Source: Pirellulales bacterium
Lineage (GTDB): Bacteria > Planctomycetota > Planctomycetia > Pirellulales > S012-138
Direction of reading: 5' to 3'
Length of the DNA stretch: 35,779 nt
Assembly: GCA_028066245.1 (NCBI GenBank)
Contig: JALCBR010000049.1
Location: 1-35,779 of the forward strand
The position numbers and the translations under genes were made by a program. Of this stretch, positions 1-35,779 are shown piece by piece; positions within the stretch are counted from its first letter, which is position 1, and each line of letters begins with the position of its first letter. The notes under the pieces were generated by a model that saw only the letters and a program-made list of their open reading frames with translations, was not told the origin of the DNA and made no database searches.

Positions 1-312
1 CCTGGCGGCGCGAAACACCCCTCAAATTTGACCAATGTCAATTTCGCCCGTACGCCTGAGAGCAGGGCGCGCAGACTCCGTCGCGGGGCGACATGACAAC
101 GCCCGTTCGGGCGAGCAGACAGCAATCAGCAAGCACTCTAGCCCAACAGGTTCGATCAGTTCCCGGGGGCGATTCGCTTCCAATCCCCTGCCAGCTTGCT
201 ACGATGTTGGGACCGTAAGCCTCGGGCTCCTGCGCGCTTGCTGCTAGCTGGCGGGATGAGCGCAGCCCGATTTGTGCAACCGCAGCAGAGACACTGCCGG
301 GAAAACGATTCG
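1..312. other. Gene-free leader upstream of floA
   Basis: No convincing coding region is visible. Open frames here are short, carry no recognisable motif and disagree between strands. NfeD, the usual partner of FloA-type flotillins, is not encoded in this stretch and could only lie beyond the left edge. No clear promoter or hairpin was found. Confidence 0.5.
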
Positions 313-1287
313 ATGGACTATGCGTTCTGGGTAGGCATTGCAATTGGTGGGCTGTTGGTGCTCGCCGTTCTCTTCGTGCTTTTTAAGTACGGCAGCTTGT
401 GGTTCACTGCGTACATGTCCAATGCACGAGTGGGCATGCTAACGTTGATCGGAATGAGCCTGCGCCAAGTGGAAGCGCAGTTGGTTGTGCGCACGCGAAT
501 TATGGCCGTGCAAGCGGCGATTCCGAATATCAACTCCGCGCGTTTGGAAGCCCACTACTTGGCCGGCGGATCTGTGCTGGGCGTTGTGCGGGCGATTATC
601 GCCGCTCACAGGGCCGACATTGACCTGGACTTTGATCGCGCCGCTGCGATCGATCTCGCCGGCCGGGATGTGCTGGACGCCGTACAAACCAGCGTTCACC
701 CCAAAGTCATCGATTGCCCAGACCCTAAGCGATCGCAGAAGTCTTTTCTCTCTGCCATTGCCAAGGATGGTGTTGAGTTGAAAATCCGGGCGCGCGTCAC
801 CGTGCGGACAAACATCTCACAGCTGATCGGCGGTGCCACGGAGGAAACGGTCATTGCCCGTGTTGGCGAAGGAATCATCACTGCCTGCGGTTCTGCAGAT
901 GACCACAAGGACGTGATGGAAAACCCGGACGTGATCTCCAAAGCCGTGCTCGCCAGGGGGTTGGATGCCCAGACTGCGTTCTCGATCGTTTCGATTGACA
1001 TTGCTGATGTCGAGATCGGGGAAAACATCGGTGCGCGACTCAAGGCCGATCAGGCCGAAGCCGATACCCGTGTCGCCCGCGCCAACGCGGAAGAGCGCCG
1101 CGCCCAAGCCTTGGCGCGCGAACAAGAAATGCGGGCCAATGTGCAGCAAAATCGGGCCCGCGTCGTTATGGCCGAGGCAGAAGTTCCCCTGGCCATGGCG
1201 TCCGCATTCCGCGAAGGCAACCTGGAAGCAGGCGAATCGCGATCGGGATATGAAGGAAATGGCCCTGGTGCTGGACCGGTGGTGTAG
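313..1287 (+). CDS. floA: Flotillin-like protein FloA (UPF0365), atypical C-terminus
   Basis: Membrane-anchored flotillin/SPFH scaffold of about 324 residues; the family organises membrane microdomains. The ATG at 313 is chosen because it puts the hydrophobic anchor (about residues 5-30, ending LFKYG) at the N-terminus, as in FloA. Typical family blocks follow: [46 protein letters not shown], the [14 protein letters not shown] segment, and the Ala/Glu/Arg-rich coiled coil up to [17 protein letters not shown] roughly 14-residue insert-like stretch ([14 protein letters not shown]) follows VHPKVID. After REGNL the usual FloA tail (a DYY...N..ADT.MR-like segment) is missing and replaced by about 20 Gly/Ser-rich residues, so a late frameshift or a lineage-specific tail is possible. 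The family assignment is firm; the C-terminus is not. Confidence 0.9.
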
Positions 1288-1304
1288 AAAACCCTGAACG
1301 TGTG

Positions 1305-1856
1305 ATGGCCAAAACGAACTTGCTCCCGGTCATCAATCTCCGCAAGCCGCTCACTTCAAAGCCGGCCATTTTGTCAGTCTCGGACATCGTGGTCCGCCAC
1401 TACCGGGACAAGAGCGATATCGACAGCTGGCTACACGTTCGCAACGCCGCCTTCGTCGGACTTAAACGCGGAAGCCGAGTTTGGACGCACAACGACTTTC
1501 AGCGAGAGTTCCTTTCCCGCTGGTGGTGGCAACCAAGCCGGCTGTGGTTGGCCGAGAACCGTACAACAGTTGCTCGTTCGACACAGGTGATTGGCGTGAT
1601 TGGTCTGGCAGCCCGAGGTCAGTCCGAATGCCATGTGCCGGTCGTTCATTGGCTGGCTGTGGATCCCGCCGCCCAACGGGTAGGAGTGGCGGCGCTGCTG
1701 TTATCCCATTTGGAAGCGACAGTTTGGAATCTAGGCGGCAAGGAACTCTATGCTCAAACACATGTTGCATGGCAGGCAGCGGTGGCCTTCTACAAGAAGC
1801 ACGGTTTTCAGCGTCACGAAGGAAATCAAGCCGCCAAGACCAGAGAGACTGCGTAG
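1305..1856 (+). CDS. GNAT-family N-acetyltransferase
   Basis: Predicted acetyl-CoA-dependent N-acetyltransferase of about 183 residues; substrate unknown. Motif A is visible as WLAVDPAAQRVGVAALLL, with QRVGVA standing at the pyrophosphate-binding loop where the consensus is Q/RxxGxG/A. Motif B is visible as AVAFYKKHGF near the C-terminus. The N-terminal 30 residues precede the domain, which begins around VRHYRDKSDIDSWLHVRNAAF. GTG at 1302 immediately precedes ATG 1305 in frame, so either may be used; neither has a clear SD site. The gene starts 17 bp after floA and ends 44 bp before the VWA gene, so the three may be co-transcribed. Confidence 0.8.
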   Translation: MAKTNLLPVINLRKPLTSKPAILSVSDIVVRHYRDKSDIDSWLHVRNAAFVGLKRGSRVWTHNDFQREFLSRWWWQPSRLWLAENRTTVARSTQVIGVIGLAARGQSECHVPVVHWLAVDPAAQRVGVAALLLSHLEATVWNLGGKELYAQTHVAWQAAVAFYKKHGFQRHEGNQAAKTRETA

Positions 1857-1900
1857 AATGAGCGAGTTCACTGGTTGTGTTCACGGATCGGTCGATCACC

Positions 1901-3637
1901 ATGCGCACGTCGCCCAAACCTCTCGTTGGCGGAGTCATTCATACTTACCAAAAGTATGATCCGCAGAAGTTTCCCAGCCCAACACAGCCACCGCCGGATC
2001 TTGTTGGCCCAGCGTTTGAACACATGCTGGCATTTGGCGACATGCGCGAGTTCACAGAGGAAGAACTTGCACGGGCGATCCGGCTTGACCCCAGTCAGAT
2101 TGCGGGGCTAGGCCCCAGCATCGACGCTCTGCTGGCGATGCTGAAAGAACGCAAGCGGAAAATCCTAGAGCGCTACGAAGCCAAGTCGGTGGGAAAACAG
2201 GCGACGGATACATATCGGACAACGGGCCGGCGAATTGAACCGCCCAGTGATCTGCGACGGGAGTTTAAAGCGGCGTTTCGTGAAGAGCAGATCTACGACA
2301 TGGAACGGCTGTGGTATCGAGCCGACCGACAGCGTGACCAGAGATTTGCCGCGCAAATCGTTCAGTTGATGGAGCGGCTTTCGGAAAAATACCAGATTGA
2401 CGAACTCGTCTCCCAATATGAATTCACCGGCCATGAGCGGCTGAGCATTTCCCAAGCTTTGGCCGTGAAGGAAGAGTTGGAAAAACTGGATCGGCTGATC
2501 GAGCAACTGGAACAAGCGTTGGAGACCGCCCAGTTGGCGATTGTCGACATGAGTGAGCTTTCCGAGTTCACCGACCCCGAACAGATCGAGAACCTCAACG
2601 CCCTCCAGCGGCAAGTGGAGGAATATGTCCGCGAGCTGGCCAAACAGCAGGGCTTGGAAAACGTCAAGGGACGGTTTCGGCTTACACCACAGGCGTTTCG
2701 GTTGTTTCAAGGGCAGCTCTTGGGGCGCATTTTCTCGCAGTTGCAATCGTCACGGACTGGTCGCCATCAAGGGCCAATCGTCGGTGAGGGCTCCGTTGAA
2801 CTCCAGCAAACCAAGCCTTACGAGTTTGGTGACTCTGTCGCCAACATGGATATCCCGGCCAGCATGATCAACGCCATGCTCAGAAGCTCTGGTGAACGCG
2901 CGACCGATCAAGACAGTGACGGTCATCGCGTGACGATGCTGCCGAAGGACATCGAAATCCACAAGACGCGCAACTCACCCAAATGTGCAACAGTTGTCCT
3001 GTTGGATATGAGCGGCTCCATGCGGTATGACGGCCAGTACATCAATGTCAAGCGAATGGCGCTTGCGTTGGAAGGGCTAATCCGCAAAGAGTACCCGGGC
3101 GATTTTCTGCAATTCGTGGAAGTTTGTACATTCGCGCGGCCTAAGCCTGCCGGAGAAATTGCGTCACTGTTGCCCAAGATTCCCACTTTGCATGACCCCG
3201 TTGTTCGGCTCCACGCGGACATGAGTCGTGATGACATCTCGGAGGCTCAAATTCCGCAACATTTCACGAACCTGCAACACGGTCTTCAACTTTCGCGACG
3301 ATTCTTAGCAACACAAGATACACCCAATCGACAGGTTATCCTGATCACAGATGGCCTGCCCACGGCTCACTTTGAGGATCAACATCTCTTCCTCCTTTAC
3401 CCACCGGATACGCGGACAGAAGCCGCGACCATGCGGGAGGGTGCCCTGTGCCAGCGGGAGGACATTACGATTAACATTTTCTTGCTTCCAAGCTGGTCGC
3501 AGACGCGCGAGGATGTTCAATTCGCTTATCGACTGGCGGAATCAACAACTGGCCGAGTCTTTTTCACAGCGGGACGAGACTTGGACCGATTCGTGGTTTG
3601 GGATTACGTCAATCAAAAGCGAGAAATCGTGGGCTAG
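1901..3637 (+). CDS. VWA-domain protein with helical N-terminal region
   Basis: About 578 residues, cytoplasmic by appearance (no signal peptide or membrane segment). The C-terminal third is a von Willebrand A domain with an intact MIDAS: DMSGSM at about 369-374 and ITDG with Asp at about 484. The first two thirds are highly charged and helical, with a probable coiled coil around EELEKLDRLIEQLEQ. The family is known mostly as partner of MoxR/magnesium-chelatase-like AAA+ ATPases, where the VWA protein acts as metal-dependent adaptor or substrate binder; no such ATPase is encoded in this window. ATG 1901 (MRTSPKPLVGG) is preferred to an in-frame GTG at 1877. The exact function is unknown. Confidence 0.8.
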   Translation: MRTSPKPLVGGVIHTYQKYDPQKFPSPTQPPPDLVGPAFEHMLAFGDMREFTEEELARAIRLDPSQIAGLGPSIDALLAMLKERKRKILERYEAKSVGKQATDTYRTTGRRIEPPSDLRREFKAAFREEQIYDMERLWYRADRQRDQRFAAQIVQLMERLSEKYQIDELVSQYEFTGHERLSISQALAVKEELEKLDRLIEQLEQALETAQLAIVDMSELSEFTDPEQIENLNALQRQVEEYVRELAKQQGLENVKGRFRLTPQAFRLFQGQLLGRIFSQLQSSRTGRHQGPIVGEGSVELQQTKPYEFGDSVANMDIPASMINAMLRSSGERATDQDSDGHRVTMLPKDIEIHKTRNSPKCATVVLLDMSGSMRYDGQYINVKRMALALEGLIRKEYPGDFLQFVEVCTFARPKPAGEIASLLPKIPTLHDPVVRLHADMSRDDISEAQIPQHFTNLQHGLQLSRRFLATQDTPNRQVILITDGLPTAHFEDQHLFLLYPPDTRTEAATMREGALCQREDITINIFLLPSWSQTREDVQFAYRLAESTTGRVFFTAGRDLDRFVVWDYVNQKREIVG

Positions 3638-3779
3638 AATTAGGCGCAGGCTGTTGTCCAGCGGGATCATGAGCGAACTGGTGCCTTGCAACTGGAATCA
3701 CCCCGTCTTTATGCAATGTACCAGTGCGCTGAGCACTCCTGCGTTACGGCTTGACCCCACCATTCGCAGCTTGGTTACC

Positions 3780-4844
3780 ATGCCCATGATTCGACGGATC
3801 AGCTATCGGACTTCGCTACTCGCATCCATGTTCGCCGTCAGCGAAGTTACGTTGTCTGGTGCGTCAGCTTTGGCGGCAGAAGGCCGTCCGTTGGTGATTG
3901 CCCATCGCGGAGCTTCTCACGATGCTCCTGAGAACACGTTGGCCGCGTTCAATCTCGCCTGGCAACAAGGAGCTGATGGCTGCGAAGGCGATTTCCGTTT
4001 ATCCGCGGATGGAAAGATCGTCTGCATCCATGATGCAGACACGCAGCGGACGGGCGGGAGAAAACTATCGGTCGCCGGGAGCCGTCTCGCGGACTTGCGA
4101 ACGCTTGACGTTGGCTCATGGAAGTCACCCGAGTACTCCGGCGAACGAATTCCGACGCTGGCAGAAGTTCTACAAACCGTTCCTGCTGGCAAACTGTTTT
4201 ACATTGAAATCAAATGCGGACCGGAGATCATCAGCCCCTTGGCGAACCTGCTCCGCCAGCAGCGCTGGGTTGCCTTCAATCAACTGCGGATCATCTCATT
4301 CAACACAGAAGTGATCGCCGCAGCCAAACGAGTGCTACCCAATATCAAGGCGTTTTGGCTGACCAACTATGACAAGGAACATGCTGGAGAGCAAAATACC
4401 TCGGACGGATCTCGTGCGGCGCGAGCAGTTTACTCACCCAATCTACAGACGATTCTGGAAACACTCTCCAGAACGGGAGCAGATGGACTGGGCTCCCAGG
4501 CAAACCTGGATGTTGTCAACCAGCAGTTCGCTCATACCTTGCGGGAAGCCGGCTTTGAGCTTCATACGTGGACGGTGGATGACCCACGAACGGCGCAGGC
4601 GCTCACGCGTGCCGGATCGATCTCGATTACGACCAACCGGCCAAAGATGATCTTGGCGCTATGGCCAAGGCACATTGCTTCGAGGAATACCGCTCCTTTG
4701 CAAAGGCCGATAGGGATTCTGAGGGAATGCCAGTTTGGTGACCCAACCGCGATTCTATTTCATCGACATGGCAACCACGCCCGCCCATTCCGTTGGCATC
4801 GCCTGCGCCCGTGGCGGCAATGTCGTGCAATTCGTTGGTGGTAA
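3780..4844 (+). CDS. Exported glycerophosphodiester phosphodiesterase
   Basis: Predicted GDPD-family enzyme hydrolysing glycerophosphodiesters to glycerol-3-phosphate and an alcohol, probably in the periplasm. The N-terminus (MPMIRRISYR then a hydrophobic stretch ending near ALAAEG) looks like a signal peptide, and this decides the start; earlier in-frame ATGs at 3669 and 3711 would bury it. Catalytic blocks are complete: IAHRGASHDAPENT (His42, Arg43, Glu51), the Glu69/Asp71 pair and IHD (His84). FYIEIK and the closing ITTNRP are also present. The domain should end near 4650, but the frame runs on for about 60 residues of Arg/Trp-rich sequence with no recognisable content. The gene lies 142 bp after the VWA gene. 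Confidence 0.85.
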   Translation: MPMIRRISYRTSLLASMFAVSEVTLSGASALAAEGRPLVIAHRGASHDAPENTLAAFNLAWQQGADGCEGDFRLSADGKIVCIHDADTQRTGGRKLSVAGSRLADLRTLDVGSWKSPEYSGERIPTLAEVLQTVPAGKLFYIEIKCGPEIISPLANLLRQQRWVAFNQLRIISFNTEVIAAAKRVLPNIKAFWLTNYDKEHAGEQNTSDGSRAARAVYSPNLQTILETLSRTGADGLGSQANLDVVNQQFAHTLREAGFELHTWTVDDPRTAQALTRAGSISITTNRPKMILALWPRHIASRNTAPLQRPIGILRECQFGDPTAILFHRHGNHARPFRWHRLRPWRQCRAIRWW

Positions 4845-4925
4845 TCGGAATGCTGCTTCTCTAAACCCATGGTTGGGTTGTATGTCCCATCCATGCACTG
4901 AGGTGACCTGTTGGCTTTTGTGTCG

Positions 4926-4945
4926 GAAGTGGTTTTACCACCTTC
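4926..4945 (+). terminator. Possible weak terminator or hairpin after the GDPD gene
   Basis: GAAGTGGT (4926-4933) can pair with ACCACCTTC (4937-4945) across a TTT loop, with one bulged base. It is followed by ATTTA rather than a proper U-tract. It sits 82 bp after the stop codon, in the gap before the histidine kinase gene. Confidence 0.3.
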
Positions 4946-5065
4946 ATTTAGCGAACTCGCTCTCGTATGGGTTCGTACGGCAAATAGAATGAAATGGAGG
5001 AAAACGCTGGGCGTTTCCGTTCCGTCTCTGTTTGCCACTCTCCAACGGGAAATCATGCTGGCTGA

Positions 5066-6580
5066 ATGAGGTTGGCCGCGAAACTTGTCGTCGCGTTCGT
5101 GCTGGGCATCATGCTGCTCACCGCCGTCTACGGCTATTTGGCCGTGGAGCGCGAGATTGCCATGTTGGAAGATGACATGCGGAGGGATGCAAACTGGTAT
5201 GCCGGGTTCTTGATGAGGGCGGTTGCCGCGTCGGGACGTTTCCGAGATGACGAGATCGCCCAAACACTCGCTGACGTGGAAAGCTATTTGGACGCGACCA
5301 CCGAAAGTCACGTGTTTGACGCTCACTGGAAGCCGTTATCCCAACAGGGTCAAGGCAATTCGGCAACCTTGAGCTTCGGTTCGAGCAACTCCCAGGGCGA
5401 GCCTGAGCTCCCGCATGCGATTTGGACGGACTCCGCCGGGGTCGACAAGATTACCTACTACTACCCGGCGAATTTCACATCAGTTTCTCCGGGCGTGTTT
5501 GAATTAACCGCCTCACGAGCGGAGATGAATGACTACACCAGCGAGACGATCTATCGAACCGTGGGGTTGATGGCTGGGATGGCTCTCGTGGGCGGCCTGT
5601 TGATGGCGTTGCTAGGCGTGACGCAGGTAGGTAAACCCTTGGAGCAACTGCTCGCTAAGACTCGTAGAGTGGCCTCGGGAGATCTTTCCGATCCGGTTGA
5701 ACTTCGGGGTTTCGACGAGCTCTCGGAATTGGCTGACTCACTCAACTTGATGTGCGTTCGGCTACAGGAATCGCAAGATGAAGCCCACAAGGAAGCGCAA
5801 TCTCGCATCGAAGCCTTGGAACAACTCCGCCACGCAGATCGCCTGAAAACGGTTGGCCGCTTAGCGGCCGGCATGGCACATGAACTAGGGACGCCACTGT
5901 CGGTTGTTTCGGGACGAGCTAGCTTGATCGCCTCGGGGAAACTTGCCGCGGAAGATGTGGAAAAAAGCGCAGAGACCATCAAGTCTGAATCGGACCGCAT
6001 GGCCAAGACGATTCGACAGTTACTCGACTTTGCTCGTCACAGCCATTCACAACGCGCCCGCGCAGATCTGCGACACGTGATTCAACAGACCGTCGACCTG
6101 CTGCAGCCGTTGGCCGGCAAGCGGAACATCTCCCTGGTATCTCAGTTGTCGGACGTTGCCGCAGAAGCCAGCTTTGATGTCGGACAGGTGCAACAGGTGT
6201 TGACCAACTTGATCGTCAACGCAATGCAATCGATGTCCGAAGCTGGCACCGTGCAGGTGGAGTTAGACCGCATCAACTGCGCGCGGCCGACGGGTGAAGA
6301 ACACGATGGCCGACCTCCTCACGAATCTGAGCCGGCGAACTATTTCCGCATTCAAGTAATCGACCAGGGGAGCGGCATCTCCGCCGAAGACCTGCCACAG
6401 CTTTTTGAGCCCTTCTTCACCACGAAATCGCAAGGACAAGGAACTGGCTTGGGCCTTTCCATCTCGTACGGTATCGTGCATGAACACGGCGGTTGGATTG
6501 ATGTCCAGAGCACCTTGGGCAAGGGAAGCACTTTCGCCGTGCATCTGCCTGCGCACGACCAGGAGCCAGCAGCCCCATGA
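5066..6580 (+). CDS. Membrane-bound sensor histidine kinase
   Basis: About 504 residues. Order of parts: membrane segment 1 (about 5-27), a periplasmic sensing region of about 130 residues without a recognised fold, membrane segment 2 (about 166-190), a HAMP linker (KPLEQLLAKTRRVASGDL onward), a HisKA dimerisation helix with AHELGTPL and phospho-accepting His272, then an HATPase domain. In the latter the N box is NLIVNAMQ, G1 is DQGSGI, the F box is EPFFTTK and G2 is GQGTGLGLS. Its stop overlaps the start of the next gene (ATGA), indicating translational coupling to the NtrC-type regulator, its evident partner. The ATG at 5066 has no SD site. The signal sensed cannot be read from the sequence; the HELGTPL H-box resembles NtrB/ZraS-like kinases. 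Confidence 0.93.
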   Translation: MRLAAKLVVAFVLGIMLLTAVYGYLAVEREIAMLEDDMRRDANWYAGFLMRAVAASGRFRDDEIAQTLADVESYLDATTESHVFDAHWKPLSQQGQGNSATLSFGSSNSQGEPELPHAIWTDSAGVDKITYYYPANFTSVSPGVFELTASRAEMNDYTSETIYRTVGLMAGMALVGGLLMALLGVTQVGKPLEQLLAKTRRVASGDLSDPVELRGFDELSELADSLNLMCVRLQESQDEAHKEAQSRIEALEQLRHADRLKTVGRLAAGMAHELGTPLSVVSGRASLIASGKLAAEDVEKSAETIKSESDRMAKTIRQLLDFARHSHSQRARADLRHVIQQTVDLLQPLAGKRNISLVSQLSDVAAEASFDVGQVQQVLTNLIVNAMQSMSEAGTVQVELDRINCARPTGEEHDGRPPHESEPANYFRIQVIDQGSGISAEDLPQLFEPFFTTKSQGQGTGLGLSISYGIVHEHGGWIDVQSTLGKGSTFAVHLPAHDQEPAAP

Positions 6581-7929
6581 CCCATGGCCGGGTGCTCGTT
6601 GTTGATGACGAAGCCAGCATGTGCGAGCTGCTGGAAGCGGATCTACGGTTGCGGGGGTTTGACGTGGCCTGGCGGACATCCGCGGAAGAAGCTTTCACCT
6701 TGCTGCGGGGAGAGTCCTTCGATTGTGTTGTCACGGACTTGAACATGCCCGGCGTCAACGGGATCGAGCTTTGCGAGCGAATTGTCGCCCATCGCCCAGA
6801 TGTCCCTGTGATCGTGATGACCGCGTTTGGCAGCATGGAGACAGCTATCGCCGCTATTCGGGCAGGCGCCTATGATTTTGTCACCAAGCCGTTGGAGACG
6901 CAAATGCTTGCGCTCACGCTGGAGCGCTCTGTCCGGCACCGGCGCTTACAGGAAGAAGTCAAGTTGCTCTCGGAGGTGGTCAAGCAGGCTCGTCAATTCG
7001 GCGATATCCTGGGTGAAAGCCTGCCGATGCAGCAGCTCTTTGACCAACTCGCGCGTGTGGCTGAGTCCGAAGCGGCAGTCCTGATCACCGGCGAAAGCGG
7101 ATCCGGCAAGGAGCTTGTTGCCCAGGCAATTCACAGTCAAAGCTCTCGGAGAGAGAAACCGTTTGTGGCGGTTAATTGTGCCGCTCTCCCGGGAAACTTG
7201 TTGGAGAGCGAGCTCTTTGGCCACGTGGAAGGCGCTTTCACGGATGCTCGGGAAGCCCGCAAGGGGCTGTTCCAACAGGCTCAATGCGGAACTCTGTTCT
7301 TGGATGAAGTTGGCGAGCTGCCATTGGCCATGCAGCCTAAGTTGCTGCGAGCGTTGGAAGAAAACACCATCCGACCAATTGGCAGCGACCAGGAAACTCC
7401 CATTGATGTCCGCATCTTGACGGCAACCAACCGCGACCTGGAGTCAGCGGTCGAAGAGAGTCGCTTTCGGCAAGACCTCTACTATCGGATCAATGTCATC
7501 CAGTTGGCGATTCCACCGCTGAGAGCGCGTGGTACGGATATCTTATTACTCGCACAGCACTTTGTGGAGGGTTTCGCCGCGAAAAGTCAACGACAGGTCA
7601 CGGGACTTTCTGAACCGGTTGCCGAACGACTCCTGAACTATTCGTGGCCAGGCAATGTGCGAGAGCTTCGCAACGTGATTGAACGAGCCGTTGCCTTGAC
7701 CGGAACCGAGAAACTCTCCGTCGAAGACTTACCCGAAAAGATCCAAGAGCATCGAGGGTCACACATCGTACTGGGCGGAGAAAACCCGGCAGAATTGCCC
7801 AGACTGGAAGACGTTGAGCAGAGATACATCCGGCATGTTATGGAAGCCGCCGGCGGCAACAAAACCCTGGCGGCCAAGATCCTTGGTGTTGACCGCAAGA
7901 CGCTCCGTCGCAAGCTCAAAGAGGATTGA
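6577..7929 (+). CDS. NtrC-family sigma-54-dependent response regulator
   Basis: A 450-residue three-domain regulator. The receiver domain (1-120) has acidic DDE at 10-12, phospho-acceptor Asp54, Thr82 and Lys104. The AAA+ domain (about 143-380) has Walker A GESGSGKE (172-179) and Walker B LFLDE (240-244). The C-terminal Fis-type helix-turn-helix occupies about 411-448 and ends DRKTLRRKLKED. It should oligomerise on phosphorylation by the upstream kinase and remodel sigma-54 RNA polymerase. The sigma-54-contacting loop reads GAFTDA (219-224) instead of the consensus GAFTGA, a variant known in natural activators. Co-expressed with the kinase through a 4-bp overlap. Targets are unknown; no convincing -24/-12 promoter was found in the intergenic regions here. 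Confidence 0.95.
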   Translation: MTHGRVLVVDDEASMCELLEADLRLRGFDVAWRTSAEEAFTLLRGESFDCVVTDLNMPGVNGIELCERIVAHRPDVPVIVMTAFGSMETAIAAIRAGAYDFVTKPLETQMLALTLERSVRHRRLQEEVKLLSEVVKQARQFGDILGESLPMQQLFDQLARVAESEAAVLITGESGSGKELVAQAIHSQSSRREKPFVAVNCAALPGNLLESELFGHVEGAFTDAREARKGLFQQAQCGTLFLDEVGELPLAMQPKLLRALEENTIRPIGSDQETPIDVRILTATNRDLESAVEESRFRQDLYYRINVIQLAIPPLRARGTDILLLAQHFVEGFAAKSQRQVTGLSEPVAERLLNYSWPGNVRELRNVIERAVALTGTEKLSVEDLPEKIQEHRGSHIVLGGENPAELPRLEDVEQRYIRHVMEAAGGNKTLAAKILGVDRKTLRRKLKED

Positions 7930-7996
7930 GCCAGAGGGATGCCTAGCGCTCGTATGAGGTTCGCGGCCGTTGCTCGATCAATCTTGTTGCGTGCGG

Positions 7997-8860
7997 TTAA
8001 CGCCCTGCGGTGATTAATCCCTCTTCAGGACTGCTGGCCGTGGCATAGAGTTTCTTGGGAATACGGCCTGCAAGATACGCCAAACGGCCGGCTGCCGTCG
8101 CGTAACGCATCGCGTATGCCATCTGAAGGGGATCTTGTGCGTGGGCGATGCCCGTATTCAAGAGCACTCCGTCAACGCCCAACTCCATCGCAAGAGTCAC
8201 ATCGCTGGCAGTGCCCACACCGGCGTCCACAATCACCGGGTAATGCGGATCGCCTTCTTTCAAGTACTCCAGACAGATGCGAATGTTGTTGGGGTTTAAG
8301 ATGCCCTGCCCAGAGCCGATCGGACTTCCCGCTGGCATGACACTGGTTGCCCCGGCATCTTTCAGCCGGCGAGCGGTGACGGGATCATCTGTTGTATAGC
8401 ACAAGACCTGGAAGCCCTCTTTGACGAGGATCTCCGTCGCTTTCAAAGTTTCCACTGGATCCGGCAGCAGAGTCTTCTTGTCTGCCAGAACTTCCAACTT
8501 GACCCAATCTGCACCTGGGTTGTCCAGCCCGCGTAGGATTTCACGGCCAAGTCGCGCTACGCGGATCGCGTCATCAGTGCTGAAACATCCGGCAGTATTG
8601 GGCAACAGTGTGTAGCGATCGGTGTCGATGAAGTCGAGCAGGTTGTTGCCGTCCGCGTCGATCAACCGTTCGCGCCGAACGGCCACCGTGATGCAGTCCG
8701 TTCCCGAAGCTTCCAGGGACCGTGCCATCAAATCGTAGTTGGCATACTTCCCGGTTCCGACGATTAACCGGCTGGAAAGCGTATGCGTTCCCAGGGCGAA
8801 TGAACCATCCGCAGGAAGAGCGTCAACGCGGTTTGTCGAGGAGACGGCGGCCTCGCTCAC
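7997..8860 (-). CDS. thiG: Thiazole synthase ThiG
   Basis: Forms the thiazole phosphate moiety of thiamine from 1-deoxy-D-xylulose 5-phosphate, dehydroglycine/iminoglycine and ThiS thiocarboxylate. Characteristic blocks: [36 protein letters not shown] (the Lys of VKLEV is the Schiff-base residue), [23 protein letters not shown] and [14 protein letters not shown]. The GTG at 8860 is chosen because GGAGG lies 5 nt upstream of it (plus-strand CCTCC at 8866-8870). This gives 287 residues with about 30 residues more than usual before the first core strand. An in-frame TTG at 8935 is less likely. It lies directly downstream of thiS. ThiF, ThiH/ThiO and ThiC are not in the window. Confidence 0.95.
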
Positions 8861-8865
8861 TGATG

Positions 8866-8870
8866 CCTCC
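8866..8870 (-). promoter_or_regulatory. Ribosome binding site deciding the thiG start
   Basis: On the minus strand GGAGG precedes the GTG at 8860 with 5 nt spacing. This favours that start over the in-frame TTG at 8935 and GTG at 8872. Confidence 0.65.
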
Positions 8871-8958
8871 ACCGGACGGTTTGTCCGTGATGCTTCCAGG
8901 AAATGATAAATGCGAATGCTCGAACTGACATACAACCCGCCGAGCGGACTTGTGCGGC

Positions 8959-9159
8959 TCAGCCCCCGCCGACAAGCGTCACAACTTCCATTGTGTCGCC
9001 GCCCGACAAAACGGTCGCAGCGTGATCCTCTCGTGGAACCAAGTCGCGATTCACCTCTACGGCCACGCGGCGCGAATCTAACTGCAATTCTTGCAGCAAA
9101 CCCGCGATTGTGGTGTCGGGCGCAACATCACGGAACTCGCCATTGACTTTAATTCTCAC
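8959..9159 (-). CDS. thiS: Sulfur carrier protein ThiS
   Basis: Ubiquitin-like sulfur carrier that is thiocarboxylated at its C-terminal Gly and delivers sulfur to ThiG. From the GTG at 9159 the product is exactly 66 residues, the usual ThiS length. It begins VRIKVNGEF, has [12 protein letters not shown] in the middle and ends TLVGGG, providing the required C-terminal Gly-Gly. The longer open frame extending to 9642 is not real: its first two thirds lie antisense to another gene. The stop codon is about 100 bp before the thiG GTG, same strand, so the two genes form an operon. No SD site is seen. Confidence 0.92.
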
Positions 9160-9412
9160 GGACAGCGGTCGATCCAACTTGAACGAAGTGAAGACGACAG
9201 AGTCGCATTCTAAGGAAATCTCACCATCTGAGAAAGCCGGCGAAAGAGCCGGTTTGCGATCCGCCGTGTCACGACGCGCTTCGCGCAAAGAAGTTTCTGT
9301 AAGATCGCCTGATCGATACAATGCAGGTTCGATCGAAGAATTCAACTCTGGCCGCCTGGGGTAGCGGCGTTTGGCCATCAACGAGCATTCGATCTTTGTC
9401 AGGAGAGAGATA
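9160..9412. promoter_or_regulatory. Divergent intergenic region thiS / coiled-coil protein
   Basis: This 253-bp region must hold the promoters for thiSG (minus) and the exported coiled-coil gene (plus). Two small inverted repeats are visible: TCTCA/TGAGA at 9219-9233 and CCGGC/GCCGG at 9237-9252. I looked for a TPP riboswitch on the minus strand and found no convincing core. Confidence 0.4.
9401..9408 (+). promoter_or_regulatory. Strong ribosome binding site
   Basis: AGGAGAGA lies 4-7 nt before the ATG at 9413. It fixes that start against an in-frame alternative at 9371. Confidence 0.75.
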
Positions 9413-10072
9413 ATGAATGCATGCAGTCGGCTCACCTTCGCAGGCGGGATTTCCGCATTAGCTGTTTTTTTGATGGTTGGCGCAACGGTAGCCGGCCACG
9501 GACAGGGGCAACAACAGGTTCCTCTACCTGACGTTTCTGACCGCGTGACCAAGCTCGAACAACGAGTTACCTGGCTTGAAGAGCAGCTTGGACGGCTATG
9601 TGTAGAAGACGCAGCCCTTGCGCAAATTAACGCGGAACACAAGCTATCGATTGCAGAAGATCGGTTGGCTCAGAGTGAGCGGTTGGCCGCGCAGGGATAC
9701 ATCTCCGACGTTCAGCTTCAAGCAGACCAATTGGCGGTCGAGATCGCCCGACGTGAGTTGCAACTCACAAAATCCCAGTCACAAAGTGACCGTGAGGCCG
9801 CTCGACTGGCCGTCCTGAATGCGGAAGCCGCGCTGAGTCAAGCCTTGCTTCGCTATGACCATACGCAGCGATTGCAGACCAAGGGGTACGTTTCAGAGGT
9901 CGAAGCAGCGCGCGATAAGGCGGACGTTGCCAGGGCGGAGAAGGTCCTGGCTGCCGCGAAGCTCAAGCTGGAGATGTACTCGGACCAAAAGCAGCAAGGC
10001 TCAAATCCGCCCGGAGCTTCTACCAATGGAAGTAATTCAGGCAGCACGCGCAGCGACCGAGGGGATCAATAG
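9413..10072 (+). CDS. Exported coiled-coil protein resembling a membrane-fusion-protein hairpin
   Basis: 219 residues. An N-terminal signal peptide (hydrophobic about 8-28, ending TVAGHGQ) is followed by a coiled coil (about 41-62). Two similar helical segments follow: [19 protein letters not shown] at about 88-106 and [19 protein letters not shown] at about 151-169, each followed by a heptad-rich Ala/Leu/Arg helix. The K/QGY(I/V)S turn is what joins the two helices of the alpha-hairpin in HlyD/AcrA-type adaptors. However, the lipoyl and beta-barrel domains of those adaptors are absent, and the C-terminus is a Ser/Gly/Asn-rich tail. No pump or TolC gene is adjacent. It may be a periplasmic structural protein; function unknown. 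Confidence 0.75.
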
Positions 10073-10149
10073 CTCTTAGCAGGTTGATGTGCACACGCAC
10101 GTCCAACCTAGACACAGATTTCTCACAATTGTGATCTTAATTATCGGCT

Positions 10150-13100
10150 ATGGATTTCGAGCTTCTCAGTTCCGTGCTCGATTCCCAGCAAGTTGCCGAC
10201 GAGCTGCTGCCAAATTGGGGAATTCGCGATGCCCGTCGCGGCCGCGAGAATCTCCGTCTCATGCAGCAACTGGGCGTTCCCTTGGACTTATTGTCCGAGA
10301 TGTCTGTGCAGCTTGCCGCTCATCTTCCGGCTTGCAGCGATGCCGACATGGCGCTCAACAATCTGGAGATGTTTGTGGCGCATGCCCGCAACCCATTGAG
10401 CTTGGCGGCGCTCTTTGAACGCGACCCGACAGCTCTGCCGGAGTTGCTCAAGATTTTTTCCACCAGCCAGTACCTGGCGGGAATCCTGATTCATGACTCT
10501 GGCAGCTACGACCTCTTGCGTCTGACCGAGGGTCGTCCGATTGCCCGAGAAGTCCTGATCGACGAACTCTGCGCGGAGACAGCAAGTCTGGATGATTCCA
10601 CCGACATCATGCGAGCGCTACGACGCTTCAAACGACGGGAAACGCTACGGATTTCCTATGGCGACCTGATCTTAGATCAACACTTGAATGTCGTCACCGA
10701 ACAGATTTCGTACGTGGCGGATGCCTTGTTGGAAGCGGCTTTCCGGGCTGCCGCGCGAAGGATGGGGCGGAAACTGTTCGGCACAAGTGCTGATCTTGCT
10801 TCAAGCCGTGACTTCTATCCACCAATGGCGATTCTAGCCCTCGGAAAGTTAGGCGGTCGTGAACTGAACTACTCGAGCGATATTGATCTGATCTACGTCT
10901 ATGATGACAGGGTCGCCACCAGCGAGAAACGGCCCTTAAACCAACCGTTCTTTGAGAGGCTAGCCCAAGAAACAACCAAGCTGCTCGCCGAGTCGACGGA
11001 GCTTGGTCAAGTTTATCGGGTGGATCTACGGTTGAGGCCAGATGGGACGCAAAGCTCCATCGCACCGTCCATTGCTGACGCGTTGCGGTACTACGACCTC
11101 AAAGGACGGACCTGGGAACGCCAGGCGTACGTGAAAGCTCGCGTGGCTGCAGGTGATGTCTCCGCAGGCAACAGGCTCCTCAACGAGTTACAACCCTGGG
11201 TTTATCAACGCTACCTGGCCGCGCCGGACATCGCCGGCGTCAAAGCGCTCAAGCGGCGAATCGAACGCCGGTCCCACCAGGACGGAGTAAGCAATCGCGA
11301 CGTCAAGACAGGACACGGCGGTATTCGTGACATCGAATTTTGTGTGCAGTTTCTGCAACTCCTCAACGGTGGTGAGCAGTCTGTTGTGCGTACAGGCAAC
11401 ACGCTCGATGCCATTCACCGACTTGGTGAAGCCGGCTGCCTGACAGACCAAGAGCGAGGATTGCTCGAAGAGAATTATCGATTCTTGCGACGGATCGAAC
11501 ATCGCTTGCAACTCCTGTTTGACTTGCAGACGCACGAGTTGCCGCAAAGTGAGTCCGAGTTGCGCAAGCTTGCCATCCGGATGGGGTTCTCCGGTGAACA
11601 CGCGCTCACCGAATTTCGAGAACAGTTATCCCGAACGACAAAACTCAATCGGCGCATTCTTGACCACCTCTTGCACGAATCATTTGGACAAGATGACGGC
11701 GTGGCGCCAGAGACGGACCTGATCCTTGATCCATCGCCTGAAGAAACTGCCGTTCATGAGATCTTGGCACCGTATGGCTTCCACGATACGACGTTGGCCT
11801 ACAAGAATTTGATGGAACTGGCAGAGGAAAAGATTCGATTCCTGTCCACACGACGTTGCCGGCATTTCCTGGCATCTGTCGCGCCGGCACTCTTGGACGC
11901 GATCCGTCAAACGCCCGACCCGGACGGAACGTTGACCAATTTGGACCGTGTCACAAACTCGCTTGGTGGCAAGGCAACGCTTTGGGAGCTCTTCAACGCG
12001 AATCCCGCCGCAATGCGGCTGTGCGTCGAATTGTGCTCAATTAGTGGCTTCCTCACGGGCGTTCTGATCAGCCAGCCCGGCATGCTGGATGAATTGATGG
12101 ACAGCCTGATGCTTGACACGTTGCCGACGCGCCAAGAGATGGATACTTCGCTGCATGAACTATGTCGCGGAGCTGAAGATATCGACCCCATTCTGCACAG
12201 CTTTCGCAATAGCTATTTGCTCAGGATTGGCGCCAGGGACATCTTGGGCAAGGAGGACTTGATTGCGACGACGTCTGCGCTGACGGACCTGGCCGAATGT
12301 GTCGTCAGCGTTGTTGCGAAGAACGAATACGATCGCCTTGTCGCGAAGTTTGGCGAGCCGCGATTTTCGAGTAGCTTGGATGCCGAGGACGTGAATTCTG
12401 AAGATGAACAAGATGGAAAAAACGCGGCTACGCTTGAACAAACATCACGTTGGGCCATCTTAGCCCTGGGAAAGTTTGGTGGACGAGAGCTGACATACCA
12501 CAGTGACTTGGATTTGGTCTTCATCTATGAGGCCGACGGAAAGACCACCGGCAGCGGTCGCGGCGAGCCCACGACAAACTCGCACTTCTTCAGCGAATTG
12601 GCTTCGCGGATCACGAAGGCGATTTCACACCTGGGCCCCTGGGGACGACTGTACGAAGTTGATGCTCGGTTGCGCCCAACGGGCAGAAGCGGTGCGCTGG
12701 CCACGGCGTTGGAAGAATTCACTCGTTACTTCGAGACGAGCCAAGGGCAACTCTGGGAGCGGCAAGCTATGTGCAAAGCTCGCCCGGTCTACGTATCACC
12801 TAGTTTTGGTGAGGCAGTACAACAGGCGATCGGGCACGCCGTCTATCAGCGCGACCTCACAGACGAAGATGTTGCTGAGATATGCAGTATGCGCCGCCGA
12901 TTGGAAAACAACCTGAGTTTCGGCAACATCAAGCGCGGACCAGGCGGTGTCGCCGACCACGAGTTTCTCGCCCAAATGTTGCGATTACGTCACGTTCAAG
13001 CGACTGACGAAACCACGAACGCTGACATGCGATCCCCAACCACGTTGGTTGCTTTAGCGGCCATGCATACCGCTGGACACATCTCCGATGATGATTGGCG

Positions 13101-13314
13101 GGCGCTGGAAGAGAGCTATCTCTTCTTACGCAAAGTTCAATTGCGGCATCGCTTGATGAGCTCAGTGACACGTGACGGACTGCCGGACGCTCCACAAGAA
13201 CTGCGCAAACTTGCGCATTACATGGGATTCCAATCGGCAGATGAGTTCACGGTAACCTGCCACGAACACTTGAAGAGGACGCGCAAAACGTTTGACAAAT
13301 ACGTGAGAACTTAG
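10150..13314 (+). CDS. glnE: Bifunctional glutamine synthetase adenylyltransferase/deadenylase GlnE
   Basis: Adds AMP to, and removes it from, glutamine synthetase in response to PII state and glutamine. At 1054 residues it is somewhat longer than the usual 900-1000. Two nucleotidyltransferase domains are evident. The N-terminal one has GKLGGRELNYSSDIDL (about 232-247) and later GHGGIRDIEF; the C-terminal one has GKFGGRELTYHSDLDL (about 774-789) and GPGGVADHEF. Each keeps the GG...DxD metal-binding signature, so both activities should be intact. An acidic linker (around DAEDVNSEDEQDG) precedes the second catalytic domain and accounts for part of the extra length. glnA and glnB are not in the window. 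It starts 77 bp after the coiled-coil gene and converges on phhA with a 15-bp gap. Confidence 0.96.
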   Translation: MDFELLSSVLDSQQVADELLPNWGIRDARRGRENLRLMQQLGVPLDLLSEMSVQLAAHLPACSDADMALNNLEMFVAHARNPLSLAALFERDPTALPELLKIFSTSQYLAGILIHDSGSYDLLRLTEGRPIAREVLIDELCAETASLDDSTDIMRALRRFKRRETLRISYGDLILDQHLNVVTEQISYVADALLEAAFRAAARRMGRKLFGTSADLASSRDFYPPMAILALGKLGGRELNYSSDIDLIYVYDDRVATSEKRPLNQPFFERLAQETTKLLAESTELGQVYRVDLRLRPDGTQSSIAPSIADALRYYDLKGRTWERQAYVKARVAAGDVSAGNRLLNELQPWVYQRYLAAPDIAGVKALKRRIERRSHQDGVSNRDVKTGHGGIRDIEFCVQFLQLLNGGEQSVVRTGNTLDAIHRLGEAGCLTDQERGLLEENYRFLRRIEHRLQLLFDLQTHELPQSESELRKLAIRMGFSGEHALTEFREQLSRTTKLNRRILDHLLHESFGQDDGVAPETDLILDPSPEETAVHEILAPYGFHDTTLAYKNLMELAEEKIRFLSTRRCRHFLASVAPALLDAIRQTPDPDGTLTNLDRVTNSLGGKATLWELFNANPAAMRLCVELCSISGFLTGVLISQPGMLDELMDSLMLDTLPTRQEMDTSLHELCRGAEDIDPILHSFRNSYLLRIGARDILGKEDLIATTSALTDLAECVVSVVAKNEYDRLVAKFGEPRFSSSLDAEDVNSEDEQDGKNAATLEQTSRWAILALGKFGGRELTYHSDLDLVFIYEADGKTTGSGRGEPTTNSHFFSELASRITKAISHLGPWGRLYEVDARLRPTGRSGALATALEEFTRYFETSQGQLWERQAMCKARPVYVSPSFGEAVQQAIGHAVYQRDLTDEDVAEICSMRRRLENNLSFGNIKRGPGGVADHEFLAQMLRLRHVQATDETTNADMRSPTTLVALAAMHTAGHISDDDWRALEESYLFLRKVQLRHRLMSSVTRDGLPDAPQELRKLAHYMGFQSADEFTVTCHEHLKRTRKTFDKYVRT

Positions 13315-13329
13315 CAATGCCCGTACCAC

Positions 13330-14235
13330 TCAAGCTTCTAGAAATGATTCCAAATCTGCTGGATTGACCGCAGGTTCGCCTGGTGAGACGTGATCAAGCT
13401 TTCCGTCTTTCAACCAGGTCTCCAATTTGTCAACCTGGCTGAACAGGTGGTCGAAGGAATCGACAATGAACAACAGTGGCTGGTAGTGGTCGATTTCAAA
13501 GTATTGATTGACGACCCATTCCATCTGGATTGGATACCGCTGCACCGCTGGCGAAGTCAAAGAGTGTTCAAGCTCGCCTAATGAACTGAGAAGTCCGCTG
13601 CCGTATGCCTTGAGGCCATCTTTCTCGCGAATCAGCCCGAACTCGACGGTGAACCAGAAGAACCGCGCCATCGCCTTGATGTTGTTTTCCAAGCAACGGA
13701 TATGTTCAGCGTCACCTCCGGCCACCCCGGCAGCTCGCTCAGCGGCAAAACGGGCCACCTCGCCAAAGCGGACCAGGACGTCTGAAAAAACACGATCTGT
13801 GTGCATCGGCACGTGCCCGGCAACATCATGGAAGATGTCAGGTTCCGGAAGGTAGTCCAGGGCCTGCCCATCGCGAATGGTGATGGTGGTGGGAAAGCTG
13901 CGCTGCCGTAAGCAATCGAAGAACAAAAACGCAGGCACATAGCCCGAGACGGCTTTAGCCTTGAATCCACTCAGCGGCGCCAGAAAACGGTTAATGTCAT
14001 CCAGCTTCGGAATTGCATCCCGTTTTAGATGCAAGACTTCCAGCCCATGCATGAAACGCGCGTTAGCGAACTGCTCCCATTTAGGCAGGATGCGATCGTA
14101 CAAACATCGCCATGTTTCTTGGTTTTCATCGCTGTAGAGATCGTACGGTTGATCAATATACAGTTGGCCGTCTTGTTGAGCCTGTTCGATGAAAGCTGCT
14201 TTTGTTGTCGTCAAACCAGAGGCCACTGTCGACAT
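13330..14235 (-). CDS. phhA: Phenylalanine 4-monooxygenase (aromatic amino acid hydroxylase)
   Basis: Iron- and pterin-dependent enzyme converting L-phenylalanine to L-tyrosine. At 301 residues it is the compact bacterial form without a regulatory ACT domain. The 2-His-1-carboxylate iron site is readable: His136 and His141 in DIFHDVAGHVPM, and Glu198 in WFTVEFGLI. Other family blocks are YLPEPD, the GYVPAFLFFDCL region and YGSGLLSSLGELEHSL. ATG 14235 gives a normal N-terminus. Its pathway partner fumarylacetoacetase is about 14 kb away in the same window and orientation. A 10-bp palindrome (14281-14290) and two hairpins lie upstream and may be regulatory. Confidence 0.95.
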   Translation of the reverse strand: MSTVASGLTTTKAAFIEQAQQDGQLYIDQPYDLYSDENQETWRCLYDRILPKWEQFANARFMHGLEVLHLKRDAIPKLDDINRFLAPLSGFKAKAVSGYVPAFLFFDCLRQRSFPTTITIRDGQALDYLPEPDIFHDVAGHVPMHTDRVFSDVLVRFGEVARFAAERAAGVAGGDAEHIRCLENNIKAMARFFWFTVEFGLIREKDGLKAYGSGLLSSLGELEHSLTSPAVQRYPIQMEWVVNQYFEIDHYQPLLFIVDSFDHLFSQVDKLETWLKDGKLDHVSPGEPAVNPADLESFLEA

Positions 14236-14654
14236 GGCAAGCTCCCTACGTTGAACAACGGATACCCAAGAATCGCTTTTTTCGTACGAATCGAATGCTA
14301 AAGGATATCGCTAAACGGCATCTTCGAGCAAGCGGCACGAACTGGTAATCGTGTTGAACCTCGCTCAACACAAGCAAGACCTTCGGCTGAAGGTGTTTCG
14401 TCGCTCAGACAGTTGGTGTGCAACATCGCACTTACTTCGCATTGGGAAATGCAGGTGACGGCACAAGGTTGCCGAGGATTTTGCGTTGGTCACACACAAC
14501 ATTGGGGACGTCAAAATCGCTGTTCTTCCTTTTCGCTAAGGTTCCCGCTTCCCGATTGACGATGGTTTCCGCTTGCTGCCAAGCTGACACAGCAATAGAA
14601 TCGCGCGGGTCGTGCGTGGGCAAGAACGGGATGCACTAACAATAAAGGAAGTGG
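14236..14654. promoter_or_regulatory. Divergent regulatory region phhA / nucleoside hydrolase
   Basis: A 419-bp non-coding gap between divergent genes. It contains the perfect palindrome TTCGTACGAA (14281-14290) 46 bp from the phhA start, a perfect 7-bp inverted repeat GTGTTGA/TCAACAC (14351-14371) and a 6-bp hairpin ACCTTC-GGCT-GAAGGT (14379-14394). Promoter hexamers could not be assigned with confidence. Confidence 0.45.
14645..14651 (+). promoter_or_regulatory. Ribosome binding site of the nucleoside hydrolase gene
   Basis: AAGGAAG just before the ATG at 14655 supports that start. Confidence 0.6.
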
Positions 14655-15596
14655 ATGGCACGGAAAGTCATTCTGGATGTTGACCCGGGCATTGATGACC
14701 TGGCCGCGTTGTGCATCGCATTGTTCGACCCCAGGTTGGATATCGTTGCGGTCACGGCAGTCAGCGGAAGCGTCCCGGCAGCGCAGGCGACACGCAATCT
14801 CCTGGGAATCATTGAGTTTCTTGACCCACCGAAACGACCGCGAATTGGCGCCGCCACAGAGCCAGAACACACGCGACCCGCCGACTTGCGGCATCTGTAT
14901 GGACCTTCCGGGTTGGGCGACGCCACGTTGGAAGTTGCGGACCTCCATCACAAGCACTCCTCGGCCAAAGTCATCTGCGAGGCGCTTCGCGCAGAACCCG
15001 GCGATATCACAGTGTTATGCCTCGGCCCGTTAACAAATCTTTCGGCGGCCTTGCGACGAGAACCGGAACTTGCTTCCCTCACACAAGCACTCGTTGTTCG
15101 CGGTGGCGCAATCGATTGTGGCGGTGACGCCACGCCATCAGCAGAGTTCAACATCTATTGCGATCCAGCCGCGGCCCGGGAGGTATTTCGGGCTAAGTTC
15201 AACGTGACGCTTGTCCCGCTTGACGTGACCAGTCGCATTGATTTTTCTGCCGAAGATATTTCTCGTGTCGTGAACAAGTTCTCCCGAGCTGGCGAACTGC
15301 TGGGGAAGACGTTGCCATACGCGTTTCGCGCACACCATGAACACCTCGGTGTTGAAAGCTTGCATCTCAATGACGCCGTCGGCGTGATTGCACTTTCCAA
15401 TTCATCGCTGTTTGAATCTGAGGAGCACGCCGTGGACGTGGAGACCATTGGTGAGCTGACGCTGGGGGCAACCGTTCTGGATCGCCGTCCCGCCCGCCAA
15501 TGGCCGCTTAACCTGAACGTGATGACGTCAGCCGCCATTGCGGGCGTGCGTCGCGAGTTACTCGATGGCATGCTCAGGGCAGGAGAAAAAACATAA
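14655..15596 (+). CDS. Nucleoside hydrolase family protein (IunH-like), altered active site
   Basis: 313 residues. The family cleaves the N-glycosidic bond of ribonucleosides to base and ribose. The calcium/ribose motif is intact: LDVDPGIDD with Asp8, Asp10, Asp14 and Asp15. LGPLTNLSAAL and SAEFNIYCDP (the Glu-Phe-Asn ribose-binding trio) also match. Two key positions differ from the textbook enzyme: the Asn of the AGN loop is Ser39 (AVSGSV), and the His-Asp pair near the C-terminus reads Asn-Asp (LHLNDAVGV), so the usual base-protonating His is missing. Pyrimidine specificity, a different substrate or weak activity are all possible. It is flanked by oppositely oriented genes, so it is probably monocistronic. 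Confidence 0.85.
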   Translation: MARKVILDVDPGIDDLAALCIALFDPRLDIVAVTAVSGSVPAAQATRNLLGIIEFLDPPKRPRIGAATEPEHTRPADLRHLYGPSGLGDATLEVADLHHKHSSAKVICEALRAEPGDITVLCLGPLTNLSAALRREPELASLTQALVVRGGAIDCGGDATPSAEFNIYCDPAAAREVFRAKFNVTLVPLDVTSRIDFSAEDISRVVNKFSRAGELLGKTLPYAFRAHHEHLGVESLHLNDAVGVIALSNSSLFESEEHAVDVETIGELTLGATVLDRRPARQWPLNLNVMTSAAIAGVRRELLDGMLRAGEKT

Positions 15597-15650
15597 GCCT
15601 CGGTTCTACTGAACAGCCGCGGGTATCGCCAATCCTTACTGCCGTCTAGT

Positions 15651-16523
15651 CTACTTTGCGGCTGCTGCCAGCCATCTGCGAACGCGGTTCCAGAGCTCGC
15701 TCATGGTTCCGCTGTAGAAGTGATCAGCATCAGCGATGACGGCAGTGTTGATATTGCTCATCCCGTGCTCGCTTGCCACCGTCTCGATAGCTTCCGGCAA
15801 GCCACGGAACGCCGGATGGCCTACCAATTCTTTCGTTCCGAATGTAAATAGAGTCGGAAGTTTCAGTCGATCGATGTAATTCAAGACATTATAGGTCTCT
15901 TGCGGACCGTATTTATCCAGGTAGCCAGCCGCTGTTACGGAATAGGGAATGGGGAATTTAATTTGCAACAATTCCTCCGGCGCACCACATGCAACACAGG
16001 ACTCCGCAGCGGCAAAGTCAGCGCGAAACAATTCAGCCTTATCGCTGGCCATAAAGTGAGCATAAGATAGCCGTGCGGGTGAGATCGCAATCAGTCGCAC
16101 AACATCTTGCGGTATTTGCGCCAACGTGAAGACGCCCTTCACCGCACCCAAGCTATGTCCCACCAAAGCTGGCCGTGTGTAGCCTCGCTCTCGCAAGAAG
16201 TTCAGCCACGCAGGCAAGTCGAATTTACAATCACCAACGATTTCATGAGCTGCGCCAAGAAGGCGTGGGCCACTGCTAGTCGACGCTGTATGAACGAGGT
16301 CTCGTCCGCGCGTGTTGGCCAACACTGTCGCCACGCCTGCATCACGGAAAGCCTGCGCCAGATATCGGAGCAAAGATGATGAATAGAAGTTGGCGCCTGT
16401 CCCATGAACAAGCAATGCCGCGTCGAAGTCGAATTTGTCGGCAACTTTGACAGGCGGCGAGAGAAACGCGCCGTCCAACCGGACACCGTCGGCAGTTTCT
16501 GTGCGGACCAGTTCCGCTTTCAT
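15651..16523 (-). CDS. Alpha/beta-fold hydrolase
   Basis: 290 residues without a signal peptide. Visible hydrolase features are the oxyanion-hole strand LLVHGTGANF, the nucleophile elbow GHSLGA (Ser124) and a C-terminal DADHFY with catalytic His268. The acid residue is not certain; it may lie near FGTKELVG. The early segment (LDGAFLSPP, then SLLRYLAQAFRDAGVATVLANTRG) resembles DUF1749/esterase-like hydrolases that act on small substrates, but the substrate cannot be named. It lies about 66 bp downstream of the small helical-protein gene on the same strand and may be read through from it. Confidence 0.85.
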   Translation of the reverse strand: MKAELVRTETADGVRLDGAFLSPPVKVADKFDFDAALLVHGTGANFYSSSLLRYLAQAFRDAGVATVLANTRGRDLVHTASTSSGPRLLGAAHEIVGDCKFDLPAWLNFLRERGYTRPALVGHSLGAVKGVFTLAQIPQDVVRLIAISPARLSYAHFMASDKAELFRADFAAAESCVACGAPEELLQIKFPIPYSVTAAGYLDKYGPQETYNVLNYIDRLKLPTLFTFGTKELVGHPAFRGLPEAIETVASEHGMSNINTAVIADADHFYSGTMSELWNRVRRWLAAAAK

Positions 16524-16589
16524 CTCACGTCAAGGCGTCAAGGTTGCACTGAAAGCCAGCACGGGAAGGAACGTCCAGGCAAGAGCCAG

Positions 16590-17045
16590 CTAGATGTCCT
16601 CGTCAGTCTCAGCTGGGCCCGCCAGCTGAGAAAGCACTTGCAGCATGCTGTGCATGTGAGCTAGGCGGGGGCCGTAGCGGTCAACAAACTCGCCCAACAT
16701 GAACTCCCCGTCCAGCAAGGTTTCCCCGTTATCGCGGATTTCCTCAGTCATGTTTGACAGGAATTCCATTTGGACACGTCCCAGGGTTTCCGCCGCGTGA
16801 CGGCAGTGGCTGGCCAACTGCGGATGCGCTTTGCGCCATTGATTGAGCTCTGTGGCCTTACGACGCTGCTTCGCCCCCAGCACACCGATAAGCTCTTCCA
16901 TCAACTCATTTTGGCGATCGACCGCAGAAAGGATGTCTTGAAGTAAATAAGTCTGGTCCGAGCCGGAGGGACGATCATCCGCTTCCTGCTGTGGCGAAAC
17001 ATCCATCTGGGAAAACATCGCTGCCGATTGCTGATTGTTAGTCAT
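16590..17045 (-). CDS. Small helical protein of unknown function
   Basis: 151 residues, acidic, without signal peptide or membrane segment, and not recognised. The N-terminal 30 residues are Gln/Asp/Ser-rich and look disordered. Then comes a helical heptad-like segment (LLQDILSAVDRQNELMEELIGVLG), a basic stretch AKQRRKATELNQWRKAHP, and a second helical region with a conserved-looking GETLLDGEFMLGEFVDRYGP. The start is fixed by AAGGAGA (minus strand of 17054-17060) before the ATG at 17045; a longer open frame to 17261 is not used. A regulatory or adaptor role is conceivable but unproven. Confidence 0.75.
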   Translation of the reverse strand: MTNNQQSAAMFSQMDVSPQQEADDRPSGSDQTYLLQDILSAVDRQNELMEELIGVLGAKQRRKATELNQWRKAHPQLASHCRHAAETLGRVQMEFLSNMTEEIRDNGETLLDGEFMLGEFVDRYGPRLAHMHSMLQVLSQLAGPAETDEDI

Positions 17046-17053
17046 ATCTTTGA

Positions 17054-17060
17054 TCTCCTT
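17054..17060 (-). promoter_or_regulatory. Ribosome binding site of the small helical protein
   Basis: AAGGAGA on the minus strand, 8 nt from the ATG at 17045. It is one of the best SD sites in the window and decides the start. Confidence 0.75.
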
Positions 17061-17078
17061 ACGTTCCCAGTATAAGCA

Positions 17079-17107
17079 GCCTGTCCCGAAAAAGGGAAGT
17101 AGCAGGC
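17079..17107 (-). promoter_or_regulatory. Stem-loop upstream of the small helical-protein gene
   Basis: GCCTG (17079-17083) pairs with CAGGC (17103-17107), and TCCC (17084-17087) pairs with GGGA (17094-17097) inside it, leaving an asymmetric bulge. It lies 34 bp before the start codon, next to a possible -10 TATACT (minus strand of 17069-17074). Confidence 0.3.
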
Positions 17108-17344
17108 AATGCATTCGGGACTGGTCTCCCATTGAGTTCAATATCTGCAGGAATTTCCTGACTTGCCTCTCTTGTGAGGTCCGTCGGAATCGCGGCTTAA
17201 GTTCCTTCGCTGCGCGACTCGATGATGGGCATGGTTTAAGAGACAATTCGCGTGCCTGCACTGCGCGCGACGCCCGGAAATGAGGGATCCCATCGGCGGT
17301 TCCGTGTCTCCATCGCGGTGTGACGACGTTCGGACTAACTTCCT

Positions 17345-17947
17345 ATGGTTTTATCGCAGAACCCTGCAGTTCGCCGCGACAACGGGCCAAAGAGGCACAG
17401 CGCTGGAAGTACGACCACAGGCACACTGGTGGGTTTCCTTACAGTTGTCGATCATGAGCAAGTTGGGTTGCTGGGCGGATACTTGATCCTAAATTCCACG
17501 GCACGCCCCGTTGAGTTTCATTGCTCCGCGCCGCTGAAGGCCAATCGCGCTCAGGAGATTCTCTACGGTCCAACGTTGCGACCATATCTCTGCGGCGAAT
17601 TGATTGGCGCAACCCTTTTGAACAAGGCGAAGAACCGGCCGGATTGGGTTTGCACGGATTGTCACGATGTCCTGACAGCTCGATCGAGTGTTTCACTTCC
17701 GATGGCTCTCATTCTCAACGAAGACGCCCTTGCAAATCCGATGCAGGATGCGCGGCCAGCCAGCCCACCAATGCTTCAGGTCATCAACTTCCCCGAGCAG
17801 GCATTCGCGGTTTCTCGCGAGTTCTCTGCCGATGGTTCACTTGTCACAGCTAAGATGAAGACACTCGCTGATTCGTTTGATCTTCTGGAACCATTTGAAC
17901 GGATTCGGCTGGCAATGGAAGAAGCGCAGCGCGGAGCGCAACGATAA
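17345..17947 (+). CDS. Unknown protein coupled to a SNF2 helicase
   Basis: About 200 residues, not recognised. The central part (TGTLVGFLTVVDHEQVGLLG, then GGYLILNSTARPVEFHC) looks like a compact beta-rich domain. It is followed by LYGPTLRPYLCGELIGATLL and a CxxC knuckle in DWVCTDCHDVL that could bind a metal, although no second CxxC is present. The C-terminus is acidic/helical. The ATG at 17345 has no clear SD site, so a later start is possible; the likely domain begins around residue 26. Only 13 bp separate it from the SNF2 start, and the SD site of SNF2 overlaps its stop codon, so the two are almost certainly co-translated. Confidence 0.75.
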   Translation: MVLSQNPAVRRDNGPKRHSAGSTTTGTLVGFLTVVDHEQVGLLGGYLILNSTARPVEFHCSAPLKANRAQEILYGPTLRPYLCGELIGATLLNKAKNRPDWVCTDCHDVLTARSSVSLPMALILNEDALANPMQDARPASPPMLQVINFPEQAFAVSREFSADGSLVTAKMKTLADSFDLLEPFERIRLAMEEAQRGAQR

Positions 17948-17952
17948 GGGGG
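17946..17952 (+). promoter_or_regulatory. Ribosome binding site deciding the SNF2 start
   Basis: AAGGGGG overlaps the stop of the preceding gene and lies 8 nt before the in-frame TTG at 17961. It supports that TTG over the frame opening at 17877. Confidence 0.6.
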
Positions 17953-17960
17953 ATCTGCGA

Positions 17961-19814
17961 TTGGGAAACAGCCCCACACCATTTCGCACCGATGGCGAAA
18001 GTGATTTCCATCCAACATCGCCGCTGCCTGCAAGTGGCGTTGGACAGGCAGAGACCAGTGGCTTGCCCACCCATGTCGGCACAAACTCGTTTGACCTGTC
18101 GGTTGCAGCTCCAGCTTTGGAAACGCTCTTGCCAGACGGTCCCCGCCAACATCCCGTGGTTGTCCGCCATGCCAAACTAAAGGTTGCGCCCCCCCAAACG
18201 GTTTCCCTGGCATTCCCAACTCCCCTTGTGCGAACGCAAGGGTTTGTTTTCTCCGAGAATGCTGCCAACACCATCCTCAGTTCTCCATCCCAGTCCAACG
18301 CAAGCGCGGAGCTTGCTCGTGGGGATCAGCCGCGCACATCAGAGAGACGAATCCGCAAAACGCGCAGCCACGGTCGAATCGTGCCTCCGAACGAGATGCT
18401 CAAGCTGGAAGATCGACTCCTGTGTCTGCTTGAGCCGCCAGTGGACACATGGATGCAACGGTCAGCTTTGACCTTTACGCAAAAGCCGTTCGCTCACCAA
18501 TGGGATGGGGTTGCCTTCCTTTTTCCCCGGCAACAGGCGATCTTGGCGGACGAAATGGGGCTTGGCAAAACAATGCAGGCAATCACGACGATCCGACTGT
18601 TGCTCCACGCCGGCCGGCTGAGCACTATCTTGCTCATTTGTCCCAAGCCGCTGGTCACCAACTGGCAGCAAGAATTTTCTCGCTGGGCCCCGGAAATCCC
18701 AGTCGCAGTCGTTGAGGGCGCCGCAAACCGGCGCGCCTGGCGATGGAACGCGTCCATGCCGGTGAAAATCGCCAATTATGAATTGCTGCATCGTGACGCG
18801 GCACTCTTGGGCGAGAGCAGCTCCGCCTATGACTTGGTCGTCATTGATGAAGCTCAACGGATCAAGAACCGCACCAGCACGATCTCACAACTAGTGCGAA
18901 ACATCCCCCGCAGGCGTTCCTGGGCTTTGACAGGCACTCCGGTGGAAAACAGCCCCAATGATCTGGTCGGAATCTTTGAGTTCCTCTCACCCGGATACCT
19001 GGATGAAGGGATGCAACTTTCCCGATTGAGCAGCCTGGCTGCGGATCACGTGTTGCGCCGTACCAAGAGCGATGTACAGATTGACTTGCCTCCCAAGCTG
19101 TTTCGCGACGTTGCCTTGCCACTTTCGCCACAGCAGGCAGAAACCTATCGCATCGCGGAAGAAGATGGCGCGCTTCGACTCACAGAGCTGGGACACGAAG
19201 TGACCATCCAACACGTGTTTGAGCTTGTCCTCCGCCTCAAGCAGATCTGCAACTTTGACCCTGCCACTGAAACAAGTAGCAAGCTCGAACGCCTGGAGGC
19301 GGACCTGGAGGAGATTGCAGAAAGCGGGCAAAAAGCCATCGTCTTTAGCCAATGGGTTGAAACATTACAGCGATTGTCGCGGAACTTGCAGCGGTTCGGA
19401 CCGCTGGAGTATCACGGGCGCATCCCATCACGACATCGTGACGCGATCTTGAACCGCTTTCGCAATGACCCCAACGCCCATGTGCTGCTGATGAGTTATG
19501 GAGCTGGCGGCGTTGGACTTAATTTGCAGTTCACCCAGTATGTCTTTCTGTTTGATCGCTGGTGGAATCCGGCGGTTGAAGATCAAGCCATCAATCGGGC
19601 GCACCGGATTGGCGCAGAATCTCCTGTGACCATAGTCCGTTTCTTGGCATCCGGGACGATTGAAGAACGCATTGACGAAGTGTTGCAACAAAAACGCGAT
19701 CTCTTCGATGCGATCCTCTCTCATACGCGGCCGCCAGATGAATTAGGGTTAAGTCGAGAGGAAATCTTTGGGCTTGTCGGACTTGAGCAGCGAACTGCGC
19801 GCAACGCAGCCTAA
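17961..19814 (+). CDS. SNF2/HepA-family DEAD-like helicase
   Basis: About 617 residues. Swi2/Snf2-type double-stranded-DNA translocase. Helicase lobe 1 has ILADEMGLGKT (GLGKT 200-204), NWQQEFSRWAP, IDEAQRIKN (DEAQ 296-299, where DEAH is commonest) and LTGTPVENS. Lobe 2 has KAIVFSQW, LLMSYGAGGVGLNLQ, FDRWWNPAVEDQAINRAHRIG and the C-terminal RFLASGTIEERI. The first 165 residues are low-complexity and Pro/Ser-rich with no domain seen. The start is the TTG at 17961, with AAGGGGG 8 nt upstream. Bacterial members act in RNA-polymerase recycling (RapA), DNA repair or phage defence. The only partner here is the unknown protein upstream; no methylase, nuclease or phospholipase accompanies it. Confidence 0.92.
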   Translation: MGNSPTPFRTDGESDFHPTSPLPASGVGQAETSGLPTHVGTNSFDLSVAAPALETLLPDGPRQHPVVVRHAKLKVAPPQTVSLAFPTPLVRTQGFVFSENAANTILSSPSQSNASAELARGDQPRTSERRIRKTRSHGRIVPPNEMLKLEDRLLCLLEPPVDTWMQRSALTFTQKPFAHQWDGVAFLFPRQQAILADEMGLGKTMQAITTIRLLLHAGRLSTILLICPKPLVTNWQQEFSRWAPEIPVAVVEGAANRRAWRWNASMPVKIANYELLHRDAALLGESSSAYDLVVIDEAQRIKNRTSTISQLVRNIPRRRSWALTGTPVENSPNDLVGIFEFLSPGYLDEGMQLSRLSSLAADHVLRRTKSDVQIDLPPKLFRDVALPLSPQQAETYRIAEEDGALRLTELGHEVTIQHVFELVLRLKQICNFDPATETSSKLERLEADLEEIAESGQKAIVFSQWVETLQRLSRNLQRFGPLEYHGRIPSRHRDAILNRFRNDPNAHVLLMSYGAGGVGLNLQFTQYVFLFDRWWNPAVEDQAINRAHRIGAESPVTIVRFLASGTIEERIDEVLQQKRDLFDAILSHTRPPDELGLSREEIFGLVGLEQRTARNAA

Positions 19815-20231
19815 TAATCATTGGTTGTCCAACTGGCTGTGAGAATCTGCGGAGCCATGGCGAAACAACGCGCGCAACTTTATTGTTGAGAAGCAAGAAC
19901 TGAGTTCCGCCGGACGGCCAGCGCGAAGCTGAATGGCATCACAGTCCAAAAAAGCAAGTTGCAAAACCTGCCGCCAACGGTCTGGTCAGCGCTGCCGTCC
20001 AACCCTACGGTCGACCACCTCCGATATCTCCTGCCAACACTATCGGCGATTCCCATCGCTTCATGGCGCGTGATAAAATTGCCGCAACGTTCCCTGCGCG
20101 CCCTGCTCTCATTGCCTTGGGCTGCATTCAACAAGGGAAAACCTTTCGGAAAAACCACTCGCGCGTGGCAAGTATTTGGATGCCTTGTCGCCTAATTTTC
20201 GTCCGTTTGTTTTGTCCTGCATGCATTGGAA

Positions 20232-20250
20232 TGCGCACAAACTGTGCGCA
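20232..20250. repeat. Perfect 7-bp inverted repeat
   Basis: TGCGCAC, loop AAACT, GTGCGCA. There is no T-run on either side, so it does not look like a terminator. Confidence 0.5.
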
Positions 20251-20426
20251 GATGAACGCTGACAACCCGGTCCCGACGTTGCCGGAGCGCGGGAGGAACA
20301 CGCTTCTTGTTCGCTCGTCATGAGTTCTGAACGGCACAATTCCGGCGCCTTAATCGCTTGCCAACAAATCTAATTTTACTGATGTGCCAGTGGAACAACG
20401 GTGATGTCCGACGAAAGATGCCTCCT

Positions 20427-20453
20427 GTAAGGTGTTTTGAAATAACACTTTAC
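20427..20453. repeat. 10-bp inverted repeat (hairpin)
   Basis: GTAAGGTGTT pairs with AACACTTTAC across a 7-nt loop, with one G-T pair. It lies about 160 bp before the zincin start, and another inverted repeat follows 2 bp later. Confidence 0.5.
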
Positions 20454-20455
20454 GA

Positions 20456-20475
20456 TGTTCACTTGAAACTGAACA
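20456..20475. repeat. 6-bp inverted repeat
   Basis: TGTTCA pairs with TGAACA across CTTGAAAC. It directly follows the hairpin at 20427-20453, so the two may form a tandem structured element. Confidence 0.4.
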
Positions 20476-20609
20476 GAAGCCGCGCCTAGGATGAGATTGT
20501 GCAGGGAAAGCCCCCGTTAGGGATGACTTCATGATGAATTCCAAGCCTCGTTTTCGATCGCTCGCATCCACAAGCGAACGTTGCGCGTGGTCGAGATGCG
20601 TCTCGGTTC

Positions 20610-21320
20610 ATGATGGCGAAGAAGCAGCAGCAATCTTGGAAGCAGAAAGCCCACAGCCGCAGTCCGGCGGCCGTGGCCAATCTGCGCTCCAAGCATCGCG
20701 CTGCCAGGGCGTTCTCACGCCACCGCGGCGCCCACGGCACGGCTCAAGCACCGTTCGTTCCCCCGGAAGACTGGTACGAGCCCGAGGGCACGCCTGGATA
20801 TCGGTTTGTGGAGCAAACACCTGGCGCCGGCTACAGACACGTGGTCACGCCAGAAGAAGTTCGCAACCGGCTGGCCCAGTTGCCTGAGAGCTTCACCGTA
20901 AGTCTGGAAGTGGTGCAATTCTCCAAGATGACCCGCAAAAAGCGGAACTATCCCTGCTATGGAATGCAATGGGGCAGCACGATCTATCTCTACCCGATTG
21001 AAACTGATCTCGTCGAACACTTCTCCAGCAAGCCCAAGCCCCAGCAATGGAATGAGGCGCGGATGTATGGTGGGCAATGGGAGCGGGACGGTGCCTGCGG
21101 TTGGAAGCTAGTTTGGTCGCTGGCAGCGGTGAAGGATTATTACCTGAACAATATCTTGATTCACGAGTTAGGGCATTTGCTGGACGAGCGAAACACCAGC
21201 TATGAAGACCGCGAGAGATACGCGGAGTGGTTCGCCGTTCGCTATGGCTATCAGATGTCACAGCGATTTGATCCGCAGAGGCGGTCACGCAAGACAGTCC
21301 GCCGCCACCACAAGCGATAG
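20610..21320 (+). CDS. Putative HExxH zinc metallopeptidase with basic tails
   Basis: 236 residues, or 235 from the second ATG at 20613. Residues 183-190 read LIHELGHL (His185, Glu186, His189), and YAEWFA follows with Glu206 as a plausible third zinc ligand. That arrangement is seen in gluzincin-like and ImmA/IrrE-type peptidases, but the rest does not match a family I know. The N-terminal 45 residues (KKQQQSWKQKAH...) and the last 16 (RRSRKTVRRHHKR) are strongly basic and probably disordered, suggesting nucleic-acid or polyanion contact. The middle contains YPCYGMQWGSTIYLYPIE, looking like beta strands. No signal peptide. It stands alone, behind the structured intergenic region. Peptidase activity is inferred from the motif only. 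Confidence 0.75.
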   Translation: MMAKKQQQSWKQKAHSRSPAAVANLRSKHRAARAFSRHRGAHGTAQAPFVPPEDWYEPEGTPGYRFVEQTPGAGYRHVVTPEEVRNRLAQLPESFTVSLEVVQFSKMTRKKRNYPCYGMQWGSTIYLYPIETDLVEHFSSKPKPQQWNEARMYGGQWERDGACGWKLVWSLAAVKDYYLNNILIHELGHLLDERNTSYEDRERYAEWFAVRYGYQMSQRFDPQRRSRKTVRRHHKR

Positions 21321-21397
21321 CGGCACCGTTTCTCCCGCTGTGTCGTTTCTCCGTTTGAGCGCGAGCGACAGGTCTTAGGGATGCTCCACAAGCGCAT

Positions 21398-21433
21398 AAA
21401 AAACCCCGCCGTTCGCAGAACGAAGCGGCGGGG
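21398..21433 (-). terminator. Rho-independent terminator of hemW
   Basis: On the minus strand a GC-rich stem (CCCCGCCG at 21404-21411 pairing with CGGCGGGG at 21426-21433, extended by TTCG/CGAA with one bulged base) is followed by six T residues (plus-strand A-run 21398-21403). The orientation fits transcription coming from hemW. The plus strand has no T-run after the stem, so it would serve the zincin gene poorly. Confidence 0.78.
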
Positions 21434-21705
21434 CCGGAACAGAGAAGAGGCAACTTGTTGGATGGTGTTCCGGAATGGATGGCTATGAATCCGCCCTGAA
21501 TCGGATATCCCACTCTAGGGTGGATTCCACCTCTCCATGGATGATATCAAGTTAGAATGCAATGTCCAGGTTTTTGATGGAAAAACTGACACTGCAATGA
21601 GTTACGTAACGGACAAAAAGTGGCTACCGTTGAGTTCATTAGAAAAACGGTAAACAACATTCAATGTTCTGGATCCACCGGTCGCCTGAATCCGTCGATG
21701 TTGCG
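21434..21705. other. Spacer between the hemW stop and its terminator
   Basis: About 270 bp without a gene. It contains small inverted repeats, such as CCGGAAC at 21434-21440 with a matching GTTCCGG about 26 bp further on, and GGTGG-ATT-CCACC near 21520. Nothing else is recognised. Confidence 0.35.
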
Positions 21706-22899
21706 TCAAATCCGCAGGACTTCGCTCCACATCTGGTCTGACAACAGCATTCCATTGCGCGTCAGGCGGATTCTGCCGCCATCGAATACTACTAACCTTA
21801 GTCGTAGCCATTGATTAAGCGAATTGCCCAACAATTCACTCGCCGTGAAGCCGGTCTTCCGTTGGAATTCACGCTGGTCGATGCCTTCGATGCGGCGGAG
21901 TCCAAGAACGAGCGTCTCTCGGGCTTTGTCATGCGCGAGGAGCGTTTCGCGCTCAGTGATTGGGGACTGGCCCGCACGGAGCCGTTTAATCCAAGTCAAT
22001 GTGCTGCGATGGTTTGTTGAGCGTTCGCCGGCGATATGCCGAGCAGCGCCAGGCCCTGCCGCAAAGTACTCGTCGCCGCTCCAATAGCCTTCATTGTGAC
22101 GACACCGATGGCCAGATCGCGCGAAATTGGAGATCTCGTAGTGCTCCAAACCACCTGCGGCAAGCCGTTCGATTGCCAACAGGTACATCTGTCGCTGTGT
22201 TTCCTCATTGATCTCATTGAGTTCAGATTTGTTAAGCCGGGACCAGAATGAAGTGCCGCGTTCATAGGTCAAGCCATAGGTTGAGACGTGGTCAGGCTCC
22301 AATTCCAACACGGCAGCCAATTCGCGTTCCCAAGCGCCGATGGTTTGGTCAGGTGTTGCGAAGATCAGGTCCAGGGAAACGGATCGTGCGAAAGTCCTGG
22401 CCAAGTTCACAGCCCGGCGAATATCGTCGCCCGTGTGATCTCGTTCCAAGGTTCTCAGCACGCCTGCATTAAAAGACTGCGCACCCAGGCTGATTCGCGT
22501 CACTCCTGCGGTGGCCAACAGCTTGGCTTTCTCAGGCGTCAAATCGACTGGGTTGACTTCCACGCTCAGTTCCCCGTCAGATGCCAGCGGGAATGCCTCT
22601 CGAACGATGGAGAACAGCTGCTCCATGGGTTTCAGAGCAAGCTGAGATGGCGTTCCACCACCAAAGAAAAGGGTATCTACTTCGTGCGAGCCGCTGATGC
22701 AGGCCAACTCTGTCGCCAACGCGTCAAGGTATGCGGGAATCAAGTCTTGCCGATTGGCGACGACCGTGAAGTTGCAATAGCCACATCGATGCGCACAAAA
22801 CGGCACATGGATGTAGGCGGCACGGGGAGCAAGTTGGGAACTCGGAGGCGCTGTAGACTCCATCCCCGCAGTCAATTGTGGCATTTCGTCCTGTGGCAT
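21706..22899 (-). CDS. hemW: HemW-type radical SAM protein (heme chaperone)
   Basis: About 397 residues. Radical-SAM protein of the family once annotated as oxygen-independent coproporphyrinogen III oxidase and now regarded mainly as the heme-transfer protein HemW. The [4Fe-4S] cluster motif is CAHRCGYC (Cys35, Cys39, Cys42, spacing CX3CX2C) within YIHVPFC. FFGGGTPSQL, EVNP, RISLGAQSFN, STYGLTYERGT and HYEISNFARSGH all match the family. The C-terminal HemW domain is present. ATG 22899 is the first start; 22884 and 22863 are in-frame alternatives. It is divergent from the mobA-like gene with only about 35 bp between starts, so the promoters overlap. An intrinsic terminator lies about 270 bp downstream. 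Confidence 0.9.
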   Translation of the reverse strand: MPQDEMPQLTAGMESTAPPSSQLAPRAAYIHVPFCAHRCGYCNFTVVANRQDLIPAYLDALATELACISGSHEVDTLFFGGGTPSQLALKPMEQLFSIVREAFPLASDGELSVEVNPVDLTPEKAKLLATAGVTRISLGAQSFNAGVLRTLERDHTGDDIRRAVNLARTFARSVSLDLIFATPDQTIGAWERELAAVLELEPDHVSTYGLTYERGTSFWSRLNKSELNEINEETQRQMYLLAIERLAAGGLEHYEISNFARSGHRCRHNEGYWSGDEYFAAGPGAARHIAGERSTNHRSTLTWIKRLRAGQSPITERETLLAHDKARETLVLGLRRIEGIDQREFQRKTGFTASELLGNSLNQWLRLRLVVFDGGRIRLTRNGMLLSDQMWSEVLRI

Positions 22900-22934
22900 A
22901 TCGTCTCACTATAGCAATCCTCGAACTCAAGCGA

Positions 22935-23597
22935 ATGCTCGGCATGCATCCAGCCGGAATCATCTTGTGTGGCGGCGAGAGCCGGCGAATGGGCTATCCC
23001 AAAGCTTGGCTCCCATTTGGGGCCGAGACCTTGCTGCAACGGACGGCAAAGACAATGTCGAAAGTGACATCGCCCTTGGTCGTTGTCTCCGCGATCGATC
23101 AGTCGCTCCCAGAACTTCCACCAGAAACACTTTTCACTTGTGATTCTCGCCCTCAGCGCGGCCCACTGGAAGGAATTCGGGCTGGTTTGGCGGCGCTCCC
23201 TGCCGATGTGGAGTTCGCGTATGTCACCAGTTGTGACGTCCCGTATTTGACGTCTGAGTTCGTGCGGCGAATGGTCGAACTGCTCGGGCAGTTCCAGATC
23301 GCAGTTCCGGAGTACGCAGGATTTCGCCATCCGATGGCGGCCGTTTATCGTCGTAACGTTCTCTCGGCCGTAGAAGATCTCCTTGCGAATGATCGACTGC
23401 GTCCAATGTTCCTGTTTGATCAGATCTCAACGCGAACCGTCTCGGCCCGAGAGTTGGATGACATTGATCCGCAACTCCAGTCTTTGCAAAACCTCAACAG
23501 TCCGGAGGAGTACAAGGCGGCGCTTGCGAAAGCTGGTTTTGCACTGCCTGAGGAGATTCGCCGCGCATTCGCGATGCGGCAGAGAGATCAGGAGTAG
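22935..23597 (+). CDS. mobA: MobA-like nucleotidyltransferase (molybdenum cofactor guanylyltransferase)
   Basis: About 220 residues. GT-A-fold NTP transferase; MobA attaches GMP to molybdopterin. The nucleotide-binding signature is IILCGGESRRMGYPKAWLPFG (Gly13, Gly14, Arg17 and Lys23 among the key residues). GPLEGIRAGL and the metal-site VTSCDVPYL (CDxP) follow, with a C-terminal DIDPQLQSLQNLNSPEEY segment typical of MobA (N.NTPEE). The ATG at 22935 is chosen because it begins just before the first strand; the next Met at 22944 is also possible. No other molybdopterin gene is in the window, so a related role (MocA-like or another NTP transfer) cannot be excluded. Confidence 0.82.
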   Translation: MLGMHPAGIILCGGESRRMGYPKAWLPFGAETLLQRTAKTMSKVTSPLVVVSAIDQSLPELPPETLFTCDSRPQRGPLEGIRAGLAALPADVEFAYVTSCDVPYLTSEFVRRMVELLGQFQIAVPEYAGFRHPMAAVYRRNVLSAVEDLLANDRLRPMFLFDQISTRTVSARELDDIDPQLQSLQNLNSPEEYKAALAKAGFALPEEIRRAFAMRQRDQE

Positions 23598-23809
23598 TAG
23601 TCGGGCTTGGCCAGGGAATGCCGCCTTTCCTATGCCGAGTTTGGGGGAGGCACAATGTTGTGCACACCAGCTTGTTGGCTGGCTGAACGCCGTCAGGTTT
23701 ATTCCCTCTTACAACGCGCCAATGTTTTAAGCACGAAGTGTTTATCAGCAAAGGCAAGTGAAGAGCTGCCGGGAAAGACCGAGTCGAAAATCCGCCGGGC
23801 TTCTCTGCT
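23598..23809. other. Gap between convergent genes with small hairpins
   Basis: About 210 bp between the mobA-like stop and the membrane-protein stop. Two adjacent inverted repeats (GCACAA/TTGTGC at 23650-23663 and CCAGC/GCTGG at 23667-23682) could contribute to termination, but no T-run follows. No gene is seen. Confidence 0.35.
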
Positions 23810-24493
23810 TCAAATTGACTGTCCTGTGTAGATCACGAGCGAAATCCATGTGCATACAACGGCAGACAAAGCGCCAACAACTAAACTGCGCTTCCAAGAG
23901 AAATATTGCTTTCGCTCGTATAACAACAAATACATCCGCAGAGCAAAACCGCCAACAAGAAAGCTAAGCGGAATAATGTAAACAGGATTTCCTAGCACGC
24001 CTGGAGCGTAGGAGTTGATGTAAATATACCAAAGATAGTAGAGACCAAGCGTATGCAGCAAATGCCAGTTTCTCCCCAACAACTTCATTGACTTGTTGTT
24101 GGAAGTCAGAGCCAATATCCAATATGTCGCCATCCCAGAATATCCAATAATCATCTCCCGCAAAGTAAGAATTTCATCGAGAGGACGAGGGATGTTCGAA
24201 TAGGTCCATGCGACAAGCAAAATAAACACGGTTTGAGAGATCGCAGCACAGATCCCCAAATGGCGACGGTTTCGAAGCAAGAACTTACTGACGTTATGCT
24301 GCCACACCTTTGCCAACGGCCTCGCAAGGAAGGCCAAGATAAAGAATGCCAAGGCAATCCTGCTTGCAATGCGAACACGCTGCCGCATTGCAGGTTCTGA
24401 AAAATCTAAACTGGCGAAGCTAATCAGCAGGCAGCTTGTCAATAACAGTCCGCAAACAAGATATACACTTTTCGCCGAACTTTTCACGGCCAT
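23810..24493 (-). CDS. Ferric-reductase-like polytopic membrane protein (MsrQ-like)
   Basis: 227 residues with about six or seven membrane segments (about 8-28, 45-62, 79-98, 112-131, 146-160, 170-192, 202-222). The layout, the RRHLG turn before the third segment (76-80) and LGRNWHLLHTLGLYYLW before the fifth resemble the MsrQ/YedZ branch of ferric-reductase-like membrane domains, which bind heme b and feed electrons to MsrP. Only His147 appears to match a usual heme ligand; the other expected positions read Phe90 and Asn160. No msrP gene is adjacent. The gene is visibly richer in A/T than its neighbours. Heme binding is therefore doubtful, and the family call is by layout. Confidence 0.65.
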   Translation of the reverse strand: MAVKSSAKSVYLVCGLLLTSCLLISFASLDFSEPAMRQRVRIASRIALAFFILAFLARPLAKVWQHNVSKFLLRNRRHLGICAAISQTVFILLVAWTYSNIPRPLDEILTLREMIIGYSGMATYWILALTSNNKSMKLLGRNWHLLHTLGLYYLWYIYINSYAPGVLGNPVYIIPLSFLVGGFALRMYLLLYERKQYFSWKRSLVVGALSAVVCTWISLVIYTGQSI

Positions 24494-24800
24494 AGCATCC
24501 GTCCCATAAGGTTCCCAAGGTTTCAGGATATCGCTCTCTCCGAGTGCATCTGACCAGCTTTGCCGCGGACGTGAGGCCCCATCAGCCGCGGCACGAGGAA
24601 CATTCTACACGATCCCTACAGCGCGGGCGGCAAATTCATCGCCCATTTTGTCAGACGCCTTCAGCCATGGCCATCGTTGACGATATTCAATATCGCGTTC
24701 GAAGCTTCTTGACAGTCTGCTCGAGACGGCAATCACGGCCAGCAGGCCAGCACTTCTGCGAAAGGTTGAAACACGACAGAATCGTTTTCAACAGCGCCAA
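24494..24800. other. Non-coding gap between the membrane-protein gene and bamA
   Basis: About 300 bp, both flanking genes on the minus strand. It should hold the 3' end of the bamA transcript and a promoter for the membrane-protein gene. I see no convincing terminator, promoter or coding region. Confidence 0.35.
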
Positions 24801-27800
24801 TTAGCGGAAGAAACCGACGAAGAAGCTGAAGACCTGTGTTTGGTCAGTTGCTTCCTTGTTGACGGCCCACGCAAAGTCCAGAGCAATGGGAGCTGGTCCC
24901 ATGCCGGGTACCTGAATGCGAAGGCCAGCACCAGGAGCAACACGGAAGTCGCTTCCGACAATCTTTACGCTCTCTTCCACAGTCCCCGCATCAACAAACA
25001 CGACACCGCGGAGTGCATCGTCCGCTGTGATAGGAAACAGATATTCCACGGATGAGAGCAGTAAGAATTCGCCACCAACGCGAGAAGTAACTTCAACCGG
25101 CGATGCTCCGCGAAAATCAAATCCACGCAGCGTGGAGAACCCACCAGCGAAATACTGTTCAAACGCAGGAGTTTGATTGCCAGTGATTCCCATCCGTCCA
25201 CGCAGCGCAACCACATGCCGGCCAGAACGGTCTGGCCGTTGGTGAAGTAAGAAATATTGGCGGAAGTCCGAATTGACTCGCGGGAAGTCGTACTTGCCAA
25301 AGATCTGCTCAAAGCCAACCTGCCACAAGTGCCCTTCAGTCGGCAGAAAGGAGTTATCGCGCGTATCGTGTGTCAGTTGGACACCGGCTCCCCAAATCTC
25401 ATTGTCGCCAACCATCGCCGCAACACTCGGGGCAACCGGTAGCCGCGCGTTGCGGACGTTAACGTTTTCCCCTCGCAGGCTGAAGTTGATGCTCAGATCA
25501 GGTCGCGATTGGAATTGATAGCCAAAGCCTACGGTTCCGCCAACGCGCTGCTCATCCCAGTCATCGTAGCGGCGGTCGAAGAAAAAGCCGCTCGTGCTGA
25601 AGCTAAACAACGAATCGAAGACATACGGCTCCGTGAAACTCACCATGTATCGTTGCAACTGGCTACCAGGTACGGCTTCAAAACGAAAATGCTGCCCAGC
25701 TCCGCGGAAAGCACGCCCATCCAGCACTTCGCCCATGCTGCGCGGATAGCGGCTGATGTCAAAGTTGGTTTCATCCAGAACGATATTGCCGACCACACCA
25801 GCATCCGAATTAATGCCGACACCAAAGTTGAACCGGCCAGTTTGAGTAACTTCAACCGGGATCACGATATCGGCCAGCGGATCCAGTTGAGGGGGCGTGA
25901 CTCCGCCATCGGGAAAAACCAGCCCGCCACCAGGCTGCGGGGGCACTCCGGGGAGTTCGTCAGGCCGTGGAATTGGCGGAGCGCCAAATGATGTGCCGAG
26001 GCCTTGACCGGTTGTCGCTGAACTTTGAGGGGGATTCTGCGCTCCGGATGTGAAGGGATTGGTCGTTGGAGGCGGCGAATTGGACTGGTAGCCGTAGTTA
26101 TTGGCCGGCGGCGTATAGGACGGTTGGTTTGTTGGTGCCGAGTTGAACGGCGCCTGGCCAGATTGACTGCCGCCGAATTGGCCTGCTTGCCCGTAGTAGT
26201 TTGCTGAGGGAGGCGGGTTGTCACCAGCGACAGCACTTCCGGCAAAAGATGAGCCACCAAATCCAGGACCGGAATAACGTGGCGGATTGGGGTTCGGATT
26301 GAAGCCGCCTGGCGATTGCATGCGCACCCTGGGCTGACTGTCATTGAACCCTAACCGCGGTGCGCGGTTGCCCGGACGTGGTGATCCACCGATGTTCTGC
26401 TGATAAGCTGCCACGCGAACGCTCGTGTTGGGTCGCGAACCGGCTTGATTGTGTTGATTCGAGGGTTGCTTCCACTTGAGTTGGATGTTGTTTTCCTGTG
26501 TCCACGGCGCATCGACGTACATGATGTCTCTGGCCTCATCGGGACTTTGACCTCGATACCCGGCGGGTGGTGGCGGCGGAATGCGATGCCTAGCTTGATC
26601 TGTTCTCGGAGAAAGGCCGGAATGGGCTCGCGCAGGCTGTAATTGCACAGGAACTTCTCGCGGCGGGTCCGGGCTTTGCCCGCGAGTGACTCCGCCTGAG
26701 TCTGCCACGGATTGACCATCGAACTCCTCATTGACCGGCTGCAGAATGAGTTGCGGTGCACGATCAGGAGCTGTCTCGAATAGTCCACTGGCGGCCAACC
26801 GACGTTCGCTGGCGCGAATCTGTTGGATGTTGACGATGTCGCCAGGCTGAATCGACAACCGATTCATCACGGTGCGGACATGGGTATGCAGGTTGGCTCC
26901 GCGAACTTGGACTTCAATGCGTCCGACGCGATAACGCTGTTTCTCATCAATGCGATAAACGATATCGACGCCGTTATCTGACGCGTGCTCGATGATCTCT
27001 GGCTTGACGTCGGCAAAGATATAGCCGGCCGTGCCGTAGATTTCTTGAATGCGGGCGATGTCTTCATTGAACTGCCCACGCTCGAAGTACTGCCCGCGGG
27101 TCAGCTTGAGCGCCCCGGAAATATCCTCCTGGCGAAACTTTGTCACGCCCTCGACAACCACACGGTCAACCGTTGACCGGGGGCCTTCCTGAATGTGAAA
27201 GGTGAGTGTCAACCAGCCGCGATCCTCGTCAAACTCCAGCTCGCGCCCAACACGGGCAGCGCGATACCCCAAGTCACGATAGTACTGCACAAGTTGCGAG
27301 ACATCGGCATCGATTTGATCCTGGTTGACGTAGCCGCCAAAGAGCATCAAGAAGGGCTCCTTCGAGCTGATCTTTGTTTTCAATCGCCCATCCGGCACAA
27401 TCGTGTTGCCTTCAAACTTAACGTCCCAGATTCGCTGAACGGCGCCCTCATTGAATAAGAAGACAACGCCACGATCATCCGGCTTGAGGCCTTCCATGAC
27501 TGAGACGTGAACTTCCCCCATCCCCTTACTCTTGTAGTATTCAATCAGCTTGGTGCGAGCTTCCTCGACGGTGTAGGGATCGAGCGGTTCGCCAACTTTG
27601 AGCTTTGTTTCACGAGCCAGTCGAGTATCTGATTGACGCTTGTTACCCAGATAGTGGATGTAGTTGATGGTGGGTCGCTCAACGACACGGAAGACGACTG
27701 TAACGTTGTCGCCAGTCCGCTGATATTCCGTGCTGACGTTTACAAACATCCGCGTGCGGCTCAAACGGCGAATGTCCTCACGGATGGTGTCCGGATTGAA

Positions 27801-28061
27801 AGGCCGTCCTGGGCGCGTTTTGATATACGAACGGATCTGCTCCTTGGAGAGGTCTCGGTGACCCGCGATTTGCACGTCCACAACCATCTCGCCAGGAAAC
27901 ACTTCTTCGCCGGTTGCCACATTTTGTGGAGGCGCAAACGACGGTCCACCACTCCCGCTCTGCGCTTGCACCTCGCCTGCTGCCAACACAATCAACACGA
28001 ACACGGCGCAAAGGACCGCCATGAAGCGCATTGGCAGCATGCAATGGGATGCGTCTCTCAT
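24801..28061 (-). CDS. bamA: Outer-membrane assembly factor BamA with a long low-complexity insert
   Basis: About 1086 residues, against about 800 in the usual family. Core of the machine inserting beta-barrel proteins into the outer membrane. A signal peptide (hydrophobic stretch ending EVQAQSG) is followed by five POTRA-like repeats (about 60-440). The C-terminal 16-strand barrel occupies about 732-1086, with FTEPYVF and the LRGF lid motif in GGFSTLRGFDF. Between them sits a segment of about 290 residues (440-729; DNA 25875-26744) rich in Pro, Gly, Asn, Gln and Ser. It appears to interrupt the fifth POTRA between its last two strands. The last residues are FFVGFFR, one Arg past the usual terminal Phe. 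Start options are ATG 28091, 28061, 28040 and 28031; 28061 is used. Confidence 0.93.
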   Translation of the reverse strand: MRDASHCMLPMRFMAVLCAVFVLIVLAAGEVQAQSGSGGPSFAPPQNVATGEEVFPGEMVVDVQIAGHRDLSKEQIRSYIKTRPGRPFNPDTIREDIRRLSRTRMFVNVSTEYQRTGDNVTVVFRVVERPTINYIHYLGNKRQSDTRLARETKLKVGEPLDPYTVEEARTKLIEYYKSKGMGEVHVSVMEGLKPDDRGVVFLFNEGAVQRIWDVKFEGNTIVPDGRLKTKISSKEPFLMLFGGYVNQDQIDADVSQLVQYYRDLGYRAARVGRELEFDEDRGWLTLTFHIQEGPRSTVDRVVVEGVTKFRQEDISGALKLTRGQYFERGQFNEDIARIQEIYGTAGYIFADVKPEIIEHASDNGVDIVYRIDEKQRYRVGRIEVQVRGANLHTHVRTVMNRLSIQPGDIVNIQQIRASERRLAASGLFETAPDRAPQLILQPVNEEFDGQSVADSGGVTRGQSPDPPREVPVQLQPARAHSGLSPRTDQARHRIPPPPPAGYRGQSPDEARDIMYVDAPWTQENNIQLKWKQPSNQHNQAGSRPNTSVRVAAYQQNIGGSPRPGNRAPRLGFNDSQPRVRMQSPGGFNPNPNPPRYSGPGFGGSSFAGSAVAGDNPPPSANYYGQAGQFGGSQSGQAPFNSAPTNQPSYTPPANNYGYQSNSPPPTTNPFTSGAQNPPQSSATTGQGLGTSFGAPPIPRPDELPGVPPQPGGGLVFPDGGVTPPQLDPLADIVIPVEVTQTGRFNFGVGINSDAGVVGNIVLDETNFDISRYPRSMGEVLDGRAFRGAGQHFRFEAVPGSQLQRYMVSFTEPYVFDSLFSFSTSGFFFDRRYDDWDEQRVGGTVGFGYQFQSRPDLSINFSLRGENVNVRNARLPVAPSVAAMVGDNEIWGAGVQLTHDTRDNSFLPTEGHLWQVGFEQIFGKYDFPRVNSDFRQYFLLHQRPDRSGRHVVALRGRMGITGNQTPAFEQYFAGGFSTLRGFDFRGASPVEVTSRVGGEFLLLSSVEYLFPITADDALRGVVFVDAGTVEESVKIVGSDFRVAPGAGLRIQVPGMGPAPIALDFAWAVNKEATDQTQVFSFFVGFFR

Positions 28062-28408
28062 AATCGCCTGTTGACAGCGAAGGGTGTTCATCAGCAGGAA
28101 TGCACGCAAACAGCGTTGCTCACTGGGTTTTTGCTATGTGGCCGGGCGCGCACGGTCCGAGCACGCACAGCAGTCGAACGGAAGGCGGCGTAGAGATATC
28201 GAAACCCGTCGCGCATCGCAAGGCGAGTTGCGAATTTACTGAGAATCCGCCGGCGTTCTCGCGTATTTTCCTGTCGCTCTGTGAGCTTGCTTGCGCAGTG
28301 TGATGGTTGCGATGGCGAAGCAAGCTGGCAGTGTCGCTATCAGAGATTCCGCCCAGCAGATGGCGCGGCTTGAGTTCAACAACGCATCACGAAGAAACAT
28401 GAGCCGCG
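28062..28408. other. Intergenic region between fahA and bamA
   Basis: About 300-350 bp, no gene seen. It contains one perfect 6-bp hairpin (TCGCAA-GGCGAG-TTGCGA, 28216-28233). The bamA promoter is expected here but could not be assigned. Confidence 0.35.
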
Positions 28409-29689
28409 TCAGGCTCTTGCTGGAAGCACGCACCCGCTTACGGAACCAAAGCCGACACGACATCCCTTTGCCTCGCACGACCCGCTGAGTGAAACAACAT
28501 CACCGTCGCTCAAGAATTTGCGTTGCGAACCGTCAGAAAGCTTGATCGGCTCCGCGCCGCGCCAAGTAAGCTCCAGCATGCTCCCACGAGCGGATTTCTC
28601 CGGACCACTAATCGTGCCAGATGCTAGCAAGTCCCCCGGGCGCAGGTTGCAACCGGTGATGGTGTGATGCGCGATTTGCTGAGCCATCGACCAATACAGA
28701 TAGCGAAAGTTGGAGCGACAGACGATATCTCCGCTGGACGTGCCTGCACCCTGAATCGCAACGGTCAATGGAATGTCGAAGGTCGACTGAGAACTTCCCT
28801 GCAAGTACGGAAGTGGCTCCGGATCCTGTGGAGGGCTTGCCGTGCGGAATGGTTCCAAGGCATCCAACGTCACCACCCATGGAGAAATCGACGTGGCAAA
28901 GTTCTTCGACAGGAACGGCCCGAGAGGAACATACTCCCACGTTTGAATGTCACGGGCACTCCAGTCATTAACTAAAACCAGGCCAAAAATATGATCCTCA
29001 GCACTGTGAACAGAGACGGGCTCGCCCAGCGAACTGCCAGGGCCGATGAAGAATCCCATCTCCAGCTCAAAATCGAGCGCTGCGGAAGGCCCAAATCCCG
29101 GCTTCCCGTCATCGCCTGGCTTTTTTTGACCAACAGGCCGTGTCACGTCCGTTCCATCAATGACGATCGAACTTGCACGACCGTGATAGGCGACCGGCAA
29201 GTGCAGCCAGTTTGGCTGCAGCGCGTTGTCCGCTCCGCGAATGATCGTTCCCACGTTTGTGGCGTGCTCGCGTGACGAATAAAAATCCGTGTAGTCGCCA
29301 ATGGAGGCAGGCACGCGCATCGAGACATCAGCCTGTCGCACAAGCGCGGCGCTGCGCAACTCGGCATTGTCACGCAATGTCGGGTTCTCAGCCGACAGCA
29401 ACTCCGCCGTCCGGCGCCGCACAGCTTCCCAGGCTTCGCGCCCCAGCGCCATGAAGTCATTTAAGATGGGCCGTTCCAATGGCCGGCCTTCCCGCAACTC
29501 TGGCAAGTCAAACTGCCCTCGGCGGCTCAACTCGCAAAGATCGAGCACCTGCTCACCGATGGCAACGCCGATGTGGTCTTCGCTCGCGCCAACCTGAGAG
29601 AACACACCATATGGCAGGTTTTGCAAGGGGAAGTCAGAATCCTCCGCGACAGGAACAAAGCTGCGGAGTTGGGAATCAATGACGTACAT
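28409..29689 (-). CDS. fahA: Fumarylacetoacetase
   Basis: 426 residues. Hydrolyses fumarylacetoacetate to fumarate and acetoacetate, the last step of tyrosine degradation. The active-site elements are readable: DYTDFYSSREHATNVG (metal Asp and catalytic His), ELEMGFFIG (two metal Glu), VNDWSARDIQTWEYVPLGPF (metal Asp and the downstream loop), and the C-terminal SDGDVVSLSG followed by VGFGSVSGCVLPA. The N-terminal SH3-like domain (about 1-115) is also present, so this is the full-length eukaryote-like FAH rather than a short FAH-fold hydrolase. ATG 29689 gives the normal N-terminus. Homogentisate dioxygenase and hydroxyphenylpyruvate dioxygenase are not adjacent. Confidence 0.96.
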   Translation of the reverse strand: MYVIDSQLRSFVPVAEDSDFPLQNLPYGVFSQVGASEDHIGVAIGEQVLDLCELSRRGQFDLPELREGRPLERPILNDFMALGREAWEAVRRRTAELLSAENPTLRDNAELRSAALVRQADVSMRVPASIGDYTDFYSSREHATNVGTIIRGADNALQPNWLHLPVAYHGRASSIVIDGTDVTRPVGQKKPGDDGKPGFGPSAALDFELEMGFFIGPGSSLGEPVSVHSAEDHIFGLVLVNDWSARDIQTWEYVPLGPFLSKNFATSISPWVVTLDALEPFRTASPPQDPEPLPYLQGSSQSTFDIPLTVAIQGAGTSSGDIVCRSNFRYLYWSMAQQIAHHTITGCNLRPGDLLASGTISGPEKSARGSMLELTWRGAEPIKLSDGSQRKFLSDGDVVSLSGSCEAKGCRVGFGSVSGCVLPARA

Positions 29690-30016
29690 TCAGCTGACCT
29701 GTCTTTTGAGTTGCGGTCCCGGGGACCACGTAGCGCTGGCAAGGGCCTTACCCGTGAATTGATCAAACAGATGGGGTATCGCAGTTCGTTTATAAGGTCA
29801 CGCAGTCGCTATGTAAAAGGGCCAGGCGTTGCAAGCTCACCGTCAAACAGCGTGCATTCAGTGATTGCTCCAGCGCTTCCAGGCTTTGTAACGAATATGT
29901 GGCCAGTTTCGAGTCGGATTCATAGCAGCTTGGGGGGAGTTGATTGCCTTGGCTGAGGTTGGGTGCTACATGCTCTGTGGACAATCGTTGCAACCATCCC
30001 CTGCGGACTTCCTGTC
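29690..30016. promoter_or_regulatory. Divergent intergenic region fahA / membrane protein
   Basis: About 327 bp between divergent starts. No operator-like palindrome, riboswitch or coding region was recognised. Open frames here lie antisense to fahA or run out without motif. Confidence 0.35.
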
Positions 30017-31168
30017 ATGACTTCCTCGCTCGTCCCTGAGCGCGAACTCATCGATCGCGCGGATCCACCTGTGCACACTCAAGATGCATTGGACAAGCGT
30101 GAGACGTCGCTTGATTCCAGTTCACAGGACACCGCGCAGCCGGCCAGCACGCAACCCGACACCGCGCCAGCGCAATCGAAGCCAACCACCAAGCCGTGGC
30201 TGTTGAATGGCCCGTTGGATTTGCTGTTTGTCGCCAATATCGCCTGGCCGGTGGTTGCCATCTTCACGGCGTTGTTCGCGACTTCGGCAGCCAACCAAGC
30301 GTTTGGTTTTCTGCTGGTTTATTTCGTGATCATGCCACATCGGTGGATCACGTTGCCGCTTGTCTTTGCCGACGGCGAGAAATTCTCGCAACGCCCGGTC
30401 GCGTACCTGGCGGTTTTCGCCGGGGTGGTGCTCCTTTGCTCGACAATCAAGTTGAGCATGGAATCATTGGCAATGCTGGTCGCCATTGACTATGTCTGGA
30501 ATGCGTGGCACTTTGCGGCGCAGCACGGTGGCATCTTCCGGATCTACTGCGTCGCGACGCCTGAAGGTCGCAAGAGCAGCGGGCGATTGGAAAAACACCT
30601 GCTGCGAGCGTTCTTTCTGTTTACGCTGTTGCGGTTGACCGGCTTGTTTTTCCCGCCAGGCAGCGAAGGCTGGCTCAGTTGGGCCACGGCAATCGGACCC
30701 TATCTTGCCTGGCTAGACTTCGCGGCGTTGGCGATTCCGGGGTTCTTGCTGCTGCGAGAAGTGATCTCCTACAAGCCGGGGCACTTTGGTCGCCTGGTTT
30801 ATCTGTTGAGCATTTGTTCGCTGTATGCCACGCTCTTGCTGGCCATCCGATACGACTTGCGGAGCTTGATCATTGGCTGTGCCGCGGCAACGACGTTAGT
30901 CCATTCCAGCGAGTATCTGGCGATTGTGAGTTGGTATGCACCCAAGCGAGGGGGCTTTGCCAAATCGCGAGTTTGGGGACCAATGGTTCGCCATTGGGGC
31001 GTAACGCTCGTGGCGTTCATGAGCGTTTTCGCGATCAGCGCCTACTTCCTTCGCAACAGTCAACACCTGCCACTATGGCTGTGGATCAACGTCAACGTAT
31101 CGCTCCTGCACTATGCCTATGACGGTATGATCTGGAAGCGACCTAAGAAGAAGCCCGCGGCAGCGTAG
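30017..31168 (+). CDS. Polytopic membrane protein with conserved-looking His motifs
   Basis: About 383 residues, unknown family. The first 60 residues are hydrophilic (Thr/Gln/Pro/Ser-rich). Then come about eight hydrophobic segments, beginning LDLLFVANIAWPVVAIFTALF. His-containing motifs lie at segment edges: VIMPHRWITLP, NAWHFAAQHGGIFRIY, VHSSEYLAIVSWY and LLHYAYDGMIWKRP near the C-terminus. Clustered His, Tyr and Trp at membrane boundaries is typical of metal- or heme-dependent membrane enzymes, but I cannot name one. The basic tail KRPKKKPAAA is probably cytoplasmic. ATG 30017 (MTSSLVPERE) is preferred to an in-frame GTG at 29963. Confidence 0.75.
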   Translation: MTSSLVPERELIDRADPPVHTQDALDKRETSLDSSSQDTAQPASTQPDTAPAQSKPTTKPWLLNGPLDLLFVANIAWPVVAIFTALFATSAANQAFGFLLVYFVIMPHRWITLPLVFADGEKFSQRPVAYLAVFAGVVLLCSTIKLSMESLAMLVAIDYVWNAWHFAAQHGGIFRIYCVATPEGRKSSGRLEKHLLRAFFLFTLLRLTGLFFPPGSEGWLSWATAIGPYLAWLDFAALAIPGFLLLREVISYKPGHFGRLVYLLSICSLYATLLLAIRYDLRSLIIGCAAATTLVHSSEYLAIVSWYAPKRGGFAKSRVWGPMVRHWGVTLVAFMSVFAISAYFLRNSQHLPLWLWINVNVSLLHYAYDGMIWKRPKKKPAAA

Positions 31169-31339
31169 TCAGATCTGCTTGGTCTGCTTCACGCTCCTCC
31201 CGTGGCAAGTCACGCCCGCCACATCTAATTCCAGGTGCGCATCGCCCCCGGCAGCGCTGCTCTCCGAAGACTCTACCTGATATCATACACGCCTTCGCGT
31301 CTGCGCTTTCGATATGATGCGAGCCTGTCCTGATGACGT

Positions 31340-32374
31340 GTGTATGCTGTGCCGATCGAAACTACCACGAGTCCGCTCAAAACTCCGCCGACAGATTCAA
31401 GAGCTGCGCGGCAGTTCTTGCAGTACTTCGGGTTGATTGAAAGCCAGTGCGTTGATGGCATGTCCGCGCATGGGCCAGATATCGCAGGACAAATCGCGCG
31501 CCGGTATGCCGACACTGTCCCCGACGACAGCGCACAACTGTTGGCTCTTAGCGCCGTGGCACGTGCGTTCTCAACACTGCCTTACGAGAACCTGACGCGC
31601 ATTATCCGCTACTCACAGGACCGTCTCTTTCCGTTCCGGACCCCCGAAACGGTTGTTGCGGATCACATTCAGCATGGAACTGGTGGGACGTGCTTCAGTT
31701 TGACTGCTGCGCTGCTCCATGTGGTCCGCTGGTTGGGATTCGATGCTGAACCACTTTTGGCTGACCGTAACTACGGACCCAACACGCATTCGGCTTTGCT
31801 GGTTGCTATTGATGGACAACCACACCTGCTGGACCCGGGGTACTTGATCAACCGTCCGGTGGCGCTGACAGAGATTGAACACCGCGGCGAGCAACAGCTG
31901 AACACAGACTTCAACCGTATTCTGTTGCGGCGGGATCGCGGAGACGACCGCGTGCAACTGCTCACGAAATCATCGGGACAGGCAGACGCGTCCTATCGGT
32001 TGACATTCAAGACGACACCGGCGGATACGGGGGAATTCCTGGACGCTTGGCAAACATCTTTCTCATCGGAAATTTTGCACAAGCCGCTGTTGACGAAGGT
32101 TTCCGCCGGACAGCAGTGGTTTCTCAACACGCGGCGATTGCAGCTCCGTGGGCGAGATGGGACCGTAAAACAGCAGCTCAATGATCAGCAGTTGTTCGAT
32201 GAGATTGTCGGTCGATTTGGTTTGAGCCCACGTGTTGTCAGGCAAGCATTGCAAATTCTGCATCGCCAGGGCGATCTACCGAAGACTGCCACGTGCGAAC
32301 ATTCAGGGTTGGGTGTCCTGCCGGCTTTTGCCATGTCAAAAGGAGCAGGCGACCAGGAGCCTAATGATGGCTGA
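31340..32374 (+). CDS. Arylamine N-acetyltransferase-like protein
   Basis: About 344 residues, or 341 if GTG 31349 is used. NAT enzymes move acetyl groups from acetyl-CoA to arylamines through a Cys-His-Asp triad on a cysteine-protease-like fold. The triad is readable: Cys118 in GTGGTCFSL, His150 in NYGPNTHSALL and Asp165 in HLLDPGY. STLPYENLTRI at about 78-88 matches the conserved early block (PFENL). The Asp motif departs from the usual VDVGFG, and the C-terminal half does not match closely, so a relative acting on another acyl donor or a transglutaminase-like enzyme is possible. Its stop overlaps the start of the DUF4416 gene by 8 bp, so they are coupled. Confidence 0.72.
   Translation: MYAVPIETTTSPLKTPPTDSRAARQFLQYFGLIESQCVDGMSAHGPDIAGQIARRYADTVPDDSAQLLALSAVARAFSTLPYENLTRIIRYSQDRLFPFRTPETVVADHIQHGTGGTCFSLTAALLHVVRWLGFDAEPLLADRNYGPNTHSALLVAIDGQPHLLDPGYLINRPVALTEIEHRGEQQLNTDFNRILLRRDRGDDRVQLLTKSSGQADASYRLTFKTTPADTGEFLDAWQTSFSSEILHKPLLTKVSAGQQWFLNTRRLQLRGRDGTVKQQLNDQQLFDEIVGRFGLSPRVVRQALQILHRQGDLPKTATCEHSGLGVLPAFAMSKGAGDQEPNDG
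32355..32359 (+). promoter_or_regulatory. Ribosome binding site inside the NAT-like gene
   Basis: AGGAG lies 7 nt before the ATG at 32367. It favours that start over the adjacent ATG at 32364. Confidence 0.6.
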
Positions 32375-32948
32375 AGCTCAGGCTGCCGAACCCGTCAAGC
32401 TGTTGGTCGCAGTGCTGATGCGACGGGAGATCGCGCAGGACATGTCAGTCTGGCAAGAATTGATCTCAAAGTTGGTTGAGCACTGGGGCGAATGTGACAC
32501 TCAAGGGCGGGACCACGCGTTCGATCTGACAAACTATTACGAGGGTGAGATGGGAACGGATCTCGTCCGCCGTCTGTTGGCGTTCAAGCGGCTGTTTCCT
32601 CCAGAGCAAATCGGCATGGCCAAGCACATATGTAACACGATGGAGGACGGATTCGCCGCGACACACGCAGATGGTACGCGGCGCCGACGATTCAATCTCG
32701 ACATTGGCTATCTGGATCATGCCAAGTTAGTGCTCGCTTCAATGAAAGTCGCCGGGCAAAAAATCTACCTGGGAAATGGCGTCTACGCCGATCCAATCGC
32801 TCGCTACGAAGGCGGATACTATCGACCGTTTCCCTGGTCGTTCCCGGATTTTCGTGATGGTCGATATGGCGACGAACTGAATGCGATTCGCTCGACGTAC
32901 TTGCGCCAGCTGCGGGAACGAATTTCCGGTGCGACAGAGAACCGTTGA
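32367..32948 (+). CDS. DUF4416 family protein
   Basis: About 193 residues, no signal peptide. It matches DUF4416 by its characteristic blocks: KLLVAVLMRRE at the N-terminus, LTNYYEGEMG, RRRFNLDIGYLDHAKLVLAS, IYLGNGVYADPIARYEGG and PWSFPDFRDG. The function of the family is not established. It overlaps the end of the NAT-like gene by 8 bp with its own SD site (32355-32359), so the two are expressed together. It converges on cdsA with about 15 bp between stops. Confidence 0.85.
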   Translation: MAEAQAAEPVKLLVAVLMRREIAQDMSVWQELISKLVEHWGECDTQGRDHAFDLTNYYEGEMGTDLVRRLLAFKRLFPPEQIGMAKHICNTMEDGFAATHADGTRRRRFNLDIGYLDHAKLVLASMKVAGQKIYLGNGVYADPIARYEGGYYRPFPWSFPDFRDGRYGDELNAIRSTYLRQLRERISGATENR

Positions 32949-32963
32949 AAAACGCTGCTGGGG

Positions 32964-33881
32964 TCAGGCGAACAATAACCAAAAAGCCAAGGCCACAGGC
33001 GAGGCAAAGAGAATACTGTCCAGGATGTCCAGTACGCCACCAAAGCCGGGCAGCCAGTGACTGGAATCCTTCCGGCCAGCGTCACGTTTGAGCAAAGATT
33101 CAGCCAGGTCGCCAGCCATTCCCAGCGGAGTCAGCAATACGCCATAAACCAGCCAGGCCGCTGGAAAGAGCGATGGCAATTGCCCGTCAGGGCACGCGCG
33201 GGGAAGGAGGAATTCAAACGAAAGCCAACTTCCCAAGCAACCAAAGATCAGAGCCCCCAAAGCGCCTTCCCAAGTCTTGCCGGGACTGAGGACTGGCGTC
33301 ATCTTGTGCTTGCCGAACAGGCGTCCCAATGTGTAGGCACCGACGTCACCCGCTTTGACGACAATCACCAACGAAGCCAACGCCGGCACGCCCCAAATGC
33401 CGCCTAGCCCCAAGAACCTCATCTGGGCGACGCAAGCCAACAAGCCACCAACATAGACTATCCCCAGGACAGACGCTCCCAGTCCGTCGATGACATGGCC
33501 AGGCTTCTCGAAACGCCGCATTTCAACCAAAAACGCTGCCAGCGTGCTCGCCAACAATGCCAACAGCGGCCAGGCAAACTGTGGCACAAGGCTCTGTGAC
33601 GTGGCGTTCGTCCACCAGATCGGCAGGGAACTGGCCGCCACAATGACCACCGAACCCCAACGAACGGAACTTTCCAGGATGTTGAGGCCTCGTACCTTTG
33701 CCAGGGACACAAACTCTCCACTCGCCAACCACGCTAGGACAAGCGCCAACGGGATGAGCACGAACCCGGGCTTTCCAGATGCGAACGACTCTGGCGAGTT
33801 TGCCGCAGAATGATCCCAGGTGAGAAGTGCAACGAGCGCTGCAATAAAGACAAAACCCAAAATCAAACGCCAGCGAAGCAT
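32964..33881 (-). CDS. cdsA: Phosphatidate cytidylyltransferase CdsA
   Basis: About 305 residues, multi-pass membrane enzyme making CDP-diacylglycerol from phosphatidic acid and CTP, the branch point of phospholipid synthesis. About eight membrane segments are visible. The C-terminal signature reads SPGKTWEGALGA, then LGMAGDLAESLLKRDAGRKD, then LPGFGGVLDILDS. The KRxxxxKD half is exact; in the second half the usual GHGGxxDRxD has become GFGGVLDILD, losing the His and Arg. I believe this variant recurs in planctomycetes, but cannot check. ATG 33881 (MLRWRLILGF) fits the family better than the longer frame to 33941. The usual neighbours uppS and dxr are not adjacent. Confidence 0.9.
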   Translation of the reverse strand: MLRWRLILGFVFIAALVALLTWDHSAANSPESFASGKPGFVLIPLALVLAWLASGEFVSLAKVRGLNILESSVRWGSVVIVAASSLPIWWTNATSQSLVPQFAWPLLALLASTLAAFLVEMRRFEKPGHVIDGLGASVLGIVYVGGLLACVAQMRFLGLGGIWGVPALASLVIVVKAGDVGAYTLGRLFGKHKMTPVLSPGKTWEGALGALIFGCLGSWLSFEFLLPRACPDGQLPSLFPAAWLVYGVLLTPLGMAGDLAESLLKRDAGRKDSSHWLPGFGGVLDILDSILFASPVALAFWLLFA

Positions 33882-34280
33882 AGGTCGGAAAGTTTGAGCG
33901 CGAAAGTAATGTATGAAGACCAAATAGACCGTACGCCGCAAAGCGCTGGCTTTGCCGGAATCGTGCGAGGGATGTTATCGTGCCTGATCTCGCCTCGCCG
34001 CAACAGACCGGAGCCACTGCTTTGAGGCGGAAATCGATCGAAAACCCAATCCCAGAACTTCGTAATTGGAACCAAACAGCGGTTCTTTCCGGCAACCCGT
34101 AGGCTGGCTCACTCAGGGTAAATATGTTCAAACAGAGTCCCTAAGGGCCGACGGTTGGGGTAACCCGTGTGTCTGCAGGATTCTCGCGGCGATGCGGGGA
34201 TCATGGCGTTGATCCAGACGGCCCATATGAAGGCAATGGCTCGGTAAATTGATCGTTGATCTCAGCAGCAAAACTCATTC
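33882..34280. promoter_or_regulatory. Divergent intergenic region cdsA / tsaB
   Basis: About 400 bp between divergent starts, without a convincing gene. It must hold both promoters. No clear palindrome, riboswitch or SD site was identified. Confidence 0.35.
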
Positions 34281-35021
34281 GTGAAAATCCTAGCCCTGGA
34301 AACAAGTGGGGGCTCAGCGGACCTGGCCCTGTTAGAATCGCGATCAGGCGAGTCGCAAACAATCTCCGCGAGGCAGATCCCGGCTCAGCCGCGCACCGCT
34401 CAGTCGTTGGCTCCCGCGATGAAGATCGCTCTACGCGAAAACAACTGGAGCCCTGCCGAAGTTGAAATGGTGGCCGTGGCAACAGGTCCCGGCTCGTTTA
34501 CAGGGTTGAGGTTGGGTGTTACCTCCGCGAAAGTCTTTGCCTATGCGGTTGGAGCGCGCGTGCAAGGCGTGAACACGCTGGAAGGCATCGCTTGGCATGT
34601 GAGTCGCTCGGGGCTTAGCGACGAGAGTGCGCGAATCCGCGTGGTGATGGACGCGCAGAGAAATCAAGTCTTCTCCATGGCCTGTTTCATGGCCGAGCTT
34701 TCCAAAGCCGATTACCCAAAACCCTCAATTGAAATTTTGGATGATGATGCCTGGTTGCAAAGCCTGGAGCCCGGTGATCTGCTCGCTGGCCCCGGCCTCA
34801 ACAAGTTTGGCGATTTGGTGAATTCCAAGAACTTACCTACAGGAGTCAGCGTTGCACCTTCCGAGCTTTGGCGCCCGAGTGCGACCGCGATCGGGCAGCT
34901 CGCCTGGCGCGACTTCGAGCGCGGACAAACATCGGCCGATGTTTGGTCGCTGATGCCGCGTTACTATCGCCAGAGTGCGGCGGAAGAGAAGCGGGCGAAA
35001 GAAGAGAGTGGGCGCCCATGA
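34281..35021 (+). CDS. tsaB: tRNA threonylcarbamoyladenosine biosynthesis protein TsaB
   Basis: 246 residues. ASKHA-fold partner of TsaD and TsaE in making the t6A modification of tRNAs reading ANN codons. The blocks ILALETSGGSADLAL at the N-terminus, VAVATGPGSFTGLRLGVTSAKVFAYA in the middle and VVMDAQRNQVF match TsaB. The C-terminus PRYYRQSAAEEKRAKE includes the Y.R.SAAEEK closing motif typical of the family. The GTG at 34281 starts directly at the first strand and is preferred. TsaD, TsaE and RimI are not in this window. It converges on the last gene. Confidence 0.93.
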   Translation: MKILALETSGGSADLALLESRSGESQTISARQIPAQPRTAQSLAPAMKIALRENNWSPAEVEMVAVATGPGSFTGLRLGVTSAKVFAYAVGARVQGVNTLEGIAWHVSRSGLSDESARIRVVMDAQRNQVFSMACFMAELSKADYPKPSIEILDDDAWLQSLEPGDLLAGPGLNKFGDLVNSKNLPTGVSVAPSELWRPSATAIGQLAWRDFERGQTSADVWSLMPRYYRQSAAEEKRAKEESGRP

Positions 35022-35093
35022 TGAGCTGAGCGCATGCACTGTTTCCACACGCTACAAACGACGACCGCTCACGTCGGTTTTACACTTCAGGCT

Positions 35094-35612
35094 TTACACC
35101 TCAGTTGCACCTGCCGGCTCTCCGTTTGTAAATGGATCATCACCAAGCTGGTTTGCCGTGCGGCGTTTACCAATACAAGTTGCGATCATCAACACGGCGC
35201 CCAAAAGCGTGGTCTGGACCATAGGGAAATCCGTTGCTGTCGCAATCACAAACAAGCACCTCCGCCAGAGGTACGGCTGTTGCCATTCCAACGCGGATGG
35301 CAACCAAACGAACTTTTGATACAAGGTGAACCCCGCAATAGTTGCCGCCCCCACGATGAGCAGCATAAGCCCGAAGCGCCATTTGGCTCGCAAAGAAAAG
35401 CTCCCGCTGCGACCCACCAAGAACACAAGGGGTGCTAGGAAGATCAACCAGGCTGAGTGCAGGGATACCAGGACTTGAATTGGCGGACCGCACCCCCAAA
35501 CTCCGCAATAGCCGTATCCCCAGTCGTTCGATTGCGAAACCGTCAAAGAGCCCAACAAGGCCGCAGGCCAAACCAGAAACCAAATCAAAAGTTTGATTAA
35601 GGAACCTGGCAT
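35094..35612 (-). CDS. Small membrane protein of unknown function
   Basis: About 172 residues from ATG 35612 (MPGSLIKLL), or 184 from 35648. Four hydrophobic segments: WFLVWPAALLGSLTV, SAWLIFLAPLVFLVG, FGLMLLIVGAATIAGF and TTLLGAVLMIATCIG. A loop CGVWGCGPPIQ between segments 1 and 2 contains two Cys that could form a disulfide. The polar C-terminus ends GEPAGATEV. The protein is not recognised and has no informative neighbour. Confidence 0.6.
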   Translation of the reverse strand: MPGSLIKLLIWFLVWPAALLGSLTVSQSNDWGYGYCGVWGCGPPIQVLVSLHSAWLIFLAPLVFLVGRSGSFSLRAKWRFGLMLLIVGAATIAGFTLYQKFVWLPSALEWQQPYLWRRCLFVIATATDFPMVQTTLLGAVLMIATCIGKRRTANQLGDDPFTNGEPAGATEV

Positions 35613-35779
35613 AGTCGATGACCGCACAGCGTTGCGTTGCAGTGGCATCCTGACACGAGCTTGGGAAAATGACGTAGATCGTTGCGGTTCCTGACGTCAG
35701 AAATCCGCTTGGTCGATCACTCGCTGCTACCAAACGCCGACTGCGTTAGCGAAATCACATAATACCTCTTGTTGCCAAA
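35613..35779. other. Right edge, no gene recognised
   Basis: About 165 bp upstream of the last gene. It should hold that gene's promoter; nothing further is recognised before the window ends. Confidence 0.3.

Follow-up and report, generated by a model that had tools for sequence, protein, structure and literature searches.

The question raised by this locus was what is encoded by a short reading frame that combines an HExxH motif with strongly basic ends, and where its product might act. A first-pass annotation of the window (the whole stretch of 35,779 nucleotides that was analysed) had read the frame as an orphan zincin. The frame very probably encodes a small, cytosolic, zinc-dependent protein-cutting enzyme, the activity being predicted, of an unnamed family. 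This is new as a family and ordinary in kind; its ligand helix is like that of ImmA/IrrE, and only a short stretch connects the second histidine to the glutamate.

Gene, distribution and inheritance

The reading frame begins with ATG and its product starts MMAKKQQQ (Table 1). Matches to the protein were found in 26 of 392 genomes drawn from across the phylum and in 106 of 296 genomes drawn from the same order (its own genome included in both), and the motif was invariant in the alignments; the frame is therefore not a product of chance, but a real, conserved and inherited planctomycete gene. In the phylum-wide draw, 17 matches were strong (E < 1e-57, the source genome again included) and all came from the same class, while the 9 weak matches all lay outside that class. 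Two of the same-order genomes (G460 and G575) were represented by weak matches only. A further draw from the class, using a query (L013) from a different order (f5, probably Planctomycetales), returned matches in 43 of 148 genomes (37 strong, 6 weak). A search of genome contigs produced 177 relatives, and the analysis kept the best 80 of them; organisms named among the relatives were Blastopirellula marina, Lacipirellula limnantheis, Botrimarina, Adhaeretor and Aeoliella.

Table 1. Positions in the window of the zincin gene and of the parts of its product
Feature	Position	Strand	Basis or remark
Zincin gene	20610..21320	+	236 aa plus stop; open reading frame, homologues, structure models
N-terminal basic tail, residues 1–49	20610..20756	+	11 K/R, 0 D/E; low model confidence
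Zincin core, residues 50–215	20757..21254	+	Model of residues 50–223; structural matches
HELGH, residues 185–189	21162..21176	+	63/63 in A2, 10/10 in A3
Asp192, one helical turn past HExxH	21183..21185	+	D in 63/63 of A2; E in two Priestia homologues
Glu202, likely third zinc ligand	21213..21215	+	Invariant in A2 (63/63), A1 (18/18) and A3 (10/10); collagenase analogy
Ala205 and Glu206	21222..21227	+	Ala205 invariant; Glu206 replaced by D, N, I or C; collagenase analogy
C-terminal basic tail, residues 216–236, ending RRHHKR	21255..21317	+	Tail composition

The source genome (4.9 Mb) contained a single match to the protein. The gene is dispensable, since 190 of the 296 drawn same-order genomes had no match. 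It was mostly inherited vertically, with many absences, because the tree largely follows taxonomic families: over its 46 rows the family label changes 13 times, against a minimum of 11 and an average of 31.5 after shuffling, and none of 200 shuffles gave a number as low. Two of the changes concerned the window's own taxonomic family (f1), whose members may still stem from one origin. This pattern of inheritance, and the fact that 102 of the 106 same-order genomes with matches had exactly one, point to a stable cellular role. Phage origin was not indicated, as no match to the protein occurred among 50,697 phage records; of three scans of viral contigs, two found the same single relative (L136) and one found none. 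PADLOC likewise gave no match for the window protein that would indicate a role in defence, while L136 matched peptidase_U41 weakly (E = 0.014).

The main alignment (A2) comprised the window protein and 62 of 81 loci (61 contig loci, nearly all titled planctomycetes, plus L136), and another (A7) held 35 of the 81 loci; the near-copies and the truncated or oddly long frames omitted from both were chosen by hand. A1 had 18 rows, and the wider alignment, A3, had 10 rows reaching Bacillota and Betaproteobacteria through plasmid proteins of Priestia and Variovorax. Rows taken from loci in A1, together with L013 and some others in A3, stop one codon short of the final residue, with the active-site columns unaffected.

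Active site and third zinc ligand

The HExxH motif that had been reported at residues 185–189 was confirmed as HELGH. His185, Glu186, Gly188, His189, Asp192, Glu202, Ala205, Trp207, Phe208 and Ala209 were conserved in all 63 rows of A2, the motif having been partially selected for, as the words used in the contig search contained HE and frames were chosen by HE[LVI]GH or HE[LVIMAF]GH; HExxH was no precondition of the phylum-wide and same-order similarity searches. The proposal that His185, Glu186 and His189 should be conserved among homologues thus held, and no row of A1, A2 or A3 was without HExxH. Among 55 loci that were read, only L026, a weak match (E = 7e-4), had no frame with a motif of this kind.

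The third zinc ligand had been assigned to Glu206 (codon at 21225–21227), within YAEWFA (residues 204–209), and this assignment was not supported by conservation. Position 206, Glu in the window protein, was Glu in 59 and Asp in 4 of the 63 rows of A2, and Glu in 12 of 18 rows of A1 and 6 of 10 rows of A3, its substitutes across the alignments being Asp, Asn, Ile or Cys (Asn in L013, L014 and L019), whereas Glu202, one turn earlier in the same helix, did not vary. In the full-length AlphaFold model HExxH lies on a helix spanning residues 171–191 and Glu202 on the following helix (198–219). In clostridial collagenases, according to PMC3711286, the zinc rests above an alanine three residues past the Glu ligand, and the histidines are steadied by residues one turn past HExxH and past the Glu ligand; the spacing of ligand Glu, alanine floor and second-shell acid in these gluzincins is repeated by Glu202, Ala205 and Glu206. 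Since this pattern maps onto Glu202, Ala205, Asp192 and Glu206, the third ligand is likely to be Glu202, with Ala205 probably forming the floor of the zinc site and Glu206 being a probable second-shell residue and no ligand. Asp192, which was Asp in eight rows of A3 and Glu in the two Priestia homologues, is likely to be the second-shell acid for a ligand histidine. By the same analogy, His185 and His189 are predicted to be ligands and Glu186 the general base. With HExxH on one helix and Glu202, a ligand by analogy, on the next, the protein would belong to the Glu-zincin clan MA(E), and its single helix past HExxH fits the 'mini-Glu-zincin' as outlined in PMC3890501. The invariant residues indicate which mutants to make.

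Predicted fold

The full-length AlphaFold model had a mean pLDDT of 84.5 and a pTM of 0.74. Confidence was high across the core (88–98 for the ten-residue blocks from 61 to 220), falling to 44–56 for residues 1–50 and 74–82 for the last 16 residues; a model of residues 50–223 alone reached a pLDDT of 91.3 and a pTM of 0.88. When these models were compared with solved structures by VIA-align, the first 20 rows for the full-length model and the first 26 for the core were zincin-type proteins, judged largely from their titles. The initial reading of the protein as a zincin was therefore supported by the HExxH motif, a confident model and structural lists led by zincins. Wss1 headed the core-only list (Z = 7.8, with 112 aligned at an rmsd of 3.9), its chains being placed first, second and fourth (Z = 7.8, 7.5 and 7.2; 103–115 aligned), while YbeY-type chains were third and fifth (Z = 7.3 and 6.8); these include AQ_1354 (Z = 7.3, rmsd = 4.2 over 114 aligned), a protein of the YbeY type. 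The highest Z, 7.8, is within the range of models without a clear match and can reflect merely a common arrangement; the values support a predicted fold class, not a function. The Wss1 (WLM) and YbeY cores have the zincin core in common with most of the model, as an arrangement only (Z < 8), and the zinc ligands of both families differ from those of the zincin protein. ImmA/IrrE chains were absent from among the rows listed in either case, an absence that proves nothing.

Other structural searches were weaker. Foldseek found nothing in the PDB at E ≤ 0.001 for either model, with no E below 0.12, and the third row for the core was YbeY (E = 0.2). Against the viral library BFVD, the full-length model again gave nothing at E ≤ 0.001; the best row was a minor capsid protein (E = 0.0087) and the eighth an IrrE-like phage protein (E = 0.34). 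By sequence, the window protein alone had no solved relative at E ≤ 10, and the A1 profile gave six weak matches, the best of them (E = 0.11) to a designed protein. Across the 63 family rows there was no 19-residue stretch with a hydropathy above 1.6, so the family is without a membrane span or a usual signal peptide.

Family affiliation

The earlier statement that the middle of the protein matches nothing known was nearly right: no NCBIfam model matched it, but weak similarities were found. The sole Pfam match at E ≤ 10 was to Peptidase_M90 and scored 17.7 bits, short of the 26.2 bits of the cut-off; the match lies upstream of and across HExxH, and it recurred below threshold in 15 of the 18 A1 members (E ≤ 10, best E = 0.0013). 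Among PHROGs, phrog_87 ('metallo-protease') matched residues 179–215 (E = 0.0072), a second family being weaker still, and was weakly matched by 17 of the 18 members of A1 (best E = 0.0016). The window protein had no HMM match to M78 (PF06114) at E ≤ 10, and the families matched in A1 did not include M78 for any of its 18 members. Zincin_1 (PF06262) did not match the window protein at E ≤ 10 either, and L136 scored 15.1 bits, below its cut-off of 22.4. Literature searches on the family, a limited survey and a weak test, found no publication.

Profiles of the family were compared with alignments of M90 (A4, 16 rows), M78 (A5, 13 rows) and Zincin_1 (A6, 12 rows) from genomes of the same phylum. 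Paired with A2, these scored 86%, 92% and 59% respectively, and with A3, 24%, 91% and 78%, while control pairs gave 3% (M90–M78), 53% (M78–Zincin_1) and 37% (M90–Zincin_1). The stretches aligned with A2 were short (54 columns for M90, 11 for Zincin_1 and 30 for M78, the last confined around the motif), so that these scores rank relatives and leave descent unproven. The pattern Exx[A/C][N/D]xxA was present in all 12 of the M78 rows that hold HExxH (1 of the 13 does not), 4 of these having Cys instead of Ala three residues past the Glu. In the window helix, E202-R-Y-A205-E206-W-F-A209, positions 202, 205 and 209 fit this pattern and 206 is Glu. The distance from the second His to the Glu was 13 residues in the window protein, 13–18 in A3, 12–32 in the 12 M78 rows and 54–57 in 15 of 16 M90 rows, where the Glu used is presumably the M90 zinc ligand.

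The family resembles M78 in HExxH, in a similar ligand helix (ExxA[E/N/D]xxA here), in overlapping His–Glu spacing and in its best profile–profile score, but differs in having no HMM match, a profile alignment restricted to the motif, no HTH partner among the scanned genes, and basic tails. The first-pass suggestion of an ImmA/IrrE-like site stood with respect to the ligand helix and the profile pair (92% against 3, 37 and 53% for the controls), and was weakened by the silence of Pfam M78 and an alignment of only 30 columns. HExxHxxD, ExxA and the weak HMM match are shared with M90 (MtfA, PF06167), but membership of M90 was rejected on the score and on the His–Glu spacing. On sequence profiles, the protein is placed in an unnamed Glu-zincin family that comes nearest to M78.

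Genomic context

In the window the gene is preceded by a SNF2-type helicase gene (17877–19814) and followed, on the minus strand, by a HemN-type radical SAM gene (21706–22899), neither of which matched any of the 81 loci. Of the 28 other reading frames in the window, 26 had no match at the 81 loci, and those at 5066–6580 and 6577–7929 matched two loci and one respectively; function was not deduced from the window neighbours for this reason. Among the homologues, 32 of the 76 loci with at least 1 kb of downstream sequence had a PSCyt1 cytochrome-c gene on the same strand no more than 1.2 kb away; upstream, within the same distance, 26 of 75 loci had a Ser/Thr kinase gene. An FAD oxidoreductase (DAO) gene occurred near 28 loci and a glutaredoxin/DUF2064 gene near 27, both mostly on the opposite strand. 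Clusters of neighbours were annotated by scanning one representative each, and the representatives of these four (kinase, PSCyt1, DAO and glutaredoxin/DUF2064) found no counterpart in the window (best E = 0.39). The order kinase–zincin–PSCyt1 looks like an ancestral arrangement that was lost in the window. Neither of these conserved neighbours, kinase and PSCyt1, suggests a link to nucleic acid.

No XRE/DdrO-type repressor was found among the 10 window frames scanned, which included the flanking genes (3 of the 10 had no family at all), and no HTH repressor when 9 of the 12 clusters common to at least 8 loci were scanned through their representatives; of the remaining three, one was the family itself, one an antisense artefact and one lay outside the scan. 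Cluster C5 was dropped, being by its letters an antisense frame of the zincin gene. No DNA-repair gene was present among the scanned neighbour clusters.

Several other features of the region were recorded. The gap of about 800 nt between the SNF2 and zincin genes (19815–20609) wholly contains only frames shorter than 100 aa, and no Rfam match to a noncoding RNA was found there or anywhere else in the window. A terminator-like hairpin followed by a T-run (21403–21426, minus strand) is placed to end the HemN-type gene; there were 6 terminator-like patterns in the scanned region against 2.6 expected. The same contig carries a biopterin-dependent aromatic amino acid hydroxylase gene (13330–14235) and a fumarylacetoacetase-type gene (28409–29689), possibly parts of phenylalanine/tyrosine breakdown. 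A separate gene in the source genome (G000:C52:29133–29420, L188) matched M78 (ImmA/IrrE) above the family cut-off.

Basic tails

The Lys/Arg-rich ends noted initially were borne out as a matter of composition: residues 1–50 contain 11 K/R and 0 D/E, and residues 216–236 contain 9 K/R and 1 D/E. Across 62 rows of A2, K/R made up 27% of the N-terminal and 36% of the C-terminal regions. A net charge of at least +6 over the last 21 residues was found in 43 of 59 family frames, against 8 of 373 neighbouring frames (at least 150 aa, with a homologue in another locus), and 0 of 78 neighbour clusters had a median C-terminal charge that high. In 30 of the 63 A2 rows, RRHH occurred among the final ten residues. 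The feature is variable among relatives: in L010, L013 and L014, all of f5, the protein ends 8–10 residues past the conserved Gly213, compared with 23 in the window protein, and the N-terminal tail is hardly basic in L136 (3 K/R, 2 D/E) and the Priestia homologue L137 (6 K/R, 4 D/E), while being basic in L019, L021 and L138 (8–10 K/R of 29–33 residues). Judging from model confidence, the N-terminal tail is probably disordered; confidence in the C-terminal tail was low less markedly. These tails are the oddest feature of the protein and the sole hint to its place of action; by their composition, they may keep the protein close to DNA or RNA.

Putative function

The reading that we prefer, to which we would give an even chance as a whole, is that of a cytosolic Glu-zincin peptidase, tethered by its tails to nucleic acid or ribonucleoprotein and clipping one or a few proteins bound there. 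The enzyme would be a single-domain zinc peptidase of clan MA(E) with a minimal, one-helix C-terminal subdomain. Zinc would be bound by His185, His189 and Glu202, and water activated by Glu186, while Ala205 would sit beneath the metal and the ligand histidines would be steadied by Asp192 and Glu206. The tethered peptidase would act on its one or few bound targets, not on protein at large. Should the tails indeed anchor the enzyme to nucleic acid, they would represent a means, specific to this clade, of directing a protease. A bolder version, which we consider decidedly unlikely, is that of a planctomycete-specific protease, tethered to nucleic acid and forming a separate system, that is active in DNA–protein crosslink repair, or in the trimming of ribosomal or nucleoid proteins, and that arose separately from SprT/Wss1 by combining an ImmA-like zinc site with K/R tails.

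The protein could instead be a regulatory protease resembling ImmA/IrrE, brought to DNA by its tails and cutting a single DNA-bound repressor upon a stress signal, which for IrrE is zinc; there is precedent in the cleavage of the repressor DdrO by IrrE, as given in PMC7907104. The similar ligand-helix motif, a His–Glu spacing within the M78 range, the top profile–profile score among the three zincin families compared and the recurrence of phrog_87 are consistent with this, but no HTH repressor was encountered among the window frames and cluster representatives scanned, the protein has no M78 HMM match and the genome has a separate M78 gene, and we consider this role unlikely. Divergence from M90 (MtfA) would explain the sub-threshold matches in 15 members, the shared HExxHxxD and ExxA, and the 86% pairing with A2; this is very improbable given the shortfall in bits, a pairing of only 24% with A3 and a Glu that in M90 lies some four times further from the second His.

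Both remaining alternatives draw on the basic tails and on the structural lists. A protease of the Wss1/SprT kind, clearing proteins crosslinked to DNA and using its tails as a DNA anchor, would agree with the three Wss1 chains near the top of the core-only list, but their Z values are tied with a YbeY-type chain and fall in the range of models without a clear match, and the scanned neighbour clusters include no DNA-repair gene; such a role is improbable. A YbeY-like RNA enzyme or ribosome-maturation factor, with a zincin fold but not a peptidase, is suggested by the YbeY-type chains in the same list, by the third Foldseek row and by tails that are ribosomal-protein-like. YbeY carries a three-histidine motif, which is missing here, and HExxH plus Glu with a conserved base is a typical peptidase zinc set, so this proposal is very doubtful.

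Distant relatives

The gene defines a vertically inherited, unnamed family of putative peptidases in Pirellulales and one other order of the class, with relatives on plasmids of Bacillota and Betaproteobacteria. This wider family includes two proteins of Priestia megaterium plasmids (WP_140457128.1 and WP_338789641.1), a Variovorax plasmid frame (L138) and L019 and L021 from the planctomycete phylum, which in A3 were 19–24% identical to the window protein (28% for Priestia by tblastn). They keep all of the active-site residues, with Glu replacing Asp192 in Priestia, but have 18 residues between the second His and the Glu instead of 13, and short C-terminal tails. The plasmid relatives are annotated as hypothetical or have no annotation.

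In two Priestia megaterium plasmids (L137:7570–8079 and L139:6734–7243) an annotated ankyrin-repeat gene directly follows the homologue, and in L136 an ankyrin-like frame, recognized by eye, lies upstream of it (6493–7110). The L136 homologue belongs to an array of small genes (5254–11565 of IMG/VR contig UViG_2883346072_000004) separated by 300-nt direct repeats, present in four copies that are 83–90% alike, and the whole resembles a cassette array of the integron type; the genes beside it look like phage portal and terminase genes. Finally, in one genome of the same class a pair of weak homologues lay near each other on one strand (G731:C24:42132–43326).

Follow-up and report, generated by a model that had tools for sequence, protein, structure and literature searches.

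Does the fifth POTRA domain of BamA have to be one continuous chain? BamA is the central protein of outer-membrane assembly in diderm bacteria. Its canonical form, as in Escherichia coli, Neisseria and Salmonella, consists of five POTRA domains and an Omp85 barrel with an LRGF motif. The window that we analysed, a stretch of 35,779 nucleotides from a member of the planctomycete order Pirellulales (the order that includes Pirellula and Blastopirellula), encodes a protein with these same features. Where E. coli BamA has a short hairpin between strands beta2 and beta3 of POTRA5, however, the window protein carries 286 inserted residues, and in relatives the gene is cut at that place (Table 1).

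Pfam recognises five POTRA stretches (4e-54) and Omp85 (9e-48) in the window protein, and the TIGR03303 BamA equivalog scores 379 bits against a cut-off of 297. The fold match of its model to known BamA runs from POTRA1 to the barrel, and the barrel matches solved BamA barrels with a Z of about 27, in agreement with a preliminary description of the locus, which had named a planctomycete BamA with five POTRAs and a barrel. The protein has the fused form, a single 1102-codon frame covering both POTRAs and barrel; as the single PF01103 match and only Omp85 of the 4.94 Mb genome, it is presumed to be the essential assembly factor. Its leader (LCAVFVLIVLAAGEVQAQSG) is hydrophobic and has no lipobox cysteine at its end, and the protein is predicted to be non-lipidated.

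Table 1. Features of the bamA locus (positions in the window; residues of the longest frame)
Feature	Position	Strand	Residues	Basis or remark
bamA	24801..28109	-		longest frame, 1102 aa; ATG near 28061, or a Met after it, is the likely start; signal peptide follows
POTRA1-4 and POTRA5 up to beta2	26733..27884	-	76-459	Pfam POTRA (five stretches), AlphaFold2
POTRA5 strand beta2	26736..26747	-	455-458	AlphaFold2, strand E380-383 of the model
Pro/Gly/Gln/Ser/Asn-rich insert, predicted disordered	25878..26735	-	459-744	286 aa; gene split of relatives falls here
RGQSPD copy 1	26667..26684	-	476-481	RGQSP conserved in 84/134 loci
RGQSPD copy 2	26538..26555	-	519-524	
POTRA5 strand beta3 (LADIVIPVEV)	25848..25877	-	745-754	continuous with barrel; AlphaFold2, strand E670-679
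Omp85 transmembrane barrel with LRGF motif	24804..25841	-	757-1102	Pfam Omp85

The insert is real and lies inside POTRA5. In an AlphaFold2 model built from a 41-row alignment, residues 463-731 have a pLDDT below 50 and no secondary structure, and the insert is flanked by one strand at 455-458 and another at 745-754, the latter entering the barrel. When the insert is deleted, POTRA5 aligns by phmmer with E. coli and Salmonella BamA across the hairpin, with a difference of 2 residues. The flanking strands and this nearly gap-free alignment together place the insert between beta2 and beta3, and rule out both a barrel loop and a domain boundary as its site. They also uphold what had been proposed for the locus: an insert between these two strands, absent as a large element from Proteobacteria, with limits (25875-26744) that prove correct within a few residues. 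The disorder proposed with it agrees with the low pLDDT, and the insert is disordered by prediction. Proline makes up 18% of it, glycine 13%, serine 10%, glutamine 9% and asparagine 7%; cysteine is lacking. Between close relatives, the corresponding linkers show dN/dS (or pn/ps) values of 0.14-0.45, a looser constraint than that on the POTRA (0.03-0.21) and barrel (0.01-0.13) parts of fused pairs. These values rule out a chance open frame in low-complexity DNA, against which the presence of a linker at the same place of POTRA5 in 43 order-mates also speaks.

Linker length varies with lineage. It ranges from 128 to 514 aa (median 270) in fused members of Pirellulales (n=43) and from 73 to 240 aa in a sister order (n=9, measured likewise), where frame lengths of 885-1206 aa in 60 genomes are consistent with the linker measurements; in other planctomycete classes it is mostly 15-46 aa. 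Homologs thus do not share one linker length across phyla, and on these comparisons the long POTRA5 loop is a trait of the lineage. The position of the linker is fixed across relatives while its length and sequence vary, apart from an RGQSP motif, as expected from the preliminary description of a constant site with variable sequence. Some BamA proteins of other planctomycete classes (L072, L080, L088 of group f22, and L091) are extended at the N-terminus, with about 210-580 aa preceding the first POTRA that is recognised, and Omp85 proteins of about 1060-1100 aa in group f38 (L081, L083, L087) have a POTRA part that is barely or not matched by the POTRA sequence of the window protein.

In many relatives, bamA is divided inside the POTRA5 loop into two adjacent genes. 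POTRA and barrel parts lay in separate frames in 7 of the roughly 40 order-mates first fetched; among 74 named genome loci with both parts, 57 were split and 17 fused, in a sample skewed by the use of a split query. Split loci include those of Blastopirellula marina DSM 3645, Roseimaritima sediminicola, Ca. Laterigemmans baculatus, and Rhodopirellula and Pirellula MAGs. We examined 82 split loci in detail and found further splits beyond these. The family of Blastopirellula (group f15), which we take to be Pirellulaceae, has its barrel in a frame of at most 720 aa in all 134 genomes with a full-length barrel, 20 of them single-contig genomes. Such a frame is too short for POTRAs and barrel together, so bamA is split in all of these; the genomes searched have one POTRA gene, directly upstream of the barrel gene wherever contigs allow. 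Further splits occur in families f3, f4, f5, f9 and part of f17, and the sister order has bamA in one frame in 60/60 genomes. Genomes with a split pair generally have no other Omp85. Five genomes combine a single POTRA gene with two tandem, diverged barrel genes (L199, L200, L201, L202, genus g203; L203, G491), one copy being a predicted lipoprotein and the second shorter, with an ordinary or unclear leader. Genome G026 has two different split bamA pairs on two contigs (L181, L182); its contamination is 6% and a mixture is possible.

The two genes of a pair divide the protein as follows. The upstream product comprises POTRA1-4 and POTRA5 up to beta2, and extends beyond the last POTRA5 helix by 18 to more than 100 aa; in 28 of the 82 POTRA proteins this extension is at most 36 aa and stops past beta2, before any third strand. 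The downstream product comprises its own signal peptide, a presumably disordered linker of 115-339 aa, a retained beta3-like strand before a TGR motif, and the barrel. All 82 downstream proteins have a hydrophobic leader (median hydropathy 2.2 versus 0.95 in fused linkers), which in 66 carries a lipobox (65 by pattern, plus L177 with TGC) and in the remainder resembles an ordinary signal peptide. In E. coli, a residue other than Asp after the lipobox cysteine directs sorting to the outer membrane; Asp occupies this position in none of the 65 scored. The nearest plausible start of the barrel gene lies between -11 and +174 nt from the upstream stop, and exactly at -4 in 16 loci, so both genes are probably translated from one message.

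Could BamA still be produced as one chain, the pairs being assembly errors, frameshifted pseudogenes, or genes joined by readthrough or programmed frameshifting? Readthrough is conceivable where the two genes share a frame after the stop codon, as in 22 of the 64 loci first tested, but frame relations of 0, +1 and +2 are evenly spread (22, 23 and 19 loci). This randomness and the separate leaders, mostly with a lipobox, rule out a programmed frameshift. Where calculable, dN/dS in split pairs is 0.01-0.07 for POTRA and 0.01-0.07 for barrel parts (pn/ps up to 0.09), values that place both halves under strong purifying selection. Together with the split in the 20 single-contig genomes, and in every testable Pirellulaceae genome, this selection rules out assembly errors and pseudogenes. 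The duplication of the barrel gene alone in five genomes, and the usual standing of the pair as sole Omp85, also speak against this explanation. We find it as a whole scarcely credible.

We propose that, in this planctomycete class, a long disordered linker opened the beta2-beta3 hairpin of POTRA5. POTRA arm and barrel would then be two folding units, held by a flexible tether and by beta3, which would belong to the barrel side and dock into the POTRA5 sheet. As the fold would not depend on an unbroken chain at the loop, a cut in the gene at this point could be tolerated. Adjacent genes in Pirellulaceae and several further families of the order would then encode BamA as two proteins, which would reassemble as beta3 of the barrel chain complements POTRA5, perhaps with help from the lipid anchor and the RGQSP motifs. 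The window protein would represent tethered docking and the two reassembling chains its untethered counterpart. We think it likely that POTRA5 is completed by beta3 of the barrel chain, tethered in the window protein and supplied by a separate protein in Pirellulaceae. Two observations favour complementation: split barrel proteins retain the strand before TGR, and the 28 shortest POTRA proteins have room for beta2 only.

Alternatively, POTRA5 of the upstream protein might be completed by a third strand of its own after RGQSPD, with the barrel joined via the linker, the motif or other partners. An AlphaFold2 model of the L102 POTRA protein (L102:2923-4254) does place a strand at 429-437 (RYMVLDVYA region), and similar LDV segments follow RGQSPD in L095, L099, L120, L123, L124, L112, L166 and others; in such lineages POTRA5 may be complete without the strand of the barrel. 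Confidence in the modelled strand is, however, modest (pLDDT about 60), at least 28 of the 82 POTRA proteins end before any such surrogate, and the split proteins keep the barrel-side beta3. As a general account we judge a surrogate strand quite improbable, and retain complementation by the barrel chain.

A further question is whether the linker has a function of its own. Of 134 loci, 84 have RGQSP within the linker; shuffled linkers give a mean of 0.2. The first copy lies about 20-35 aa past beta2, and a second often follows further on as VVRGQ or IIRAQ. Among the 82 split loci, the motif is present in the POTRA protein in 48, in the barrel protein in 43 and in both in 29. RGQSPD was rejected as a genome-wide motif: a DNA pattern search of the window genome found exact copies solely at the two sites in bamA, its three other matches not reading RGQSPD. 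Because RGQSP is conserved, the linker may have a partner, and we conjecture that the motif could be a binding site for the other half of the protein or for a shared partner.

The linker could also act chiefly as a spacer across the periplasm, or as a binding element for peptidoglycan or a phylum-specific partner, and its place in POTRA5 would then be incidental. In favour, it is long, Pro-rich and variable in length, and a binding site is suggested by the conserved motif, of which there are often two copies. Yet no peptidoglycan-binding or other known domain was found by Pfam in the linker of the window protein, a result that leaves the earlier suggestion of contact with peptidoglycan unsupported. 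Moreover, once the gene is split each protein receives part of the linker, so that it can no longer serve as a simple spacer, and RGQSP is missing from several lineages such as Pirellula. We regard a spacer or binding role as the main function as doubtful, though less so than a surrogate strand. BamD contacts POTRA5 of BamA, and this contact had been invoked for the loop. In the window genome we found no clear BamD, only scattered weak TPR-like matches to PF13525 (matches in related genomes are also weak); a planctomycete of another class gave a BamD match at 8e-26. The BamD argument thus lacks a firm basis in the window organism.

The history of splitting was traced on a tree built by a quick method from 96 sequences, each joining POTRA and barrel parts, with the sister order as root. 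About five changes between split and fused are required on it, three of them forced by well-supported branches. The fused state is found in the sister order and in the deepest branch of Pirellulales, so the fused, long-linker form is probably ancestral. The number of origins of the split is uncertain; the splits could in part reflect one split followed by re-fusions.

Extended to the whole complex, docking by complementation would make Pirellulaceae BamA a two-subunit machine. A free periplasmic POTRA arm would dock onto a lipid-anchored barrel through POTRA5 strand complementation, arms and barrels would be exchangeable, with one arm serving two barrels in some species, and the window protein would be the tethered form. 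We give this fuller picture an even chance. Its components have partial parallels. Omp85 forms without POTRA domains exist in plastids. Omp85 proteins of the 'noNterm' type likewise have a barrel without an N-terminal domain (PMC4104836). Split barrel proteins resemble both in lacking POTRAs, but split BamA has its POTRA arm in the adjacent gene, a true BamA barrel and, usually, no other Omp85 in the genome. In the Omp85 lipoproteins TamL and the 'Lipo' subfamily, a single chain runs from the lipid through three POTRAs to the barrel (Heinz and Lithgow 2014, PMC4104836); they share the lipid-anchored barrel predicted for most split barrel proteins, whose chain, however, has no POTRA, these domains forming a separate protein. 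The window protein falls outside the TamL/Lipo definition, with five POTRAs rather than three and no lipobox. BAM hinge variants of E. coli (PDB 9h84, 9h85, 9h89) have, judging by entry titles, extra residues near the BamA POTRAs, but these are engineered and few (GSGS, LVPR), whereas the window insert is natural, hundreds of residues long and inside the POTRA5 hairpin.

A BamA naturally cut within its barrel-proximal POTRA in a cultivated family, with a sister set carrying a 300-residue loop, would make testable the need for covalent coupling between POTRA arm and barrel, the way motion passes from POTRA5 to the gate, and the mixing of arms and barrels. We know of no BamA that is other than one chain, and our searches of the open literature turned up no account of a BamA made as two proteins. 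Speth et al. 2012 (PMC3422733) include Pirellula staleyi and Blastopirellula marina in their list of BamA accessions, and the part of that article considered here makes no mention of a split. Annotation is affected too: genomes with the split gene would be misread by a search that expects a single long bamA.

Near bamA, the window has two open frames without a Pfam match, one at 23810-24493 (-) with the look of a multi-pass membrane protein and one at 29963-31168 (+). The same window encodes a biopterin-dependent aromatic amino acid hydroxylase (13330-14235, -) and a fumarylacetoacetase (28409-29689, -).
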